Source: Deltaproteobacteria bacterium ADurb.Bin207 (GTDB lineage: Bacteria > Myxococcota_A > Polyangia > Polyangiales > Polyangiaceae). From it: a DNA stretch of 64,000 nt. The notes under the pieces were generated by a model. The model saw only the letters and a list, made by a program, of their open reading frames with translations, did no database searches and was not told the origin of the DNA. A program made the position numbers and the translations under genes. The stretch covers positions 1 through 64,000 of the forward strand of contig MWCO01000017.1 of NCBI GenBank assembly GCA_002070115.1, in the 5' to 3' direction. Below, piece after piece: positions 1-64,000 of the stretch (the first letter of the stretch is position 1; each line of letters begins with the position of its first letter).

Positions 1-339
1 GGGGGGGGGTGCGCATGCGGAGGGAACTACTGAGAAAGACGGCGATATGGTGCTAGAGGCCGTGGCCGCGATGGGCTTGGATGATGAGTCGGAGGCCACT
101 TCGATACCGGAGTCGTGACCGGCGGGAATCTGGTTGCGAGAGCAACAAAGGGATGTGATTGAGGCTATCCACAAGCAGAAAAGCAGTGGGCGAATACTTG
201 TCGAACGAAGCCGTTTCGCTGGCGGCCCGAACCGAATCACTTGGCTGGCGCAAACGTTCATGGGTGGAAAGTTCGAAGCGCGATAGGGCAAGCCCCATGA
301 GATAAACCGAGATCGTGGGCTCATGCCTTTCCTTTGCGC
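1..339. other. left-edge stretch without a supported gene
   Basis: The window opens with a run of nine G. I see no reading frame here with recognisable protein features; a 97-codon frame on the minus strand runs through it but has no domain character and overlaps the kinase start. It probably holds the promoter of the downstream kinase gene, but I cannot point to a convincing -35/-10 pair. Confidence 0.4.
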
Positions 340-2391
340 ATGACATACGTGTATTCTGAATCCCTTCGCATGACTGCCTCTTTTCCGTCGGAAGACACGC
401 TATTGTCCATCATCGGTCCATCGATTCCTTCGAACTATTCCGATGGTGTTACCTACCATATTGGCCGGCGAGTGGGGGAAGGCGGAATGTCGGTCGCCTA
501 CCTGGCGTTGCGGGTAGGTCCGGAGGGCAACGCTCCTGTCGTGATCAAGGTTCTTCGTCCCCGCTTCGTTCGCCGTTTTGGCGATACCGCGATGATGACC
601 GTGCAAAAAGAATCGGTGGCACTTGGAAGACTCAACGAGCGGGTTCCTCCGACTCCCTTCGTGGTTCGGCTCATCGAAGTGGGCAGTGTGATTGTGGATG
701 GCGGTCAGCGCATGACGGAGTTGCCTTGGCTGGCGATGGAGTACGTGCATGGTGGGGCCGAAGGAACGACCTTGGCCGATCGGGTTGCGCATAGCATCCG
801 AAAGACGGGCCATGCTTTTGATCCCCCGCGCGCGGCTCATGCCATCGAATGCTTGTGCAAAGGTCTTGCGGCCGTACACGATGTAGGCGTTATTCATCGT
901 GATTTGAAGCCAGAAAACGTGTTGTGTTGTGGGTTTGGGCACGATGAGATTTTCAAAGTGGCGGACTTTGGCGTGGCTCGACCCGTGGGGGTTGCCGCCA
1001 CGTTCGGAGGCACGACCATTGGAACTCCTGGCTACGCGGCCCCTGAACTCATCGTCATGGACCAACGGCATATCGGAGCGTCGAGCGATGTATTCGGACT
1101 TGCTGCCGTGATCTATTTCCTATTTACCGGAAGGCCATATTTCAAAGGTCGAACCGTGACCGATGCCATCCTCGAGATCCAAGATTCCGTCCGATCGAGC
1201 CTGCTCGATGAAGACACCTTGGCCGAAGAACTTCGAGATCGACCCTCAGCCTGCCGTGCCATCGATCAAGCCTTGGCTCGCGCCACATCGCCCAATCCCC
1301 TCGAGCGTCCACAAAATGCCGAAGCTCTTGCTGCTTCGCTTCTGCCCTGGCTACACGCGGATTCACGCATGCTTCGCGCCTCTCCCCGACGTGTCGAGAG
1401 TGTGATTACGATGGCCTCCGAGCCATCGAGCACGTCGGATCCAGCGGGGTGGGCTTGGATTACGCGCCAGCTTGCGGACTCCGAGCGCGTCATTCGTTGT
1501 GTGGCGTGGGCATCGGATGGGCGTTGTCTGGCTGCAACGAACACGGGTTTGTGTTTTTGGAATGGAACCCATTGGATTGCCGTGCCCACGGACCAGCTTC
1601 CCGATCCGCAAGGCATTCGCTTCGTCCATCGCATGGCGGCAGGACGTTGGTTGGTGGGGGCGGATGACGCCACGTTCGCCATCTTCACGGAACAAGGAAC
1701 GCAAGAAGTCGTTCGACTTTCCCACGCCAATTTGCGCGTGGAAGCTTTTAGTGGTTCGCTCGAAGACGTGGGTATCGTCGTAAGCTTGGATGCCTCCGGC
1801 GTGCCATGTTTGCACGCCCTCGTGGGGCGCCGCTGGCTCAAACCCCTGCTTTTGCCCAATGTCGTGGCGGTGACGTCCATGGCGCGGGTAGGCGATGTGA
1901 CCTGGCTGCTGGCGGGACGAAAAACAGGGGGAGGCGGAATTGCTGCCCTGTACAACCCTCTCGATTGGGATCTGCAACCTCTCGATTCACCCGAAGTACG
2001 CGCGTATCTTGCCTGCGGCGGACATCCGGACAATGCCATCGGCATCGTCGCTGGAGCCGACGGAATCATGGTGTATCTCGATGAGAGTGGCGCACGCATC
2101 GAGACGGTTCCGGAACGAATGGATGTGTCCGCTACCGTTGTCGATCCTTCCGGTACCTGTTGGGCCGCGGGAGCTGGGCGCATTTGGCGGCGCCAACAGG
2201 ATGAATCGACGGGTCATGACCGCTGGATTTGCGTTTGGGAAAACCCGGTTTGGACGGCTCCCTTCGTGTCCATGTTTGCCGATGTCGGGTTAATCATCGC
2301 CATTACCGCCGATGGCGCGATCGTGGAAGGGAGGCCCGCCGACCTTCAATTGCATACGCTCGTATCGGCGCCCGCTCCTTGTGCGCACTGA
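340..2391 (+). CDS. Ser/Thr protein kinase with C-terminal propeller-like region
   Basis: Hanks-type protein kinase, expected to phosphorylate Ser/Thr on unknown targets. Seen from the ATG at 340: glycine loop GEGGMS near residues 46-51, the ATP lysine in VIK at 70, catalytic HRDLKPEN at 186-193, metal-binding DFG at 209-211 and a GTPGYAAPE activation segment. After about residue 370 the protein changes to repeated short stretches with W and GxxxG-like turns, resembling a beta-propeller or two-component-regulator-like repeat region, which could be a sensor or a protein-docking platform. I see no transmembrane segment, so it is probably cytoplasmic. A TTG at 334 and an ATG at 370 are alternative starts; none has a clear ribosome binding site. 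The gene stands alone, facing the convergent PhnD-like gene. Confidence 0.9.
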   Translation: MTYVYSESLRMTASFPSEDTLLSIIGPSIPSNYSDGVTYHIGRRVGEGGMSVAYLALRVGPEGNAPVVIKVLRPRFVRRFGDTAMMTVQKESVALGRLNERVPPTPFVVRLIEVGSVIVDGGQRMTELPWLAMEYVHGGAEGTTLADRVAHSIRKTGHAFDPPRAAHAIECLCKGLAAVHDVGVIHRDLKPENVLCCGFGHDEIFKVADFGVARPVGVAATFGGTTIGTPGYAAPELIVMDQRHIGASSDVFGLAAVIYFLFTGRPYFKGRTVTDAILEIQDSVRSSLLDEDTLAEELRDRPSACRAIDQALARATSPNPLERPQNAEALAASLLPWLHADSRMLRASPRRVESVITMASEPSSTSDPAGWAWITRQLADSERVIRCVAWASDGRCLAATNTGLCFWNGTHWIAVPTDQLPDPQGIRFVHRMAAGRWLVGADDATFAIFTEQGTQEVVRLSHANLRVEAFSGSLEDVGIVVSLDASGVPCLHALVGRRWLKPLLLPNVVAVTSMARVGDVTWLLAGRKTGGGGIAALYNPLDWDLQPLDSPEVRAYLACGGHPDNAIGIVAGADGIMVYLDESGARIETVPERMDVSATVVDPSGTCWAAGAGRIWRRQQDESTGHDRWICVWENPVWTAPFVSMFADVGLIIAITADGAIVEGRPADLQLHTLVSAPAPCAH

Positions 2392-2423
2392 TTCGAACGC
2401 GCAAAAATGATTCGGGCAACCGA

Positions 2424-3266
2424 CTACGTATCCCAATGAACGACGAGTTCGGCGAGGGACTTCATCGCGGCTTCATCGGCAGGGGCGAATTGGTCGGCTT
2501 CGAACAACGCCAGGGCGGCTCCACGCAGTTTGGCATTCATATCCTGCGTCAATGCATCCCGTACCGCACCGACTTGACTCGAGGAAAGCGTAGGGCTTGC
2601 GGCAAGGACATCGGAAGGAATGCGTCCCGCGACGGCGATGACTTGCACGGAAGCGTCACCCCATCCGGCGCTGACAAGACCATCGCCTTGGGGGTCAGGA
2701 TGCGCAAATGTAGCGCCAACGTCCGCGCGGCCTTCGAGCACGGCTGCCACGACTTGTTCATGCCCTCCAAAATATTGTTGCTCCGCAAAGCAATCTTCCA
2801 CTGCGATGCCTTGTGAACGGAGCCACGCTTTCATCACGACATGACCACCCATGCTCTTGGGATCGACCCAGGCTACCCGCGCGCCTTGTAAATCCCCCAG
2901 CGATCGGTATGGCGAGCCGACCGCGGAGAATAACGCGGTTGCGTACCAAGCATGTTCCCCTCGCAGAGGTACGGCCACGGGAGTGACATGACCTGCCGCG
3001 GTGGCACGCGATGCCAACAACGGCGGAAGCCAGGCAAGCGCCACTTGCCGAGAAGAAACAGCCTCTAGCAGCGGCGCATACGCATCGAATGTCTTCGGAA
3101 GAACCCGAACCGAATCCGTTTTCGAAATCGATAGATCATCTTCCAACGCACCACAGAACACGGCCAGTTTGAGTCGGACCGACGCGACAGCCACGGCTGG
3201 CCGCTTGGCACCAGGACCGGGGGTGGGGAGAACCATGCCCACGGTAAGAGTATCGGATTGTGTCAT
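2424..3266 (-). CDS. PhnD-like phosphate/phosphonate-type substrate-binding protein
   Basis: 280 residues resembling the PhnD/TauA-type periplasmic binding protein fold (type 2 periplasmic binding protein). Seen: an early segment listing a candidate ligand-binding cleft (AWLPPLLASRA), then DLQGARVAWVDPKSMGGHV, and EGRADVGATF, each of which matches the usual PhnD landmarks (solvent cleft, S/D-rich loop, G-R-A-D-V-G). There is no recognisable signal peptide or lipobox and no adjacent ABC permease or ATPase, so transport is unlikely from this context alone. Myxobacteria also use such domains as free-standing ligand sensors. The ligand cannot be inferred. Convergent with the kinase to its right end, divergent from the hibernation factor gene. 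Confidence 0.75.
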   Translation of the reverse strand: MTQSDTLTVGMVLPTPGPGAKRPAVAVASVRLKLAVFCGALEDDLSISKTDSVRVLPKTFDAYAPLLEAVSSRQVALAWLPPLLASRATAAGHVTPVAVPLRGEHAWYATALFSAVGSPYRSLGDLQGARVAWVDPKSMGGHVVMKAWLRSQGIAVEDCFAEQQYFGGHEQVVAAVLEGRADVGATFAHPDPQGDGLVSAGWGDASVQVIAVAGRIPSDVLAASPTLSSSQVGAVRDALTQDMNAKLRGAALALFEADQFAPADEAAMKSLAELVVHWDT

Positions 3267-3428
3267 GAAAGAACGATGGTCTTGGTGGACGACGGGGTCA
3301 ACGATTCACCGTGAAAACCGAAGGTTATGGGGGCGGCGGGACGGCAAGGGGCGCTCGCCTGCTCGGTTCCGTCGGATATCCACGTTTCTATTTTTTTCCG
3401 GCTCCAAGCGGGGAATTGGTAAAAACTG

Positions 3429-3448
3429 TGTAATTACAAATAGTTACA
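3429..3448 (-). repeat. AT-rich dispersed motif, copy A
   Basis: Minus-strand reading TGTAACTATTTGTAATTACA followed by a T-rich tail. It lies in the 292-bp divergent gap between the PhnD-like gene and the hibernation factor gene. It has the perfect TGTAA...TTACA ends with a 10-bp spacer. Other copies are at 11423, 31484, 49844, 57141, 58369 and 58576. Confidence 0.7.
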
Positions 3449-3558
3449 ATTATTTTCGACCTGGGTCGCGATCTGTGGCGGTTACTGGAATGAAATCGGT
3501 CCGATGCGGGTTGACCTTTTTATCACCGGGGGGTTCCCCAATTCACCAGGAGAACGGC

Positions 3559-3930
3559 ATGAGGTCTGCTCTCGAGATCGAGGTTCAGGACGTCCCGCAA
3601 GCGGCTTCCGTTCGAAGCTGGATACTGCGTCGCGCGAAAAAACTCGCTGCCCGTCATCCCGACATCACCAAACTGCGTGTCGCGGTCAACACGCCCCATC
3701 GACGTCAATCCAAAGGGCGAAAGTTCCGCGTGCAGATCGATATTGGCGTACCCGGAACCGATATCGTGGCTCATAACCTTCCCACGGCCAAATGCGAGCA
3801 ACTATATCCCGCGCTGCACGAAGCGTTTCATCGATCCGAGCGCCAGCTCGACGAGTTGCGTGAGACGCGGCGCGTTCGTGACCGACGGCGCGCCAGGAAG
3901 GCAAACCCTTTCGCACCACGGCAGTCCTAG
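3559..3930 (+). CDS. ribosome hibernation promoting factor-like protein (HPF/RaiA family)
   Basis: 123 residues matching the short HPF/YfiA ribosome-binding fold: N-terminal strand, helix with VRSWILRRAKKLA, central strands around TKLRVAVNTPH and KFRVQIDIGVPG, then a long basic C-terminal helix (LYPALHEAFHRSERQLDELR). Family members bind the 30S decoding centre and stop translation in stationary phase. The C-terminal extension typical of long HPF is absent, so this is a short form. The start ATG at 3559 follows an AGGAGAA site (CAGGAGAACGGC), which decides it against the long upstream extension of the same frame. The preceding gap carries one copy of the AT-rich motif. Confidence 0.85.
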   Translation: MRSALEIEVQDVPQAASVRSWILRRAKKLAARHPDITKLRVAVNTPHRRQSKGRKFRVQIDIGVPGTDIVAHNLPTAKCEQLYPALHEAFHRSERQLDELRETRRVRDRRRARKANPFAPRQS

Positions 3931-4023
3931 GATTCGCTGGCAAAAAGTACGTAGCAAGCCCACGGTTGACGGTGGCTTGACGATCTGGTCCCATCGCGTC
4001 ACGCTTTTTGGGAGATTGTACGG

Positions 4024-4209
4024 ATGGGTGATCAGTCGGAATCTCAGGCACCAGAGTCCGGAAAAGGGCTCGTCAACGTTCAGGAGCGCAGCGGCGACTA
4101 CGATGGTACGTGCTTGCGCCCCCTTGGGCTGTGCGAACTGGGCGGCGCCTGCGATGTTTGCTGGTACCGACCCAATCATCCACGGTTTCAAAATCATAAA
4201 GACGAGTGA
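4024..4209 (+). CDS. small cysteine-containing protein coupled to the next gene
   Basis: 61-residue protein. The acidic, Gln/Ser/Gly-rich first half is followed by a C-terminal half with four cysteines ending in a CxxCWYRP-like segment (LCELGG, CDVCWYRPNHPRF), which could bind a metal or Fe-S cluster. A good ribosome binding site (GGGAG, about 9 bp before the ATG) supports it. Its TGA overlaps the GTG start of the downstream phosphodiester glycosidase gene (GTGA), which implies translational coupling. I do not recognise the family and give no function. Confidence 0.7.
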   Translation: MGDQSESQAPESGKGLVNVQERSGDYDGTCLRPLGLCELGGACDVCWYRPNHPRFQNHKDE

Positions 4210-5378
4210 GGCGTCGACGGCTGACCAGGGTTGTGTTCGGTGGGATAGCGCTTTTGATGGCGTTTATCGTAGGGTTGTGGGTGGGGATCCATCGCGTATC
4301 ATGGCTAGGTCCGGCCCTTGCGGATGCCGCGAGGACCGTGGTGGGACCTTCCGCCGTGGCCAAGGTGGAAGACGTTGTTTTCGGCATCGAGGATGGCTGG
4401 AATCGCTTTTGGCGTTCTGAGCAGACACCCGTGGTGTATTGGGCTGCGCCTTCCTTTTCGACCGCCGATGTCTCCTCGTCGTCTTTGCCTCCCGTGGTGC
4501 CTTCGGAACCTCGTTTTCGTCCTTGTGACGTGGGGCCGATGGATACGAAAACCTCGCTTGCAAACGATGGGGTATGGATTGCGATCGAGTTGTCGGGTCG
4601 TGAGCACGAGCCCTGTCTTTTCAAGACGTTATTACATCCGGACGGGCATCGCCCTTGGTCCACGGTAGCGCTGGTGGCTGTGGATCTGGCTTCGACAGGG
4701 CTGCACCTGGTGGCGGGGGTACAGGAGCCGAAGGCGACGAACCCGAAAGCAAAAACGGTCGTTCGAAGCGGGTTGGTGCCGAAGGCGGATCATGGCCGGT
4801 TGATTGCGGCATTCAATGGTGGATTCAAAGCCGAACATGGAGCGCTGGGGATGCAGATCGATGCGCTCACCTTTCTTCCTGCACAACCCTGGGGTTGCAC
4901 GATATCGCGCACCAGCGAAGATGGTTTGCTGATTGGGTCGCAGAACAAAATCGGGGACCGATTGCTTGGAGCGCGATGGTGGCGACAGACGCCTCCTTGT
5001 TTGGTGGAAGAAGGCATATTAGCAAAAGGCGTACTGGCAGAAGGAAATATCAATTGGGGAAAAGCAGTACACGGTGACACGATCATCCGTCGCTCCGCCA
5101 TCGGCATCGATGAGCGAGGCACCACGCTATTCGTGGGGATTGGAGAGGCGACATCCGCGGGATCCATGGCCCGAGCGATGCGGCACGCGGGGGCTCATAC
5201 CGTGGCGCAACTCGACGTCAATGGTCCATTTCCGAAGTTCTTGTTGTTCGAGCGAGGCGGTGGGCAAGGGCGGCTCATCGCGCGGCCGTTATGCGGTGGA
5301 TTTCCGTATTCGGAGCAGGATTACGTGGAAAAACCTTCGGCTCGGGACTTTTTTTATCTGACGAAACGTGGCCTCTGA
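4206..5378 (+). CDS. membrane-anchored phosphodiester glycosidase domain protein (NAGPA-like)
   Basis: 390 residues starting at GTG 4206, overlapping the preceding stop by GTGA. An N-terminal segment (RLTRVVFGGIALLMAFIVG) is a signal anchor or uncleaved signal peptide. The C-terminal two thirds matches the DUF2233/NAGPA fold: AAFNGGFKAEHGALGM, then a long middle part, AIGIDERGTTLFVGIG, and HTVAQLDVNGPFPKF, the usual acid/Asn-rich signature near the end. Relatives in eukaryotes uncover mannose-6-phosphate; bacterial members are thought to act on phosphodiester-linked sugars in the envelope. Substrate unknown. Its partner small cysteine protein is encoded directly upstream. Confidence 0.8.
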   Translation: MRRRRLTRVVFGGIALLMAFIVGLWVGIHRVSWLGPALADAARTVVGPSAVAKVEDVVFGIEDGWNRFWRSEQTPVVYWAAPSFSTADVSSSSLPPVVPSEPRFRPCDVGPMDTKTSLANDGVWIAIELSGREHEPCLFKTLLHPDGHRPWSTVALVAVDLASTGLHLVAGVQEPKATNPKAKTVVRSGLVPKADHGRLIAAFNGGFKAEHGALGMQIDALTFLPAQPWGCTISRTSEDGLLIGSQNKIGDRLLGARWWRQTPPCLVEEGILAKGVLAEGNINWGKAVHGDTIIRRSAIGIDERGTTLFVGIGEATSAGSMARAMRHAGAHTVAQLDVNGPFPKFLLFERGGGQGRLIARPLCGGFPYSEQDYVEKPSARDFFYLTKRGL

Positions 5379-5386
5379 ACTGCCCG

Positions 5387-6082
5387 TCAAAGAAGGGTGA
5401 TGGGACTCTCGGGCGGCGTTCCGTGCGGTACGCCCACCGCTCCTGCCCGAAGCCATGCAGCAATCAGCGATGCGGCCCCCATCGTTGCCGTCCGATGGGT
5501 TGTTCGCCACGTTTCCTGCGACTTGGGACCGATTTCATAAGCCACACCGAAAACCGCGGCGAAAGGGATCTGGTAGGCAGCGCACGCCAAAGCCACGCCA
5601 AACACTTCGTTGTGTTCGACGTCGCAGCCCAAGCGAGCCACGATGTCAGCGGCAAGCTGGACGTCGCTTGTGAGAGAGCAAGAGGAGGCGGCCGATACGC
5701 GACGTGTTCCCGCGGTCGTCAAGCCTCCAACCAATCCGGCATGGGTATGTATTTCTCCTACCATTGGTTCCGGAAAACTCGCCCAGCCTTTGAGCACTGC
5801 GGCATCGGCGATGACGAGTCGTTCTGCGACGACGACCTGTCCGGGGGTCAGACCACGATGGCCATATGCCGCGCAGGTGCTCAATAAGATGACTGCTCGA
5901 GGGCGATAGCGTTCGAGTCGTTGCGTGGTGCCTGCCGCAACGCCGGGCAAACCCAAGCCCACGGTTTTGGCGACGACATGGATTCCCTGCACGGTGGCGG
6001 ACATGGTGGGACCGAGGATCGATTCGAGTCCTTCCAGTTCGGGGGCGTGCGGGGCGGCTAGGAGCACATCGACGTTAGGCAC
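5387..6082 (-). CDS. nucleoside phosphorylase-superfamily protein (MTAN/futalosine hydrolase-like)
   Basis: 231 residues, start GTG at 6082. Seen: an N-terminal VLLAAPHAPELEGLE segment typical of the phosphorylase fold, a glycine-rich VGLGLPGVAAGT turn, and the late DVEHNEVFGVALACA segment, where family members carry the base-binding Glu and catalytic Asp/Glu region (E then F/M then E-G/A). This places it in the PNP_UDP_1 superfamily close to 5'-methylthioadenosine/SAH nucleosidase and futalosine hydrolase (MqnB). Which nucleoside it cleaves cannot be told. It is convergent with the glycosidase gene, only 8 bp apart; a futalosine role would predict menaquinone genes elsewhere. Confidence 0.75.
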   Translation of the reverse strand: MPNVDVLLAAPHAPELEGLESILGPTMSATVQGIHVVAKTVGLGLPGVAAGTTQRLERYRPRAVILLSTCAAYGHRGLTPGQVVVAERLVIADAAVLKGWASFPEPMVGEIHTHAGLVGGLTTAGTRRVSAASSCSLTSDVQLAADIVARLGCDVEHNEVFGVALACAAYQIPFAAVFGVAYEIGPKSQETWRTTHRTATMGAASLIAAWLRAGAVGVPHGTPPESPITLL

Positions 6083-6305
6083 AATCCCATGATTACTCTA
6101 CTGCGCATCGAAGATCAGCAGGGTAGATGAGCTTGCGTGTGTAGCGCAGTGCGTTGCGATTAACCGACGAGCAGATTAGTGAATCGTCTCAAATGGTTCA
6201 CGTTATTCGAAATTCATCGGTCATTGCCAAGGAACAAAATTTCGCGCAATTTAGACGCGTCGCGTCGACGGGGCGCGATGAGACACCAAACCAGAGAGGG
6301 TTCGG

Positions 6306-8675
6306 ATGAATCAACCTTTTCGACATGTTGCGGTGCTAGGGGCCGGCGTCATGGGAGCGGCCATTGCCGCGCACCTTGCGAACGCGGGGGTGCGTGTGTT
6401 GTTGCTCGACATCGTGCCGCCCAACCTCAGCCAGGACGATAAAAAGGATCCGAAAAAGCGCAATGCGATAGCTGTCGGTGGATTGGAGCGTGCTGTCAAA
6501 GCCAAACCAGCCCTCTTTTTTCACCCTTCGTGTGCATCGCTCGTTCGCACGGGCAATCTCGAGGATGACATTCATAAATTGGCGGATTGTGATCTTGTCA
6601 TCGAGGCGGTTCCTGAACTCATCGATATCAAGCGGTCGTTGTTCGAGCGAGTCGAGAAGGCCATCCGGCCTGGGACGGTTGTATCGAGCAACACATCGGG
6701 TCTTCCCATTCGGGATTTGCTCGAGGGTCGGGGTCCGGAGTTCCGCAAGAACTTCATCGTGACGCATTTCTTCAATCCGGTTCGCTACATGAAATTGCTC
6801 GAACTGGTGCGTGGTCCGGAAACGCTCGACAGCGTGTACGAGCGTATCGTGGCGTTTGGGCAAGACGTTCTTGGCAAGGGGATTGTGGTAGGGCGCGACA
6901 CGCCCAACTTCGTGGGCAACCGTATTGGGGTGTACGCCATGATGGTGGCGATTCACCAGATGTTGGAATCGGGGCTTGCTCCGGAAGAAGTGGATGCGGT
7001 GGCGGGGCCGCCGATGGGGCGTCCCAAGAGTGCGGCATTCCGTACGGCGGATCTGGTGGGGCTCGATACCTTCGTGCATGTGGCGGACAACTGTCATCGG
7101 CTCTTGGCCGACGATCCGCAGCGTGATGTGTTTTTGGTCCCTCCTTTCATTCGGACGATGGTCGAGCGTGGCCAGATTGGAAACAAGGCCAAGGGTGGGT
7201 TTTATAAAAAAGACAAGGCCAAGAATGTGCTGACGCTCGATCCGGCAACGGGCGAGTACCGGGACAAACTTGCGAAAAGCGATGTCCTTGGTTTTTGCAA
7301 GTCTCTCAAAGATATCGATGAGGTGGGGGCTCGTGTTCGCAAGCTGATGTCGGATACCGGACCGGCGGGAGACTATGCTTGGAAGGTAGCGGCCAAGACG
7401 CTGTTATACGCGGCGGGGCTGGTGGGGGAGATTTGCGACGATGTGACGGCGATCGATGATGCGATGCGCTGGGGATACAACTGGGAGCTTGGGCCTTTCG
7501 AGATGTGGGATGCCCTTGGGTTTGCGCGGACGGTCGACCGAATGCAAAAAGATGGTTTCGAAATCCCCGCATCGATACGCAAGATGAAGGACGATGGGGT
7601 GAAGGGGTTTTATGACGGCGACAAGATTTACGATCTTGTGGCGGGCAAGCAAATCGCGCGCAAAACCGATCCTCGCACCTTACCTTTTTCGATCGTTCGG
7701 GGCGAAAAGGCGATCGAAAAACTCGAGGGGGCCAGCCTGTGGGATACGGGCGATGGGGTTCTCGCGGTCACGTTCCACACCAAGGCCAATAGCATCGATC
7801 ATGATGTCATTGCGATGATCGAAAAGGGCGTGACGCGAGCGGAGAACGAGGCGCGCGCGCTCGTACTGTTCAACGAGGGGGAGCATTTTTGCGTAGGCGC
7901 GAACTTGATGCTGATCGTCACCGCGGCGATAAACAAAAAATATGAAGATATTCGCCAAGTTGCAGCCGCTTTGCAGGCTGCTGGGCAGCGGATGAAATAT
8001 GCCAAGGTGCCGGTGGTGACGGCTCCATTCAGTGTCACCGTGGGGGGTGGTTTGGAGCTATGCATGGCCGCGGGGCATGTCCAGGCAGCGGCTGAAACCT
8101 ACTGCGGACTGGTGGAAGTGGGCGTGGGTTTGATTCCCGCCGGTGGCGGTTGTACGAACGCGATGTGGCGGGCACTGGAAAACGTTCCAGAAGGAGCGCC
8201 AGCGGATATCTACAACTTGACCACCCAGGTGTTCAAAAATATCGCGCTTGCCAAAGTATGCACCAGTGCCCTCGAAGGCCAGCGCGTCGGCTACTTCCGC
8301 TCGGGCGATGGCATCACGTTCGACAAAGCCCGTCTGCTTCACGATGCCAGAAAGTATGCGATCGGTCTTGCCGAGCGTGGATACCATCCGCCGATTCCTA
8401 GAAGTCATAAACTCTTTGGCGAAAGCGGCATCGCTACCTTCCGCATGATGGTCTCGGCGCTCGTTGCGGGCGGACAGGCTACCGCGCACGATGGTGTGGT
8501 GGCGACGCGCCTGGCCGAGGTGTTGTGTGGTGGAGTCGATGGCGCCGCTGCTCCCGTGACCGAAGAGCGAATGCTCGAACTCGAGGTGGAGGCATTTCTC
8601 AGCCTGTGTGGTGAGGAAAAGAGCATCGCCCGCATGCAGGCCATGCTCACCACCAACAAACCGTTGCGCAACTAA
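6306..8675 (+). CDS. 3-hydroxyacyl-CoA dehydrogenase / enoyl-CoA hydratase fusion (FadN/FadB-like)
   Basis: 789-residue beta-oxidation enzyme with the dehydrogenase first and the crotonase domain last. Seen: NAD-binding GAGVMGAAIA near residues 13-22; HFFNPVRYMKLLELV, the usual catalytic His region; a second dehydrogenase domain; then from about residue 490 a crotonase domain with AVTFHTKANSIDH, FNEGEHFCVGANL and VTVGGGLELCMAAGH as oxyanion-hole segments. This order matches Bacillus-type FadN rather than Escherichia coli FadB. It hydrates enoyl-CoA and oxidises 3-hydroxyacyl-CoA with NAD. The start ATG has a GAGAGGG site 6 bp before. The thiolase gene follows after 126 bp in the same direction, so the two work as one pathway. 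Confidence 0.9.
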   Translation: MNQPFRHVAVLGAGVMGAAIAAHLANAGVRVLLLDIVPPNLSQDDKKDPKKRNAIAVGGLERAVKAKPALFFHPSCASLVRTGNLEDDIHKLADCDLVIEAVPELIDIKRSLFERVEKAIRPGTVVSSNTSGLPIRDLLEGRGPEFRKNFIVTHFFNPVRYMKLLELVRGPETLDSVYERIVAFGQDVLGKGIVVGRDTPNFVGNRIGVYAMMVAIHQMLESGLAPEEVDAVAGPPMGRPKSAAFRTADLVGLDTFVHVADNCHRLLADDPQRDVFLVPPFIRTMVERGQIGNKAKGGFYKKDKAKNVLTLDPATGEYRDKLAKSDVLGFCKSLKDIDEVGARVRKLMSDTGPAGDYAWKVAAKTLLYAAGLVGEICDDVTAIDDAMRWGYNWELGPFEMWDALGFARTVDRMQKDGFEIPASIRKMKDDGVKGFYDGDKIYDLVAGKQIARKTDPRTLPFSIVRGEKAIEKLEGASLWDTGDGVLAVTFHTKANSIDHDVIAMIEKGVTRAENEARALVLFNEGEHFCVGANLMLIVTAAINKKYEDIRQVAAALQAAGQRMKYAKVPVVTAPFSVTVGGGLELCMAAGHVQAAAETYCGLVEVGVGLIPAGGGCTNAMWRALENVPEGAPADIYNLTTQVFKNIALAKVCTSALEGQRVGYFRSGDGITFDKARLLHDARKYAIGLAERGYHPPIPRSHKLFGESGIATFRMMVSALVAGGQATAHDGVVATRLAEVLCGGVDGAAAPVTEERMLELEVEAFLSLCGEEKSIARMQAMLTTNKPLRN

Positions 8676-8801
8676 TTGAACTGGGTCTTGCCCGTGTGCA
8701 TGACCCCATCGAGGCTGATGAATCGAATGAATGGACGCACCCACAAGAAGGCCAAAACCCGATTGGAAATGCGTCTTTCCTCAACGGAATGAGGGTTTCT
8801 C

Positions 8802-9977
8802 ATGCGTGAAGTTGTCATCGCTGCGTCGTATCGTTCCGCATGCGGACGCGCCCACAAGGGCACGCTCGCGTTGACCCGTCCCGACGATCTGCTTGCCCAG
8901 GTGATTGCTGGAGTGCTCGAAAGAGTGCCTCAGATCAAGCCGGAGATGATCGAAGATGTGGTGATTGGTTGTGCCATGCCGGAGGCCGAGCAGGGCATGA
9001 ATGTGGCGCGATGTTCCGCCATGCTTGCAGGCCTTCCTCAGCACGTGCCGGCCATCACCACCAACCGTTTCTGCTCGAGCGGATTGCAGGCCATCGCCAC
9101 CGCTGCCCATCAAATCGCTTTCGGTGAAATGGATATCGCCCTGGCGGGTGGGGTCGAATCCATGACCATGGTCCCCATGGGCGGCAACAAACTCACCGCG
9201 AGCGCCGCCATCATGGACCGCGTCGCCGCTGTCTACACTCCCATGGGCATCACCGCCGAAAACGTCGCCAAGCGCTTCGAGGTCTCGAGGGCCGTGCAAG
9301 ACGAATTCGCCTACCACAGCCAGATCAAAGCCGCGACCGCCTCACAAAACGGACTTTTCCGGGACGAAATCATCCCCGTGAAAGCAACGCGTTATGCCAC
9401 CAAAAACGGCGTTCGCGTACGCGACGACGTGGTCTTCGACACCGAGGAATTGCCGCGTATGGATACGACCCTCGAAGGGTTGGCCGCGCTACGTCCCGCG
9501 TTTTCCGCCACCGGCTCCGTAACGGCGGGCAATAGTTCGCCACTGACCGATGGCGCGGCTATCTCCTTGCTGACGACCAAAGAGCGTGCTCAACAACTGG
9601 GTCTTGAAATTCTCGCCTATTTTCGCGGGTTTCAAGTGGTGGGGGTCGATCCCGAGATCATGGGTGTCGGCCCCGCTTACGCCGTCCCCAAGTTGCTCAC
9701 CCGCTACAACTTGACCCTGGACGATATCGATCTTGTGGAAATGAACGAGGCATTTGCCTCCCAATCCGTATACTGCCTGCGCCAACTCGGGCTGCCCGCC
9801 GAAAAAGTCAATGTCAACGGGGGTGCCATCGCCCTGGGACATCCCCTCGGTGCCACGGGAGCCAAGCTTACGGCTACCCTTCTGCACGAAATGAAGCGTC
9901 GCAACGCCAAACGTGGTATCGTGACCATGTGTATCGGCGGCGGTATGGGTGCGGCAGGACTATTTGAACGTCCGTAA
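8802..9977 (+). CDS. acetyl-CoA acyltransferase / thiolase
   Basis: 391 residues, the normal length of a thiolase. Seen: nucleophile Cys in [30 protein letters not shown], the [19 protein letters not shown] loop with catalytic His, and the general-base Cys in [10 protein letters not shown] near the end. It cleaves 3-ketoacyl-CoA with CoA, or condenses two acetyl-CoA in the reverse direction. A GAGGG ribosome binding site lies 6 bp before the ATG. With the upstream dehydrogenase-hydratase it completes a beta-oxidation module; fatty-acid breakdown or butyrate-type chemistry are both possible, direction not determinable. Confidence 0.93.
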
Positions 9978-10120
9978 CTCCGATTATTCCTTTCACGTCT
10001 GGCTCTGTCTATTTTAGCCTCACCCATGAAGGTTGCTTTGCCCGCAAGCACCGTTTGGGAGTAGCCTACCCGCGCTGCCCCATCTGTTCGATGTTCAGGT
10101 GATCCCAGAGGATTGTCGCC

Positions 10121-12433
10121 GTGCCGCCGTCGTTGCCTTCTCCGCATCCGTTTCGACCGAGAAAAATCGGTCGTTACTTGCTGCATCGTGAGATCGCTTT
10201 CGGAGGAATGGCCACCGTTCATATCGGTCGTTTGCTCGGCCAAGTCGGCTTCTCTCGAACCGTGGCCATCAAGCGTATGCACGATCATTGCGCGCGGGAT
10301 CCTGAGTTCGTGTCGATGTTCATCGACGAAGCTCGACTGGCAGCCCGTATCCGCCATCCCCACGTCGTTCCTACCCTCGACGTCGTGGCGCTCGAAGGCG
10401 AGCTTTTCCTGGTGATGGAATTCGTTCAGGGAGAGACGCTCGCTCGCTTGATTCGTCGTTCGGTCAAAGCTCGGATCCCAATCTCCCTACAAGTGGCTGC
10501 CGCCGTGATCTCCGGGGTCCTCGAGGGACTCCATGCGGCGCATGAGGCGATTGGTGAGCATGGCGAGTTTTTGGGCATTGTTCATCGCGACGTTTCTACC
10601 CAAAATATAATGGTAGGGACGGATGGCGTGTCCAGAGTCCTGGACTTCGGTGTAGCCAAGGCCATCAATCGCATCCAGACGACCCGTGATGGTCAGATCA
10701 AAGGCAAGATTGAGTATATGGCGCCCGAGCAAATCCGCGGTGAAGCCGTGGATCGTCGGACGGACATCTATTCGGTGGGGTGTTGTCTCTGGGAAATGTT
10801 GGTGGGCCGCAGACTGTATGTGGCCGATAATCAAGTCACCTTATGGGGAATGGTTCTCCAGGGAAACCCGCCAAAGCCATCTTCTGTCAATCCCAACGTC
10901 ACTCCCGAACTCGATGCCATCACCATGCGAGGTCTCGAGGCGGATCCGTCGAAACGCTATGAAACCGCCGAACAAATGGCGATCGAACTCGAGCAAAACG
11001 TGGGGATTGCCACACCACGGGAGGTGGGCCGATGGGTCCAGTCTCTCGTGAGCAAGAAGATGCAAGCCCTCGATGAAGTGTTGGCTGAACTCGACAGTGT
11101 CTCGAAGAGTATTTCCGTTTTTGCAAGCGACCAAACCAGCGCCGAGCATACGGCGCTTTCCGCGGAACAACCGGCCGTGCCCGTGCCGTCGCCCGTGCAG
11201 CGTCACTCTTCTCCGAATCATCCGGTCGTGGTGCCTACCCCAATCCCTGATGCCGATCAGCCTTCACAACCACGTCGCCCCCAAGCGTCCGCTCCCGTCA
11301 TCAACGTTCCACGTCCGCCTATCCCGTCCGTGCCTGAACCGCGGCCGCCCCGTCGTTCATCCCAACCTCGGATATCCCGGCTTTCCCCTGTCCCCCCACC
11401 GCGCCAGCATCAAAATAAAGATAATATTTCCAATAAGTTACAACCTGGGGGATCATCGACGGACACACCGCCTCCCACCGCGATGGCGCCCTCCAATTCC
11501 GAATCGTCGAAAGATGCGGCGGCGTTGTTGCCCAGGACTCCCCGACCTTCCGACAGTTATTTGCGAGCCGAAAACGAAAGCCCTGCGGATAGCGCCATCG
11601 CTGCACAGACAGCAAAAAGCCCTGATCGTACGTCCGCAATTTCGTTTCCTCTACCATCCGCTGGCGGTGGCAGTCCGATGCTCCCCACGGATTTCTCCGA
11701 GGTGGCCGCGGAGGCATCGGAGCAACATACTCCGCCAACTTCTGAACAAGGGGCTTCCACCGATCCAGCTTCTGCCGAAGGAGCATCCTCTCCACCGTCT
11801 GGGGCCGAACCAGCCGATACCGTGCAAGCGATAGCTTCGGATTCCCCGGGCGTTGCTCCGTTGTTGGACCCTTCCCCTGTCGTATCGTCGGATTTGTTTT
11901 CGGGATCAACGCAAGATCCATTCGGTTTTACGCGCAAGAAAAGCAAGGCGAAGTGGTGGGGGGCGGGGGGAATCGGTCTTGGATTGGCCGTGATCGCGGT
12001 GCTTGTGGGGACATGGAAGGGCGCGCAAACCACGGAGCCGTCCGCTCCTTCTCCCGACGGGTCCGTATCTTCCTCGATGCCGCGGGTTCCGGACAGCGTG
12101 CAAGTCGCGGAGCAGGCTTCGCCGGTGGCCTCCGCGAGCGGTTCGGAAACGCAGGATGCGGCGCCAGCCACGGTGCGTTTGCGGCTCGAACTCAGCCCGC
12201 GTACGGCCAAAGTCGCTGTGGATGGGGTTTCCGTTTCGGAGTCGGAAATTCGTCTTCCCCTATCCGACAAGCCCGTGAAGATTGTCGCGGAGGCCGCGGG
12301 ATTTTCCCCGATGGAAAGGGCGTTTGTCCCTTCCAAGGACGGAGTCGTGGTGTTTGAACTCAAACGGCTGCCTTCGACCGTGAGACCAACCACGACCGTG
12401 GAGATCAAGGGGCCGGTGGAGACGGAGCTTTGA
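10121..12433 (+). CDS. transmembrane Ser/Thr protein kinase with PEGA-like outer domain
   Basis: 770 residues from GTG 10121 (GAGGA 8 bp upstream). Seen: kinase motifs [13 protein letters not shown] with Lys at 51, [19 protein letters not shown] and EYMAPEQ. From about 340 to 600 runs a Pro/Ser-rich linker. A single membrane helix ([15 protein letters not shown]) sits near 605-630. The last 100 residues ([19 protein letters not shown], and [19 protein letters not shown]) look like a PEGA domain placed outside the membrane. Such kinases transmit envelope signals in myxobacteria. The linker holds copy B of the AT-rich motif, read on the opposite strand. HtpG follows. Confidence 0.92.
11423..11442 (-). 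repeat. AT-rich dispersed motif, copy B (inside kinase gene)
   Basis: Minus strand TGTAACTTATTGGAAATATT, followed by an AT-rich tail. It sits inside the low-complexity linker of the kinase, where it encodes around residues 434-441 (NISNKLQ), the only AT-rich stretch of that linker. The 5' half matches the consensus well; the 3' TTACA end is lost. Confidence 0.6.
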
Positions 12434-12685
12434 GTTGCAGTAGGGGGTAGATGCAGGCATGGGATGACCGACGAGAGGGGTAGGCGGTTTGAAGCTCGGG
12501 TGATGGGCTGATGGGGGTTGGGGGATTCGGGGCCATGAGCTATCGTTGGTTTTCGGGATATTTGGGTGGTGGCGCGAAGGCCAGGCGTATCCGATTGGTC
12601 CTTCGGATGGCTGCCGGGTCTTGCCATTGTCGAAAGTTGGGTTAACGAAGCTCCGAATCCCAGGCGAGTGTATGGAGGCAGACGC

Positions 12686-14605
12686 ATGACGGATACGGAA
12701 GCCAAGGAGAAAGACGCTGCGCAGGAATTGCCTTTTCAGGCTGAGACCAAGCAAGTGCTGCACTTGATGGTTCATTCACTTTACACCAACAAGGAAGTGT
12801 TTTTGCGAGAACTCATCGCGAACGCTTCTGATGCGTTGGACAAGGTTCGTTTCCTTGCGGTCACCGATCACGCGATGGCCGAGCGTGTGGGGCCGCCCGA
12901 GATCATCATCCAAGTCGATCGGGAGTCCAAAACCATCACCGTGGAAGACAATGGTATTGGCATGACCCGGCAGGAAGCGATCGACAACCTCGGAACGATC
13001 GCCCATTCGGGTACGGTCGAGTTTTTGAAAAAGCTTCAGACGGATAAGGATGAGACGCGCGCCAACCTCATCGGTCAATTTGGTGTGGGGTTCTATTCCG
13101 CGTTCATCGTCGCCGACCGGGTGGATGTGGAGTCTCGATCCGCGCGGGATCCGGATGCGGAACCGGTGTTGTGGCGTTCGTCCGGGGAAGGCTCCTTTTT
13201 CATAACCAAAGGTGAGCGTGACAGGCCCGGCACCAAGGTGACGGTTCATATCAAGGGGGATGAGAACGACGATTTGCTATCGGATTGGCGTATCGAAGCG
13301 CTCATCAAAAAGTATACGGATTTTGTCAGTCACCCCATCAAGCTGGGCGAAAAAGCTGTCAATCAAACGACGGCGTTGTGGATGCGGCCTCGGTCCGAGA
13401 TTAAGCAGGAGCAGTACGACGAGTTTTATGCGCACGTGCATGGGGCCATGGAGCCGGGCACTCCCCTCGAACGTATTCATTTTTCCGCGGATGCGCCGAT
13501 TCAATACAACGTGTTGCTATTCATTCCGAGCAAGGCACCCGTGGACTTGTTGATGGATACCAAGAAAAAGGGCATTCGGTTGTATGCAAAACGAATGTTC
13601 GTCATGGATGGCTGCGAGCGTCTTGCGCCTCCCTATCTACAATTTCTCCGTGGTGTGGTGGATTCCGAGGACCTTTCTCTCAATGTGTCGCGAGAGATTT
13701 TGCAAGACGATCGGAAACTCGATGTCATCAAGAAAGCCATCACCAAGCAGACGCTCAAAGCGCTGCAGACGATGGCTGAGGAACAGCCGGAGAAGTATCA
13801 GAATTTCTGGAAGGAATTCGGACGCTTGTTGCGTCTTGGGGTATCTTCCGATCCCGCAAACCAGGAGTCGATTGGCAAGCTGTTGAGGTATCCATCGACG
13901 GCAACGACAGACGAAGAGCTGACCTCGTTGGATGCGTACATAGGCAGGATGAAGGAAGGACAGAAGGCGATCTACTACTTGACCGGGCCGAGTTTGAAAG
14001 CGTTGCGAAGCAGCCCGCACCTCGAGGTATTTCGTCGAAAAGGGGTGGAAGTCCTGCTGATGCACGAGGCGGTCGATGAGTGGGTCGTGGGTGGATTGTT
14101 CACCTACGACAAGAAAAATTTCGAAAGCATCGCCCATGGTACCGTCGATCTTTCGGATCTACCGAATGTGGATGGTCAGCAAGATGATCAAAGCGAGCCT
14201 TCGTTGGATGCGCAGATGCAAGCTTGTGTGAAACGAATTGAGGAGGTGCTGGGCGACCGGGTCAAGCAAGTGCGAACCTCTTCAAGGCTGACGGATAGCG
14301 CGTCGTGTTTGGTTTCCGACGAAGGTGATGTGAGTCCGCAGATGGAGCGAGTGATGCGGATGCTCGATCGGGAAGTGGAATCACCGAAGCGGATTTTGGA
14401 ATTGAATCCCAAGCACGAGCTTGTAAAAAACCTGGCCTTGATGGTGGCTGCCGAGCCTGAGTCAGAGGATGTGATCACGTTTTCCGAACTGCTATTGGAT
14501 CAAGCGATGTTGGCCGAGGGGGTGGTACCCGATCCCTCGGGATTGCTTGCGAGAATGCAGCGTGTGGCGACTGCCGCAAGCCAGCGAACCCGCCAGTCTC
14601 GATGA
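12686..14605 (+). CDS. htpG: molecular chaperone HtpG (Hsp90)
   Basis: 639 residues from the ATG at 12686. Seen: GHKL ATPase motifs RELIANASDALDK, DNGIGM, GTIAHSGT and GQFGVGFYSAF, the middle-domain DLLMDTKKKGIRLYAKRMF and DLSLNVSREILQ, and a C-terminal dimerisation region (RILELNPKHELVKNL). Hsp90 uses ATP to help client proteins fold. The long frame begins at 12566 but the part before 12686 has no Hsp90 character, so 12686 is the start. Transcribed like the neighbouring kinases, no shared operon signal. Confidence 0.95.
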   Translation: MTDTEAKEKDAAQELPFQAETKQVLHLMVHSLYTNKEVFLRELIANASDALDKVRFLAVTDHAMAERVGPPEIIIQVDRESKTITVEDNGIGMTRQEAIDNLGTIAHSGTVEFLKKLQTDKDETRANLIGQFGVGFYSAFIVADRVDVESRSARDPDAEPVLWRSSGEGSFFITKGERDRPGTKVTVHIKGDENDDLLSDWRIEALIKKYTDFVSHPIKLGEKAVNQTTALWMRPRSEIKQEQYDEFYAHVHGAMEPGTPLERIHFSADAPIQYNVLLFIPSKAPVDLLMDTKKKGIRLYAKRMFVMDGCERLAPPYLQFLRGVVDSEDLSLNVSREILQDDRKLDVIKKAITKQTLKALQTMAEEQPEKYQNFWKEFGRLLRLGVSSDPANQESIGKLLRYPSTATTDEELTSLDAYIGRMKEGQKAIYYLTGPSLKALRSSPHLEVFRRKGVEVLLMHEAVDEWVVGGLFTYDKKNFESIAHGTVDLSDLPNVDGQQDDQSEPSLDAQMQACVKRIEEVLGDRVKQVRTSSRLTDSASCLVSDEGDVSPQMERVMRMLDREVESPKRILELNPKHELVKNLALMVAAEPESEDVITFSELLLDQAMLAEGVVPDPSGLLARMQRVATAASQRTRQSR

Positions 14606-14697
14606 ACCAACCCATGCTTCGCGCATCGACTGATTTGCCCTCTGTCGATGGAAAAATCCTCATCCCATCATCGATGCGTGTTTGTTCTCCCCGTTGA

Positions 14698-15822
14698 ATG
14701 ACCCATGGAAGTAGGATGGTGCCGATGTCAGGATCGGGACGGATAGTGATCGCGGGACGTTACGAACTGCTGGAAGTAGCAGGATCGGGAGGGATGGCGG
14801 CGGTATGGCGAGGAGTGATGCGCGAGGGCGACCACCAAGTGCCTGTCGCCATCAAACGAATCCTATCGCATATCGCCCGGGACCCAGCCATCGTCGCGTT
14901 GTTTCATGAAGAAGCGCGGGTAGGTCGTCAGCTTGCCCATCCCAATATCGTACAGGTGTTGGATGATGGAAAAGACGATGCGGGCAACGATTATCTGGTG
15001 ATGGAATGGGTCGAAGGTCTGGATTTATACGACTACATGCGATCGTATCACGCGGCCCGGGTCCATGTGCCGTGGCAGGCCGTGGCGGCCATTGGGTTCC
15101 AAATCTTGCGCGGTTTGGCGGCAGCGCATGAACGAGTCGACGGCCAAGGACAACGTCGACCGGTCATTCATCGGGATTTGACACCCAGCAATATTTTGTT
15201 GGGTGTGGATGGTGTGGTGAAGGTGGCGGATTTTGGCCTGGCGCGGGCCACGGATCGAGCGACGATGACCTTTCCGAACATCATCAAGGGAAAGGTTTCT
15301 TATACGGCTCCGGAGCTGTTGTATGGCCACAAGGCGAATGAGCAAAGTGATGTATACAGTTTGGGGGTGACGTTGTGGGAGGCTTTGGCCGCGCGGAAAC
15401 TATATTCGGGGAAAAACTATTCAGAAGTGCTTGCCGCGATCCAGTTTGGCGAGGTGCCGTCGCTATCCAAGCTGCGACCGGATTGTCCCGCGGAGCTGAT
15501 TCGAATTGTGCTTCAGGCGTTGGAACGGGATGTTCAGAAGCGATGGAAGACGGCACGGCAGATGGCGGAACCTTTGCTTGCGTTCGTTCGGTCGATACGG
15601 CCTTCGGTGGATGCGCGAAGGCTTGGCGGGAGTGTGCAGCAGGCTAGGGACCGGTTGCGAGCGATCGATGGTAAGTTGCCGGTGATCATGCAAGAGGCGA
15701 GCAGCGATAGTTCGATCGAGATAAGCATCGAGGTATCGGTCGACGAGGAGACTCGATCGATGCCGGCGCGTGAGTTTCGGGCGGAATTGAGTGATCCGTT
15801 TGCGGCAGTGGATGAGGACTGA
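14698..15822 (+). CDS. cytoplasmic Ser/Thr protein kinase
   Basis: 374 residues with a kinase domain filling about 25-310. Seen: glycine loop VAGSGGMAAVW, AIKRI lysine, VIHRDLTPSNILL, ADFGLARA and VSYTAPELL. No membrane helix and only a short acidic tail with a Ser/Glu-rich stretch. Alternative starts are ATGs at 14716 and 14725; no strong ribosome binding site decides it. It is the third kinase of this kind in 15 kb; its substrates are unknown. Rex follows after 173 bp. Confidence 0.9.
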   Translation: MTHGSRMVPMSGSGRIVIAGRYELLEVAGSGGMAAVWRGVMREGDHQVPVAIKRILSHIARDPAIVALFHEEARVGRQLAHPNIVQVLDDGKDDAGNDYLVMEWVEGLDLYDYMRSYHAARVHVPWQAVAAIGFQILRGLAAAHERVDGQGQRRPVIHRDLTPSNILLGVDGVVKVADFGLARATDRATMTFPNIIKGKVSYTAPELLYGHKANEQSDVYSLGVTLWEALAARKLYSGKNYSEVLAAIQFGEVPSLSKLRPDCPAELIRIVLQALERDVQKRWKTARQMAEPLLAFVRSIRPSVDARRLGGSVQQARDRLRAIDGKLPVIMQEASSDSSIEISIEVSVDEETRSMPAREFRAELSDPFAAVDED

Positions 15823-15957
15823 CGTGCAGGCGGGGGGGCGATGCTTGCGGGTGATGGGTTTTGGAGGGGAGTGGGTAAGGGGGGGGCTGGGGGGGCTGGC
15901 GCATCGGAGGACAAGCATTTTTGCGCGGCATGCAGAAATGGTTTGACAAAGTTTTGT

Positions 15958-15975
15958 CTGTGAATATTATCACAG
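15958..15975. promoter_or_regulatory. probable Rex operator in front of rex
   Basis: CTGTGAATATTATCACAG is a perfect 18-bp palindrome 20 bp before the rex start codon. It keeps the TGTGA-N6-TCACA core of the described Rex operators (TTGTGAAATATTTCACAA type). This is the expected site of autorepression when NADH is low. Confidence 0.8.
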
Positions 15976-15995
15976 CTAGCTGAAGGAACGGAAAC

Positions 15996-16679
15996 GTGCC
16001 CCAAAAGCGAGCATCTACCCCAACGAACGATACGGCACCGGTGGCGACGGGCACGGGGAAACGAATTTCTTTGGGAACGGTGGAGCGTCTTTCGGTGTAC
16101 CGCTCGGTGCTCGAAGAACTCCACGAAGATGGCGTAGCGTCCGTGTACTCTCACCAACTCGCGGAAATGGTGGGGGTGACCCCCGCCCAATTGCGTCGGG
16201 ATCTCGCGAGCTTTGGGTCTTTTGGCAACATCGCTCGCGGCTATCCGGTGTTCGAGATGGCGCGAACGATAAGCGGGATCCTTCATACGGACACGATGCA
16301 AGTGCTGGCATTATTTGGCGTGGGCGACTTGGGGCGAGCTTTGTTGACGTATCGTGGATTCGAGGAGCGAGGCTTTCGTATCGGCGTCGTTTTCGATATC
16401 GACCCTGCGAAAGCGGGAAAAGTATTCGCGGGGCGACGCTGTTATCATCTGGACCAGCTCGAAAGCGCCCTTCCTGATTTCGATGTGCGGATTGCCGTCC
16501 TGGCGTGCCGTCCCGCCGGTGTCGAAGGTATCGTGGAGCGTTTGGGGCGCCTAGGAGTTCGTAACATCTTGAATTTTGTGCCAAAACGCGTGAAGCCGGT
16601 GCCGGGGGGCTATGTGGAGCATGTTGATATTTCAGGGAAATTGGAAAAACTATCGTTCTTGAGCAGCCAGCGTCGCTAA
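15996..16679 (+). CDS. rex: redox-sensing transcriptional repressor Rex
   Basis: 227 residues from GTG 15996. Seen: N-terminal winged-helix segment (YSHQLAEMVGVTPAQLRRDL, then FGSFG) and a Rossmann domain with GVGDLGRALL followed by an acidic end of strand two (VVFDIDPAK). Rex binds DNA when the NADH/NAD ratio is low and leaves when NADH rises. A palindrome lies just upstream and a second before the hydrogenase operon, so rex probably represses itself and the hydrogenase genes. The N-terminus is about 20 residues longer than usual, Thr/Pro-rich. Unlike most Rex the last residues are basic. Confidence 0.95.
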   Translation: MPQKRASTPTNDTAPVATGTGKRISLGTVERLSVYRSVLEELHEDGVASVYSHQLAEMVGVTPAQLRRDLASFGSFGNIARGYPVFEMARTISGILHTDTMQVLALFGVGDLGRALLTYRGFEERGFRIGVVFDIDPAKAGKVFAGRRCYHLDQLESALPDFDVRIAVLACRPAGVEGIVERLGRLGVRNILNFVPKRVKPVPGGYVEHVDISGKLEKLSFLSSQRR

Positions 16680-16718
16680 CCGTTGCCTCGCTCCTCTGCT
16701 CTATTCTTTCGTTCCTTA

Positions 16719-16736
16719 TTGTGAAAAAAATCACTG
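16719..16736. promoter_or_regulatory. probable Rex operator before the hydrogenase operon
   Basis: TTGTGAAAAAAATCACTG carries the GTGA-N6-TCAC core of the Rex operator, with the outer bases imperfect. It lies 46 bp before the receiver gene that opens the hydrogenase operon. A second GTGA half-site follows directly (TGTGAAACCGTGAA). Confidence 0.7.
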
Positions 16737-16781
16737 TGAAACCGTGAACGAAATCGGTATCAACCCCATCGGAGGCCAACC

Positions 16782-17207
16782 ATGAACACTCACCATATCC
16801 TGCTCGTCGATGACGACCGCGACTTGCTCCTTTCCATCCAAGCTTTCCTCACGCCAAGAGGATATCGTGTCTCCTGCGCCGCCTCCGGTGCAGAAGCCAA
16901 ACAACTCATCCCCTCCTCTCGCCCAGACCTCATCGTCCTCGATGTCATGATGGAATCCGACACCGAAGGACTCGTCCTCGCCCAAGAACTCCAGCGTGAC
17001 CCCCAAACCCAGTCCATCCCGGTCATCCTGCTCACGGGCTTTATGGAACACCTCGACGAAAAGCGGCAAACCATGCTCTTTGCCCTCGATCAGCCCTGGC
17101 CCGGAGCCAAACTCCTCGAAAAACCCGTCCACCTCGATACCTTGGCCTCCACCATCGAACGTCTCCTCGAGGAACGTCGGGTGCTCGACGCCGCGAAAGA
17201 AGGATAG
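16782..17207 (+). CDS. single-domain response regulator (first of two in the operon)
   Basis: 141 residues, CheY-like receiver only. Seen: acidic pocket DDDRD near residues 9-13, phospho-acceptor Asp in LIVLDVMM, Thr in LLTGF and Lys in LLEKPV. The C-terminus is a charged helix without an output domain. It is the first gene behind the Rex-box and closely resembles the second receiver at 23453 (same DDDRD, DxMME and LLTG contexts), suggesting duplication. Probably phosphorylated by the hydrogenase-like kinase or the PAS kinase of this operon. Stop and the next start are 1 bp apart. Confidence 0.9.
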   Translation: MNTHHILLVDDDRDLLLSIQAFLTPRGYRVSCAASGAEAKQLIPSSRPDLIVLDVMMESDTEGLVLAQELQRDPQTQSIPVILLTGFMEHLDEKRQTMLFALDQPWPGAKLLEKPVHLDTLASTIERLLEERRVLDAAKEG

Positions 17208-17208
17208 C

Positions 17209-17655
17209 ATGCCGTCTTCCTCTACACCCGGGCCCGAAGCCTTGATTCCCTTGCTTCAGCAAGCTCAAGCCAGAGACGGGTTTCTTTCCCCCTCCGTCAT
17301 GACGGATATCGCGAAATTACTCGGGATTCCTGTCAGTCGTGTCTTTGGAGTCGCCACCTTTTATAACCAATTTCGACTGGCTCCCCTGGGAGAACACGTG
17401 ATCGAAGTATGTCGGGGGACGGCTTGTCATGTGAAACAGAGTCTTACGTTATATCAGGCGTTGGAGCGGCGTCTTCGCTTGCGGGCCGATGGAAATTCCC
17501 CCGACGGCAAGTTCTCTGTCGTGACAGTGGCCTGTTTGGGCGCCTGTTCCATGGCACCTGTCCTACGGCTTGATGGCCAGTTCTATGGCCATCTTACCGT
17601 GGAGTCGTTGGACGCGCTGCTCACCGAGTTGGAGCAATCTCAACGGGCGGCATGA
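17209..17655 (+). CDS. hydC: NADH-linked hydrogenase, NuoE-like [2Fe-2S] subunit (HydC/HndA type)
   Basis: 148 residues of the thioredoxin-like [2Fe-2S] family. Seen: an N-terminal helical part (DIAKLLGIPVSRVFGVATFYNQF) and the four cluster ligands in VCRGTACHV and VACLGACSMAP. It is the small electron-transfer subunit that pairs with the flavoprotein subunit in NADH-dependent [FeFe] hydrogenases and in complex I. Start ATG 17209 comes 1 bp after the receiver stop; a longer reading of the same frame from 16996 runs inside the receiver gene and is rejected. Position between receiver and flavoprotein genes confirms the role. Confidence 0.93.
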   Translation: MPSSSTPGPEALIPLLQQAQARDGFLSPSVMTDIAKLLGIPVSRVFGVATFYNQFRLAPLGEHVIEVCRGTACHVKQSLTLYQALERRLRLRADGNSPDGKFSVVTVACLGACSMAPVLRLDGQFYGHLTVESLDALLTELEQSQRAA

Positions 17656-17682
17656 GCCTGCCGTTGCGAATCAGGGAGATGC

Positions 17683-19680
17683 ATGATGGCAAGTAGTGAG
17701 CTTCTTTCCCCCTGTTGTTCGAAATGCAAGCATTCGCCCGCGGACCCTTGCCGTGACCGGATTCCCTGTCTTCAGCGAGGGCCGCTCTGCCATGACGATG
17801 ACTCTTGTCGTTCGCTGAAATCGGCTCGTTGGGAGCGTGCCCGACGGGGTGGAACCGGCACGATCCTATGGGTAGGCGCGGGGACGTGTGGTCGAGCGAA
17901 CGGGGCGTTGCGGGTGCTCGATACAATAAAAACTTATTTGCAAGACCGAAACATCGAGGCTCAGGTCGTGCAAGTGGGATGTTTGGGAAACTGCCAACAA
18001 GAAGTGCTGGTGGATATCCATGTAGATGGAAGTCCACGTTTTTGTTACGGAAATATTGGTGTCGACGATGTCCCGGGGCTGTTGGATTCCGTGCTGGCGC
18101 AGGGGGAATACCGTCATCCCCGCTTGATTGGCCGCCATGGAGGACCTGAAGTGGGGTTCGAGGATATTCCCGAGGTATTTCATACCCCTTATTTTGCTCT
18201 CCAGACGCGAAATGTATTGGAACGCTGTGGTCTTTTGGATCCGGAGAGTCTTGATGCGGCGTTGTCTTGGAGGGCTTTCGAGGCGGCGGCGCGGGCCCTT
18301 ACCACACTGACCCCCGAGGAAGTATGCGACGAAGTGGAAAGGGCGGGACTGCGAGGGCGAGGGGGTGCGGGATTTCCCACCGGGAAAAAGTGGCGCGTGG
18401 CCTTGCGGACCCCAAGTGCACAAAAATACCTGATTTGTAATGCCGACGAGGGGGATCCGGGGGCTTTCATGGATCGGGCGCTGCTGGAAAGCGACCCGTT
18501 TCGCATCATCGAAGGCATGCTGATTGCCGCGTATGCCATCGGCGCCACCCAGGGATACGTCTATTGTCGTGCTGAATACCCCCTTGCGATCGAACGCCTG
18601 GAAAAGGCCATCGCTCAATGCAGGGAGGCCGGCCTGTTAGGGAAAAATATTCTCGGATCCTTGGTGGACTTCGATATTACCATCAAGCAAGGGGCGGGAG
18701 CTTTCGTGTGCGGAGAGGAAACAGCTATCTTGCACTCCATCGAAGGGGGACGCGGCATGCCCCGTCCAAGACCGCCGTTTCCCGCTACCTCTGGCCTTTT
18801 TGGCAAGCCCACCATCCTCAATAACGTGGAGACGCTGGCGAATGTACCGTCGATCCTGCTTCGGGGCGCCGATTGGTTTCACAGCTTGGGCCTTGATGGC
18901 GCTGCGGGGACGAAGGTCTTTGCCCTCAGCGGTGCCGTGAAAAACACCGGGCTGGTCGAAGTGCCTGTCGGGACCTCCTTGCGACGCATCGTAGGCGAGA
19001 TTGGAGGCGGTGCGCCGGAGCCGCATCGCATCAAGGCCGTGCAAATCGGAGGCCCCAGCGGCGGCTGCATTCCCGAGGCTTTGCTCGATGTCGCGGTGGA
19101 CTATGGAGCCTTGCAACGGCTCGGCGCCATGATGGGATCCGGGGGATTGGTGCTCATGGACGAGCGTTCGTGCATGGTCGATGTTGCCAAGTTTTTTATG
19201 GAATTCGTTCGAAACGAGTCCTGTGGCAAATGCGCGCCCTGCCGAGAAGGCACCACGCGCATGCACGAAATCCTGACGTTGGTGGCAGAGCGTCCGGTCG
19301 GCTCCGATCTTCGTCGCCTCGAGCGGCTTCAAGCCATGCTGTATCTCGAGGAACTGGCCACCACCGTCCGTGACGCTTCCCTTTGTGGGCTCGGTCAATC
19401 CGCTCCGAACCCGGTCTTGTCCACCCTTCGGTTTTTCCGTGAAGAAGTGGAAGCCCACATTCTCGAAGGTCGCTGCCCTGCCGGTGCGTGCCAGGGATTA
19501 CGAGTCTATGAGATTGATAATGAGCGCTGCATTGGCTGCTTGCTTTGCAAAAAACAATGCCCTTCCGGCGCCATTGTCGGCGAACGGAAACACGCCCATT
19601 ACATCGTAGTGGATTCCTGCGTTGGTTGTGGAAGTTGCGTCGAGGTTTGTCCCAAGGACGCCATTCACCGCGCGGCTTGA
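17683..19680 (+). CDS. hydB: NADH-linked hydrogenase flavoprotein subunit (NuoF/HydB-like)
   Basis: 665 residues. Seen in order: an unusual N-terminal stretch with seven cysteines in the first 42 residues; a thioredoxin-like [2Fe-2S] part with only three of the four usual cysteines (C69, C100, C104); FMN and NADH binding motifs RGRGGAGFPTGKKW and NADEGDPGAF; GAGAFVCGEETAILHSIEG; the [4Fe-4S] motif SCGKCAPCREGT; and two C-terminal [4Fe-4S] ferredoxin motifs (CIGCLLCKKQCP and CVGCGSCVEVCP). It oxidises or makes NAD(P)H and exchanges electrons with HydA and ferredoxin, the site of flavin-based bifurcation in trimeric hydrogenases. Whether this one bifurcates is inference. ATG 17686 is an equal start candidate. 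Confidence 0.93.
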   Translation: MMASSELLSPCCSKCKHSPADPCRDRIPCLQRGPLCHDDDSCRSLKSARWERARRGGTGTILWVGAGTCGRANGALRVLDTIKTYLQDRNIEAQVVQVGCLGNCQQEVLVDIHVDGSPRFCYGNIGVDDVPGLLDSVLAQGEYRHPRLIGRHGGPEVGFEDIPEVFHTPYFALQTRNVLERCGLLDPESLDAALSWRAFEAAARALTTLTPEEVCDEVERAGLRGRGGAGFPTGKKWRVALRTPSAQKYLICNADEGDPGAFMDRALLESDPFRIIEGMLIAAYAIGATQGYVYCRAEYPLAIERLEKAIAQCREAGLLGKNILGSLVDFDITIKQGAGAFVCGEETAILHSIEGGRGMPRPRPPFPATSGLFGKPTILNNVETLANVPSILLRGADWFHSLGLDGAAGTKVFALSGAVKNTGLVEVPVGTSLRRIVGEIGGGAPEPHRIKAVQIGGPSGGCIPEALLDVAVDYGALQRLGAMMGSGGLVLMDERSCMVDVAKFFMEFVRNESCGKCAPCREGTTRMHEILTLVAERPVGSDLRRLERLQAMLYLEELATTVRDASLCGLGQSAPNPVLSTLRFFREEVEAHILEGRCPAGACQGLRVYEIDNERCIGCLLCKKQCPSGAIVGERKHAHYIVVDSCVGCGSCVEVCPKDAIHRAA

Positions 19681-19701
19681 GCCGCGAGTCGAGGTCGAAG
19701 C

Positions 19702-21411
19702 ATGAGCATCGTCATTGATGGCATTACCGTTGACACCTCCCCGGGCGAGACCGTCCTTACCGCTGCCAAGCGCGCGGGTATCGAGATCCCAAGCCTTTGT
19801 GTCCTTCCCTGCGCTTCCACGCCGGCGGGCGCATGCCGCCTATGCCTTGTCGAGGTGGAAGGGGAATCCCGTTTGCAAACGAGTTGTACCCTTCCGGCTC
19901 GAGATGGTCTGGTCATTCGAGCCCACACGCCTCGCCTGCTCACCATTCGTCGTCATATCGTGGAATTGATGCTCTCGAATGCCAAGCACGATTGCGCTGT
20001 ATGTGCTCGCCAGGGAAGCTGCGAACTGGCCCATCTGGCGCGAAGGCTTGGCGTCCAACAGCGCAGATTCTCGGGGATTGAAAGAACGTGGCCGATCGAC
20101 ATCTCCTCGCCGGCGCTGACGCGAGATCCGAATAAATGCGTATTGTGCGGGCGCTGCGTCACCGTATGCCATCAAGGGCAAGGCGTGGGAGCCATCGACT
20201 TTGCGGGCCGGGGCTTCACCACACGGGTAAGTCCTGGATTTCATTCGAGTCTCAATGGTTCCGCCTGCGTGTTCTGCGGCCAATGCACCCGGGTTTGCCC
20301 CACCGGTGCCTTGATGGAAAAAAGCCATGTCGAGGGGGTGGTGCAGGCATTGGCCGACCCGGATTGTTTCGTCGTTGCGCAAATTGCCCCCGCCATCCCC
20401 GCCACCCTTGCCGAGGGCGGACCTGAAGAGCCCTTGGCCACGACACTCGAGCGTCTTTGCGACGTGTTGCACCGAATCGGCTTCCACGCCGTTTTCGATA
20501 CCACGTTTGCGGCGGATCTCACGGTTGTGGAGGAAGCTACCGAACTGGTCGAGCGCATTCGCCATGGCGGCGTTCTTCCCATGTTTACAAGCTGCTCTCC
20601 GGCGTGGGTCCATTACGTGGAGACGCACGCCCCCCACCTCATCGCTCACCTTTCCACGTGCAAATCGCCCCAGCAAATGGCTGCCTCGCTCATCAAACGG
20701 GTGCTACCCTCCCGCCTCGACCCCAAACCGCGTCGCATCGTCAGTGTCTCCATCATGCCCTGCACGGCGAAAAAAGCCGAGGCCAGCGACCAAGGGGAAG
20801 TGGACTTCGTGCTCACCACGCGAGAGTTGATCAAATTGATGGAACGGTTCGGAATCGATTGGGCCCGAAGCGTCGGGCGTCGTCCGTTGGATTCACCGTT
20901 TGCGGACTCGACGGGAGCCGGAAGGCTATTTGGAGGAACCGGTGGGGTCATGGAAGCGGCGATCCGAACGGTTCACAAGCTGATCACCGATAAGGATTTG
21001 CGGGACGGTTGGAAAATACCTGGCGCGCGAGGGATGGGGCCGATTCGAGATTTCTCCTTGAATATCGAAGGGTTAGATCTTGGGTTCGCCGTGGTGAGCG
21101 GCATCGGTCATGTCCCTGCCCTGCTGAAGGACATTGAGGCCAAACGTCTGTCTGTGCATTTCGTTGAGGTCATGTCCTGTCCCGGAGGATGCGTGGCGGG
21201 CGGTGGACAGCCTTACGATACGAATGTCGACTCGGTTCAGCAGCGCATCGCGCGATTGCAAGAAGCGGATCGACGGGCGCGACAGCGCGGCTCGCATACA
21301 AGTCCTGCGATTGCAGCGCTTTACGAGCAGGTGTTTGGCGTTGCGGGAGGAGAGGCGAGTCACCGTCTGCTCCATCGGCATTACGTCGACCGCAGTGTAG
21401 AGGAAGGATGA
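19702..21411 (+). CDS. hydA: [FeFe] hydrogenase catalytic subunit HydA (trimeric type)
   Basis: 569 residues. Seen in order: plant-type [2Fe-2S] cysteines (C33, C37, C45, C48, C62), a His/Cys [4Fe-4S] site (H96, C98, C101, C107), two ferredoxin [4Fe-4S] motifs (C146-C156, C189-C199), and the H-cluster domain with TSCSPAW (C298), MPCTAKKAE (C354) and EVMSCPGGCVAGGGQP (C493, C497). It interconverts protons and H2. The first H-cluster motif carries Ser where classic enzymes have the second Cys of TSCCP; see findings. The active site needs HydE, HydF and HydG, which are not in this window. Its TGA overlaps the next ATG. Confidence 0.95.
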   Translation: MSIVIDGITVDTSPGETVLTAAKRAGIEIPSLCVLPCASTPAGACRLCLVEVEGESRLQTSCTLPARDGLVIRAHTPRLLTIRRHIVELMLSNAKHDCAVCARQGSCELAHLARRLGVQQRRFSGIERTWPIDISSPALTRDPNKCVLCGRCVTVCHQGQGVGAIDFAGRGFTTRVSPGFHSSLNGSACVFCGQCTRVCPTGALMEKSHVEGVVQALADPDCFVVAQIAPAIPATLAEGGPEEPLATTLERLCDVLHRIGFHAVFDTTFAADLTVVEEATELVERIRHGGVLPMFTSCSPAWVHYVETHAPHLIAHLSTCKSPQQMAASLIKRVLPSRLDPKPRRIVSVSIMPCTAKKAEASDQGEVDFVLTTRELIKLMERFGIDWARSVGRRPLDSPFADSTGAGRLFGGTGGVMEAAIRTVHKLITDKDLRDGWKIPGARGMGPIRDFSLNIEGLDLGFAVVSGIGHVPALLKDIEAKRLSVHFVEVMSCPGGCVAGGGQPYDTNVDSVQQRIARLQEADRRARQRGSHTSPAIAALYEQVFGVAGGEASHRLLHRHYVDRSVEEG

Positions 21412-23456
21412 AAGGACTCATGAACGCAGCTCCCGTCCATGAAGGACGAGGTGAGGAAAGCGGCAACGTGATTAGTACGGTGTTGGGCAAGTGCCGTCGG
21501 TGCTTCACGTGTGTGCGGGCCTGTCCGGCGAAGGCGATACGGTTCGAGCAGGGGCAGGCGAGGGTGGTGGAAGAGCGATGTATCGCTTGCGGCAATTGTG
21601 TCGTGGTATGTGCGCAACACGCGAAAGAGTACCGGTCGGGATTGGAGAAAACGCTCGAGTTGCTTGGCGGGGAGCAGCCGGTGGCGGCGTTGGTGGCACC
21701 ATCGTTTCCCGCGGAGTTTTTCGAATTGGATGCGCAACGACTCGTGGGAGCGCTTCGCAAACTGGGCTTTGCCTACGTGGTGGAGGTGGCTCATGGGGCT
21801 GATTTGGTGAGCGCGGCCTATCAGCGACAGATGCCGCATAGGAAAGGGCCATGCATTGCTTCGGCGTGTCCCGCGGTGAACGAGTACATTCGAAAATACG
21901 CCCCCCATTTGGTCGAGAAGCTGATTCCGGTCGTGTCGCCGATGATTGCGACGGCTCGTGCCGTGCATGCGGTATATGGCGAACACGTTCGCTGTGTGTT
22001 CATGGGTCCGTGTGTGGCGAAAAAGCGCGAGGCATGGGATCCGCAAGTGGCGGGGGAGGTCGACGAGGTTCTTACCTTTCGCGAAGTGCGCTCGTTGTTC
22101 GAGCGTCAAGGGATTGTCTTGGACCAGCAGCAGGACAGTGATTTCGATCCTCCCCGGGCGGGGTTGGGACGGTTGTATCCGTTGGTGGGAGGATTGCTCA
22201 AAGCCATGGGGCACGAGCGCAATCTTTTACAACCGGAAGCCATCGTCATCAGCGGTCATCAAGAGACACTCGAAGTATTGGGCAAGCTGTCTGGTGATGA
22301 ATCTTTTGCTTCTCTCATCGAGCCGTTGATGTGCCGCGGTTGTTATTCGGGGCCGGGGATGAGTCCCGGACGGCAACGGTTCGAACGAAAACAAGCGGTG
22401 GTGGCATACGTTAGGGAGCAAATGAAACGCGGCTCGGAACAAGACCTTGCGCCATCGGGTGACGAGTCGATTTCGCTTTCGAGAGTGTTTGTACCGGACG
22501 AACGTCGTCTTGCGGAGCCCCCGGAAGCGGAGCTTCGACGCATTTTGGCGCAGACCAACAAGTTTTCGCCGAGCGATGAACTCAATTGTGGCGCGTGTGG
22601 TTATGCGACATGTCGAGAAAAAGCGGTGGCGGTGTATCACGGTCTTGCGGAAGACGCGATGTGTCTTCCGTTCATGCTCGAGGCGGCCGAGCGTGTATGT
22701 GAGGAATTGAAGCTGCCGTGGTTGGAATTGCGCGAGGTGCAAAGTCACCTGGTCAATTCGGAGAAGCTCGTTTCGCTCGGTCAAATGGCCGCGGGCATCG
22801 CTCATGAACTCAACAATCCTTTGGGAACGATCTTGCTTTATGCGGGCATCCTGAGAAAAAAGCTAGGAAACCGAGAGGATTTGCGCCACGACCTCGACCT
22901 TCTCTCGGACGAATCACAGCGCTGTAAGCGCATCATTGGTAGTTTGCTCGACTTCGCACGGCAGAATCGCGTCAAGCTCGAATCCGAAAAGGTGGCGCGT
23001 CTGTTTCGTGATGCGGTGGAAACGTCCTTGGCGAATCGAGATCCGAACCTGCAAGTGCGGGTCGAGGTATCCGACGATCTGCAAGTGGAGGTGGATCGCG
23101 ACCAGCTTCGTCAAGTGCTCGACAATCTATGCAAGAACGCCGCGGAGGCGATGGAGGGACGCCAAGGCCATATCGTGTTGCGGGGCAGGGATGGACCGCG
23201 GGAGGGGACGGTGATTCTGAGCGTTTCGGACCAGGGCTGTGGGATGTCGAAAGAAGCGCAAGATATGATTTTTCAACCGTTTTTTACGACCAAGCGCATT
23301 GGAAAAGGGACGGGGCTGGGACTTCCGATTGCCTATGGAATCATCAAGATGCACCACGGAAGGATTTGGGTGGAGTCCGAAATCGGCGTGGGCACGACCG
23401 TGTTCATCGAGCTGCCGAGGCATCGAGCCCAGGTAGCGAGGAGTGTGATCGAATGA
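21408..23456 (+). CDS. hydrogenase-derived sensor fused to histidine kinase (HydS-HK)
   Basis: 682 residues. Domains seen: two ferredoxin [4Fe-4S] motifs (C29-C39, C58-C68); an [FeFe]-hydrogenase-like domain (about 80-340) with ASACPAV (C154), GPCVAKKRE (C202) and MCRGCYSGPG (C309, C312); a four-Cys Fe-S motif NCGACGYATC..C (C394, C397, C402, C419) of the PF04060 kind; then a histidine kinase with H466 in GIAHELNNPLG, N-box NLCKNAAEAM and GTGLGLPIAYG. The proton-relay Cys of the active enzyme is Ala here, as reported for sensory HydS hydrogenases, so I infer a sensor of H2 or redox state rather than an enzyme. Start ATG 21408 overlaps the hydA stop; ATG 21420 is the alternative. Confidence 0.9.
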   Translation: MKGLMNAAPVHEGRGEESGNVISTVLGKCRRCFTCVRACPAKAIRFEQGQARVVEERCIACGNCVVVCAQHAKEYRSGLEKTLELLGGEQPVAALVAPSFPAEFFELDAQRLVGALRKLGFAYVVEVAHGADLVSAAYQRQMPHRKGPCIASACPAVNEYIRKYAPHLVEKLIPVVSPMIATARAVHAVYGEHVRCVFMGPCVAKKREAWDPQVAGEVDEVLTFREVRSLFERQGIVLDQQQDSDFDPPRAGLGRLYPLVGGLLKAMGHERNLLQPEAIVISGHQETLEVLGKLSGDESFASLIEPLMCRGCYSGPGMSPGRQRFERKQAVVAYVREQMKRGSEQDLAPSGDESISLSRVFVPDERRLAEPPEAELRRILAQTNKFSPSDELNCGACGYATCREKAVAVYHGLAEDAMCLPFMLEAAERVCEELKLPWLELREVQSHLVNSEKLVSLGQMAAGIAHELNNPLGTILLYAGILRKKLGNREDLRHDLDLLSDESQRCKRIIGSLLDFARQNRVKLESEKVARLFRDAVETSLANRDPNLQVRVEVSDDLQVEVDRDQLRQVLDNLCKNAAEAMEGRQGHIVLRGRDGPREGTVILSVSDQGCGMSKEAQDMIFQPFFTTKRIGKGTGLGLPIAYGIIKMHHGRIWVESEIGVGTTVFIELPRHRAQVARSVIE

Positions 23457-23875
23457 GCCATACCATTGTATTCGTGGACGACGACCGGGACTTTCTTGCG
23501 GCGCAGTCGGCTTTTTTCGCCGCGCGGGGATATGTCGTGCATACGGCGGAACGCGAAGATCGCGCGTTGGAACTGCTGCATGAGATCACTCCGAACGTCA
23601 TCGTGCTCGACTTGATGATGGAACGGGCCGACACGGGCGTAGCTCTGAGCCATAAAATCCGCCAAATCGAAGCGCTCCGTGCTGTGCCGATCATTCTGCT
23701 CACCGGCGTCGTAGCAGCCACGGGTCGTCGGCTCGATCTCGATGTGGCAGCGCTTCGTCGTTGGGCGGGAATCGATGAATACCTGGACAAGCCGGTGACG
23801 GCCAGGCAGTTGCTTCGCGCGGTCGAGTCGCTGATCCATCGATCCAATCAAGATTCGGCGTCGGAGGAGGCATGA
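23453..23875 (+). CDS. single-domain response regulator (second of two in the operon)
   Basis: 140-residue CheY-like receiver: DDDRD acid pocket, phospho-acceptor Asp in VIVLDLMME, Thr in ILLTGV, Lys in LDKPV. No output domain. It overlaps both neighbours by ATGA, so its translation is tied to the sensor kinase before it and the PAS kinase after it. It is the natural phospho-acceptor of the hydrogenase-like kinase (inference) and is paralogous to the receiver that opens the operon. Confidence 0.9.
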   Translation: MSHTIVFVDDDRDFLAAQSAFFAARGYVVHTAEREDRALELLHEITPNVIVLDLMMERADTGVALSHKIRQIEALRAVPIILLTGVVAATGRRLDLDVAALRRWAGIDEYLDKPVTARQLLRAVESLIHRSNQDSASEEA

Positions 23876-25323
23876 CAGGCACTGTTCTCGTCATCGAGGA
23901 TGAATACGGTGTGCGGACGGGGATTGAACAAATCCTTCGGATGGAGGGTTTTGAAGTGTGGTCGGCCGCATGCGCTCGTGAGGCGATCGATCACTTGAAG
24001 ACCAAAACGTTCGATGTTGCCCTCATCGACTATCAGCTTCCAGACGTGGATGGTCTCACGCTGCTTCATCAGATCCAACAGCATGACGGTTTGACCAAGA
24101 CGTGTATGATCACGGCGTATGCGAACATCGACATGGCGATTGCCGCTACGCGGCAGGGGGTGGATTTTTTTCTACCCAAACCTTTCACGCCAGAGGATTT
24201 GGTGGGTGTCGTCAACAATTTGTTGAAACGACGTCACGTGGAGATCGAGGCGGCACGGCTTCGAGAGGCTCATGAAGCGAGTCTGATCGCTTTGGCTTCG
24301 GAGAAAAGCCAGACGCACTCGTTGGTAAGTTGTTTGCGGGATGCGGTTCTGGTGGTCAATGCGGCGGGGCATGTCGTGTTGGTCAATCCCTCGATGGCGC
24401 GGTTGCTTGGATCGAATGCCGAGCAGGTCGTGGGTCAACCTGTGATGGATGTGCTTGCCGCTCCCGCATTTGGGCCACTGCGAGAACAACTGGAAACGCC
24501 GGAGGAAAAACGAGGCGTGTTCGAATGCGAGATCGACGATCGCGCGCATATGGTTCGCGTGGTGGTGTTTCGGGACGAAGAGGGAACGGCTCGTGGAAGT
24601 ATCGTAACGCTGTCGGATATCTCGGAAGTGCGTCGGTTGGCGGTGGAAAAGTCCCGATTTTTACGCACTCTCGTTCATGAATTGCGGTCCCCTCTCGGAG
24701 CGATTCGCTCTTTGCTCGAAGTCGTGATGGATCGAAGCTTGGGCGAAGAGATGAATGCGTATGATTCGTTTTTACAACGAGCGGATGCGCGTATTGAAAA
24801 CCTGGTGGGTATGGTTGGGCAATTGCTCACGTTGTCTCGGGTCGATGAACAGCGAACCACCGAAAGTTGCGAACCCATGGCTCCCGCCCAGGTCGTGGAA
24901 GAGGTCGCAAAACTCTACGAAGACCAAGCGAGAAGTCGAGGGATCACGATCCGCTGCACGCTGTCGGATGGCGATGAGCGCGTACGATTGGACCGCGATG
25001 AATGGCAGACGATCGTGGGCAATCTCATCGGAAACGCCGTCAAGTACAACAAGCCGAATGGCATGGTGGAGATTGTCTTGCAGCGTGAGCAAGGCTGGCT
25101 TCGGCTCGATGTGCGGGATACGGGCATTGGGATGTCATCGGATGGCGCGCGGCGCGTATTCGAGGAATTTTATCGAGAACGACGGGCGGAGACCCGCGAT
25201 ACCGAAGGCAATGGTCTTGGTCTTTCCATCGTTCAGCGATTGGTGCAGCGAAAGGGAGGGAGCATCGACGTTTCTTCGGTGCTTGGGGAAGGGACGAGCT
25301 TTTGCGTACGGCTGCCTGTATGA
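23872..25323 (+). CDS. receiver-PAS-histidine kinase
   Basis: 483 residues. Order: receiver (1-120; IEDE, Asp in ALIDYQLPD, Thr in MITAYAN, Lys in LPKPF), PAS (about 150-255; VVNAAGHVVLVNPSMARLLG), HisKA with His in LVHELRSPLGAI, and HATPase with NLIGNAVKYN, DTGIGM and GNGLGLSIV. No membrane segment, so cytoplasmic. The N-terminal receiver allows input from another kinase, such as the hydrogenase-like one, making this a phosphorelay step. It is the last gene of the hydrogenase operon, stopping 1 bp before the convergent GH114 gene. Confidence 0.9.
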   Translation: MTGTVLVIEDEYGVRTGIEQILRMEGFEVWSAACAREAIDHLKTKTFDVALIDYQLPDVDGLTLLHQIQQHDGLTKTCMITAYANIDMAIAATRQGVDFFLPKPFTPEDLVGVVNNLLKRRHVEIEAARLREAHEASLIALASEKSQTHSLVSCLRDAVLVVNAAGHVVLVNPSMARLLGSNAEQVVGQPVMDVLAAPAFGPLREQLETPEEKRGVFECEIDDRAHMVRVVVFRDEEGTARGSIVTLSDISEVRRLAVEKSRFLRTLVHELRSPLGAIRSLLEVVMDRSLGEEMNAYDSFLQRADARIENLVGMVGQLLTLSRVDEQRTTESCEPMAPAQVVEEVAKLYEDQARSRGITIRCTLSDGDERVRLDRDEWQTIVGNLIGNAVKYNKPNGMVEIVLQREQGWLRLDVRDTGIGMSSDGARRVFEEFYRERRAETRDTEGNGLGLSIVQRLVQRKGGSIDVSSVLGEGTSFCVRLPV

Positions 25324-25324
25324 A

Positions 25325-26278
25325 TCAAGGGCAGGCTACTCGCCATGCATCTAGATCGAGTTTTTTGATCAACGTGGAGAACTTCAGCGGAGCGGTTTTG
25401 GGACATACCGTGTTGGCGAGGCTCGCATTACCGTATTCCACGTGAAATACGGCCTTATTGGCGTTGATGAAAGGAAGCAACGCGTCGCACTCGTCCCATT
25501 CGAGGCATTGTTCGTTCAGCGCCCAGTCGAAGTCTTGGACGAGGGCAGAAACTTGGTCGAGGTCGTTTTTCAGTCCGATCGACAGGCCTCGATCGTGCGC
25601 TTCTTTTGCAAGAAAACGATTGTAGTCGAGCTGATCGGAGGCTTTGAGGGGGAAGCCGGAGTCGTTGGCATACCCGTCGACATTGTCGGGTTCGACTCCG
25701 TCACATCCTTTGGTTACCGCTCGTTCGAGGCGTATTTTCATGAGATTTCGGACTTCCGAACTTCGGATATCGAGCCACTTCTCGTCGGGCCAACCGTCGA
25801 GTGTCTTTCCGAGTACGGAGGAAGGGAAGCTATTGGCGTCCTCTCGCCAGTTTTCCCATGATCCAGCGGAAAAATAGCAAATAACGATACGGCCCTGCTG
25901 CTGTAGGGCTTGGATGGTGGCTTGAGAGGTTTCGAATAAATCAATGTCGTACATGGTCACGTCGACCGATGTGTCGATCGTTCCGGTGAGTTGCCATTGC
26001 CACGATGTTTTGGGCGGAGGCTGCCAAATGGATGCGCCACCCGAGCCGCCGGAACCGCCCGAGCCGCCGGAACCGCCCGTTTCTCCAGCGCCTCCGGTTC
26101 CACCAGTTGCGCCCGCTCCCCCGTTACCCGCAGAGGGTCCACCGGAAGCACCTGCCGCGGAGGCTCCTCCAGTATTCGTGTTCGTTCCGGCGTTTCCACC
26201 GGACGATTCACTCGTGTTTTCATCATCTCCGCACGATAGGCAAAGCCCGGCGATGAGAGCCACCAAAGTGCCACGCAT
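25325..26278 (-). CDS. GH114-type (endo-alpha-1,4-polygalactosaminidase-like) lipoprotein
   Basis: 317 residues. A signal peptide with lipobox (LIAGLCLSCG) makes it a lipoprotein, followed by about 70 residues of Gly/Ala/Ser/Thr linker (GG[ST]GG repeats) and then a TIM-barrel of the GH114/TM1410 family: MYDIDLFE, IVICYFSAGSWENWR, WLDIRSSEV, GCDGVEPDNVDGY, and GLSIGLKNDL. Family members cleave alpha-1,4-galactosaminoglycan, often biofilm polymers. Start: the MRG at 26278 gives a normal signal peptide; a start five codons upstream is possible. Convergent with the hydrogenase operon. Confidence 0.85.
   Translation of the reverse strand: MRGTLVALIAGLCLSCGDDENTSESSGGNAGTNTNTGGASAAGASGGPSAGNGGAGATGGTGGAGETGGSGGSGGSGGSGGASIWQPPPKTSWQWQLTGTIDTSVDVTMYDIDLFETSQATIQALQQQGRIVICYFSAGSWENWREDANSFPSSVLGKTLDGWPDEKWLDIRSSEVRNLMKIRLERAVTKGCDGVEPDNVDGYANDSGFPLKASDQLDYNRFLAKEAHDRGLSIGLKNDLDQVSALVQDFDWALNEQCLEWDECDALLPFINANKAVFHVEYGNASLANTVCPKTAPLKFSTLIKKLDLDAWRVACP
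26041..26076. repeat. perfect 2 x 18-bp tandem repeat in GH114 linker
   Basis: Two identical 18-bp units (26041-26058 and 26059-26076) code for the GGSGGS part of the lipoprotein linker. Such repeats can change length by slippage. Confidence 0.8.
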
Positions 26279-26440
26279 GATGATCCGTCCCATGATTGCT
26301 CCTTCGTCGCGTAATCCTGCCCCACGGGTGGATGATATGCCAACGATTCACTCTTGGGGAAGTTCGAACTGAGCGCTCTTCTCACGGCTGGCGTTCGTGA
26401 TAGGGTCAGCGCGCTCAACTGCTGTCCAAGGAACAACGAG

Positions 26441-28552
26441 ATGGCCGAAGTACAAGCCGATTTCAACACAACCAAGAAAATCCTCGATTCCGCCGGCATT
26501 CCCATTGTGGGTCTTGCCGCTTGCTCGCGCGAAGAAGCGCTCCGGGTGGCGGACGAGATCGGATATCCGGTGGTGATGAAGCTCATTTCTCCTGACATCA
26601 TTCATAAAACGGATGTGGGAGTGGTTTTGCTCGACATCGCCGACCGGCAAGAGGCGGAGTGTGCCTACGATTGCATCATCGAGAACGCGACGCGGGCTGG
26701 TTCGAAACAAATCGATGGCGTGTTGGTGCAAAAGCAGGCCAAACGTGGATTTGAATTACTCGTAGGAGCCCGACAAGATGCCGTATTTGGTCCCGTGACC
26801 ATGGTGGGCTACGGTGGTCGATTTGTAGAATTGTTCAGAGATGTGGCGCCGGGAGTTGGTGTTCTTACGCATTCGGATGTGGAGCGAATGCTCGAGCAAA
26901 CGATGGCGGGCCGTGTGATCGAGGGATTTCGGGGACCGGCTCTCGACAAGCGCGCCATCATCGACCTTGCCATCAACGTATCCAAGTTGATGGCATCGCA
27001 TCCGGAGATCCGCGAACTCGATCTCAATCCGGTGATTGTCTACCCCGAAGGGTTTTCGATTGTCGATGCGCGTATGATTTTGGGAGATCCCATCATTCAT
27101 CCGCGTGCGGAGGACTTGTCGGAGGCTCGTCTTACCAGTCTCAAGTCCATCTTCGATGCCAAGTCCGTCGCTGTCGTTGGTGCCTCACGCCCTGGCACCA
27201 TCGGCGGAATCATTCTCAAAAACTCGAGCCGACTCGATAAGCTATACCCCATCAACCCGAGGCGCGAAACGCTGATGGGATTGCCCTGTTACCCCAACAT
27301 CAGCGCCATTCCCGAACCTGTCGACGTAGCCGTATTCGCGGTTCCTCCCCACGATACCATTCGAGGCTTTCAAGAGTTCTGTGAGCGCGGAGGCAAAGGC
27401 GCGGTCATTGTGAGCGATGGCTACGCCGAAATTGGTCGTCCGGATTTGGAAGAACAACTCAAGGCGATTTCGGAGAAACATGGGGTCGTATACATAGGTC
27501 CCAACGGACTTGGCCTATTCGATAGCTTTACGGGCTTCAACACGCTCTTTTTGCCCTTGGTTCGTTCCCAGCTTCCGTCGCGAAGCGGCCCGATCGGAAT
27601 CATTTCGCAAAGCGGTGGCATTGGTTTGGAACTGCTCGAAATGGCGGCCGAGGACAATCTTCCGATCGGGACCTGGGTATCGGTAGGAAACGCCAGCGGT
27701 ATTTCCATTCCCGAGCTTCTCGAGCACATGGGTCGTGATGATCGGATAAAAATCATCGCGGTCTATATGGAAGGCCTTCGAAATGGACTTCAGTTCATGG
27801 AGGTCGGGCGTCGTGTGGCTCAGAAAAAACCAGTCATTGTGATCAAGGGAGGAATGGCTGGCGGTGCGCAAGCCACCATGTCTCACACGGCATCTCTTGC
27901 GGGCAGCTTCGAGGCGTTCAAGGCAGCCTGTCGGCAAGCGGGATTCTTTTTGCTCGAAGAGCTTACGGAAGACCCCAAGATACTCATCAACATCCTATCG
28001 ATTCTCACTACACAAAAGGCAGCGAAAAACAATCGTGTAGGGGTAGTGAGCGTGGGCGGTGGCGCCGCGATACTCCTTGCCGACCAGATCACGTCCCATG
28101 GCATGCGTCTTACGGAATTCGAGCAAGACACCAAGCGTCGCTTGTCCGAACTTTTGATAGGCAAGATTCATGTCGCCAACGAGGAAGAAAAAGAGCGAAT
28201 TGCCGCGCGGGTAGCCGCGAATCCGCTCGATTTATTTGGTGACGCGAATGACGATCGCTTGCTCGAGGCCATTCGGATTTTGAATGACGATCCGAATACG
28301 GACGTCATCGTGGCCGGGCTATACCTGCAAGTTCCCTATCTTTCCGAGTATATCGGAGAGCGTTTGGCGGACCTGCAACGGGAGCTGAGCAAACCTTTGA
28401 TCATCTCGCCCCGTGGCTTGTCCCCCTATGTGATGCGCATGCGATCGTATATGACGCAACATGACGTCCATACCTATACGGTACCTACGATCAAACCCCT
28501 GTCCATCGCGATCGATATTTGGCGTCGATACGGGACGGACTTTACGGTCTAA
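26441..28552 (+). CDS. ADP-forming acyl-CoA (acetate-CoA) synthetase, fused beta-alpha
   Basis: 703 residues from the ATG at 26441, which follows AAGGAAC by 8 bp. First 220 residues: ATP-grasp (beta) part, with YPVVMKLISPDIIHKTDVGGV-like lysine/His region, GVLVQKQAKRGFELLVG and ELDLNPVIV. From about 235: CoA-binding (alpha) part, VAVVGASRPGTIGG, PINPRRETLMGLPCY, ISQSGGIGLELL, and later the ligase-type region with TASLAGSF (phospho-His loop lacks an obvious His in this stretch; SHTASLAGS has H). It converts acetyl- or acyl-CoA plus ADP and Pi to acid, CoA and ATP, conserving energy in fermentation. The beta-alpha order is the reverse of the common alpha-beta fusion. Confidence 0.88.
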   Translation: MAEVQADFNTTKKILDSAGIPIVGLAACSREEALRVADEIGYPVVMKLISPDIIHKTDVGVVLLDIADRQEAECAYDCIIENATRAGSKQIDGVLVQKQAKRGFELLVGARQDAVFGPVTMVGYGGRFVELFRDVAPGVGVLTHSDVERMLEQTMAGRVIEGFRGPALDKRAIIDLAINVSKLMASHPEIRELDLNPVIVYPEGFSIVDARMILGDPIIHPRAEDLSEARLTSLKSIFDAKSVAVVGASRPGTIGGIILKNSSRLDKLYPINPRRETLMGLPCYPNISAIPEPVDVAVFAVPPHDTIRGFQEFCERGGKGAVIVSDGYAEIGRPDLEEQLKAISEKHGVVYIGPNGLGLFDSFTGFNTLFLPLVRSQLPSRSGPIGIISQSGGIGLELLEMAAEDNLPIGTWVSVGNASGISIPELLEHMGRDDRIKIIAVYMEGLRNGLQFMEVGRRVAQKKPVIVIKGGMAGGAQATMSHTASLAGSFEAFKAACRQAGFFLLEELTEDPKILINILSILTTQKAAKNNRVGVVSVGGGAAILLADQITSHGMRLTEFEQDTKRRLSELLIGKIHVANEEEKERIAARVAANPLDLFGDANDDRLLEAIRILNDDPNTDVIVAGLYLQVPYLSEYIGERLADLQRELSKPLIISPRGLSPYVMRMRSYMTQHDVHTYTVPTIKPLSIAIDIWRRYGTDFTV

Positions 28553-28578
28553 CGCGGTTGGGTGGGGCGAGGGGCCAC

Positions 28579-29094
28579 TCAGCCTGCTTCTAGCGAGAAT
28601 TCCATGAGGTCGAACCAGAATCCGTTGCCTTGTACGGCATCGAGTTCTGCTTGCACGATGGCGACGTGACCTTCTTCGATCTCGAGAAAATCAGCGAAGA
28701 GCGATTGATCTTGTTCGGGGAGTTTGCCGATGAGGTCGCGGTAAAACGCGCTTGTGGTCATCTCGAGTTCGAGAGCCACCTTGAGAAGCTCGATTTCGTT
28801 TGCCGATGCCTCTCTCGTTTCGTGTTTTGTTTTCAACTCATCTTTGGCTTTTTCGATCCAGGCGAGCCCGGGCTGAACGACAGGCGTGAGGGACTCGGGA
28901 TCGACGATGCCTTTTTCCGTCCACTGTTTCAGACAACGGGTGAGGTGGTCGACGTGCCCCTGCTCCTCACGAGCTAGTGTTTTGAAGACCTTTTTCCCTT
29001 GTGGGTCATCGATGGCCTTCATGCCGTTGACATAGTGGTCCCGAACCTTGCGCTCGTAATCGAGCGCGATATTCAACGCTTCTTGAAGATTCAT
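28579..29094 (-). CDS. ferritin-like diiron protein (rubrerythrin-related, no rubredoxin domain)
   Basis: 171 residues, nearly all helical. Two ferritin-like pairs of metal ligands are visible: LDYERKVRDHY then LAREEQGHVDHL, and LELEMTTSAFY then LEIEEGHVAIV, the E...ExxH pattern of the diiron four-helix bundle. No CxxC rubredoxin domain. Likely protects against peroxide or stores iron; fits an oxygen-sensitive physiology. A good GAGGG site precedes the ATG. Convergent with the acyl-CoA synthetase gene. Confidence 0.85.
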   Translation of the reverse strand: MNLQEALNIALDYERKVRDHYVNGMKAIDDPQGKKVFKTLAREEQGHVDHLTRCLKQWTEKGIVDPESLTPVVQPGLAWIEKAKDELKTKHETREASANEIELLKVALELEMTTSAFYRDLIGKLPEQDQSLFADFLEIEEGHVAIVQAELDAVQGNGFWFDLMEFSLEAG

Positions 29095-29261
29095 TTTACC
29101 CTCTTGTGGGTTTTCGAACGTCGAGTCTCGATAAAACGCGAGCGTCTATCGTTGATACTCCGAACTGCTCGATCGAGTCGACCGGGAAATCGGGTTTTCG
29201 TAGGTTAATGGCTTGCGAGTTGGGATGGCGTTCGACCGATGAGCGGGTTACCCTTGGATTC

Positions 29262-29834
29262 ATGGACCCAAGGCTTCGCGTCATGGTGGCGGAAGGAGCG
29301 CTAGAGCGGTCTTCCTACTATGATTTGCTGCGCGTCGCGCCAGGTGGGGACCCCAGCTCCTTGCAACGAGCCTTTCATGAGTTTGCGTTGGCGTTTCATC
29401 CGGACCGCCATGCCCATGAGGACACCACCATCCAGACGGCCGCAAAAAAAGTGTTCGAGCGAGGGGTGGAAGCCTATACCGTCTTGCGCAATCCAACCGC
29501 GGCGCAGCTCTATGACAAACGCTTGCAAGAGGGGATGCTGCGCCTGCCCATCGAAGATATGTCACGGATCCAACGGCCTGCCCCCGTCGAGCCACCGCCC
29601 CTTCGAAAACCCTCACACCCGCCTCCGACCATCGAAAACGCTTTCGTGAGCGCCATGACGACCCCCGATGGCAGGACCATTGCCAAACGGGTCGAAAAAC
29701 TCATCCACGACCAGCGGTATCGCGAAGCGTACCTGCAACTGGGCTTGCTCGAAACTGTAGAGCCCAACAATCCCGCGGTTCGAAAACGCGCGGATCGCGT
29801 CGGCGCCTATCTCAAACGAATGAGTCGCCAATAA
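29262..29834 (+). CDS. J-domain protein
   Basis: 190 residues from ATG 29262. N-terminal J-domain with SSYYDLLRVAPGGD and the HPD triad in FHPDRHAH near residue 45, then a Pro-rich middle and a C-terminal helical part resembling a TPR-like motif (YREAYLQLGLLETVEPNNPAVRK). J-domains activate DnaK. It is not a full DnaJ: no Gly/Phe region or zinc fingers. An earlier start in the same frame (29106) is possible but the segment before 29262 has no domain character. Its stop overlaps the tRNA terminator. Confidence 0.75.
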   Translation: MDPRLRVMVAEGALERSSYYDLLRVAPGGDPSSLQRAFHEFALAFHPDRHAHEDTTIQTAAKKVFERGVEAYTVLRNPTAAQLYDKRLQEGMLRLPIEDMSRIQRPAPVEPPPLRKPSHPPPTIENAFVSAMTTPDGRTIAKRVEKLIHDQRYREAYLQLGLLETVEPNNPAVRKRADRVGAYLKRMSRQ

Positions 29835-29863
29835 AAAACGCCAGCCGATGAGTTCGACTGGCG
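29833..29863 (-). terminator. intrinsic terminator of the tRNA-Leu gene
   Basis: Minus strand: a perfect 6-bp stem CGCCAG ... CTGGCG with a 13-nt loop, followed by six T, just 3' of the tRNA. It overlaps the stop codon of the convergent J-domain gene. Confidence 0.8.
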
Positions 29864-29865
29864 CC

Positions 29866-29952
29866 TGGTGCGAAGAGGGGGACTTGAACCCCCACGGGAG
29901 TAACCCCGCTAGCACCTCAAGCTAGTGCGTCTGCCAATTCCGCCACCTTCGC
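29866..29952 (-). tRNA. tRNA-Leu (anticodon GAG)
   Basis: Minus strand cloverleaf: acceptor stem GCGAAGG paired with TCTTCGC, anticodon stem CTAGC/GCTAG with loop TTGAGGT (anticodon GAG), long variable arm CGGGGTTACTCCCGT as in type II tRNAs, T arm GGGGG-TTCAAGT-CCCCC, and an encoded ACCA end. Reads CUC and CUU leucine codons. Confidence 0.95.
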
Positions 29953-30073
29953 GTAGCAAGTAAAGAAAAAATGACTAAGCAAGCTGTCAACGGAGGGGCA
30001 AGTTAGGCGGATCGCATACGAAGTCAAGCGCGAACCGACCTGCGCTCCCATTTCTCCCATCGAACCCCAATCG

Positions 30074-31171
30074 CTATGGCGAAGACTCGAGCAAGGCCGC
30101 AACGATATCCCCGATTTCAAAGGGTTTTCTTACCCAGGCGGCCGCGTGATCCAGGATCGCCTGCTCCGGACGACAGGCCGAACCCGTGATCAGAATCAGC
30201 TTCGATGAATGACATCGTTCTTGGATTCGCCCCAAGGCCCGCGCAACGTCAGGCTCCAGCGGCGACAAGTCCACGAGCGCCGCGTCATACGTATTATCCG
30301 CCAACAATACCTGCATGCCTTCCTGATCATAGGCCGCATCCACGACCGCCCCCCTTGCTCCCAAAGCAGTTTCGAGCAGCATCGATACCGCTGTATCGTC
30401 CTCCAAAACCAGCACACGCATGCCCTCCAACCCCGCCACCGATGGGGTGCGACGACGCGGTTGCGCGGCGGCGGCACTGGGCCAGCATAACTCGAAAACC
30501 GCTCCAGGACCGGGATGCAACAAAGACAACCGCCCCCCGTTCTCACGGGAAAGCTGGTGCGCATGACGTAGCCCAATGCCCGTGCCCCCTTGTCTCGTCG
30601 AGACAAGACCATCAAAAACGCGGCCGGCTCGATCGGGCGGTATCCCCGGTCCTTCGTCGGTGACCACAAACCGCAGCGTATCGGTGTCCAAGCACGCTAC
30701 CGTAAGGGAAACCCTTGCACCATCAGGAGAAAACGCGATGGCGTTCAATAGGAGATTCGTCAGCACCTGAAGCGCCGACGATGGCGCCGTAACGCCTAAC
30801 AGTCGTGCCTCGCCATCGATATGGCTGAATAGCTCTATACCCTTGCGCTTGGCCTCGGGCTCCATGCCCACCACCGCATCGGCGACAATCGACTCACACA
30901 CGGCTGGCTGCTCCGGAGCCTCCTTGCCGTAACCCATCGCCCGAAGGGCTATGGCACGCCCGTGGAGCCCCCGCTCTCGTGCCCAGTGTATCGCCCGCGA
31001 AACCGATGCGTCTTGCGTCGATGGTTGCTCCGCCGCCTCCAACCACCCCAGCACCACCGTCAAGGCATTGGCAACATCGTGCAAGGCTCCTTCAAGCTTT
31101 GCAATGCGCAGATGGGCGGATGTCTGCTCGTCCGTCGGTCGAGTCAATGCCAGTGGCTCCTTATCGTCCAA
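30074..31171 (-). CDS. hybrid histidine kinase with C-terminal receiver, no sensor domain
   Basis: 365 residues, TTG start at 31171. An N-terminal dimerisation helix with the phospho-His (GALHDVANALTVVLGW) leads to an HATPase with NLLLNAIAFSPDG, TDEGPGIPPD and GTGIGLRHAH, and then a receiver with LEDD, an Asp in ALVDLSPLE, Thr/Ser in LITGS and Lys in VRKPF. No membrane or PAS sensor is present, so its signal comes by protein contact. Stand-alone gene. Confidence 0.85.
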   Translation of the reverse strand: MDDKEPLALTRPTDEQTSAHLRIAKLEGALHDVANALTVVLGWLEAAEQPSTQDASVSRAIHWARERGLHGRAIALRAMGYGKEAPEQPAVCESIVADAVVGMEPEAKRKGIELFSHIDGEARLLGVTAPSSALQVLTNLLLNAIAFSPDGARVSLTVACLDTDTLRFVVTDEGPGIPPDRAGRVFDGLVSTRQGGTGIGLRHAHQLSRENGGRLSLLHPGPGAVFELCWPSAAAAQPRRRTPSVAGLEGMRVLVLEDDTAVSMLLETALGARGAVVDAAYDQEGMQVLLADNTYDAALVDLSPLEPDVARALGRIQERCHSSKLILITGSACRPEQAILDHAAAWVRKPFEIGDIVAALLESSP

Positions 31172-31502
31172 GAGATCAAATCCTATCCGAACATACTATT
31201 ACACTCGTGCGACCCAATGAGGTACCGCGAACCGATCGTAACTGCAAGAACCGCTTGCCATCCCCGCCTGCGCCAAGGGGAGAAGACGACTGCCCCTCCT
31301 GCTCACCGGTTCGTGTCTTCGCCACTAGGTTCGAGCCGATCAGGAGAACACCGCCTGCCTTCGGGAATCACCACCGATTCCATGCCTTCCTCTTCACAGG
31401 TTCGTCTCCGGTTCACGAAGACCCCGCTACGTAGCGGCCATGGTCTAGGAACCGTCGGAGCATGGACGGGCTCCCCGTTCATTTATAACATATTGATATT
31501 GC
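31172..31502. other. intergenic stretch carrying AT-rich motif copy C
   Basis: About 330 bp between a hybrid kinase and a hydrolase gene, both on the minus strand, without a plausible gene. Its right edge is AT-rich (copy C). Otherwise nothing is recognisable. Confidence 0.5.
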
Positions 31503-31503
31503 T
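31484..31503 (+). repeat. AT-rich dispersed motif, copy C (degenerate)
   Basis: TATAACATATTGATATTGCT followed by a T-rich tail. About two thirds of the positions match the consensus; weaker than the other copies. Its tail overlaps the last codons of the hydrolase gene (minus strand), so that the protein's C-terminal HNKT and stop are part of the element. Confidence 0.45.
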
Positions 31504-32405
31504 TATGTTTTATTATGCACCAGCACGCGTTCTTGCCACCGGAGCATTTCGATCCCACCGGGACCTCGATTGAAATCAATGTCGTGGGGACCCGCCACCA
31601 GATCGAATGCAAACCCTTGTGGGGCTGGTTGGAGCATCGAAGCGAGCTTTTCGAGGGTAGGTCGAAATGGGTCGTGGTCGCTCGTGAGTATCCGCAACGC
31701 CATCGGGTGAACGGGTTGTTGCCACGCCCATCGAATTCGTTGAACCAGCATCGGCAACTCCTGATCGCGAAAGGCGGCTTGCAATGTTCCCACGGCTCCA
31801 AATTGTTCCGGATACAGGGTCGCCACCAGCAATGCCATTCTTCCGCCTAAACTCACCCCATCGATTCCCGTAGCCTGACGCGAGTCGATCACCGGAAAGC
31901 GCTTTCGTACCTTTGGGATCAAGTATTGTTTCACGAACCGAGCCATGGGCACCGCGGCGTCCAGATCCGAATGACCCAAAATATCCGGCGTGTACGGGCA
32001 GGCCACCACCAGGCCCCGCCATGGATTCGTACGAAGGGAATCATTGAGACGATCGAGATGCGATGGTGTGATCAGCCCGAGGAAATCATCGCGGGTCAAC
32101 GGCGGTTGACGAAGACGTGCGGCGCTGCGGTCGAGCCCGTAATCACGAACCCAAGCCCAGGCTCCCACATCGAGCCCTCGATTCGCTTCTCCTCGTCCGT
32201 GCAACGCAATGACAAGGGGTAGCTTATGATGCTCGTTGGCCCAGGTGGGCACCAAGACGACGACTCGTTGTGGGCCGCCTTCCTCAGGCCCGAACGATAG
32301 CTCGTGAAGGCGTATCTCGCTCGTATCGACGTCGGTTCGGTTCTGTCGGCAGCAGCCGGCAAGCAGCCCCAGGCATCCACCGAGCCAACTGCGACGACGC
32401 AACAC
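31503..32405 (-). CDS. alpha/beta-hydrolase lipoprotein (esterase/depolymerase-like)
   Basis: 300 residues, start GTG 32405. Signal peptide with lipobox GLLAGC. Hydrolase fold: LPLVIALHGRGEANRG (oxyanion), nucleophile Ser in DGVSLGGRMALL, acidic ILTSDHDPF, and His in VAGPHDIDF. Substrate unknown; similar proteins act as envelope esterases. It starts 1 bp after the stop of the 119-residue protein upstream, so the two are probably co-transcribed. Confidence 0.8.
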   Translation of the reverse strand: MLRRRSWLGGCLGLLAGCCRQNRTDVDTSEIRLHELSFGPEEGGPQRVVVLVPTWANEHHKLPLVIALHGRGEANRGLDVGAWAWVRDYGLDRSAARLRQPPLTRDDFLGLITPSHLDRLNDSLRTNPWRGLVVACPYTPDILGHSDLDAAVPMARFVKQYLIPKVRKRFPVIDSRQATGIDGVSLGGRMALLVATLYPEQFGAVGTLQAAFRDQELPMLVQRIRWAWQQPVHPMALRILTSDHDPFRPTLEKLASMLQPAPQGFAFDLVAGPHDIDFNRGPGGIEMLRWQERVLVHNKT

Positions 32406-32406
32406 G

Positions 32407-32766
32407 CTAGGGTATCCGCGAAGATGTGGCGCGACGAACGAGGTCGACGAGAGCAGGGTCTTGTTCGAGTTGCGTGCGCAAGGTGGAGCGAATAAACGCG
32501 AGGTTTTCGCTTGGGATGCGGTCTACCAGATGGGAAACGGCCTGATTGACCCGGATGTCGAGGTATTCTTCCACACTGATTTCACCCGATTTAAGTTGTT
32601 CTAGAGGCGAGGTTTTCAGCGTGGCTTCGGTGGATTCGACCTTCGATAACGAAAACTCTTCGGGTGAGTCGACGCTTTGCCCAGGGCTCGGAGCGTCCAC
32701 TGCAGCCGTCGTGGGTGAGATGAACTCTCCGGGCCTGCCTGATTTTCCGATTGGATTGATTCCCAT
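32407..32766 (-). CDS. hypothetical protein, 119 residues
   Basis: Ser/Pro-rich disordered N-terminal half, and an ordered helical C-terminal half (ISVEEYLDIRVNQAVSHLV, then a Leu-rich QLEQDPALVDLVRRAT). No signal peptide or membrane helix. I do not recognise the family. It sits between a second unknown protein (upstream) and the hydrolase gene (downstream), all minus strand. Confidence 0.65.
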   Translation of the reverse strand: MGINPIGKSGRPGEFISPTTAAVDAPSPGQSVDSPEEFSLSKVESTEATLKTSPLEQLKSGEISVEEYLDIRVNQAVSHLVDRIPSENLAFIRSTLRTQLEQDPALVDLVRRATSSRIP

Positions 32767-32850
32767 CTGATGCCTCGTCAGTATGCCACGAGTTTTTCTA
32801 TCGAACGAGTCGAAGGCGGAGATTGAACGTCATCGCGGATCATCGGCCAT

Positions 32851-33333
32851 TCATCGAATGTTGTTGATGGCGTTTTTCACGGTGTCGTGCTTGGCCTTCA
32901 GCACATTGGAGTAGGTGGTAAATGCGCGATTTTGAGCGGCTACCCGTTCTTGTAACTCGATCAAGTATAAGTTCATGTCCTGGCTTCTGGCGAGGGCTCC
33001 TTCGACGGCCTCATCGCTGACACCCGCCGCATCTTGGGCACCCGATATTGGTGCGGAGCCGGGGCCTGTCACGCCAAGACCTCCGACTCCCGCGGGCGAG
33101 ATGCCTGGCCCAATCGACATACCAAGGGGCCCAGGTCGCACGGATGCGGCCACAACGGGGCCGGAAGGCAACACATGAATCGCCGCGGACGCTCCGCGAA
33201 GAAATTGCTGGGCACTCCCTCGCATGACCTCACCGAACGTGGGGCCATCGGGAGGCGTAACCCGATGAGCGGAAGGAGTCATCATGACTTCCGAAGGACT
33301 GGAAGCAGGTCGTACACCCATGGTCATAGACAT
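32851..33333 (-). CDS. hypothetical Gly/Pro-rich protein with C-terminal helix
   Basis: 160 residues from the ATG at 33333, which follows an AGGAG by 7 bp; the longer frame to 33441 is rejected. Met/Ser/Pro/Gly-rich body without repeats, then a C-terminal amphipathic segment (LYLIELQERVAAQNRAF, YSNVLKAKHDTVKNAI). Such a C-terminus is reminiscent of small secreted rod or needle components but no other secretion gene is nearby, so I do not assign it. Upstream of MlaE in reverse order. Confidence 0.6.
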   Translation of the reverse strand: MSMTMGVRPASSPSEVMMTPSAHRVTPPDGPTFGEVMRGSAQQFLRGASAAIHVLPSGPVVAASVRPGPLGMSIGPGISPAGVGGLGVTGPGSAPISGAQDAAGVSDEAVEGALARSQDMNLYLIELQERVAAQNRAFTTYSNVLKAKHDTVKNAINNIR

Positions 33334-33483
33334 ATCTGTTCTCCTGAACGTCGACGCGAACCTGGTCGACCGAGGTTGATATCCACCCTTCGGACCGTCG
33401 CACCCACAAGTTGCGCACAATCTGTATTGGCGTGAAAACACTTCGTTTTCACGGGATTGACGACGAGCCCCGCGCGCGATGGG

Positions 33484-34293
33484 CTACAAGTCCGTCATCA
33501 AGCTCGTGATGATGTAGTTGGCGATCAGGATCGATACTGCGGACTGCACGACGGCGCGTGTGGTGGCCATTCCAACACCGCGTGCTCCTCCTGATGCGTA
33601 GAAGCCGTGTCGGCATGAGATCGCCGAGATGAGAAAACCAAAAACGACGGATTTGATGAGCCCCATGACGATGTCCGCGGGGACCGTAAACTGGCGGATT
33701 TTATCGACAAATATGCCTGGGTCCACGTTCAGCCACATCACGGCCACGACGTAAGCCCCTACCGTACCGATGATGGTGTACACCACATACAGAAGGGGCA
33801 TCATCGTGATCGCTGCAAACATGCGTGGGGTCAGCAAGTACTGCACTGGGCTCACGCTCATTGTGGTGATGGCATCGATTTGTTCTGTGACACGCATATT
33901 TCCAAGCTCCGCCGCCATGGCGCTGCCCACACGAGCCGTCACCATCAATCCCGCGAACACCGGTGCCATCTCTCGCGTCAAGGCGACAACCACGATCCCT
34001 CCCACCATGGTTTCCGCTTGAAATATTCGTAAGGCATGGATCATTTGAAGCGCCAACACCATGCCGCTGAACGCCCCCGTCAACGATACGATGAACAAGG
34101 ACTGCACCCCCACGAAGTCCATCATCGCCACCATTTGACCCACACGAAATGGCTTTCGCATAAGCCAATATAAGGTCTGCCCCGTCAACTGAACCGTCGT
34201 CCCCACCCCGTCGAGCACATCGATGACCGGAGCCAATAACTCCATCACGGCCCGAAGCGCCTGCTTTCCAAAACCTTGGGGTTTGCTGGACAC
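33484..34293 (-). CDS. MlaE-family ABC transporter permease
   Basis: 269 residues from GTG 34293. Hydrophobic with about five membrane helices; the family signature region FSGMVLALQ, VVALTREMAPVFAGLMVTARVGSAMAAELGNM and SPVQYLLTPRMFA is intact. MlaE permeases move phospholipids or related hydrophobic lipids between the membranes, usually with an ATPase (MlaF) and MCE protein (MlaD), which are not in this window. It starts 11 bp behind tsaE; an ATG-initiated longer reading overlaps tsaE. Confidence 0.85.
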   Translation of the reverse strand: MSSKPQGFGKQALRAVMELLAPVIDVLDGVGTTVQLTGQTLYWLMRKPFRVGQMVAMMDFVGVQSLFIVSLTGAFSGMVLALQMIHALRIFQAETMVGGIVVVALTREMAPVFAGLMVTARVGSAMAAELGNMRVTEQIDAITTMSVSPVQYLLTPRMFAAITMMPLLYVVYTIIGTVGAYVVAVMWLNVDPGIFVDKIRQFTVPADIVMGLIKSVVFGFLISAISCRHGFYASGGARGVGMATTRAVVQSAVSILIANYIITSLMTDL

Positions 34294-34304
34294 GATGGCT
34301 CTTA

Positions 34305-34835
34305 TTAATCCTGTTTGTCGTCCGCGCGAACCATAAGCTTGTTCGGAAGTGCGCGCGAAGACCATTGGCGGGCTCGTGGACCGGTGGCCACCAACGTGGC
34401 TGCACGGCTTGGCCCACTCATTTCAAGCTTCACCAATAGGGCATCCCCCCCCAATTCCCGAAGATACGGTTCTCCCCATTCGACGAACAATACCGCTCCA
34501 TGGGCTCGCATCTCCCGCAATAGCAGTTGGTCCACTTCCGACCCATCCGATACGCGATACAAATCGGCATGCACGAGTCGAGGGACGGTTTCGTACTCAT
34601 GCACCAGGGTGAATGTTGGGCTCGTCACCCGTATTTCTGGGCCGACTCCCATAGCTCGCGCGACCGATCTCGTCAAAAACGTTTTCCCGGCTCCCAGACC
34701 GCCCGTAAGCACCACCAGATCCCCGGCGATGACCCCTTGTGCCAGCCATCGACCGAGGCGGGTCGTGGCTCGACGGGTCGGCAGTTCCACCGTCGCAATC
34801 TCCTGCATGGGCAGCGTCCCGTGGCGTTCATCCAT
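34305..34835 (-). CDS. tsaE: tRNA threonylcarbamoyladenosine biosynthesis protein TsaE
   Basis: 176 residues. Walker A GGLGAGKTFLTRSVARAMG, then SPTFTLVHEYE, HADLYRV and VEWGEPY, all typical of TsaE. TsaE is the ATPase of the complex making t6A on ANN-decoding tRNAs. Divergent from the coiled-coil gene and followed by MlaE. Confidence 0.92.
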   Translation of the reverse strand: MDERHGTLPMQEIATVELPTRRATTRLGRWLAQGVIAGDLVVLTGGLGAGKTFLTRSVARAMGVGPEIRVTSPTFTLVHEYETVPRLVHADLYRVSDGSEVDQLLLREMRAHGAVLFVEWGEPYLRELGGDALLVKLEMSGPSRAATLVATGPRARQWSSRALPNKLMVRADDKQD

Positions 34836-35002
34836 GGCTGATTTCTACCCGGTTTTTCGTCTTATGGGTCCGTATCGTCCCGTTCGGGTCCTGGTGGGAC
34901 CCTTATCTTCCATCTAGCCTTCCAAGACAGCGTATGCGAAGGCATGGGGCGCTGCTAGAGTGCGCACGCCTCACCATTGACCAAACTGCACGCTGGAAGA
35001 TC

Positions 35003-37114
35003 ATGCAACCCACCGACGCCTCCGTCGTTCTCGCCCCTTATCTCGAGCCCGTCATTCGAGGCCGCCGCGTAGCGGTGCTCGGAGATGCCACCGATCCTTT
35101 GGGCTCTGCGCTCCTCGAGCGCGGTGCTCGATTGGTCCACGTGTATGACCCTGACGCATCGCGCGTGGCAGAGGTGCTTGCGCGACAAGGAGCTTCGCGC
35201 ACCCTGATGACGGCACCGTTGCCGGACGGTGAATTGGCCGTGCGCGATGGGGCTTTTGACACTGTTGTCGTTCCCAATCTCGTCTTGTTCGACCCCGTGG
35301 ATACGGTAGTGGCCCGGGCGAGAAAACTGGTGGCCGCTCACGGCTATGCCGTATTCGTATCCCCCAATCCGGACCGGACTGCCAGTTCGGTGGAGCGACA
35401 GCTATCGTATTACGAACTGTACGATCTCATCGCCTTGCAATTTCCTGAAGTGCGGATGCTCGGCCAAGCTCCTTTTTCAGGGTATCTCATCGCGGATTTC
35501 GCACCGGAGGGAGATCCCGATGTGGTGGTCGATACCTCATTGGTGGACCGAAAAGACCAGGAACCCAAGTGGTTCGTGGCGTTGGGCACACAACAGGCGC
35601 GTCGTCTCGATCCGTTTACGATCATTCAGGTGCCGGGGGACTTGGCACCTGTTGCCGGTGATGAAGCGGTAACGAATGCACTGCAGCAGGAGGTGCAATC
35701 GTTAAAAAAGGAACTCGAGCAGACGCGGAGCCAGGCCGCCTCGTTACCCATCGTTCCCCGTGTTCAACCCAGAAACGAACGCGTGGAAGCTCTGGAGGCA
35801 AGCCTTCGGGAAAAAGAAGAGGAATTGCGACGTGTGGAGCTTCGCGCGGGTGACAATCACGTTCGCGCGGGTCGACTCGAAAACAAAGTTCGTGACCTCG
35901 AGGAAGAGCTTCGTCACCAACGCGACCGCGCCTTTCGTTTGAGCAACGATCTCGAGGAAGAGAAAAAGTCGCATACCAAAGCCGAACTCGAACTACGCAT
36001 GATTCGCAGTCGTGCTGACATGCCTCCGGTGCAGGAGGGAGCCTCCAAAGTTGAAATCGATCGGCTCCGTGCGGCTCTCGGACAAGCGGAAACGCAGGTC
36101 GCGACGCTCCAATCCGAAAACTCGACCTTGCGCGATCGGCTCACGGATGCAGAAAAACAAGGCCTGTTTTTGCGCGATTCGCTCGAGGACATCCGGACCG
36201 AAAAACTTCAGGTCGAAAAACACGTGGTCGATCTGCAACGAGCCTTGGCCGAGAAAGAGGCGCGAATCGATGAACTCGATGCTCTCGTTGTCGATTTGCA
36301 GGAGGCTTCCGGGGATCCTGAACTGGAACGGGAACTCGATAGAACGCGTCGAGAACTAGCCGATCTCCAAGCTTCTTTCGATGCCTCCTTGCAGAGCAAA
36401 CTCAGCGAGGTCGCCAAGCTCGTTCGCGAGCGTGATGACGCGCGCGCGAGGGCCGAACAGGTGCGGCTCGACAAGGAACAACGCCTGGTTTCCGTGGCGC
36501 AGGAGCGCGATACGGCTCGTGCCTCCCTTCAAGCCTCTCTCGAAAAATCAGCGGATCTAGAAGCAGCTTTGCATACGTTGCGCGAACAACTCAGCGCGTT
36601 GCAGTCCGCTGCCTCGCAGCAGCATGATCAGACCCTCGTGGAAATGACGCAACGGCGCGATGAAGCGGTGGCGATGCTCGAGAGCCTTCGTCAGCAGCAA
36701 GAGCAAGAAGTGGAAGCTTTGGAACATACGTTGCGAGAGCGGGGCCAGGAGATTCAGCGTCTACAATCGGACGTGATGCATCATGAACTCTTGGTGCGAG
36801 AGCTTGTGCAGCGTTTGCCCGAGGTGTCGCAGGCCGAGGCGCAAGGCGTGACCGATGCGCGAAGGGACACGTGGCTGGAGGAATCGGCGCGGCGTGAGGG
36901 CGAGCTGCAGCAAGCGCGGTGGAAAGTAGCGGAGTTGGAGCAACGCTTGCGGGATCAAGAGGAGCGAACGGAAGTTTCGACGGAAGTGGCGGAACTGGAA
37001 CGTGCCCTTTTCGCGGCGCAAAATGAGTTGGACGCCATGCGTCAGGCGCTGGCAACGCGGCCGGCCGTGCCTGCGGATATGGCAGGCAGCGGGCAGGTTC
37101 CCCAGGAGAAATAA
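35003..37114 (+). CDS. methyltransferase-like domain with long coiled coil
   Basis: 703 residues. The first 200 residues have a Rossmann-like arrangement (GRRVAVLGDATDPLGSALLERGARLVHVYDPD, DTVVVPN) resembling a class I methyltransferase, possibly degenerate. From about 220 to the end the chain is Glu/Leu/Arg/Gln-rich with heptads, about 450 residues of coiled coil broken by short Pro segments. Coiled-coil proteins of this kind in myxobacteria act in motility or cell-pole scaffolds, but the family cannot be named. Start ATG 35003 with GGAAGA upstream; the longer frame from 34739 lies over tsaE and is rejected. DnaJ follows after 88 bp. Confidence 0.75.
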   Translation: MQPTDASVVLAPYLEPVIRGRRVAVLGDATDPLGSALLERGARLVHVYDPDASRVAEVLARQGASRTLMTAPLPDGELAVRDGAFDTVVVPNLVLFDPVDTVVARARKLVAAHGYAVFVSPNPDRTASSVERQLSYYELYDLIALQFPEVRMLGQAPFSGYLIADFAPEGDPDVVVDTSLVDRKDQEPKWFVALGTQQARRLDPFTIIQVPGDLAPVAGDEAVTNALQQEVQSLKKELEQTRSQAASLPIVPRVQPRNERVEALEASLREKEEELRRVELRAGDNHVRAGRLENKVRDLEEELRHQRDRAFRLSNDLEEEKKSHTKAELELRMIRSRADMPPVQEGASKVEIDRLRAALGQAETQVATLQSENSTLRDRLTDAEKQGLFLRDSLEDIRTEKLQVEKHVVDLQRALAEKEARIDELDALVVDLQEASGDPELERELDRTRRELADLQASFDASLQSKLSEVAKLVRERDDARARAEQVRLDKEQRLVSVAQERDTARASLQASLEKSADLEAALHTLREQLSALQSAASQQHDQTLVEMTQRRDEAVAMLESLRQQQEQEVEALEHTLRERGQEIQRLQSDVMHHELLVRELVQRLPEVSQAEAQGVTDARRDTWLEESARREGELQQARWKVAELEQRLRDQEERTEVSTEVAELERALFAAQNELDAMRQALATRPAVPADMAGSGQVPQEK

Positions 37115-37202
37115 GTCGGTTGACAGACGAGCAGGCGGACTTACTGTGCGCCTGAAGATCGCGTGAGATTCACGATACCGGCCGAGCGCCGGAAACGCCC
37201 CC

Positions 37203-38297
37203 ATGACCCAGAAGCGAGATTATTACGAGGTGCTCGGCGTTGGCCGCGAGGCTGGGCCAGATGATATTCGCAAAGCCTACAAACAGGCCGCGCTGAAGTA
37301 TCATCCGGATCGCAACCCCGGTGATAAAAGCGCCGAGGAGAAGTTCAAAGAAGCCACGGAGGCGTTTGGAGTCTTGTCCGACGCCGATAAGCGGCACCGC
37401 TACGACCAGTATGGCCATGCCGGACTCGAAGGAATGGGAGGCATGGACTTTTCTGGTGTGGATATCTTCTCTCACTTCCAAGACCTGTTTTCGGACTTTT
37501 TTGGGGGCTTCGGCGGTGGATTCCGGGGTCGTCGCAGCGGCCCATCACGAGGCGCCGACCTTCGCGTCGAACAACAGCTTTCCCTTCGAGAAGCCGTACT
37601 CGGATGCAAACGAGAGATCTCTGTTCGCGCCCCCGTGGCTTGCGAAGTCTGTGAGGGTTCGGGAGCACAACCAGGCTCTCGTCGCGAGACATGCTCCACA
37701 TGCCGTGGAACGGGACAGGTGTCCAATGCGCGCGGGTTCGTGATGTTCACCACCACCTGCCCTACGTGCCATGGGCAAGGCTCCACCATCTCCAAACCCT
37801 GCGAAGCCTGTCATGGCGCCGGACAAGTGGAAAAAACGCGAAAGGTCTTGGTGACCTTTCCCGCTGGTATCGATTCAGGGCAACGATTGCGCGTTCCTCG
37901 CCAAGGAGCTGCTGGTCCACAAGGTGGGTCCCCCGGTGATTTGTATGTCGATGTGGATGTGCTGCCAGATGAGCGTTTCGAGCGCGATGGCGTCGATTTG
38001 CTGACGCGGGTGCGTGTGAGTTTCGCCGAGGCAGCTCTCGGAACCACCGTGAAGCTCGATCTTCTTGATGATACGGAGCTTACGATCGATGTGGCCGCCG
38101 GAACGCAGCCTGGTGATGTATTGACACGGCGAGGCAAAGGGGTACCGCGGCTCGATGGGGCGGGACGCGGTGCGCTGCATGTGCTCGTGCAAGTCGAAGT
38201 GCCCAAAAAAGTCAGTGCGAAGGCAAAATCTCTGTTGCGCGAACTCGAAAAGGAACTCGCTCAGTCTTCCACCGACAAACAGGCCATCGGCAGCTAA
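37203..38297 (+). CDS. dnaJ: chaperone DnaJ
   Basis: 364 residues, full type I DnaJ. J-domain with YYEVLGV and HPDRNPG triad; Gly/Phe region ([17 protein letters not shown]); four CxxCxGxG zinc motifs ([32 protein letters not shown]); and the C-terminal substrate domains. Works with DnaK and GrpE, which are elsewhere. No operon partner here. Confidence 0.95.
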
Positions 38298-38341
38298 TCA
38301 CGAACTCCACCAGGCGAATAAAAAACCGTTGGCTTGTTCGT

Positions 38342-39121
38342 TCAGGCAATCCAACGGGTCAACACACACGTGATGTTGTCGGGACCACCGTTTTCATTGG
38401 CTCGATCGATGAGTTGACGAGTTGCCGTTTTCAAGTCCGGTGCTTGCGTCACGATCTGTTGCATCTCTTCGTCGCTCACAGGACCACTCAGACCATCGGA
38501 GCACAACAAGATGGTGTCATTGGCTCGTGGCATATGAAATTGCGTGTCCACCTTGACGGTTTCTTTCATGCCAAGGGCGCGGACAATGACGTTTTTATGC
38601 GGAAATTTGGCGATCTCCTCGGGCGTCAAGCGCTTCATTTTGATGTAGTCGTTGAGCAAGGAATGGTCCTCGGTCAACTGCTCCATCACGCCATCACGGA
38701 TGAGATACACGCGACTGTCTCCGACATGGGCCACGTACAATCCGTCTTCGACCGTAAAAATGGCCACGATGGTGGTACCCATGCCTCGTTTGCGGACGTC
38801 GCGTTGGGCGGTTTCATAAATGCGAAGGTTGGCAAGCTTGATTCCTGTGATGAGCCGATTTTCTTCATACCCTTTGCTGCGGTCCATTTTGTAGGGCCAC
38901 GTTCGCTCCGGGTCTTCCGCCGTGGCGGAGAAGAACTCACGCAGGGTATCGACAGCCATTCTGGACGCCACCTCCCCCGAGGCGTGCCCACCCATTCCGT
39001 CGGCAACGATATATAGGCCGTACTCACCAAGGATGGAGAACGCGTCCTCGTTATGCGTGCGTTTACGGCCGACATTGGTGTCGCCGGCGACTTCTACGCG
39101 GAGTACTTGACCCACAACCAA
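38342..39121 (-). CDS. PP2C-type Ser/Thr protein phosphatase
   Basis: 259 residues. All metal motifs of the PPM family are seen: KRTHNEDAF, VADGMGGHASGEVAS, AHVGDSRVYLI, CSDGLSGPVSDEE and NGGPDNITCVL. It removes phosphate from Ser/Thr and is the probable counterpart of the four kinases in the window (inference). No membrane helix, so cytoplasmic. Confidence 0.93.
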   Translation of the reverse strand: MVVGQVLRVEVAGDTNVGRKRTHNEDAFSILGEYGLYIVADGMGGHASGEVASRMAVDTLREFFSATAEDPERTWPYKMDRSKGYEENRLITGIKLANLRIYETAQRDVRKRGMGTTIVAIFTVEDGLYVAHVGDSRVYLIRDGVMEQLTEDHSLLNDYIKMKRLTPEEIAKFPHKNVIVRALGMKETVKVDTQFHMPRANDTILLCSDGLSGPVSDEEMQQIVTQAPDLKTATRQLIDRANENGGPDNITCVLTRWIA

Positions 39122-39268
39122 CTTATACCTTGAACCGTAGGGCTCTTGCGAGTTTTAAGGAGCAAACAACGCTCGAAGCTTACCTTGACCGAACAACTAT
39201 CCATCGAGATGGCGGTCGGCGTCAACTCTTTGCCAGGATGCGAATCAGAGAGCAAGGGGCACAAGAGG

Positions 39269-40387
39269 CTACCGCGCGGTTTTCGGGCCGGAAGACGTGG
39301 AAGGTGGGGCAGTTAGGGCGGTTCGAAGGACGTGAAAAATTCCTCCACGCAGCACGATGAGCTGGATTTCTGCGCCTACTGCCTTGGCGCGCACCTGTTC
39401 GGCCAGCATTTCCGCGGAATGCACGGGCACCCCATCCACGGCCACAATGATGTCATTTCCCTGGCCCGGCGGACCGGCTTGTAACTGCATGGCCGCGGCG
39501 GGACTGTCGGGATGGACATGGACGACGCGCACGCCGCCTATGGTGGTTGTAGCTCCCACACCTTGAATGCCAAGCCAAGGGCTCGGTGGCATCGCGTTCA
39601 AAGGGGCATTGCGCAAAAACTGCCTGAGCGCCCCTATCGGAACCCCATAAGCGGTCGGACGGCACGGAGCGGTTGATTGGCCTTCGGTGGGTTTGCAGGC
39701 ACTGCTTACTACGCCGAGCACTTTTCCCTGTTCATCGACCAAGGGCGCTCCTTGGTCCGTGGCTGGTATCGGTGTGGCGATCTCGATCGCATCGCGCAAT
39801 AGCTCACCATCGCCACCCAGCATTTCAGTGCGACCACGCAGCACCACGGAAGCAACCGATACGGTGCGTCCCCGTTTGGCAAAGGTCCGAACTCGCGTTC
39901 CTTCCGCAAAAGGATCGGCTGTCGATGCCGACAGCCCCGTTTCCCAACGGCCCACTTGAGGCACCAAGAGCGCCAGATTCCAGGCTCGATCCGTGTGTCC
40001 AATCTTGACGTCGACCACACTTCCATCCGCGTAGCGTGCATCGATCTGGTTGCCATCCCCCAACGTGGACAGTGTCGAGACGATTCTGCCATCGCCCGTA
40101 AGCACGAAACCCAGGCCAAGCAATCGTCCATGGCGTTCTAGCGCAACGACACCATCGGCGGCTGTTGCCAGGGGTGTCTTGGGTGAGTTCGACGCGGGTG
40201 TCGTTTTTTCCGAAACGGCAGGGCGAGATGGCGCTGGGGATTGACTCGATGCCGTCAGTGAAAACGAAAAAACGAGGAGTCCAGCACATAACCAGAGGTG
40301 GAAACGATGGCTCACGGTCGAAGTGTAGCGCCGCATCCACGCTTTGGCTCGATGGCTGAGGAAAGAATGCGTTTGTCGTTGATTCAT
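39269..40387 (-). CDS. HtrA-like protein with PDZ domain, catalytic triad lost
   Basis: 372 residues with an N-terminal signal peptide (WLCAGLLVFSFSLTA) and a Pro/Ser linker. A trypsin-like HtrA fold (VVALERHGRLLGLGFVLTGDG, DGSVVDVKIG, APLVDEQGKVLGV) is followed by a PDZ domain (IGGVRVVHVHPDSPAAAMQLQAG). At the three active positions HtrA's His, Asp and Ser are replaced (STLSTLG, NLALL, TDQGAP), so it should not cut peptides. It may bind substrates as a pseudo-protease in the periplasm. ATG 40387 was used; 40336 is an alternative that gives a shorter signal peptide. Confidence 0.78.
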   Translation of the reverse strand: MNQRQTHSFLSHRAKAWMRRYTSTVSHRFHLWLCAGLLVFSFSLTASSQSPAPSRPAVSEKTTPASNSPKTPLATAADGVVALERHGRLLGLGFVLTGDGRIVSTLSTLGDGNQIDARYADGSVVDVKIGHTDRAWNLALLVPQVGRWETGLSASTADPFAEGTRVRTFAKRGRTVSVASVVLRGRTEMLGGDGELLRDAIEIATPIPATDQGAPLVDEQGKVLGVVSSACKPTEGQSTAPCRPTAYGVPIGALRQFLRNAPLNAMPPSPWLGIQGVGATTTIGGVRVVHVHPDSPAAAMQLQAGPPGQGNDIIVAVDGVPVHSAEMLAEQVRAKAVGAEIQLIVLRGGIFHVLRTALTAPPSTSSGPKTAR

Positions 40388-40552
40388 GGTGGTATTGTCG
40401 AAGTTGGGTTGCTTTGGGAAATCCCATGCAAGGACGATTCCCACCGGTTGAGGTGTAGGGCTGATAGGGCGACGTGCGTTGTCGATTGGGCGACATGGGA
40501 TTGCAAAAAAAATATTCGGCACATCGGTCACATTTCGAGGCGTGGCGGGCAC

Positions 40553-41161
40553 ATGGAACCAACACAGGACGAAAAAGCCATGGGAGCAAACATAGTGGCG
40601 AACCTCGAAGGGCAGGCGAGATCGACCCATGACGATGCGGCCATCCAAGAGGCCCTCGATGCCAGAGACTACCGAAGGGCCGTAGCGCATTGTGCTCGCA
40701 TGCACGGCGCCGCCATCGGGCGCTTGTGTATGGCCCTTGTCGGCTCCCAGGCAGAAGCGCAAGAACTCGCGCAAGAAACGTTGGTCGCGGCCTATCAGGC
40801 CTTTCCTTCCTATCGTGCCGAAGGGACGGTTCGGGCGTTTTTGTTTGGCATTGCACGACGCTTATGTGCGCGTCATGTCGAAACACGCGCCCGGCGAGGT
40901 TCTATCCTCCGTCTCGTTCACGATGCCACATCGGTTCAAGGGGATGCCGCGGAATGGCTAACGATTCGTCAGCGCGCGGAACAGGTGCGTACTGCCTTGG
41001 AAGGGCTGCGTCCGACGGAGCGGGATGCGGTCGTTCTTCGATTTCAGGGTGGGCTGAGCTTTCGGGAAGTGGGCCAGTCCTGTGGTGTGGATGAAGCCAC
41101 GGCGCGAAAGCGCGTGAGCCGTGCCATCGCGCGGTTGCGTGTGTCTTTGGGCGATTTTTGA
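40553..41161 (+). CDS. ECF-type RNA polymerase sigma factor
   Basis: 202 residues from ATG 40553 (40580 also possible). Region 2 is seen in LVGSQAEAQELAQETLVAAYQAF, and region 4 in LRPTERDAVVLRFQGGLSFREVGQ with a helix-turn-helix VDEATARKRVSRAIARL. The linker is short, as in ECF sigmas. The next gene, starting 14 bp later, encodes a membrane protein with a zinc-type N-terminus, probably the anti-sigma factor. Divergent from the HtrA-like gene. Confidence 0.88.
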   Translation: MEPTQDEKAMGANIVANLEGQARSTHDDAAIQEALDARDYRRAVAHCARMHGAAIGRLCMALVGSQAEAQELAQETLVAAYQAFPSYRAEGTVRAFLFGIARRLCARHVETRARRGSILRLVHDATSVQGDAAEWLTIRQRAEQVRTALEGLRPTERDAVVLRFQGGLSFREVGQSCGVDEATARKRVSRAIARLRVSLGDF

Positions 41162-41175
41162 AGGAGCAGTGGGCC

Positions 41176-44100
41176 ATGTCGAAACAATCCCAAGACGATC
41201 TATGCCAGCGGGTGCAAGAGCAGATAGCCGATGTTTTGCTGGGAGACGTAGACCCCGAACTCCTTGAACACATCGCTGATTGTGATGCGTGTCGAGATCT
41301 GCGATTCGAGGCTCAGGCGGTCGTGGAAGCCTTGGAGCAAGCAGGGGCGGATTACGTTCATCCGCAAGACTTCGAAACGTCGCTTGCGGCGCGCCTGGAT
41401 GCCATCCAGACCCCTGCCGATTCGTTCGTTTCCGCTTCCCAGCCCCCGCCAAGCCCGGTGGCATCTGTTTCCGATAAACCTTCCGAGCCTTCCCCATCGT
41501 CCGAAGAACCTTCTCCCGCCGAAAATCTCACCGACGCTCCTGTTGCGTCTTCCGCAGCCCAAGCTCCTGAGGCTCCGAAGGCACCAGCCCCGGAAACTGC
41601 GGTCGTTTCCATCGGCCAAGCACGGCGAAGCAGGGGGTTCAAGATGGCTGGTGTCGTGGTGGCGTCGGCACTGGCCGTGGCGGCAGGCTTTGTCCTCTGG
41701 TCATCTCCCGAGAAAAAAACCGACTCTCCCCTTGCCGAAAGCCGATGGTCGGCGACGGTCTCCTCGGTAAAAATTGCGGGAAAAAGCGCGGAAAATGGCT
41801 TGCAGCGATGTGCCGTCGATGGTTCGGCCTGTGAACCTCTCACCGATGGAGCTGTCGTCAATGCCGGCTCTTTGATTCGAACCGATGCAAGAACCCGCGT
41901 TCATCTCGAGATGTCCGATGGAACGCGAATTGCCATCGATCGTGCGACGGAATTGACGCTAGGCGAGCAAGCCGGTCGCAGGGCCTCTTTGCGTTCCGGC
42001 ACGATCGTTGCCGATGTCATGCATCTCGACGATGCCCCCCATGCCGAGTTTTCACTACCTCATGGCAACGTGGAGGTGCTCGGCACCAAGTTCACGTTGA
42101 CCGCGTCCGAAGACCGATCCGCCGTCGAAGTCGTGCGAGGTTCGGTTCGTCTTTCGAATTCGAAAGGCGATTCGGCCGTGGTGCAGGCCGGAGAAGAAGG
42201 CACGATCGGTAACGACTCGCGTCCCAAGGTTTTGCCGTCGGCCACGTTGGGAGAATCGCTGGCGTGGAGTGAACGAACGGACGTGGAGGATGGCCCCGAG
42301 CAGGCGTTGGTTCGAGGTCTTGGAGAGCTTCGAGCGCGCAAGCCGGGCTCCACGGGAGAGTTGGATCAAGCGGTGCGGTTGACCAAGCACGATGTGAAAG
42401 TTCGGATATCCGGTCAGGTCGCGCGTACCGAGATCGATGAAACGTTTACGAACGATACGGGCGATGTGCTGGAGGGAATCTATAGGTTTCCCATGCCTCC
42501 GGACGCGCAGATCGAGCGTCTCGCCCTCGAGGTCGACGGCCGTCTCGAAGAAGGGGCGTTCGTGGATAAAGACCGGGCCGCGGCCATTTGGCGAGGTGTG
42601 ATTCAGGCCGCCGCTCCCAAATCTCCCAAACCGCGTGACGAAATCATTTGGGTGCCGGGCCCTTGGCGCGACCCCGCTTTGCTCGAATGGCAGCGGGGGG
42701 GACGATTCGAATTACGGATTTATCCCATCCCCGCGAAAGGTTCCCGTCGCGTCATTCTGGCCTATACCCAATCGGTCCCTCGTTCCCAGGGTGTGCGTAA
42801 GTATACGTATCCATTGAGTTATGATCCCAGTGGCTCGACCCGTATCGACCAATTCGACGTCGATGTGCAAGTGCGTGGTCACGACCCGGACTACGGTGTG
42901 CGCTCGCGAGGCTATGCCTTCGAAAGTGGGCGAGCCGACGACGCACGGCAGCTCTCGTTTCACGCCCGATCGTTCGTCCCCTCGGGAGACATGACGTTGG
43001 AGTATTCGATGGCGGAAGATCGGCGTGAGGTGACGGCTTGGACGTACCAACAAGAAAGCGATACCCCATCGTCCACGGCTGTCGCTGGTGCTGGTGATTC
43101 TGTTGTCCCCGAGAAAAATGGCGAAGGGTATGTGGCGATCGCGTTGCGTCCCACGCTTCCTCGATGGTCCGAGGGCACGTTCCGTGACCAGATCATCGTG
43201 GTCGATTCCAGTCGTTCGATGGTTGGGGAGCGTTTCAAACGAGCTGCGCGGCTTGCGGAAATCGTGGTGCGCGAAATGGACCGTCGTGATCGGTTCGTCG
43301 TTCTTGCGTGCGATACCCAATGTGTACCGATGCATTCTGCGATGCAGAGTCCCGGGGGGGCTGCGGCTCAGCAAGTGCGAGCGTTTTTGGATGGAATCGA
43401 GCCGGATGGCGGCAGTGATTTGGTGGCAATGACAAGCCAGGCGATCGCGTATGCGAAGGGAAGCGAAGGGCGAGAGGTTCGGGTGGTGTACTTGGGCGAT
43501 GGAACGCCGAGCGTGGGGCCCGTGCGTCCTTCACACATCATGCAAGAGGTATCTCGCGTATTGGGGCCTGGTCGGGCAGCGATGACGGCGGTGGCGGTGG
43601 GCGCGGATGCGGATCAACATGCGTTGTCGGCGCTGGCTCGTGGGGGAGGGGGCGTGATGATTCCCTATGTTCCTGGCGAGAATGTGAATGTGGTGGCGAT
43701 GCATGTCCTTGGGGCGAGCTATGGGATGGCGCTTCGAAATCCGGTTGTGCAACTTCCCGAAGGGCTCACCGCAGTGCATCCGAAAGTGTTGGACAACATC
43801 CCCGCGGGCACCGAGAGCATCGTGGTGGCACGAATGCAACACTCGAAAATAAAAGGAGAAATTAAGCTTCTGGGCAAGGTGGGGGGAGAGAAATTCGAGC
43901 AGACCTATCCGATCGAATTGGTGGCGACGACGAGCAAAGGCAACGCTTTTGTGCCTCGGCTCTATGCGGCGACGAAGATACAGGATTTGGAAGCGAATCA
44001 AGGGGATGGGGCCAAGACCGAACTTGTGGAGTTGTCCAAGAGATTCGCGGTGGCGAGCCGTTATTCGTCGCTTTTGGTTCTTGAAAGCGCGGCGATGTTC

Positions 44101-45312
44101 CAGGCGTTTGGCATCGAAAGGAATACGTCGACCATGCCGGTATGGACAGGTGATGAAGCGGGCGAGAGCAGTGGCTCCGATGGGGTGATGCGATATGACA
44201 TGGACGAACCGGAGCAGGGGTTCGCGCTGGGGGGAGGCGCGGTCGCGGAATCGAAGAAGAGTTCGTATGCGGCCCCTCCGGCAGCCAGGCCAGCCGCCAC
44301 GACAGGGGTCGTCCCCATGGACGAGGTGTTCGAGTCACCATGGCGAGATAGACCGTCGCGGCGGAATCGAGGCATGGTGCCCATGCGACGCGTTTGGGAT
44401 CGAAAAGCTACCATTTCGATGGATACGTTTTCGAGCGTGGAACGGGCTTCGAATGAGATTGCGAAGATGCAGCAGGATGTATCGAGCCACCCGGACAGCC
44501 GCACCCGTTTGGAAAAGCTTCTCGGGTTATACGCGGTCACGGGACAAGTGGATCGAGTCTCGGACTTGGCCGAGCAATGGGCCAAGCGAGATGCTCTCGA
44601 CCCGAGTGCCCTGATAGCGCGTGCGGAAGCCGCGGCTCGAAAAGGCCAACGAAAGCGGGCGATTCGTATTCTGGGGGGTCTTGCGGACGTGCGTCCTGGT
44701 GACCCGGATATGCAACGATGGCTGGCGTCGCTGCACGAAGCGGCGGGAGAAAAACCGCTCGCCTGTTCGCATCGCATTGCGTTGGCCAGCCTGAGGTCGA
44801 AAGACGCGGTGGCCATCGCGGATGCCATTCGTTGCGCGAATGAAACCCAGCGAGGCGCGCTTGCGTCGAGCCTTCAATCCGAAGCGGACGAGTCGATTCG
44901 CGCGGCGCTGGATCGCGAACTCGCGAAATCTCCACCAGATAATAAGCTGCGAGGCGATGTTCAGGTGGAGGCTCTGTGGGATGATGACGTGGACCTGGAT
45001 GTGGCGTTGATTGGGCGTAATGGACAACGATACTCGTGGCTCGGCGATCCCAAGGCTCGGGTAACGTCGCAAGACGCTACATCCCATCGTCGCGAATCTC
45101 TCGCGGTGTTCAATGCCCCGAGAGGTGATTATGTGGTGGAAGTTACACGGGCAGATGCGGTTGATCGCGATGTTCCCGTGCGCGGTACGCTCAAGATTCG
45201 TGCGGTCGGAACGACACAAACCATTCCGTTCGTCCTGTCGGGAACGAGAACGGACGTGGCGAAAATCCGCATCTATTATTCCTCACGGCTCGTACCCGTG
45301 TCCGGGTGGTAA
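41176..45312 (+). CDS. giant membrane FecR-VIT-vWA protein, probable anti-sigma factor
   Basis: 1378 residues from ATG 41176 (AAGGAG 9 bp before; a TTG at 41158 in the same frame is rejected). Domains seen: N-terminal zinc-type motif HIADCDACR; Pro/Ser linker; one membrane helix (MAGVVVASALAVAAGFVLW, about 158-180); FecR-like part (SDGTRIAIDRATELTLG, VRGSVRLSN); VIT domain (VARTEIDETFTNDTGDVLEGIYRFPMP); vWA domain with MIDAS DSSRSM; then helical TPR-like part and an end resembling DUF2135 (DVDLDVALIGRNG). I infer cytoplasmic sigma binding and a large periplasmic sensing part. Confidence 0.85.
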   Translation: MSKQSQDDLCQRVQEQIADVLLGDVDPELLEHIADCDACRDLRFEAQAVVEALEQAGADYVHPQDFETSLAARLDAIQTPADSFVSASQPPPSPVASVSDKPSEPSPSSEEPSPAENLTDAPVASSAAQAPEAPKAPAPETAVVSIGQARRSRGFKMAGVVVASALAVAAGFVLWSSPEKKTDSPLAESRWSATVSSVKIAGKSAENGLQRCAVDGSACEPLTDGAVVNAGSLIRTDARTRVHLEMSDGTRIAIDRATELTLGEQAGRRASLRSGTIVADVMHLDDAPHAEFSLPHGNVEVLGTKFTLTASEDRSAVEVVRGSVRLSNSKGDSAVVQAGEEGTIGNDSRPKVLPSATLGESLAWSERTDVEDGPEQALVRGLGELRARKPGSTGELDQAVRLTKHDVKVRISGQVARTEIDETFTNDTGDVLEGIYRFPMPPDAQIERLALEVDGRLEEGAFVDKDRAAAIWRGVIQAAAPKSPKPRDEIIWVPGPWRDPALLEWQRGGRFELRIYPIPAKGSRRVILAYTQSVPRSQGVRKYTYPLSYDPSGSTRIDQFDVDVQVRGHDPDYGVRSRGYAFESGRADDARQLSFHARSFVPSGDMTLEYSMAEDRREVTAWTYQQESDTPSSTAVAGAGDSVVPEKNGEGYVAIALRPTLPRWSEGTFRDQIIVVDSSRSMVGERFKRAARLAEIVVREMDRRDRFVVLACDTQCVPMHSAMQSPGGAAAQQVRAFLDGIEPDGGSDLVAMTSQAIAYAKGSEGREVRVVYLGDGTPSVGPVRPSHIMQEVSRVLGPGRAAMTAVAVGADADQHALSALARGGGGVMIPYVPGENVNVVAMHVLGASYGMALRNPVVQLPEGLTAVHPKVLDNIPAGTESIVVARMQHSKIKGEIKLLGKVGGEKFEQTYPIELVATTSKGNAFVPRLYAATKIQDLEANQGDGAKTELVELSKRFAVASRYSSLLVLESAAMFQAFGIERNTSTMPVWTGDEAGESSGSDGVMRYDMDEPEQGFALGGGAVAESKKSSYAAPPAARPAATTGVVPMDEVFESPWRDRPSRRNRGMVPMRRVWDRKATISMDTFSSVERASNEIAKMQQDVSSHPDSRTRLEKLLGLYAVTGQVDRVSDLAEQWAKRDALDPSALIARAEAAARKGQRKRAIRILGGLADVRPGDPDMQRWLASLHEAAGEKPLACSHRIALASLRSKDAVAIADAIRCANETQRGALASSLQSEADESIRAALDRELAKSPPDNKLRGDVQVEALWDDDVDLDVALIGRNGQRYSWLGDPKARVTSQDATSHRRESLAVFNAPRGDYVVEVTRADAVDRDVPVRGTLKIRAVGTTQTIPFVLSGTRTDVAKIRIYYSSRLVPVSGW

Positions 45313-45382
45313 ACCTTGCCGAGCCCTGTTCGAAGGACCCAGCATTTACACAGCAACCCAAGGCTTTCCCGTCGATGATGCC

Positions 45383-45838
45383 TCAACGCCGATGACGGGT
45401 CGTCGTAGGCAAAGCATCCAACCAATAGGAGCGTCGGAGTTGGTCGATGCCGAAGTGCATGGCCCATCCGGGGCCTTTCGTATCTTTCGGTGGTTCGAGT
45501 CGGATCGATTGACGAAAGGCGAGCCAGCGGATTGCTCTTTCTCTATCTCTAATAAATTCAAGGCATTGCGGCGATCCTGGCTGGAAATCCCGGCAGACGG
45601 CGGCGCGGTCTGGGTGGATGGAGCAATCGTTGGGGGCTCCCGGCACGCCGAGGTAAACACAGGCGCCGTTGGGGCCGATGGGGAAAGCCCATTGTCCAAA
45701 ATGACCTTCGGTCAGCGATTCGATCAAGTGGTGCAGGCCCTTGCGCCGCCATTGGTCGATATCGTCTTGTGTGACCAGGATGGTTCCTGGGCGCTGATGG
45801 CAACAGGCGCCGCAACGAAGGCAGGGATGTTCTTGCAA
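45383..45838 (-). CDS. YkgJ-family Fe-S/zinc cluster protein
   Basis: Cysteine motif CLRCGACCH followed by CxxGPNGACVYL and CSIHPDRAAVCRDF, the YkgJ pattern of up to eight cysteines binding an Fe-S cluster or zinc. The reaction is unknown. The frame stays open to 46021, but the extra part is Ser/Pro/His-rich noise lying over the divergent gene, so a TTG at 45838 was chosen; the start is uncertain. It is convergent with the FecR-VIT-vWA gene. Confidence 0.7.
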   Translation of the reverse strand: MQEHPCLRCGACCHQRPGTILVTQDDIDQWRRKGLHHLIESLTEGHFGQWAFPIGPNGACVYLGVPGAPNDCSIHPDRAAVCRDFQPGSPQCLEFIRDRERAIRWLAFRQSIRLEPPKDTKGPGWAMHFGIDQLRRSYWLDALPTTTRHRR

Positions 45839-45945
45839 ACTCGCATCATGGCATAACCGGGTACGAAACGCAGGGGGGATTGCTCGATGGGAAGGGTGAA
45901 TGGCGGTTGACGTCGGGCTGACGGTTGAGGCATCTGTGGGATGCG

Positions 45946-46317
45946 ATGACAACGAGCGATGTTCACGATCAGGCTTCGGAGTCGGTGAAGGCTTTGCATG
46001 ACGAAAGTCATCATGAACCAAGGCCGCTGGAAGAACCGGCCACTCCGCTGTGGGTTACGGCGCTGGGGGTGGGTTTGCTGGTTTTTGGGGGAATATTGGC
46101 TCTTGTGATGCATGAGCCGGCGAGCGAAACGCAGGAGCAAGCGACGCCCTCGGAGGAGGCGACCGAGTCGGAGGATTCGGAAAAAGCGGCGGAACCGCCT
46201 CGCGAGCGGGCGCCGATGCGTTTGATGGCTCCGGATTCCACGGGTGAGGCTCTCAAACGATTTCCCAATCTTCAATTGCTTCGTTCCAGGGGACAACAGC
46301 CGCCAGGGACTCCGTGA
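45946..46317 (+). CDS. small single-pass membrane protein
   Basis: 123 residues from ATG 45946. One membrane helix (LWVTALGVGLLVFGGILALVM) with an N-terminal cytoplasmic His/Glu-rich segment and a Glu/Ser/Thr/Pro-rich outer tail. No known family. It faces RelA on the other strand; the two stops are 33 bp apart. Confidence 0.6.
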   Translation: MTTSDVHDQASESVKALHDESHHEPRPLEEPATPLWVTALGVGLLVFGGILALVMHEPASETQEQATPSEEATESEDSEKAAEPPRERAPMRLMAPDSTGEALKRFPNLQLLRSRGQQPPGTP

Positions 46318-46350
46318 AGCACGAGACTCGATGCTGGACGGGCGCGGGTA

Positions 46351-48486
46351 TTACTTGCTGACCCGGCGAACGGATACGACGTCTTTGTGTCGTTCGAGTT
46401 TGTCGAGCACGCGCAGGAGTTGATCGGAGCTGACGATATCGAGCGATAGGCGGATTCGGGCGGTATTTTTTTTGAGCCTGGTATCGGCACGAACGGAACG
46501 CACGTTGGCCCCCGTATGGGCGACCAGGTCGGAAAGGTCGCGTAGCAGGCCTTGCCGGTCATTCACGAGGATGTCGAGATCGACGGCATGACGTTCTTCC
46601 CCTTCGGGTCCCCAATCGATTTCGACCCATCTTTCTGGTTCGTGGGCGATGTTGATATTGGGGCAGTCTTTGCGATGAATGATGACGCCGCGTCCACGAC
46701 TGATGAATCCAAGGACCGAATCTCCGGGCACGGGGCTACAACATCGCGCTCTTTTTCCGAGGATATCGTCGATTCCGGAAAGAGATACGCCCGTCGAGGA
46801 AGTGCGCCGAACGCTTTCCGGTTCGCTGATCGAAGGTAGTTCGGGAGCCGGGGCCTTGTCGCGTTCGACCTGCAGGGCAGCGGCGGCCACGGAATGAGGG
46901 GAGCGGATTCCGAAGCCGACGGCGGCATATAGGTCATCGAGTTTTTCGTATTCGAGTTTGGCGAGAACATCGGTGAGCGTGGTGTAGGCCAGGTCGAGCC
47001 GATGGAGTTCTCGTTCGACGATTTCGCGTCCCTGCTGAATGGCATCGTCGCGTCCTTGTTCGCGGAACCACTGGCGGACTTTGCTTCTGGCACTCGTGGT
47101 GCGCAGGGTACCGGAGGCGGGATTGAGCCAATCGCGGCTGGGGTTGGGTTTTTTATGGGTGAGGATTTCGACCCGGTCCCCGGTTTTGAGTTGGTAATCG
47201 AGCGGGACGATCTGGTCATTGACGCGTGCGCCACGGAATCGGTGTCCGACCATGGTGTGGATTCGGTACGCGAAGTCCAGGGGCGTGGCGCCTTGGGGTA
47301 AGTCCACGATGTCGCCTGCCGGGGTGAAAACATACACTTGATCGCGAAAAATGTCGGTTTTGAGCCGCTCAGCGAATTGATGGGGATCCGAAACGTCGCG
47401 TTCCCAATCCATCAGTTGCCGAAGCACCACGAACTTCTGGTCGGACGACTTGGCTGCCTTTCGTCCTTCTTTATATGCCCAATGCGCGGCCACACCGTAT
47501 TCGGCATATTCATGCATCTGACGGGTACGAATCTGCACTTCCAGCGGTTTGCCTTCCGGTCCCACCACGGTCGTATGAAGCGATCGATATAGGTTCTCTT
47601 TCGGTCTCGCGATGTAGTCGTCGAATTGCCCCGGCAACGGAGCCCATAGACTATGCACGAGACCGAGCGCGGCGTAGCAATCGCCCACCTGTTCGGTGAT
47701 GACGCGCACGGCGCTGATGTCATGGATCTGGTCGAGTCCCACGCCCTTGCGCTGCATTTTTTGGTATATGGAATACAAGTGCTTGGCGCGTCCCTGGACC
47801 GTGGCATGAATTTTTTGTTCGGGTAGTTTGTCTCGCAACAAGGTGATCGCTTGTTGGATGAGACGCATGCGCTCCTGTCTTCGTTCCGACAGAAGCTTTT
47901 CGAGTTCGGAGTAGGTTTCGGGTTCGAGTTGCGCCAGAGACAAGTTCTCCAACTCGGTTTTGAACTGCCAAACGCCAAGGCGATTCGCCAAGGGAGCGAA
48001 TACTTCGAGGGTTTCCCGAGCCACGCGACGCCGGGTGGATTCATCCATCGAGTTGCTCAAGGTGCGCATTTTTTCTACACGTAACGCCAGTACGATGATC
48101 ACCACGCGCACTTCCGCCGCCATGGCGATGAACATTTTGCGTAATGATTCGGCAGCTTCCTGTTCCAGACGGTCCCATCGGGTTGCCTGGACCCGGACCA
48201 CACCATCGACCAGCTTTGCAATCTCCTTTCCGAACTGATTTTCCGTATCTGCCTGGGAGATTTGATTTCGAAACGTAGCGACGAGACAAGCGCCTACGGC
48301 CGCGGGGTCCAGTCGCAGGCTCGCCAGTACGTTGGCGGCGTGCAAGGCTCTTTTTTTTGCGGTAGCGTCGAGATGGGTGGTGACGCCTTCGAAGGCGAGT
48401 TCAATGGGTGCTGTATCCGCATCCGGATAGCTTTTTTTTACGTTGGCAAGCAGTGCCTCCAACTCGGGCGATGGGCTAACGGCCAT
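46351..48486 (-). CDS. relA: RelA/SpoT-type (p)ppGpp synthetase, hydrolase domain degenerate
   Basis: 711 residues: an HD-type N-terminal domain, the synthetase with KHLYSIYQKMQRKG, LDQIHDISAVRVI, RPKENLYRSLHTTV and PLEVQIRT, a TGS domain (VYVFTPAGDIVDLPQGATPLDFAYRIH), and a C-terminal ACT domain. The HD domain lacks the HDxxED ligands: the family's H/HD/ED positions appear as ALHAANVLAS and ATFRNQI, and the later D is absent in VVIIVLALRVEKMRTL where working enzymes have ...ADRLHNMRTL. So I expect (p)ppGpp synthesis without hydrolysis. The (p)ppGpp hydrolase must be elsewhere. Confidence 0.9.
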   Translation of the reverse strand: MAVSPSPELEALLANVKKSYPDADTAPIELAFEGVTTHLDATAKKRALHAANVLASLRLDPAAVGACLVATFRNQISQADTENQFGKEIAKLVDGVVRVQATRWDRLEQEAAESLRKMFIAMAAEVRVVIIVLALRVEKMRTLSNSMDESTRRRVARETLEVFAPLANRLGVWQFKTELENLSLAQLEPETYSELEKLLSERRQERMRLIQQAITLLRDKLPEQKIHATVQGRAKHLYSIYQKMQRKGVGLDQIHDISAVRVITEQVGDCYAALGLVHSLWAPLPGQFDDYIARPKENLYRSLHTTVVGPEGKPLEVQIRTRQMHEYAEYGVAAHWAYKEGRKAAKSSDQKFVVLRQLMDWERDVSDPHQFAERLKTDIFRDQVYVFTPAGDIVDLPQGATPLDFAYRIHTMVGHRFRGARVNDQIVPLDYQLKTGDRVEILTHKKPNPSRDWLNPASGTLRTTSARSKVRQWFREQGRDDAIQQGREIVERELHRLDLAYTTLTDVLAKLEYEKLDDLYAAVGFGIRSPHSVAAAALQVERDKAPAPELPSISEPESVRRTSSTGVSLSGIDDILGKRARCCSPVPGDSVLGFISRGRGVIIHRKDCPNINIAHEPERWVEIDWGPEGEERHAVDLDILVNDRQGLLRDLSDLVAHTGANVRSVRADTRLKKNTARIRLSLDIVSSDQLLRVLDKLERHKDVVSVRRVSK

Positions 48487-48549
48487 CTTAGGGAAACTAT
48501 CACAGCCAGTGCTTCGTCCCCACCGCGAATGCTTTTTGTCCCAAGCTTT

Positions 48550-49773
48550 TTATGCTTTACGCCCTTTGGGAGATTGCCATCGTCGCTTGACGTGTACCCT
48601 GAGGATATCGCGTAGCAACCCGATATGGGCGCAATGGTCCATCTTGTCATTTCCCTGGTATCCACGCACATGGAAGCCGGCGCGGTCATAACGAGAAATG
48701 AGATCGAGACCCATCGGATCCGAACCACGGGGCCGGACAGCTTGGGCACGACCGTTGAGCGCATGAATCAAATAATTGGCGGTCTCCGTCGTAGAGGCAT
48801 ATCCCGGAGGAATGATCGAGGAATGACTCACGAACATCAGCTTTTGGCCTTTGGCCGACCGCTTCGCGAATTCAACGAATGGTTCGAGTTGCACCGCGTT
48901 GAGCGATTTGCCCGCGTAACCACAATGAAGGCCGTCGAGCAATACCACCGTGTCCACCACTTGTTTGCCATAAGCTGTTCGTAAAATTTCTCCTACCGCA
49001 CCGTATCCAGCACTCCACGCACTGAGTCCGATCTTGCGGGCCTTTGCTTTGGGATTGCCGGTTTTTTTGGCTACCGCCGCCTCGACGCTTCGCACGAGAT
49101 TTTGGAATACGTTTGGGGAGCGAAACACGGATTCATAAGGTCCCGATCCGATTCCGAGATCGATTCCCACCAGCACCGCTCCGTCCATAACCTGCACCCA
49201 TTCCTTGCGAACCGCCTCGTGGCCGTGAAAGTGGAACATTACGTCGAATTGGCCGGAACGGGTGATTCCTCCCTTTTGCACACTGATCATTTGCCCCATC
49301 GAAGGAGAGCGGTCCCATCGATCGTAGATGCCGAATCCAGGGTCCGGCGTGTTGCAAGGGTTGACTCCACGCTCCTGCGCGCTTTTTTGCGTTTGGGTCC
49401 ACGCCGCTGGAGGAGCAATGACCGGCTGTGGGTTCGATGCCTTGCTTGTCTCCGTCTTGGCTTCCGGCGTTGGCGAAGCCGCTTTCGGCGTAGGAGCGGT
49501 GGGACGGGATGCCGCGCCTTTCGCGCTTTTACACGAGCCTTTTCGAGCAGGGATTTCCAAGACCTGCCCTGGCTTGATCGGTGCCCCCGCCACCATCCCG
49601 TTCTGCTCGCGAAGCGCTTCCACCGTAACGTGATACCGCTTGGCGATCTTCCACAACGACTGCCCTTCCCCTACCGTATGCGTCGCACACGGGGCTTGCG
49701 CCATGGAATCCGTCACAAATAATACAACCGCCACCAAAGGCGCCAGCCACAACACGACGCGTCGCATCACCAT
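48550..49773 (-). CDS. secreted LysM protein with alpha/beta-hydrolase-like domain
   Basis: 407 residues from ATG 49773. Signal peptide (VLWLAPLVAVVLFVTDSMA) then a LysM motif (HTVGEGQSLWKIAKRYHVTVEALREQN), binding peptidoglycan, a Lys/Pro/Ala-rich linker, and a C-terminal hydrolase-like fold with SAWSAGYGAVGE (Ser nucleophile candidate), VVLLDGLHCG and a late His in DHCAH. Function unknown. It lies next to a second LysM-hydrolase gene (minus strand, 104 bp upstream) of similar layout, with copy D of the AT motif between them. Confidence 0.78.
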   Translation of the reverse strand: MVMRRVVLWLAPLVAVVLFVTDSMAQAPCATHTVGEGQSLWKIAKRYHVTVEALREQNGMVAGAPIKPGQVLEIPARKGSCKSAKGAASRPTAPTPKAASPTPEAKTETSKASNPQPVIAPPAAWTQTQKSAQERGVNPCNTPDPGFGIYDRWDRSPSMGQMISVQKGGITRSGQFDVMFHFHGHEAVRKEWVQVMDGAVLVGIDLGIGSGPYESVFRSPNVFQNLVRSVEAAVAKKTGNPKAKARKIGLSAWSAGYGAVGEILRTAYGKQVVDTVVLLDGLHCGYAGKSLNAVQLEPFVEFAKRSAKGQKLMFVSHSSIIPPGYASTTETANYLIHALNGRAQAVRPRGSDPMGLDLISRYDRAGFHVRGYQGNDKMDHCAHIGLLRDILRVHVKRRWQSPKGRKA

Positions 49774-49843
49774 CACAAGCCAAACGTTGGCGCGGGATCG
49801 AAGGGCTTTCAACCCAACGACGATACCAAAGGGGATTGTTGTA

Positions 49844-49863
49844 TGTAACATTTTGAATTTACA
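49844..49863 (+). repeat. AT-rich dispersed motif, copy D
   Basis: TGTAACATTTTGAATTTACA then AAAATAAT tail, in the short gap between the two LysM-hydrolase genes. TGTAA/TTACA ends with 10-bp spacer are intact. Confidence 0.7.
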
Positions 49864-49877
49864 TCAAAATAATGAGA

Positions 49878-50819
49878 TCAGCGCTGGAGCCAGGTGAGGG
49901 CGGCCTGGTACATCGCACGACGTTTTTCCAGCGCGACTTCATGTCCCATATCCGCAGGATCCGAGAGAAAAACAGGAACGCGGGCGTTTCGCAACAACGC
50001 TTGCGTCCTGATAGTGCCGTCGAATACCCCGTCTTGCTTGCCCGTGATGAGGTAGACACGGCGCAAATGAGAGCGTGCGCGCCCGATCAATTGCGGCGCT
50101 TCCCCGCCCCAATACGCATCGTCGGCAGCCAAAATCAGCCAACGATTGAACATTCTTGGGTCTCGAATACCGATATTCATGCCCACGAATGCTCCTTCGC
50201 TGAAGCCGATCAGCGTATTTCCCGTTAATTGCACGCGCCGTCCCTTCGCCTTGCGTAACGCCGCATGCGTGGCGTGAACGATCCGCCGGGCCGTAACCCA
50301 GTCGTTGTTCCAGCTTTGGCCCGCGCCATACGGATGCGAAGCGCTCGGGCATACGAGCCAACCCATCGGTCGGACGATGGGTGCCCATCGTTTACAAAAC
50401 TCCGATGCATTGCCCCCTCGTCCGTGCAACACCATGAATACGGGACGCGGTCCCGAGCGTTTCGGACCGGCTGGTTCGTAATAATAGGCAGAAGGTGCAC
50501 CCGAAACCTCCAGGGTTTGCAAATCGCGCTGCCATTCGCTGTCGGGCCGTACTGATGGTGTGGGCGTGGATTGGGCAGGGGGTTGGGGATTCGGAACCAC
50601 CAGCTTCTGGCCGGGACGAATCGGATCTGTTTTCCGGATTCGGTTGGCTTTGCATAAAGCATCGACGGAAGTCCGGTAACGACGAGCGATGGCGCCCAAG
50701 GTTTGGCCTTGTTGCACCGTATGCACGGTGGTTTCGGTTTGGGCGAAAGACAGCCCCTCCCACGAAAGGAGCGTGAGAATCGTGGATATTCCGAGGAACC
50801 ACAAACGGCGGGGCCACAT
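49878..50819 (-). CDS. secreted LysM protein with esterase-like hydrolase domain
   Basis: 313 residues from ATG 50819. Signal peptide (RRLWFLGISTILTLLSWEGLSF), LysM motif (VQQGQTLGAIARRYRTSVDALCKAN), Pro/Gln/Ser linker, and a hydrolase of the dienelactone-hydrolase/phospholipase-like kind: VFMVLHGRGGNASEF, Ser nucleophile in IGFSEGAFVGM, Asp in ITGKQDGVF and His in DMGHEVAL. The LysM binds cell wall and the esterase may act on wall-linked esters (inference). It ends just before copy D of the AT-rich motif; alaS lies upstream. Confidence 0.8.
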   Translation of the reverse strand: MWPRRLWFLGISTILTLLSWEGLSFAQTETTVHTVQQGQTLGAIARRYRTSVDALCKANRIRKTDPIRPGQKLVVPNPQPPAQSTPTPSVRPDSEWQRDLQTLEVSGAPSAYYYEPAGPKRSGPRPVFMVLHGRGGNASEFCKRWAPIVRPMGWLVCPSASHPYGAGQSWNNDWVTARRIVHATHAALRKAKGRRVQLTGNTLIGFSEGAFVGMNIGIRDPRMFNRWLILAADDAYWGGEAPQLIGRARSHLRRVYLITGKQDGVFDGTIRTQALLRNARVPVFLSDPADMGHEVALEKRRAMYQAALTWLQR

Positions 50820-50897
50820 CACGGAGGTTCGACGTAGCACAAGGGATGGGATTCAGTGAATCTTTGGGGATTTTATCGGGGAAAGCGGCGAATTGGG

Positions 50898-53588
50898 CTA
50901 GGAAAGGAGGCTTTGCACGATAGCGGTCACGGACTTCAAGGCTTCATCGAGTTTGGATGGGTCCGAGCCGCCCGCTTGCGCCATGTCTGGACGCCCTCCG
51001 CCGGAGCCGCCTACTTGTTGCGCGACCTGACGGATGATGTCCCCTGCTTTGATTTTATGGGTGAGGTTTTTGCTGACGGTCGCGACGAGCATGGCTTTGG
51101 GGCCTGCCGCGGCGCCAACGACGACCACGGCATCTCCCAGCGTATCACGGAGCTTTTCCGCCATTTCTCTTAGTGCGGCCCCGTCGGCCACCTCCGACCG
51201 CACCGCAAGCACTTTCATTCCGCCGATTTCATGGGCTTGTTGAAGCATCGAATCCACGCCACCACCACCCATCGCAACCTTGCGTTTCAAGTCCGCGATC
51301 TGCTTTTCCAACTCTTTTTCATGTTGTGTGAGCTTCAGAACCTTGTCAGCAAGGTCCGGGCCGTCGGCTTTTACGAGTTTTGAAGCCTGTTGCACCGTCT
51401 GCTCGAGCTGCCGAACATAGCCGAGGGCATTGAGGCCCGTGACGGCTTCGATTCTTCGCACCCCAGCGGCAATCCCTGCCTCGCTGATGATTTTGAAAAG
51501 GCCGATGTCCCCCGAAGCGCGAGCGTGGGTTCCTCCACATAGTTCAACCGACTCGGGCGTGATGGTGAGCACGCGCACGGTATCACCATACTTATCGCCA
51601 AAGATGGCGATGGCGCCCAAGGTCCGCGCCTCCTCCAACGGCAAGATATGCGTTTCGACCGGCACGTTGCGCAGGATCTTGTCATTGACGATGTCTTCGA
51701 TTTGCTGCAGTTCTTGCGGGGTTACCGCTTTACCATGGGTGAAGTCGAAGCGGAGTCGATCGGGGCTGACCAACGAACCTTTCTGTGCGGCATGCGGACC
51801 GAGTACGGAGCGAAGAGCATGATGGAGAAGGTGCGTTGCGGAGTGATTCCGACGCGTGGCTTGTCGTGCTTCGTGGTCGACGATGGCTTCGAGTCCGTCA
51901 CCGATTCGTACGGGAGCCACAACCTCGACCTTATGAACCCACAGCGCATCGAGGGGGCGCTGGGTGTCGAATACCCGCGCGGCCAATTCGCCATTTCGAA
52001 GAAAAACACCCGTATCGCCGACCTGGCCTCCGGATTCGCCATAGAAAGGCGTTGCATCGAGGACGATTTCTGCCGTGGTTCCCGCGGGTGCTTCTTCGAC
52101 CAAGGCATTGTCGACGATGATCGCTACCACGCGAGCTGAATCGGAGCGCTCGGTTTCGTAGCCCAAGAAACGAACGGATTTGTTCGTCACGGCCTCGAGC
52201 GCGTCGAAGTAGGCGCGCGGAAGCGCCTTGTCTCCGACTTCACTGCCTTTGCTTCGTGCTTGGGCCTGTTCGAGGGCTAGCTTGTAGCCGGCCTGGTCCA
52301 CGGTGATCCTACGCTCTTCGCAGATGACCTGGGTAAGATCGAGGGGAAAACCGTACGTATCATAGAGTTTGAAAGCAACGTCTCCCGACAGAACCTTCTG
52401 CCCTTTGTGCTCGAGGCCAGAGAATTCGTCTTCGAGAATCCGCAATCCGTTGTCCAACGTCTTTCGAAACCTCACTTCTTCCTGCTCGAGAGCATCAGCA
52501 ATGAGATCGCGTCGCTCCACGAGTTCCGGGTAGCAAGCGCCCATACGCTCCACCACGTCGAGGGCCACCTCGAAGAAAAAGGGACGATGGATACCGAGGC
52601 GGTTTCCGTGTCGAATCGCTCGGCGCACGACCCTTCGCAATACGTAGGAACGGCCATCGCGATCGGGCAGGATCCCCTCGGCGATGAGAAATGCAGCGGT
52701 GCGAGCGTGATCGGCAATGACTCGCATGGATGTGTCATCGTCGGCTTGGGAATGCGTGTATTTTTTATTCGAAATCGATGCGGCTTTTTCGACGAGGGGC
52801 ATGAGCAGATCGGTTTCGTAGTTGGAAGAGACCTGTTGCAGGACAGCGGCAAGTCGTTCGAGACCCGCTCCGGTATCGACGCATGGGGCGGGCAGGGCAG
52901 AGAGCTTGGCCTCAGCGCCATCCAACGTTCGGTTGAACTGCATGAACACCAAGTTCCAAATCTCCATCCACCCTTTTCCATCGTCGGTGGGATCCTGTCC
53001 GAACTTGCTGAGGTCGACATCGTTGCCGACGAAGTAGTGAAGTTCGGAACAGGGGCCGCAGGGGCCGGTGTCGCCCATCTGCCAGAAGTTGTCTTTCATC
53101 CCCATGCCGAGGATGCGGTCATCACCAAATCCTGTTACTTTTCGCCATATTACACGCGCATCGTCGTCGGCGGGAATACCGTTTTCTCCTCCGAAGACGG
53201 TGATAGCAAGGCGTTCGGGCGGCAGTCCAAGGTCTTTGGTGAGGAACTCCCAAGCGAAGAGGATGGCTTTTTCCTTGAAGTAATCGCCGAAGCTGAAGTT
53301 GCCGAGCATCTCGAAAAAAGTGTGATGACGTGCGGTTTTGCCGACGTTTTCGAGGTCGTTATGCTTTCCGCTGATACGGATGCATTTTTGGCTGGATGCC
53401 GCACGAACGTACGGGCGCGTTTCGCGCCCCGTGAACACATCTTTGAACTGAACCATCCCGGCGTTGTTGAACATCAGGGTGGGGTCATTGGAGGGGATAA
53501 GAGAGGCCGAAGCCACGATCTCATGATCGTGTCGTCGAAAATAATCGAGGAAAGCACTTCGGATTGCAGAGGCGGTCAGATGGCTCAT
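50898..53588 (-). CDS. alaS: alanine-tRNA ligase
   Basis: 896 residues, the normal length. Start: ATG 53588 opening MSHLTASAIRSAFLDYF, not the longer frame to 53672. Catalytic core with TLMFNNAGMVQFKDVF, GKHNDLENVGKTARHHTFFEMLGNF, and FMQFNR; editing domain with RRNHSATHLLHHALR and CGGTHARASGD; and a C-terminal DHHA1/coil region ending in a Gly-rich SGGGRPDMAQAG. Charges tRNA-Ala. Divergent from the lipoprotein gene at 53712. Confidence 0.97.
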   Translation of the reverse strand: MSHLTASAIRSAFLDYFRRHDHEIVASASLIPSNDPTLMFNNAGMVQFKDVFTGRETRPYVRAASSQKCIRISGKHNDLENVGKTARHHTFFEMLGNFSFGDYFKEKAILFAWEFLTKDLGLPPERLAITVFGGENGIPADDDARVIWRKVTGFGDDRILGMGMKDNFWQMGDTGPCGPCSELHYFVGNDVDLSKFGQDPTDDGKGWMEIWNLVFMQFNRTLDGAEAKLSALPAPCVDTGAGLERLAAVLQQVSSNYETDLLMPLVEKAASISNKKYTHSQADDDTSMRVIADHARTAAFLIAEGILPDRDGRSYVLRRVVRRAIRHGNRLGIHRPFFFEVALDVVERMGACYPELVERRDLIADALEQEEVRFRKTLDNGLRILEDEFSGLEHKGQKVLSGDVAFKLYDTYGFPLDLTQVICEERRITVDQAGYKLALEQAQARSKGSEVGDKALPRAYFDALEAVTNKSVRFLGYETERSDSARVVAIIVDNALVEEAPAGTTAEIVLDATPFYGESGGQVGDTGVFLRNGELAARVFDTQRPLDALWVHKVEVVAPVRIGDGLEAIVDHEARQATRRNHSATHLLHHALRSVLGPHAAQKGSLVSPDRLRFDFTHGKAVTPQELQQIEDIVNDKILRNVPVETHILPLEEARTLGAIAIFGDKYGDTVRVLTITPESVELCGGTHARASGDIGLFKIISEAGIAAGVRRIEAVTGLNALGYVRQLEQTVQQASKLVKADGPDLADKVLKLTQHEKELEKQIADLKRKVAMGGGGVDSMLQQAHEIGGMKVLAVRSEVADGAALREMAEKLRDTLGDAVVVVGAAAGPKAMLVATVSKNLTHKIKAGDIIRQVAQQVGGSGGGRPDMAQAGGSDPSKLDEALKSVTAIVQSLLS

Positions 53589-53711
53589 GGTCGATGTTCG
53601 AGGCTGAAGGGTTTTGACAATCGGATGCGTTCCTACCCCGAAGACGATTCGTTCGAAAGGGGGTGAGCGCAAGGTTGGGGCGAGTTCGGTTCTCCGTGCT
53701 ATTCTACCGTG

Positions 53712-54116
53712 ATGATTGCTCGACGTTTTTTCGCTCTGTGTGGATGGGTCGTCGCGTTAGGGGGGTGTGGCGACGATAAGCAATCGGTGGATGCGAGCCA
53801 GGTGTTCGATTCCGGGCAAGGAACGAATAGTCAGTCATTTTGCCAGGACTATTGCACTACTTTGGTAGAGGTGGCTCCAGGCTGTGAGCAATACAACGAA
53901 AACCATCGATGTGAGAAAATCTGTAAGTATTACGTGGCTTCTGTCTGTAGCGAGCCGTACGAGGCGTTTGCCTCGTGCCTGCAACAATCGAAAAAAGGTC
54001 AATGTTTTCAACCAGATGCGGGTAGGTTGACCCTGGTTGTGGACGCCTGCCATGAGCCGTATCAGCGTTGGCAGACCTGCATTCAAGAAAAAAACGCCAG
54101 TGTTTGCCCTTATTGA
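53712..54116 (+). CDS. small cysteine-rich lipoprotein
   Basis: 134 residues from ATG 53712 (GTG 53709 is an alternative). Lipobox ALGGCGDD, so lipidated at Cys; then about nine cysteines in a spacing suggesting disulfides (CQDYC, CEKIC, CSEPYEAFASC, CFQPDAGR, CHEPYQRWQTC). No catalytic motif. Typical of small outer-membrane lipoproteins of the Myxococcota. Overlaps nothing except the start region of the kinase frame, which begins later. Confidence 0.75.
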   Translation: MIARRFFALCGWVVALGGCGDDKQSVDASQVFDSGQGTNSQSFCQDYCTTLVEVAPGCEQYNENHRCEKICKYYVASVCSEPYEAFASCLQQSKKGQCFQPDAGRLTLVVDACHEPYQRWQTCIQEKNASVCPY

Positions 54117-54256
54117 GGAGCGCGGGTGCGAAGCGGGTCCAAAGCCTTGTGCGGCCCTGCAAATCGCCCAGAAAAAGACGTCGGCGTGCGAACGTGATAC
54201 CCTGTCTTCCAGCGTTTTGCCGACTGGCAAGATTGGTATACGATTCAAGGTCGACG

Positions 54257-55867
54257 TTGAGCACGAAGGCCCAAAGCATCCAAACCCGACAGTCGTTACG
54301 ACCTCAGATGGTCGTGGGCGACAAGTACCGCCTTGATTCTCTGTTGGCGGAAGGGGGTATGGGCACGGTGTGGGTCGCGACCAACCTGGTGCTCGAACGC
54401 AAGGTTGCCATCAAGGTTTTGCACGGCGAGGCACGCAATGATCTGGCAGAAGCCCGTTTGTTGCGTGAGGCGCGCGCGGCGGCCCAAATTGGGCACACGA
54501 ATATCGTTCAAGTTTTCGATTTCGGACACACGGATCTGGGCGAGCCCTACATCGTGATGGAATTGTTGCGGGGCGAGGATCTGAGCGTGCGACTTGCGCG
54601 TGTGGGGCGCCTTGCCGCTGCCGATGCCGTCAAACTCCTGCTTCCGGTGACGAGTGCGCTCGCCGCCGGCCACGCCAAAGGAATCGTCCATCGCGACATG
54701 AAACCAGGCAATGTATTCATTGCCATCGATGATGTGGGTAATGAAATCCCCAAAGTCGTCGATTTTGGAATCGCAAAAGTACAAACCCCTCAGTACACCC
54801 CGAAACTCACCGTCGAAGGACGTGTGGTCGGCAGTCCCGAATACCTATCCCCCGAACAAGCTCGGGGGGAAGACGACCTGGATGCAACCACGGATGTGTG
54901 GGCCCTATGTGTCACGCTTTACGAGACGCTTACGGGCAACATCCCGTTTCGCGACGAAAACTACAATCGTTTGCTTCGGCGCATCATCGAAGATCCGCCC
55001 CGTCCCATTACGGATTATGCAGCGGGAGATGCGGCCCTGTGGAGCATTATTTCACGAGGGTTGTGCAAACATCGTCGCGCTCGCTGGGCATCGATGGAAG
55101 AGTTGGGTCGCGCGATGGAAGAATGGCTCGAACAGCGTGGGGTAGAGGATATTCCACGGGTTCGTTTCGCCAGTCTGTCTCGCGTCGCACAGGACTTTCC
55201 GGCTCATCCCCCTGCCAGTTCGAATCGATCGAATACGACCGACGATGGGGAGGATGCGGAGCCGACGATTTTGAAGTTGCCTCCGCCCGTTCCTGGGCCT
55301 GCACCATCTCTGCCTTCCCAGGAGTTGTCGGTTCCCCTACCGGGATTGACGGTGCCAAGCAGTGTCAATGCAAGTCCGCTGCCCGTTCATCGCGATCCTT
55401 CGCCTTCTCGCGTGGAAGCTCCTCCCGTCTACGGCGACTTGCATGGTTCGGGCTCATCGTTGTCCAAACTTCCCTCTCGGCAGTTGCAACTCGCGGTCAT
55501 GATCGTGGGTGGATTCATCATTGGAGTGACCGCGGTCGTGCTGATTGCCATTGCGGTGACAAGGTTATCCAGCGACGAGCATCCTTCGCGGGAGCCTATG
55601 GCATCGGTTTCGGACTCTTCTCCGATGCCGATGCAAACCTCTTCCATCCAGATCCCACCGGTGGTCGCGGAACCAGCCGAAACGCAAGGGCCCGAGCCGT
55701 CTGTAACCATGACCGCGGGTCTGGACGCTGCTCCTGCGCCAAGCCCCCCGATGCCATCTACCACGGCGCTTTCTTCTTCCACCACGACACCTTCAGGCCG
55801 TCCACCACGGCCTATCCGAAATTGGACAACGTCTTCGCCTCCTATCCCCAAGGACCCCAACTTCTGA
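54257..55867 (+). CDS. transmembrane Ser/Thr protein kinase
   Basis: 536 residues from TTG 54257, which is preceded by AAGG at a good distance; ATG 54308 is the alternative and gives a normal kinase start. Seen: LAEGGMGTVW, AIKVLHG lysine, IVHRDMKPGNVF, VDFGIAK and SPEYLSPEQ. After the kinase (about 290) a Pro/Ser linker, one membrane helix (LQLAVMIVGGFIIGVTAVVLIAIAV) near 445-470 and a short Pro/Thr-rich outer tail. The kelch lipoprotein follows after 8 bp, so the two are probably one operon. Confidence 0.88.
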   Translation: MSTKAQSIQTRQSLRPQMVVGDKYRLDSLLAEGGMGTVWVATNLVLERKVAIKVLHGEARNDLAEARLLREARAAAQIGHTNIVQVFDFGHTDLGEPYIVMELLRGEDLSVRLARVGRLAAADAVKLLLPVTSALAAGHAKGIVHRDMKPGNVFIAIDDVGNEIPKVVDFGIAKVQTPQYTPKLTVEGRVVGSPEYLSPEQARGEDDLDATTDVWALCVTLYETLTGNIPFRDENYNRLLRRIIEDPPRPITDYAAGDAALWSIISRGLCKHRRARWASMEELGRAMEEWLEQRGVEDIPRVRFASLSRVAQDFPAHPPASSNRSNTTDDGEDAEPTILKLPPPVPGPAPSLPSQELSVPLPGLTVPSSVNASPLPVHRDPSPSRVEAPPVYGDLHGSGSSLSKLPSRQLQLAVMIVGGFIIGVTAVVLIAIAVTRLSSDEHPSREPMASVSDSSPMPMQTSSIQIPPVVAEPAETQGPEPSVTMTAGLDAAPAPSPPMPSTTALSSSTTTPSGRPPRPIRNWTTSSPPIPKDPNF

Positions 55868-55875
55868 GGTTTGCA

Positions 55876-57324
55876 ATGCGTCGAGCGTTCATTCCGGTTC
55901 TCATGCTTGCCGGAGCCGTTGCGCCCTTGGGTTGCTCGCTTTTTGTGGCAAGTGAACTCGAGGATAAATCGGTCACCAGGGCGGATGCGGGCTCGAGCGA
56001 TGCCGCGACGGATCGCGACGCGGATGCAAGCATGTCCTTGGATGCTTTCTCAGACAAAGCAGAAGCTTCCGAGGATGGAACGTCGGATTCGCAAGAAGAT
56101 TCGCAAGAAGAGGATGAAGGGCCACCTGATGCCGGCGATTGCTCCCAATGCCAGTTCAAATGTTGTGACAATCGTTGTGTCGATACCAGTTCGGACCCGA
56201 TGCATTGCGGCGACTGTGGACAACCATGCCCTAAGGATCGCGACTGCCTCCAGGGTGAATGTGCCAAGGGTTTCCGCTCGATGAGTGAGCAAGACGCCCC
56301 ATCGCCCCGGCGTTCCGCTTGCGCCGTATGGACAGGAACAGAACTATTCGTCTGGGGGGGTACCGCTTTTAACAACCTGCCGCTGGGCGATGGTGGCGCG
56401 TACGATCCCATCACGGATTCATGGCGTCCGATCAACATCAATGGAGCACCGTCGGCGCGCGGAGAGCCGAATTGCGTGGCCATGGGAACAGACGTTTTTG
56501 TCTGGGGTGGTTCGACAAATAGTGGGCTGGTCGATGGCGGAGCGATTTGGAGTTCGACGCAAAACACCTGGAAAGCGATTGATTCTCACAAGGCTCCGAA
56601 GTCTCGTCGATGGCCGGCAGTGGTTTGGACAGGTGAACGAGTCCTGGTGTGGGGTGGGCAGACAGACGATGGGAAATGTGAACAAAGCGGTAGTCAATAC
56701 GATCCTGTCCTCAACACGTGGAATTCGATGAGCGACTCGTCTTCGCCGAAACATTGTAAGCGACAGGCTTATGCGTGGATGGATACGTTGCTGTATGTCT
56801 ACGGGGGACGAAACGACAACGATATCGCGGGCAACAAACTGCATTCGTACGATCCCGCTACGGATGTCTGGAAAGAAGTGAACACGATTACTCTCGCTGC
56901 TCGCTCGAATTCCTTCATCACGCCGAGCGACTCACGCTTGCTCGTATGGAGCGGGTTCACAACGAAAGAGTATGGGGTCCCGGACGGTTTCGTCTTCGAT
57001 CCGTCGACGTGTACATGGAAACCACTGACTTCTCCTCAACCGTCATCGATCAGAGGTCGGGTTCCGTTTCGGTCGGGATGGTGCGTGTGGACGGGTGATG
57101 CCATGCTGCTGGTTGGCGGTGTCAAAGAAGGAAAAATAATTACAAATTCAATTACTTACAACCCAAATACCAAGCCACAGGATCAGTGGTCGAAGGCGAT
57201 TCCTTGGGATCCTCCCCTCGAGTATGACCAGGGAATTGGCGTATGGACCGGAACTGAGTTTATTCTCTGGGGCGGATCCGATGGATCGAAACCCATTCTT
57301 GGTGGTAGTCGTTGGATGCCTTGA
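55876..57324 (+). CDS. kelch-repeat lipoprotein
   Basis: 482 residues from ATG 55876 (GAGG 7 bp upstream). Lipobox LGCS after a short signal peptide; acidic Asp/Ser/Glu-rich linker; a cysteine cluster with CSQCQFKCCDNRCVD and MHCGDCGQPCP in the Stig1/antistasin-like style; then about seven kelch-type repeats marked by VWTGTELFVWGG, VWTGERVLVWGG and VWTGTEFILWGG. A secreted propeller, probably binding surface carbohydrate or protein. Copy E of the AT-rich motif lies in its last repeat. A longer frame from 54898 is a shadow of the kinase gene. Confidence 0.85.
   Translation: MRRAFIPVLMLAGAVAPLGCSLFVASELEDKSVTRADAGSSDAATDRDADASMSLDAFSDKAEASEDGTSDSQEDSQEEDEGPPDAGDCSQCQFKCCDNRCVDTSSDPMHCGDCGQPCPKDRDCLQGECAKGFRSMSEQDAPSPRRSACAVWTGTELFVWGGTAFNNLPLGDGGAYDPITDSWRPININGAPSARGEPNCVAMGTDVFVWGGSTNSGLVDGGAIWSSTQNTWKAIDSHKAPKSRRWPAVVWTGERVLVWGGQTDDGKCEQSGSQYDPVLNTWNSMSDSSSPKHCKRQAYAWMDTLLYVYGGRNDNDIAGNKLHSYDPATDVWKEVNTITLAARSNSFITPSDSRLLVWSGFTTKEYGVPDGFVFDPSTCTWKPLTSPQPSSIRGRVPFRSGWCVWTGDAMLLVGGVKEGKIITNSITYNPNTKPQDQWSKAIPWDPPLEYDQGIGVWTGTEFILWGGSDGSKPILGGSRWMP
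57141..57160 (-). repeat. AT-rich dispersed motif, copy E (inside kelch gene)
   Basis: Minus strand TGTAAGTAATTGAATTTGTA with a T-rich tail. It lies within the kelch lipoprotein gene (residues about 422-428, TNSITYN), an Asn/Thr-rich insertion in the last repeat. The 3' end departs from consensus. Confidence 0.6.
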
Positions 57325-58274
57325 TACGTTTTCGTCCGATCGTTGCATTGGTTCTCTGTCTTGGTGTCACGCCGTGGGTGCATGCCCAGGGGACAGGTCC
57401 GAGTGCTGTGGACGTAGCGACGGCAAGAGAATTGTTTCGAGAAGGGGGGCGTCTTGCCAATGAACAGAAGTGGCAGGAGGCTCTTGATGCGTACGAGCGG
57501 TCGATGGCGCTTCGGCCTTCGAACTTGACCCGATACAGCATTGGGGTGACGTTGGAGCGCTTGAATCGCCTCGTGGAGGCGATGGAATACTTACGGGAGT
57601 TCGTTCATTCGGACCATGACAGCGCCACGCGATCCTATGTGGAAGCAGCAACGCGTCTGCTGCGCGAACTGGAGCGTCGCATTGGTCGAATCAAGGTGGT
57701 GATACCTGGCAATCCGCGGGGAGCGGAGGTTCGGTTCGACAATGTACCGATTCCTTCGGTAGCCATTGGTGTGCATCGTCCCACGGATCCCGGTCATCGA
57801 AAAATCGAAGTCCGTGTTCCTGGCTACGTTCCTTTCGTCAAAGAGGTGGACTTGAAAGAGGGCGAGTCGGTCGAGATCCTCGTTCGGCTGCATACCTTGG
57901 CCGACGGGCAAGGTGCCGAAGACGCGGAGCAGTCCGAGGAGCCAGCCGCGGTGGTATCGGTGGGCCAAAATCGAAGTACGACAGCGATGGTGCTCACGAT
58001 CGGTGGCGCGGGTGTTTTTGCCACGGGTCTGGGCATGGGGCTTTGGGGATACGTCAAAGCGAAAGATGCTGACTCGGGCGAAGGTGAAGATGCCGATGCG
58101 GCCCGTCGTCTCGCACTCATTGGGGATATTGGTATGGGGGTGGGGTTGGTGGCGGCGGGAATTGGAACCTACCTGCTTTTTTCGGAGGAGGATTCCACGG
58201 ATAGCTCGAAAGTGCGTGTGGGGCCATGGGCGGCCGCAGGAGCGGGTGGGCTCGTAGCCGTGGGCCGTTTTTAG
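57312..58274 (+). CDS. secreted protein with TPR and PEGA-like parts and a membrane segment
   Basis: 320 residues from TTG 57312 (TTG 57321 also possible; it would overlap the kelch stop as TTGA). Signal peptide (LIRFRPIVALVLCLGVTPWVHA); a TPR-like helical part (ARELFREGGRLANEQKWQEALDAYERSM, YSIGVTLERLNRLVEAMEYL); a PEGA-like part (IKVVIPGNPRGAEVRFDNVPI, GHRKIEVRVPGYVPFVKEV); and two hydrophobic segments near the end (VLTIGGAGVFATGLGMGL and GDIGMGVGLVAAGIGTYLL). Co-transcribed with the kelch gene. Function unknown; the TPR-PEGA layout is typical of myxobacterial envelope proteins. Confidence 0.8.
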   Translation: MDALIRFRPIVALVLCLGVTPWVHAQGTGPSAVDVATARELFREGGRLANEQKWQEALDAYERSMALRPSNLTRYSIGVTLERLNRLVEAMEYLREFVHSDHDSATRSYVEAATRLLRELERRIGRIKVVIPGNPRGAEVRFDNVPIPSVAIGVHRPTDPGHRKIEVRVPGYVPFVKEVDLKEGESVEILVRLHTLADGQGAEDAEQSEEPAAVVSVGQNRSTTAMVLTIGGAGVFATGLGMGLWGYVKAKDADSGEGEDADAARRLALIGDIGMGVGLVAAGIGTYLLFSEEDSTDSSKVRVGPWAAAGAGGLVAVGRF

Positions 58275-58368
58275 CGCAAGGGATGGGAAAGGGGCGTGGT
58301 CGGGCCGCAGGGCAAGCGTGACGTGGATCGTCATGAATTTCTTTTCCCCCCCCCTCGGCGGGCTTGTG

Positions 58369-58388
58369 TGTAACTATGTGAATTTATG
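58369..58388 (+). repeat. AT-rich dispersed motif, copy F
   Basis: TGTAACTATGTGAATTTATG followed by TGTTTTTGTAG. Same strand and region as copy G. Confidence 0.65.
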
Positions 58389-58575
58389 TGTTTTTGTAGA
58401 TATAACCCCGTGCCATCGGCTTTTTCCCCGAGCCTTTCCTTCACCTTACGACAGATGAAAGGGTAGTCCCGCCTCCGCTTCGCCATCCGCAAGTCTGTTT
58501 CGATGGTTTGCCATCGGTCGGATAAGCACGGTATTGTCGACTCGTCACCGTGCCCCTCTTCTCTGCCTATTCATG

Positions 58576-58595
58576 TGCAACTATTTGAAATTACA
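58576..58595 (+). repeat. AT-rich dispersed motif, copy G
   Basis: TGCAACTATTTGAAATTACA followed by TATTTTAATC. One base from the consensus core, the closest match of all copies. Confidence 0.7.
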
Positions 58596-58665
58596 TATTT
58601 TAATCTTGTGAACTTCCGCCGATTTCACCCCTTGCGTCGACTTGCCTCGAACCAAGAGCCTCCCC

Positions 58666-60432
58666 TCATATCCCCTCAACCTCCGACGGAAGGAGAAGCG
58701 TGAAAGCTCCGTGCTTGTCGGTTCGTGTCTCCGCTATCGGCAAAACGCCAGGTAGTACGGGGTGGTCCGCCGGACCGTCGGCCTCCCGACCGAGCAGGGC
58801 ATACACCCGAAGACGCGCTTGCTGCACCGGATTGCCGTTCGGATCCCGTAATGTACCCGCCCACGGGATCGGAAAACTGATCGTTAGCGTTCCCAACGGC
58901 TCGCTCGGTACTTTCGCGCGTCCTACCACCAGCCAAGGAAATCTAGAAATATCCGAAGGCTGAGCCGTGATATCCACCACCCCGGGATCGACTCCCAAGA
59001 CAAACCCCCCGCCAGCACCGGTCAGAGTCGATGCCGCACGAGCGATGAGCGGTGCCGTGCCGAATATTCGCTCGGCATAAGACCCCGTGCTCATCGTCGA
59101 AGGGCGCGCAATGACCGAAATATTTTCAATGGGACGGTTTGCGATGGGGTCCACTATCGTTCCCTCCACCGCATACATCGTGGCTACTTCAATCGCTCTT
59201 CCCGATTGTACCGCGGGAGAACGTCCAATCGTCCACGAAGCTTGCGAAATCGATAGCCCCGTTCGATCCGGGGGTGTCACCACGACCTGATACGTTCCCG
59301 GCAACAGCGACAACGAAAACATGCCTTCCGCATCCGTTGTCGCGGATGTCTCGTAACGAGCATTCAACCCCGCCGATGCTCCCATAAGAGCCGTACTGCG
59401 AAGACGTACCGTCGCCCCCGCCACCGCCTCCACCTCATGGGTCACCACACTCGCGTTGACTTGCACAGTAGCCAGATCCAACGCCGATATGCTCGGTTGA
59501 ACTTGACCATCACCATCCAGATCCAATACCGATAAATCCCACGTTATCGTCGGCGCAATCAAGTCTTTGGGCGGGACTATCTGCAATATCGGGGGCGTCT
59601 CGCCCAAAGGCTGGTACCGTATTTCGAAGTTCGTGGGGTTCGAATCGTTGAGCTTTCGCATTGTGGAAATGACCTTGCCTTGCTCAGGCTCGACCAACGA
59701 TACCGTCCACCCCGTCAACGATATTTGCTCGCCCGTCGACGATACGGGTGGCGTAACCGTTCCCGTTAGCGTGGAAAGAGCCCCCACATGCAGCTCCATC
59801 ATCACATTTCCGGGATCCAACGTTTTTTTCGGAGCAAATAGCGGAGGGAAATCCGCTTCACAATCCCCAATCACCGTCGCGTAGACATCATACTTCCCCG
59901 AGGGAACCGATGCCGCAAACCGAAAACCCGTGCCGCCTTCCACGCGCTCGGCATTGGCCGCAACCGTGTATCCAGGCAATCCTTGCGAGGCATCGCTACG
60001 GGAGAAGTCCACATGAACACGCAGCGATTGCGTCGTTGTATCGAATGCTTGCGAACAGGATTCGGAAGGAGGATCCCCCAACACGCTCGGCGTGGTGGTC
60101 AGAATCCCTTCGACATTGGCATAGCGCGGTAGGGCCAAGTCCTCATTCCAGCGCCCGTGGGAGATGTCGTCGATGGGGATGAGGAAAGAGTCTCCCGCAC
60201 CGAAAAATGCGGAAGCCGGGGGCACAATTTCCAGAATTCCTTGGGTCAGCCGCCCTGACGAGGCGACGCACATTCCCGAGCCACACATTCCCTGACGCCC
60301 CGAGGCTCTACAATCCGAGTCGATTTTGCAGGTGTTGACGACGCGGGTGGTGGGTGAATGATCGGGCATTTGGTCGACGGAGCACGACAGCAGGCAGACG
60401 GTGAGAAAAAAAGCGAGGGGGCAGGTTCGCAT
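58666..60432 (-). CDS. large lipoprotein with carboxypeptidase-regulatory-like repeats
   Basis: 588 residues. Lipobox VCLLSCS; a cysteine segment (CKIDSDCRASGRQGMCGSGMC) typical of Myxococcota surface proteins; then beta-rich repeats of the carboxypeptidase regulatory type (for example EVEAVAGATVRLRS and DAEGMFSLSLLPGTYQVVV, and AEGTIV...IENISVI). These are folded surface modules with no enzymatic motif. Its start is 1 bp after the stop of the lipoprotein upstream (minus strand), suggesting co-expression. Confidence 0.8.
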   Translation of the reverse strand: MRTCPLAFFLTVCLLSCSVDQMPDHSPTTRVVNTCKIDSDCRASGRQGMCGSGMCVASSGRLTQGILEIVPPASAFFGAGDSFLIPIDDISHGRWNEDLALPRYANVEGILTTTPSVLGDPPSESCSQAFDTTTQSLRVHVDFSRSDASQGLPGYTVAANAERVEGGTGFRFAASVPSGKYDVYATVIGDCEADFPPLFAPKKTLDPGNVMMELHVGALSTLTGTVTPPVSSTGEQISLTGWTVSLVEPEQGKVISTMRKLNDSNPTNFEIRYQPLGETPPILQIVPPKDLIAPTITWDLSVLDLDGDGQVQPSISALDLATVQVNASVVTHEVEAVAGATVRLRSTALMGASAGLNARYETSATTDAEGMFSLSLLPGTYQVVVTPPDRTGLSISQASWTIGRSPAVQSGRAIEVATMYAVEGTIVDPIANRPIENISVIARPSTMSTGSYAERIFGTAPLIARAASTLTGAGGGFVLGVDPGVVDITAQPSDISRFPWLVVGRAKVPSEPLGTLTISFPIPWAGTLRDPNGNPVQQARLRVYALLGREADGPADHPVLPGVLPIAETRTDKHGAFTLLLPSEVEGI

Positions 60433-60433
60433 A

Positions 60434-61066
60434 TCACGAACCTCCCTCGATGCCGGCGTCCAGCGTGGATGACGGGGGCACGCCCGGGCATTGCGCGAGA
60501 CTTATCAACGCCGGGTCACCCTTGATCATCCACCATACCAGGATTGCGGTGTCATCCTGACGAATCGGAATCAGTTCTTTCGCATCGAATTCGTGGGTGA
60601 TGACGAGAGACACCTGGTAGCAACCATCGTTGAGACGTCCGGGATCGAAACTGGCGCCGATATGCCGAACTTCATCAAAGGTGCCGGGAGGAATGACCTC
60701 GCCACCAAATATTTCGTCGAAAGGACGATCCCCCAGTTTGTAATTGATGAATGCTCGGCTCCACAGCGGACGGCCCGCGTCGTCGGAACGCACATCGGTC
60801 GATAGTGTTACTTCTCGCGTGTCGGCATCGACGCGAAGCAATCGTGTGATGGGCACTCCCGCTCCCCCTTGCGGCGTTGCCAAGGCGGTGTTGGCATCGA
60901 CGAAAGGAGGGGAGAGGACAGGTTCTGCGAATTCCGTGGTCGAGGTAACAAGGCAGCTTGGATTACCGAGGAAGGTCACACAACAGAGCAGGAGCGAGAA
61001 ACGTGCCACGCCCGGCAAGTTAAGCAGATGCCAATCATGGGAGTCGCGCCCTGACAACCGTGTCAT
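60434..61066 (-). CDS. lipoprotein of unknown function
   Basis: 210 residues from ATG 61066. Signal peptide (RFSLLLCCVTFLGNPSC) with a probable lipobox ending in Cys; the rest is beta-rich with FINYKLGDRPFDEIFGGEVIPP, a VDADTREVTLS stretch and a final acidic Gly/Ser tail. I do not recognise a family. GAGG lies 7 bp before the ATG, and the upstream gene's stop is only 1 bp before it; probably the same operon as the next two minus-strand genes. Confidence 0.7.
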   Translation of the reverse strand: MTRLSGRDSHDWHLLNLPGVARFSLLLCCVTFLGNPSCLVTSTTEFAEPVLSPPFVDANTALATPQGGAGVPITRLLRVDADTREVTLSTDVRSDDAGRPLWSRAFINYKLGDRPFDEIFGGEVIPPGTFDEVRHIGASFDPGRLNDGCYQVSLVITHEFDAKELIPIRQDDTAILVWWMIKGDPALISLAQCPGVPPSSTLDAGIEGGS

Positions 61067-61067
61067 A

Positions 61068-63998
61068 TCAGGGCCTCGATCCTGTCGTCGAACTCCAATA
61101 CGCCCCGGAACCATGCCGGGTGTCGTGCCACCGCACGTCGGCATATTCGCAGCTAGCCGCGAAACGAACGAGATCAGCAGCGGATACGGATACACGACAA
61201 AGGTGACGGTATGCATCTGGCGCGCCGGTGTCGATGGCCTGCTGCATCCCTGGGTCCGAAAGCGCATCCTTCAACGCCACTGCCAGGTTCCCCACCACCA
61301 ACAACCCCGCGCGTCGCGTGACTTGCAAAGCCCGAGCCCATGCATCCTCATACGAGAAAGGTTCGGAATCTCGATAAAGCTGGGCAAAGCGACGCTGGGC
61401 AGAGCCCGGAAGCGCACGCCACAACTCTGCGGCAAGGACGGCGGATTCACTCGCACGCTCCCGCGCCGCGCTTGGAGGACCAAAGGCCGCTTGTAACGCA
61501 CGCATGAGTTGCCGCACCGCCGTGGGAGGAAGCCCGAATAACATCGCATTCGGCGGTGTCGTTCCCATCATCATCGCCGCCATTCGATACTCCAATGGCT
61601 CCCCATCGACAATCTCACCACTGACGACCACTGCCATCGGCGATAGGGCGGCCACACCCAGAGCCATCGCTCCTTCCGTTCTTCGCTGAAATACGGGCAC
61701 CTTGCCCAATCCAAGGATCCCGGCCGCTTTGGCGTAAGCTCTTCCCACGGGCGAAGGAGAAATCAGCGATATTCGCTCGATACCAGTCAATCCATAGGCG
61801 GCGGGTTCTCGAACGAAAAGGTGTGATGCACTCCTCCAAACCTCTCCAAGCACATCCGCCGCGGCCCCATACACTCCTCGACCTACCATGGTGAGCAGAC
61901 GCTCCGGATCGTGCGACGAAGGCTGAAGATTCGGAGGCGGTGGCGCGGTCTGCCCGGTCAACACACAAACGACATGGTGGAGGGCCGCCGCATAATCCGC
62001 GTTTCTATCAGCCCGGGCAGCGTCTCTTAGCAATTCCAGATGCCGCACACTATGCGGTTCAAGCACCACTTGCCGACGTCGTATCGCCACGACTTCGCTC
62101 GAGCGAGTGGGATTATCGGAAATCCACGAGGCTAGCTCATCACCCGCTTGCATGTTGCCCTTGGCGAGTTCTTGTAGAAGCTTGTTTTCTCGATTCGGGT
62201 CCACGATGGGACGCGTGGGTGCCGCCGTCTCGATCGATGGCGTGGCATCCGCGGGCGGCAGCGCCGCATCCGCAATAACTGGGGCAGTATCCGCAACAAC
62301 TGGAGCAGTATCCGCGGGCGATGGCGAGACAGGTGGGGACAATGGCGAAGGCGCTATCGCGCTGACCCATGTGTCAACGCTGGGCTCGTTTTCCACCTTT
62401 GGCACCTGGGCAGCCGGCGGAACCGTGGAAATACGAGCCGGTGGAGGTAAAAGACTCGGCGTCAACCGACTCCGAAACGCATCGCGCTCGACTTCCATTT
62501 CCTTTCGCAACGTGGCATCCGACGATGCCGCGGCGATGGCTTCCCCATAATATCCTTCCGCTTCCGCATTCGATTCGCGCGTGTTTCTCGCCGCCGATAT
62601 CCTCGCAAGCTGCCACAGCGCCTGCGCGCGAGACAACCCCCGCGACGCGCGAGCCACCTGATTGAGCTGACGTCGAACCTCGTCTGTCGTGGGAACCAGT
62701 TCGGTCATTTCAACGCGCAATCGCTGCACCAAAGGCTCGGAGCCCGGTTCGCGCTCCAACAGCGCAACGTAAGGCTCGGCAAGTTGCGCGCCTCCCGCCC
62801 GCAACGCCGCTCGCGCCGCACAGAAAGCCACTTGAGCCCGCGTTCGAACCCCGCGCAAATCCTCCGCGCCCAACGCCATGTCGAAGAGCGGTAGCGCCAA
62901 ATGAGGATCACCCATGATCGAATATCGATCCGCCAATGCCAACGCAAGCAAAGGACCTGTGCCCGTACGCTGAATCTGCTGTTGTAACGCCGTCATCGCA
63001 GCGTCCGGTCCTTGCCAAACTTCAATGCATTCGGCGGTAAGAAACCCATGTAAATCAATATCTTCCGGGCTTAGGCCCGCTTCGATACGACGAAGCTGGG
63101 CGAGCATATCCGACACGAGTCGTCGGTCCGACAACCCCTCGAGACGGTACGTCATGAACACCACGCGTAGCTGGATCTCGGTGTCCGAAGGAACCAGCGC
63201 CGCCGCGCGTCGCGCCCGGTCGAGCGCACGATGGCTATCCCCCTTGAGCATCGCAATCTCCGCCGCTTCCATCAACCAGCCAGCTCGATGCGAAGGCTGC
63301 GCGTTCGACACCGCCGATAGCTCATCGAGCAAGTCCCCACGACGAGCCGTCGGCCCGGAATCGCCCAGTTCCGCTTCCAACTTCAACGTCAATACCTGTT
63401 CGGTTCTCACATCGCCGATCTGTTCCAGCGCTTGTTGTGCTTTGTCATACACGCCCAGATCCAAGTACGCCCGCGCTGCCCCGCACAATAGTGGCACCGC
63501 CTCGGAACGATCGTCCGCCAGCATCGCGGCACGCACCCAATAGCCCGCCGCCGAGAGCTTGCCTTCCAATCGCTCCGCCAACTCCGCCCGATAGACCAAC
63601 ATCGCCGAATTGGCAGCTCCCCTCGCGATCAACTCGTCGAGTTCCCCTTGCGCTCGTTCAGACATCATCAACGAGCGATCCAGCAATTGCACACGACGCA
63701 ATTGCAAGGCTTGCGCTTCCGATGCCGATGGCGTCACCGTCGAATGGCGTTGCAGAAGATGAGCGAGAAGCTCCCACTCACCTCGCTCCATGGCATCTTG
63801 CTCGAGCCGTAGCCACGCCTCCCGTGTTTCCGGTGCAACCTCGACAACCAGATTCCACATCGCACGCGCCTGCTCTTTGTCCCCCAACTTGTCTCGAAGC
63901 GCGCCCACCTGCACAAGCAAAGGCACCTTTTCGGCAGGGTCGTCGAGCTGACTCGCCATGCGCTCCAATAACGCCACCAACCGCTCGTGAAGCCCCAA
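61068..63998 (-). CDS. TPR-like protein, N-terminus cut by window edge
   Basis: 976 residues visible. Mostly helical repeats in the TPR/Sel1 style (for example AEKVPLLVQVGALRDKLGDKEQARAMWNLVVEVAP, AARAYLDLGVYDKAQQALEQIG), then a Pro/Thr/Ala/Asp-rich low-complexity stretch with a 21-bp tandem repeat, and a C-terminal helical domain (PVFQRRTEGAMALGVAALSP and DEDAWARALQV). Gene continues past the edge, so the first residues are missing. Large TPR scaffold proteins are common in the myxobacterial envelope; the function is unknown. It heads the three-gene lipoprotein operon. Confidence 0.75.
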   Translation of the reverse strand: MGLHERLVALLERMASQLDDPAEKVPLLVQVGALRDKLGDKEQARAMWNLVVEVAPETREAWLRLEQDAMERGEWELLAHLLQRHSTVTPSASEAQALQLRRVQLLDRSLMMSERAQGELDELIARGAANSAMLVYRAELAERLEGKLSAAGYWVRAAMLADDRSEAVPLLCGAARAYLDLGVYDKAQQALEQIGDVRTEQVLTLKLEAELGDSGPTARRGDLLDELSAVSNAQPSHRAGWLMEAAEIAMLKGDSHRALDRARRAAALVPSDTEIQLRVVFMTYRLEGLSDRRLVSDMLAQLRRIEAGLSPEDIDLHGFLTAECIEVWQGPDAAMTALQQQIQRTGTGPLLALALADRYSIMGDPHLALPLFDMALGAEDLRGVRTRAQVAFCAARAALRAGGAQLAEPYVALLEREPGSEPLVQRLRVEMTELVPTTDEVRRQLNQVARASRGLSRAQALWQLARISAARNTRESNAEAEGYYGEAIAAASSDATLRKEMEVERDAFRSRLTPSLLPPPARISTVPPAAQVPKVENEPSVDTWVSAIAPSPLSPPVSPSPADTAPVVADTAPVIADAALPPADATPSIETAAPTRPIVDPNRENKLLQELAKGNMQAGDELASWISDNPTRSSEVVAIRRRQVVLEPHSVRHLELLRDAARADRNADYAAALHHVVCVLTGQTAPPPPNLQPSSHDPERLLTMVGRGVYGAAADVLGEVWRSASHLFVREPAAYGLTGIERISLISPSPVGRAYAKAAGILGLGKVPVFQRRTEGAMALGVAALSPMAVVVSGEIVDGEPLEYRMAAMMMGTTPPNAMLFGLPPTAVRQLMRALQAAFGPPSAARERASESAVLAAELWRALPGSAQRRFAQLYRDSEPFSYEDAWARALQVTRRAGLLVVGNLAVALKDALSDPGMQQAIDTGAPDAYRHLCRVSVSAADLVRFAASCEYADVRWHDTRHGSGAYWSSTTGSRP
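62272..62313. repeat. 2 x 21-bp near-identical tandem repeat
   Basis: Units at 62272-62292 and 62293-62313 differ at two positions (T/C and G/A). They encode the APV(V/I)ADT part of the low-complexity stretch in the TPR-like protein. Confidence 0.75.
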
Positions 63999-64000
63999 CG

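Follow-up and report, generated by a model that had tools for sequence, protein, structure and literature searches.

A HydS-type sensor histidine kinase with a shortened H-cluster motif in a trimeric [FeFe]-hydrogenase operon: a plausible sensor of H2

In HydDB, group C1 is named "Histidine kinase-linked (putative)" (PMC5037454), and BfuT of Hydrogenedentota is a histidine kinase encoded beside group A3 genes (PMC11406978); within the portion of the latter paper drawn on here, the kinase type is placed in C3 and H-cluster motifs were hardly found in its C1. An extra cluster of the HydS proteins is defined by the spacing Cx2Cx4Cx16C (PMC8163306). Sigma-54 activators with the Fe_hyd_lg_C domain appear in PMC6615313, which simply lists that domain, and our literature search on sigma-54 together with sensory hydrogenases found nothing direct. 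The fusion of a hydrogenase to a kinase, whose novelty a preliminary description of the present sequence had implied, is preceded by HydDB C1 and BfuT: going by the portions of these two sources used here, the architecture is already known and the protein reported below is a further member of the group.

The window, i.e. the whole stretch of DNA analysed (64,000 nucleotides of Deltaproteobacteria bacterium ADurb.Bin207), encodes this protein, termed P0001, with two possible starts (ATG 21408 or ATG 21420) and the following layout:

21408..23456, plus strand: HydS-type sensor histidine kinase P0001, 682 aa (open frame, Pfam, AF2 model)
21486..21617, plus strand: two [4Fe-4S] ferredoxin motifs, C29 C32 C35 C39 and C58 C61 C64 C68 (Pfam)
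21678..22355, plus strand: [FeFe]-hydrogenase H-domain Fe_hyd_lg_C, residues 91-316 (Pfam, E 3.1e-44)
21858..21869, plus strand: motif L1 ASAC, residues 151-154 (CpI alignment)
22002..22022, plus strand: motif L2 MGPCVAK, including C202 (CpI alignment)
22332..22343, plus strand: motif L3 CRGC, C309 and C312 (alignments)
22581..22670, plus strand: C-terminal [4Fe-4S] domain PF04060, residues 392-421 (Pfam)
22776..22964, plus strand: HisKA, residues 457-519 (Pfam, E 1.6e-15)
23094..23420, plus strand: HATPase_c catalytic domain, residues 563-671 (Pfam, E 1e-26)

Pfam, which places the Fer4 pair at residues 27-71, confirmed every part that the preliminary description had read in the 682-residue chain (two ferredoxin motifs, H-domain, four-Cys Fe-S motif and histidine kinase), and the motif positions it gave (ASAC 151-154, C202, C309, C312 and His466) were correct by sequence. 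C394, C397, C402 and C419 form exactly Cx2Cx4Cx16C, the phospho-acceptor His466 (codon 22803-22805) lies within AAGIAHELNN, and a PAS domain is absent from the chain. In an alignment of 73 rows, consisting of the window protein and relatives from distinct loci, C154, C202, C309, C312, the eight ferredoxin Cys, C394/C397/C402/C419 and His466 were invariant (73/73), as were the kinase boxes (His466, N573/N577, D608-G610-G612 and G634-G636-G638). The Pfam domains and this invariance ruled out chance or a frame artefact. Judged by its H-box His, N-box and G-boxes, the kinase part is complete and intact; HisKA and HATPase_c together supply the signal-transduction output (PAS, kinase or phosphatase) that characterises group C.

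Alignment with CpI and structure prediction, both proposed as checks in the preliminary description, were carried out. The AlphaFold2 model (from the 73-sequence alignment) had a mean pLDDT of 86, mostly 90-98 in the H-domain and under 50 in the linker 437-463; its H-domain matched CbA5H (Z 41.2, 3.0 A, 361 residues) and CpI (Z about 40). By sequence alignment, C154, C202, C309 and C312 of P0001 correspond to the CpI cubane ligands C300, C355, C499 and C503, and A153 to C299; both the retained cubane Cys and the Ala at the proton-relay position had been foreseen. K205 corresponds to K358, and G200 to M353, of CpI; A, R and I stand at the E279, E282 and S319 positions, Y257 at F417 and M179 at Q325. 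Across 97 aligned kinase-type rows (some of them one locus fetched twice), the equivalents of P231, S323, P324, C300, C355, K358, C499 and C503 were invariant, and those of C299, M353, S319, E279 and E282 were not kept. In CpI, K358, S323 and P231 line the [2Fe] pocket.

The HydS-like pattern suggested beforehand was thus recovered (C299, E279, E282 and S319 positions changed, M353 replaced by Gly as in TmHydS), and the same substitutions occur in purified HydS proteins that were shown to take up an H-cluster (PMC8163306, PMC10055695). On this alignment the proton pathway of P0001 is lost, and a catalytic enzyme as its main role was therefore rejected. Where catalytic group A has the relay Cys of TSC and a CxxxC motif, P0001 has A153 and CRGC; its cubane Cys, its loss of C299 and the pathway, and its C-terminal Cx2Cx4Cx16C domain agree with group C (HydS), the last as defined in PMC8163306.

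Motif 3 reads CRGC (CxxC) in P0001 and CPGGC in catalytic subunits. That it is CxxC had been seen correctly, but its treatment as a minor deviation did not hold, as the shortening is clade-wide and strictly kept: by segment length, CxGC was present in 86 of the 87 kinase-type rows (the exception, L020, has CDGGC) and also in all sigma-54-activator fusions in the set, and C309, G311 and C312 were invariant in all 73 rows of the distinct-locus alignment. CxxxC is found in the PAS-type relatives, in group D-like proteins and in all catalytic HydA of the set; P0001 thus lacks the CxxxC of PAS-type group C proteins. Such recurrence across relatives ruled out a one-gene peculiarity or a sequencing slip. 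A tree computed from the alignment minus the motif columns required three changes of motif length, versus 14.7 in shuffles. A single clade of CxGC proteins was rejected by a strict test (p-AU 3.4e-6), which is expected because L020 is nested inside. Since length changes on the tree are few and CxGC is near-universal, the motif is, by its distribution, an old one-residue deletion strictly kept in the kinase/sigma-54 branch.

In CpI, the second Cys of the motif 3 pair bridges to [2Fe]; therefore CxGC bears on whether a normal H-cluster is present in this branch. Moreover, because CxGC is clade-wide there, the purified TmHydS and TamHydS differ from the kinase branch: as far as can be judged from described domains and relatives, neither represents the kinase/sigma-54 branch, and the cited literature describes no purified member of it. 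We consider it possible, though rather unlikely, that the kinase/sigma-54 branch has an altered H-site, in which the CxGC loop alters or removes the [4Fe-4S]-[2Fe] thiolate bridge; this would give a sensor-specific cofactor variant, kept in some 20 phyla, that binds H2 or reads redox without turnover.

Beyond what the preliminary description covered, P0001 lies in an operon with a trimeric [FeFe]-hydrogenase, and its genome carries HydE, HydF-like and HydG genes. The surrounding features are:

15959..15973, no strand assigned: Rex-box palindrome TGTGAATATTATCAC, before rex (pattern search)
15996..16679, plus strand: Rex-family NADH/NAD+ repressor (Pfam Put_DNA-bind_N and CoA_binding)
16720..16734, no strand assigned: Rex box TGTGAAAAAAATCAC, before the receiver/hydCBA operon (pattern search)
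16782..17207, plus strand: single-domain response regulator (REC) (Pfam)
17209..17655, plus strand: hydC, NuoE-like [2Fe-2S] (Pfam; start deduced from where the preceding gene stops)
17683..19680, plus strand: hydB, NuoF-like, FMN/NADH, extra ferredoxin (Pfam)
19702..21411, plus strand: hydA, catalytic trimeric-type [FeFe]-hydrogenase, TSCSP/MPCTAKK/CPGGC (Pfam, motifs)
23453..23875, plus strand: single-domain response regulator (REC) (Pfam; conserved downstream neighbour)
23872..25323, plus strand: REC-PAS-HisKA-HATPase protein (Pfam; conserved neighbour)

Overlaps of 4 bases join hydA to P0001, P0001 to the REC gene at 23453-23875, and the latter to the REC-PAS-kinase gene, so that these four are probably translated together; the REC at 23453-23875 is the probable partner of the P0001 kinase. 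Neither the operon nor a second cassette (below) contains a DNA-binding response regulator. In the whole window, TGTGAN6TCAC occurs only at 15959-15973 and 16720-16734, where 0.5 hits were expected (the three hits are two sites, one of which matches on both strands), and among 61 related loci that include a rex, hydC or receiver start, 16 show the same Rex core there. The loose consensus TTGTGN8CACAA with 2 mismatches showed no excess (25 hits vs 23 by chance). The operon is very likely under the control of Rex, i.e. of NADH/NAD+.

A scan of bacterial and archaeal genomes yielded at least 500 confirmed relatives, of which 80 loci, spanning about 20 phyla, were read; the query patterns favour the kinase/sigma-54 branch and the counts are no estimate of general abundance. 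Among these 80 loci (of at least 500), the order hydC-hydB-hydA-sensor-REC-(REC-PAS-kinase) is found again and again, in about 20 phyla: hydA lies directly upstream of the sensor in 54, a long REC-bearing frame is present downstream, no more than 2 kb away, in 61, and the fetched flanks include hydE, hydF or hydG in 29. Matches were found in 30 of 379 sampled genomes of the window's phylum, and none among the twenty listed members of its family. Among the matches listed, the closest relatives of all eight operon genes were at the Actinomycetota/Thermoleophilia loci L045-L047 (47-73% identity, same gene order), with which P0001 also groups in the tree (100/99). Since these closest relatives and the sensor's grouping all point to the same loci, the operon probably moved as a unit. 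Clostridia carry this sensor module attached to sigma-54 activators that have a DNA-binding domain. The K358 position is lost from Bacteroidales paralogues encoded next to the operon, several of which are also without C499; therefore the fold persists without the full site. The sensor family is widespread, and its members are likely H2 or redox sensors.

In the genome of P0001 itself, HydE (contig C57) and HydG (contig C28) both pass profile cut-offs, while a HydF-like protein (contig C28) scores 289 bits, below the TIGR03918 cut-off of 325, and has both HydF C-terminal domains. Given these genes, the objection that P0001 could hold no H-cluster for lack of maturases was rejected. Two further catalytic HydA are encoded on contigs C121 and C45. 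A second cassette (REC - Rex - sensor kinase P0002 - REC-PAS-kinase) sits on contig C28 between hydF and hydG, without hydABC alongside; therefore the signalling cassette is a unit that accompanies either the enzyme or the maturases.

H2 sensing by P0001 is plausible, and we lean, with about even confidence, towards a cytoplasmic sensor kinase on a group C-like (HydS) base that senses H2 through its H-cluster. HydE, HydF and HydG would insert a [2Fe] unit next to the cubane held by C154/C202/C309/C312, and the state of this H-cluster may then shift in response to H2 or to the redox level that H2 and ferredoxin establish. The change would pass via the C-terminal Fe-S domain and a helical linker (helix 438-486) and alter autophosphorylation of His466, from which the phosphate may reach the REC protein (23453-23875), the REC domain of the REC-PAS-kinase (23872-25323), or both; the outcome would adjust the HydABC hydrogenase, atop NADH control by Rex. 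In favour of this reading are the domains and fold match, the HydS-like substitution pattern, the recurrent gene order, the maturase genes and the second cassette, the sigma-54 fusions and the Rex boxes. The electron route to the kinase is doubtful, since the C-terminal cluster of TamHydS was not reduced by H2 (PMC13104023). The H2-sensing reading is also weakened by motif 3, which throughout the kinase/sigma-54 branch lacks one residue right at the Cys pair linking the cubane to [2Fe], and by the lack of a DNA-binding response regulator in the operon.

The main rival is a redox sensor without [2Fe], in which the four Cys hold a [4Fe-4S] cluster only and what is sensed is ferredoxin or the general redox state rather than H2. 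Pairs of the CxxC type commonly serve as [4Fe-4S] ligands, and the split between CxGC (all sigma-54 fusions and all but one of the 87 kinase-type rows) and CxxxC elsewhere fits such a cluster, as do the Bacteroidales paralogues that keep the fold without the K358 position and, in several cases, without C499; however, the positions of K358, S323 and P231 are invariant in the 97 kinase-type rows, and the loci are tied to hydEFG, the second cassette lying between hydF and hydG. We rate this rival as rather unlikely. P0001 might instead sense CO, or O2/NO damage at its clusters, and switch the hydrogenase off: both CO and O2 react with H-clusters and with [4Fe-4S] clusters that are exposed. We consider this improbable; TamHydS does react fast with O2, but known HydS are rather CO-tolerant (PMC8163306). 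Finally, the H-domain might be mainly a docking part, binding HydABC and signalling the enzyme's state through contact instead of through a gas site of its own. The sensor gene overlaps the end of hydA by 4 bases and stands immediately behind hydA in 54 of the 80 loci read (of at least 500), yet the second cassette has no hydABC alongside and the sigma-54 fusions act as one-chain regulators, so that we rate docking as very improbable.

P0001 joins sensor and kinase in one soluble chain with a likely receiver adjacent, so that its signal can be followed by way of phosphate; the group C and D proteins investigated to date lack an output that can be measured. The strictness of CxGC lends itself to a clean test of the role of the bridging loop, and in the conserved operon control by NADH (Rex) is kept apart from that exerted by a hydrogenase-like sensor.

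Among known systems, TmHydS of Thermotoga maritima (group C / M2f) resembles P0001 in having a pair of [4Fe-4S] clusters at the N terminus, an H-domain, Ala and Gly at C299 and M353, respectively, and a C-terminal Cx2Cx4Cx16C; unlike P0001 it has a PAS domain instead of a kinase and was matured and active (PMC10055695), and its motif 3 was judged via PAS-type relatives (CxxxC). TamHydS (group D / M2e), a slow enzyme encoded near hydABC genes, shares the Fe-S layout and the Ala at C299 (PMC8163306, PMC13104023), but lacks an output domain and has Ser at M353; the group D-like rows differ further in having CxxxC and forming a separate branch in the tree. The Clostridiales sigma-54 activators with Fe_hyd_lg_C (PMC6615313) have the same sensor module, with CxGC in all rows, while their output is AAA+ plus HTH, not a kinase. 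The HoxJ-linked regulatory [NiFe]-hydrogenases (group 2b) offer a working analogy, a hydrogenase-derived H2 sensor feeding a histidine kinase, with an unrelated fold and metal site and in separate subunits. HydDB C1 and BfuT share with P0001 the hydrogenase fold and histidine-kinase domain beside a group A3 bifurcating hydrogenase; the portions of their sources drawn on here contain no biochemistry and leave the CxGC rule unmentioned (PMC5037454, PMC11406978). On these portions, P0001 fits best among the putative sensory [FeFe]-hydrogenases linked to a histidine kinase, C1 by name (PMC5037454) and C3 according to PMC11406978.

All eight genes of the operon at 15996-25323 (rex to the REC-PAS-kinase) had their nearest relatives, among the matches listed, in Actinomycetota/Thermoleophilia loci, in which the gene order was that of the window operon. 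Because every gene was closest to these loci and the order was kept, the operon was likely transferred horizontally as one unit. Two Rex-box palindromes were found, the sole two in the whole window, and such boxes recur in 16 related loci:

15959-15973, Rex-box palindrome before rex
16720-16734, Rex-box palindrome before the hydrogenase operon

Motif 1 of the catalytic HydA (19702-21411) reads TSCSP, with Ser at the position of the CpI cubane ligand C300; Ser occupied this position in 25 of the 43 HydA rows aligned and is reported to be common there (PMC11406978).

The sensor module also occurs in other settings. In Clostridia, the module with the shortened CxGC motif 3 is joined to a sigma-54 AAA+ activator with HTH, an architecture assigned by Pfam on L050, L107 and L119 (near relatives: L137, L138, L150-L153), and hydE, hydF and hydG adjoin the fusion gene in L119. 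In Bacteroidales, a degenerate HydS adjoins the operon and is transcribed divergently (L075, L080, L089, L090, L091, L099, L118; minus strand), with Ala, His or Asn at the K358 position, His at the C499 position in several, and an unassigned C-terminal part.

The bacterium's own genome holds a second sensor cassette:

C28:22000-41900, L180, ordered REC - Rex - sensor kinase - REC/PAS/kinase

This cassette is flanked by hydF and hydG, and hydABC does not accompany it (C28:22000-41900). Elsewhere in the same genome (C48), L006 encodes a protein composed, in this order, of HATPase, ferredoxin, partial hydrogenase and FeS parts, which resembles the HATPase-bearing Hydrogenedentota group C1.
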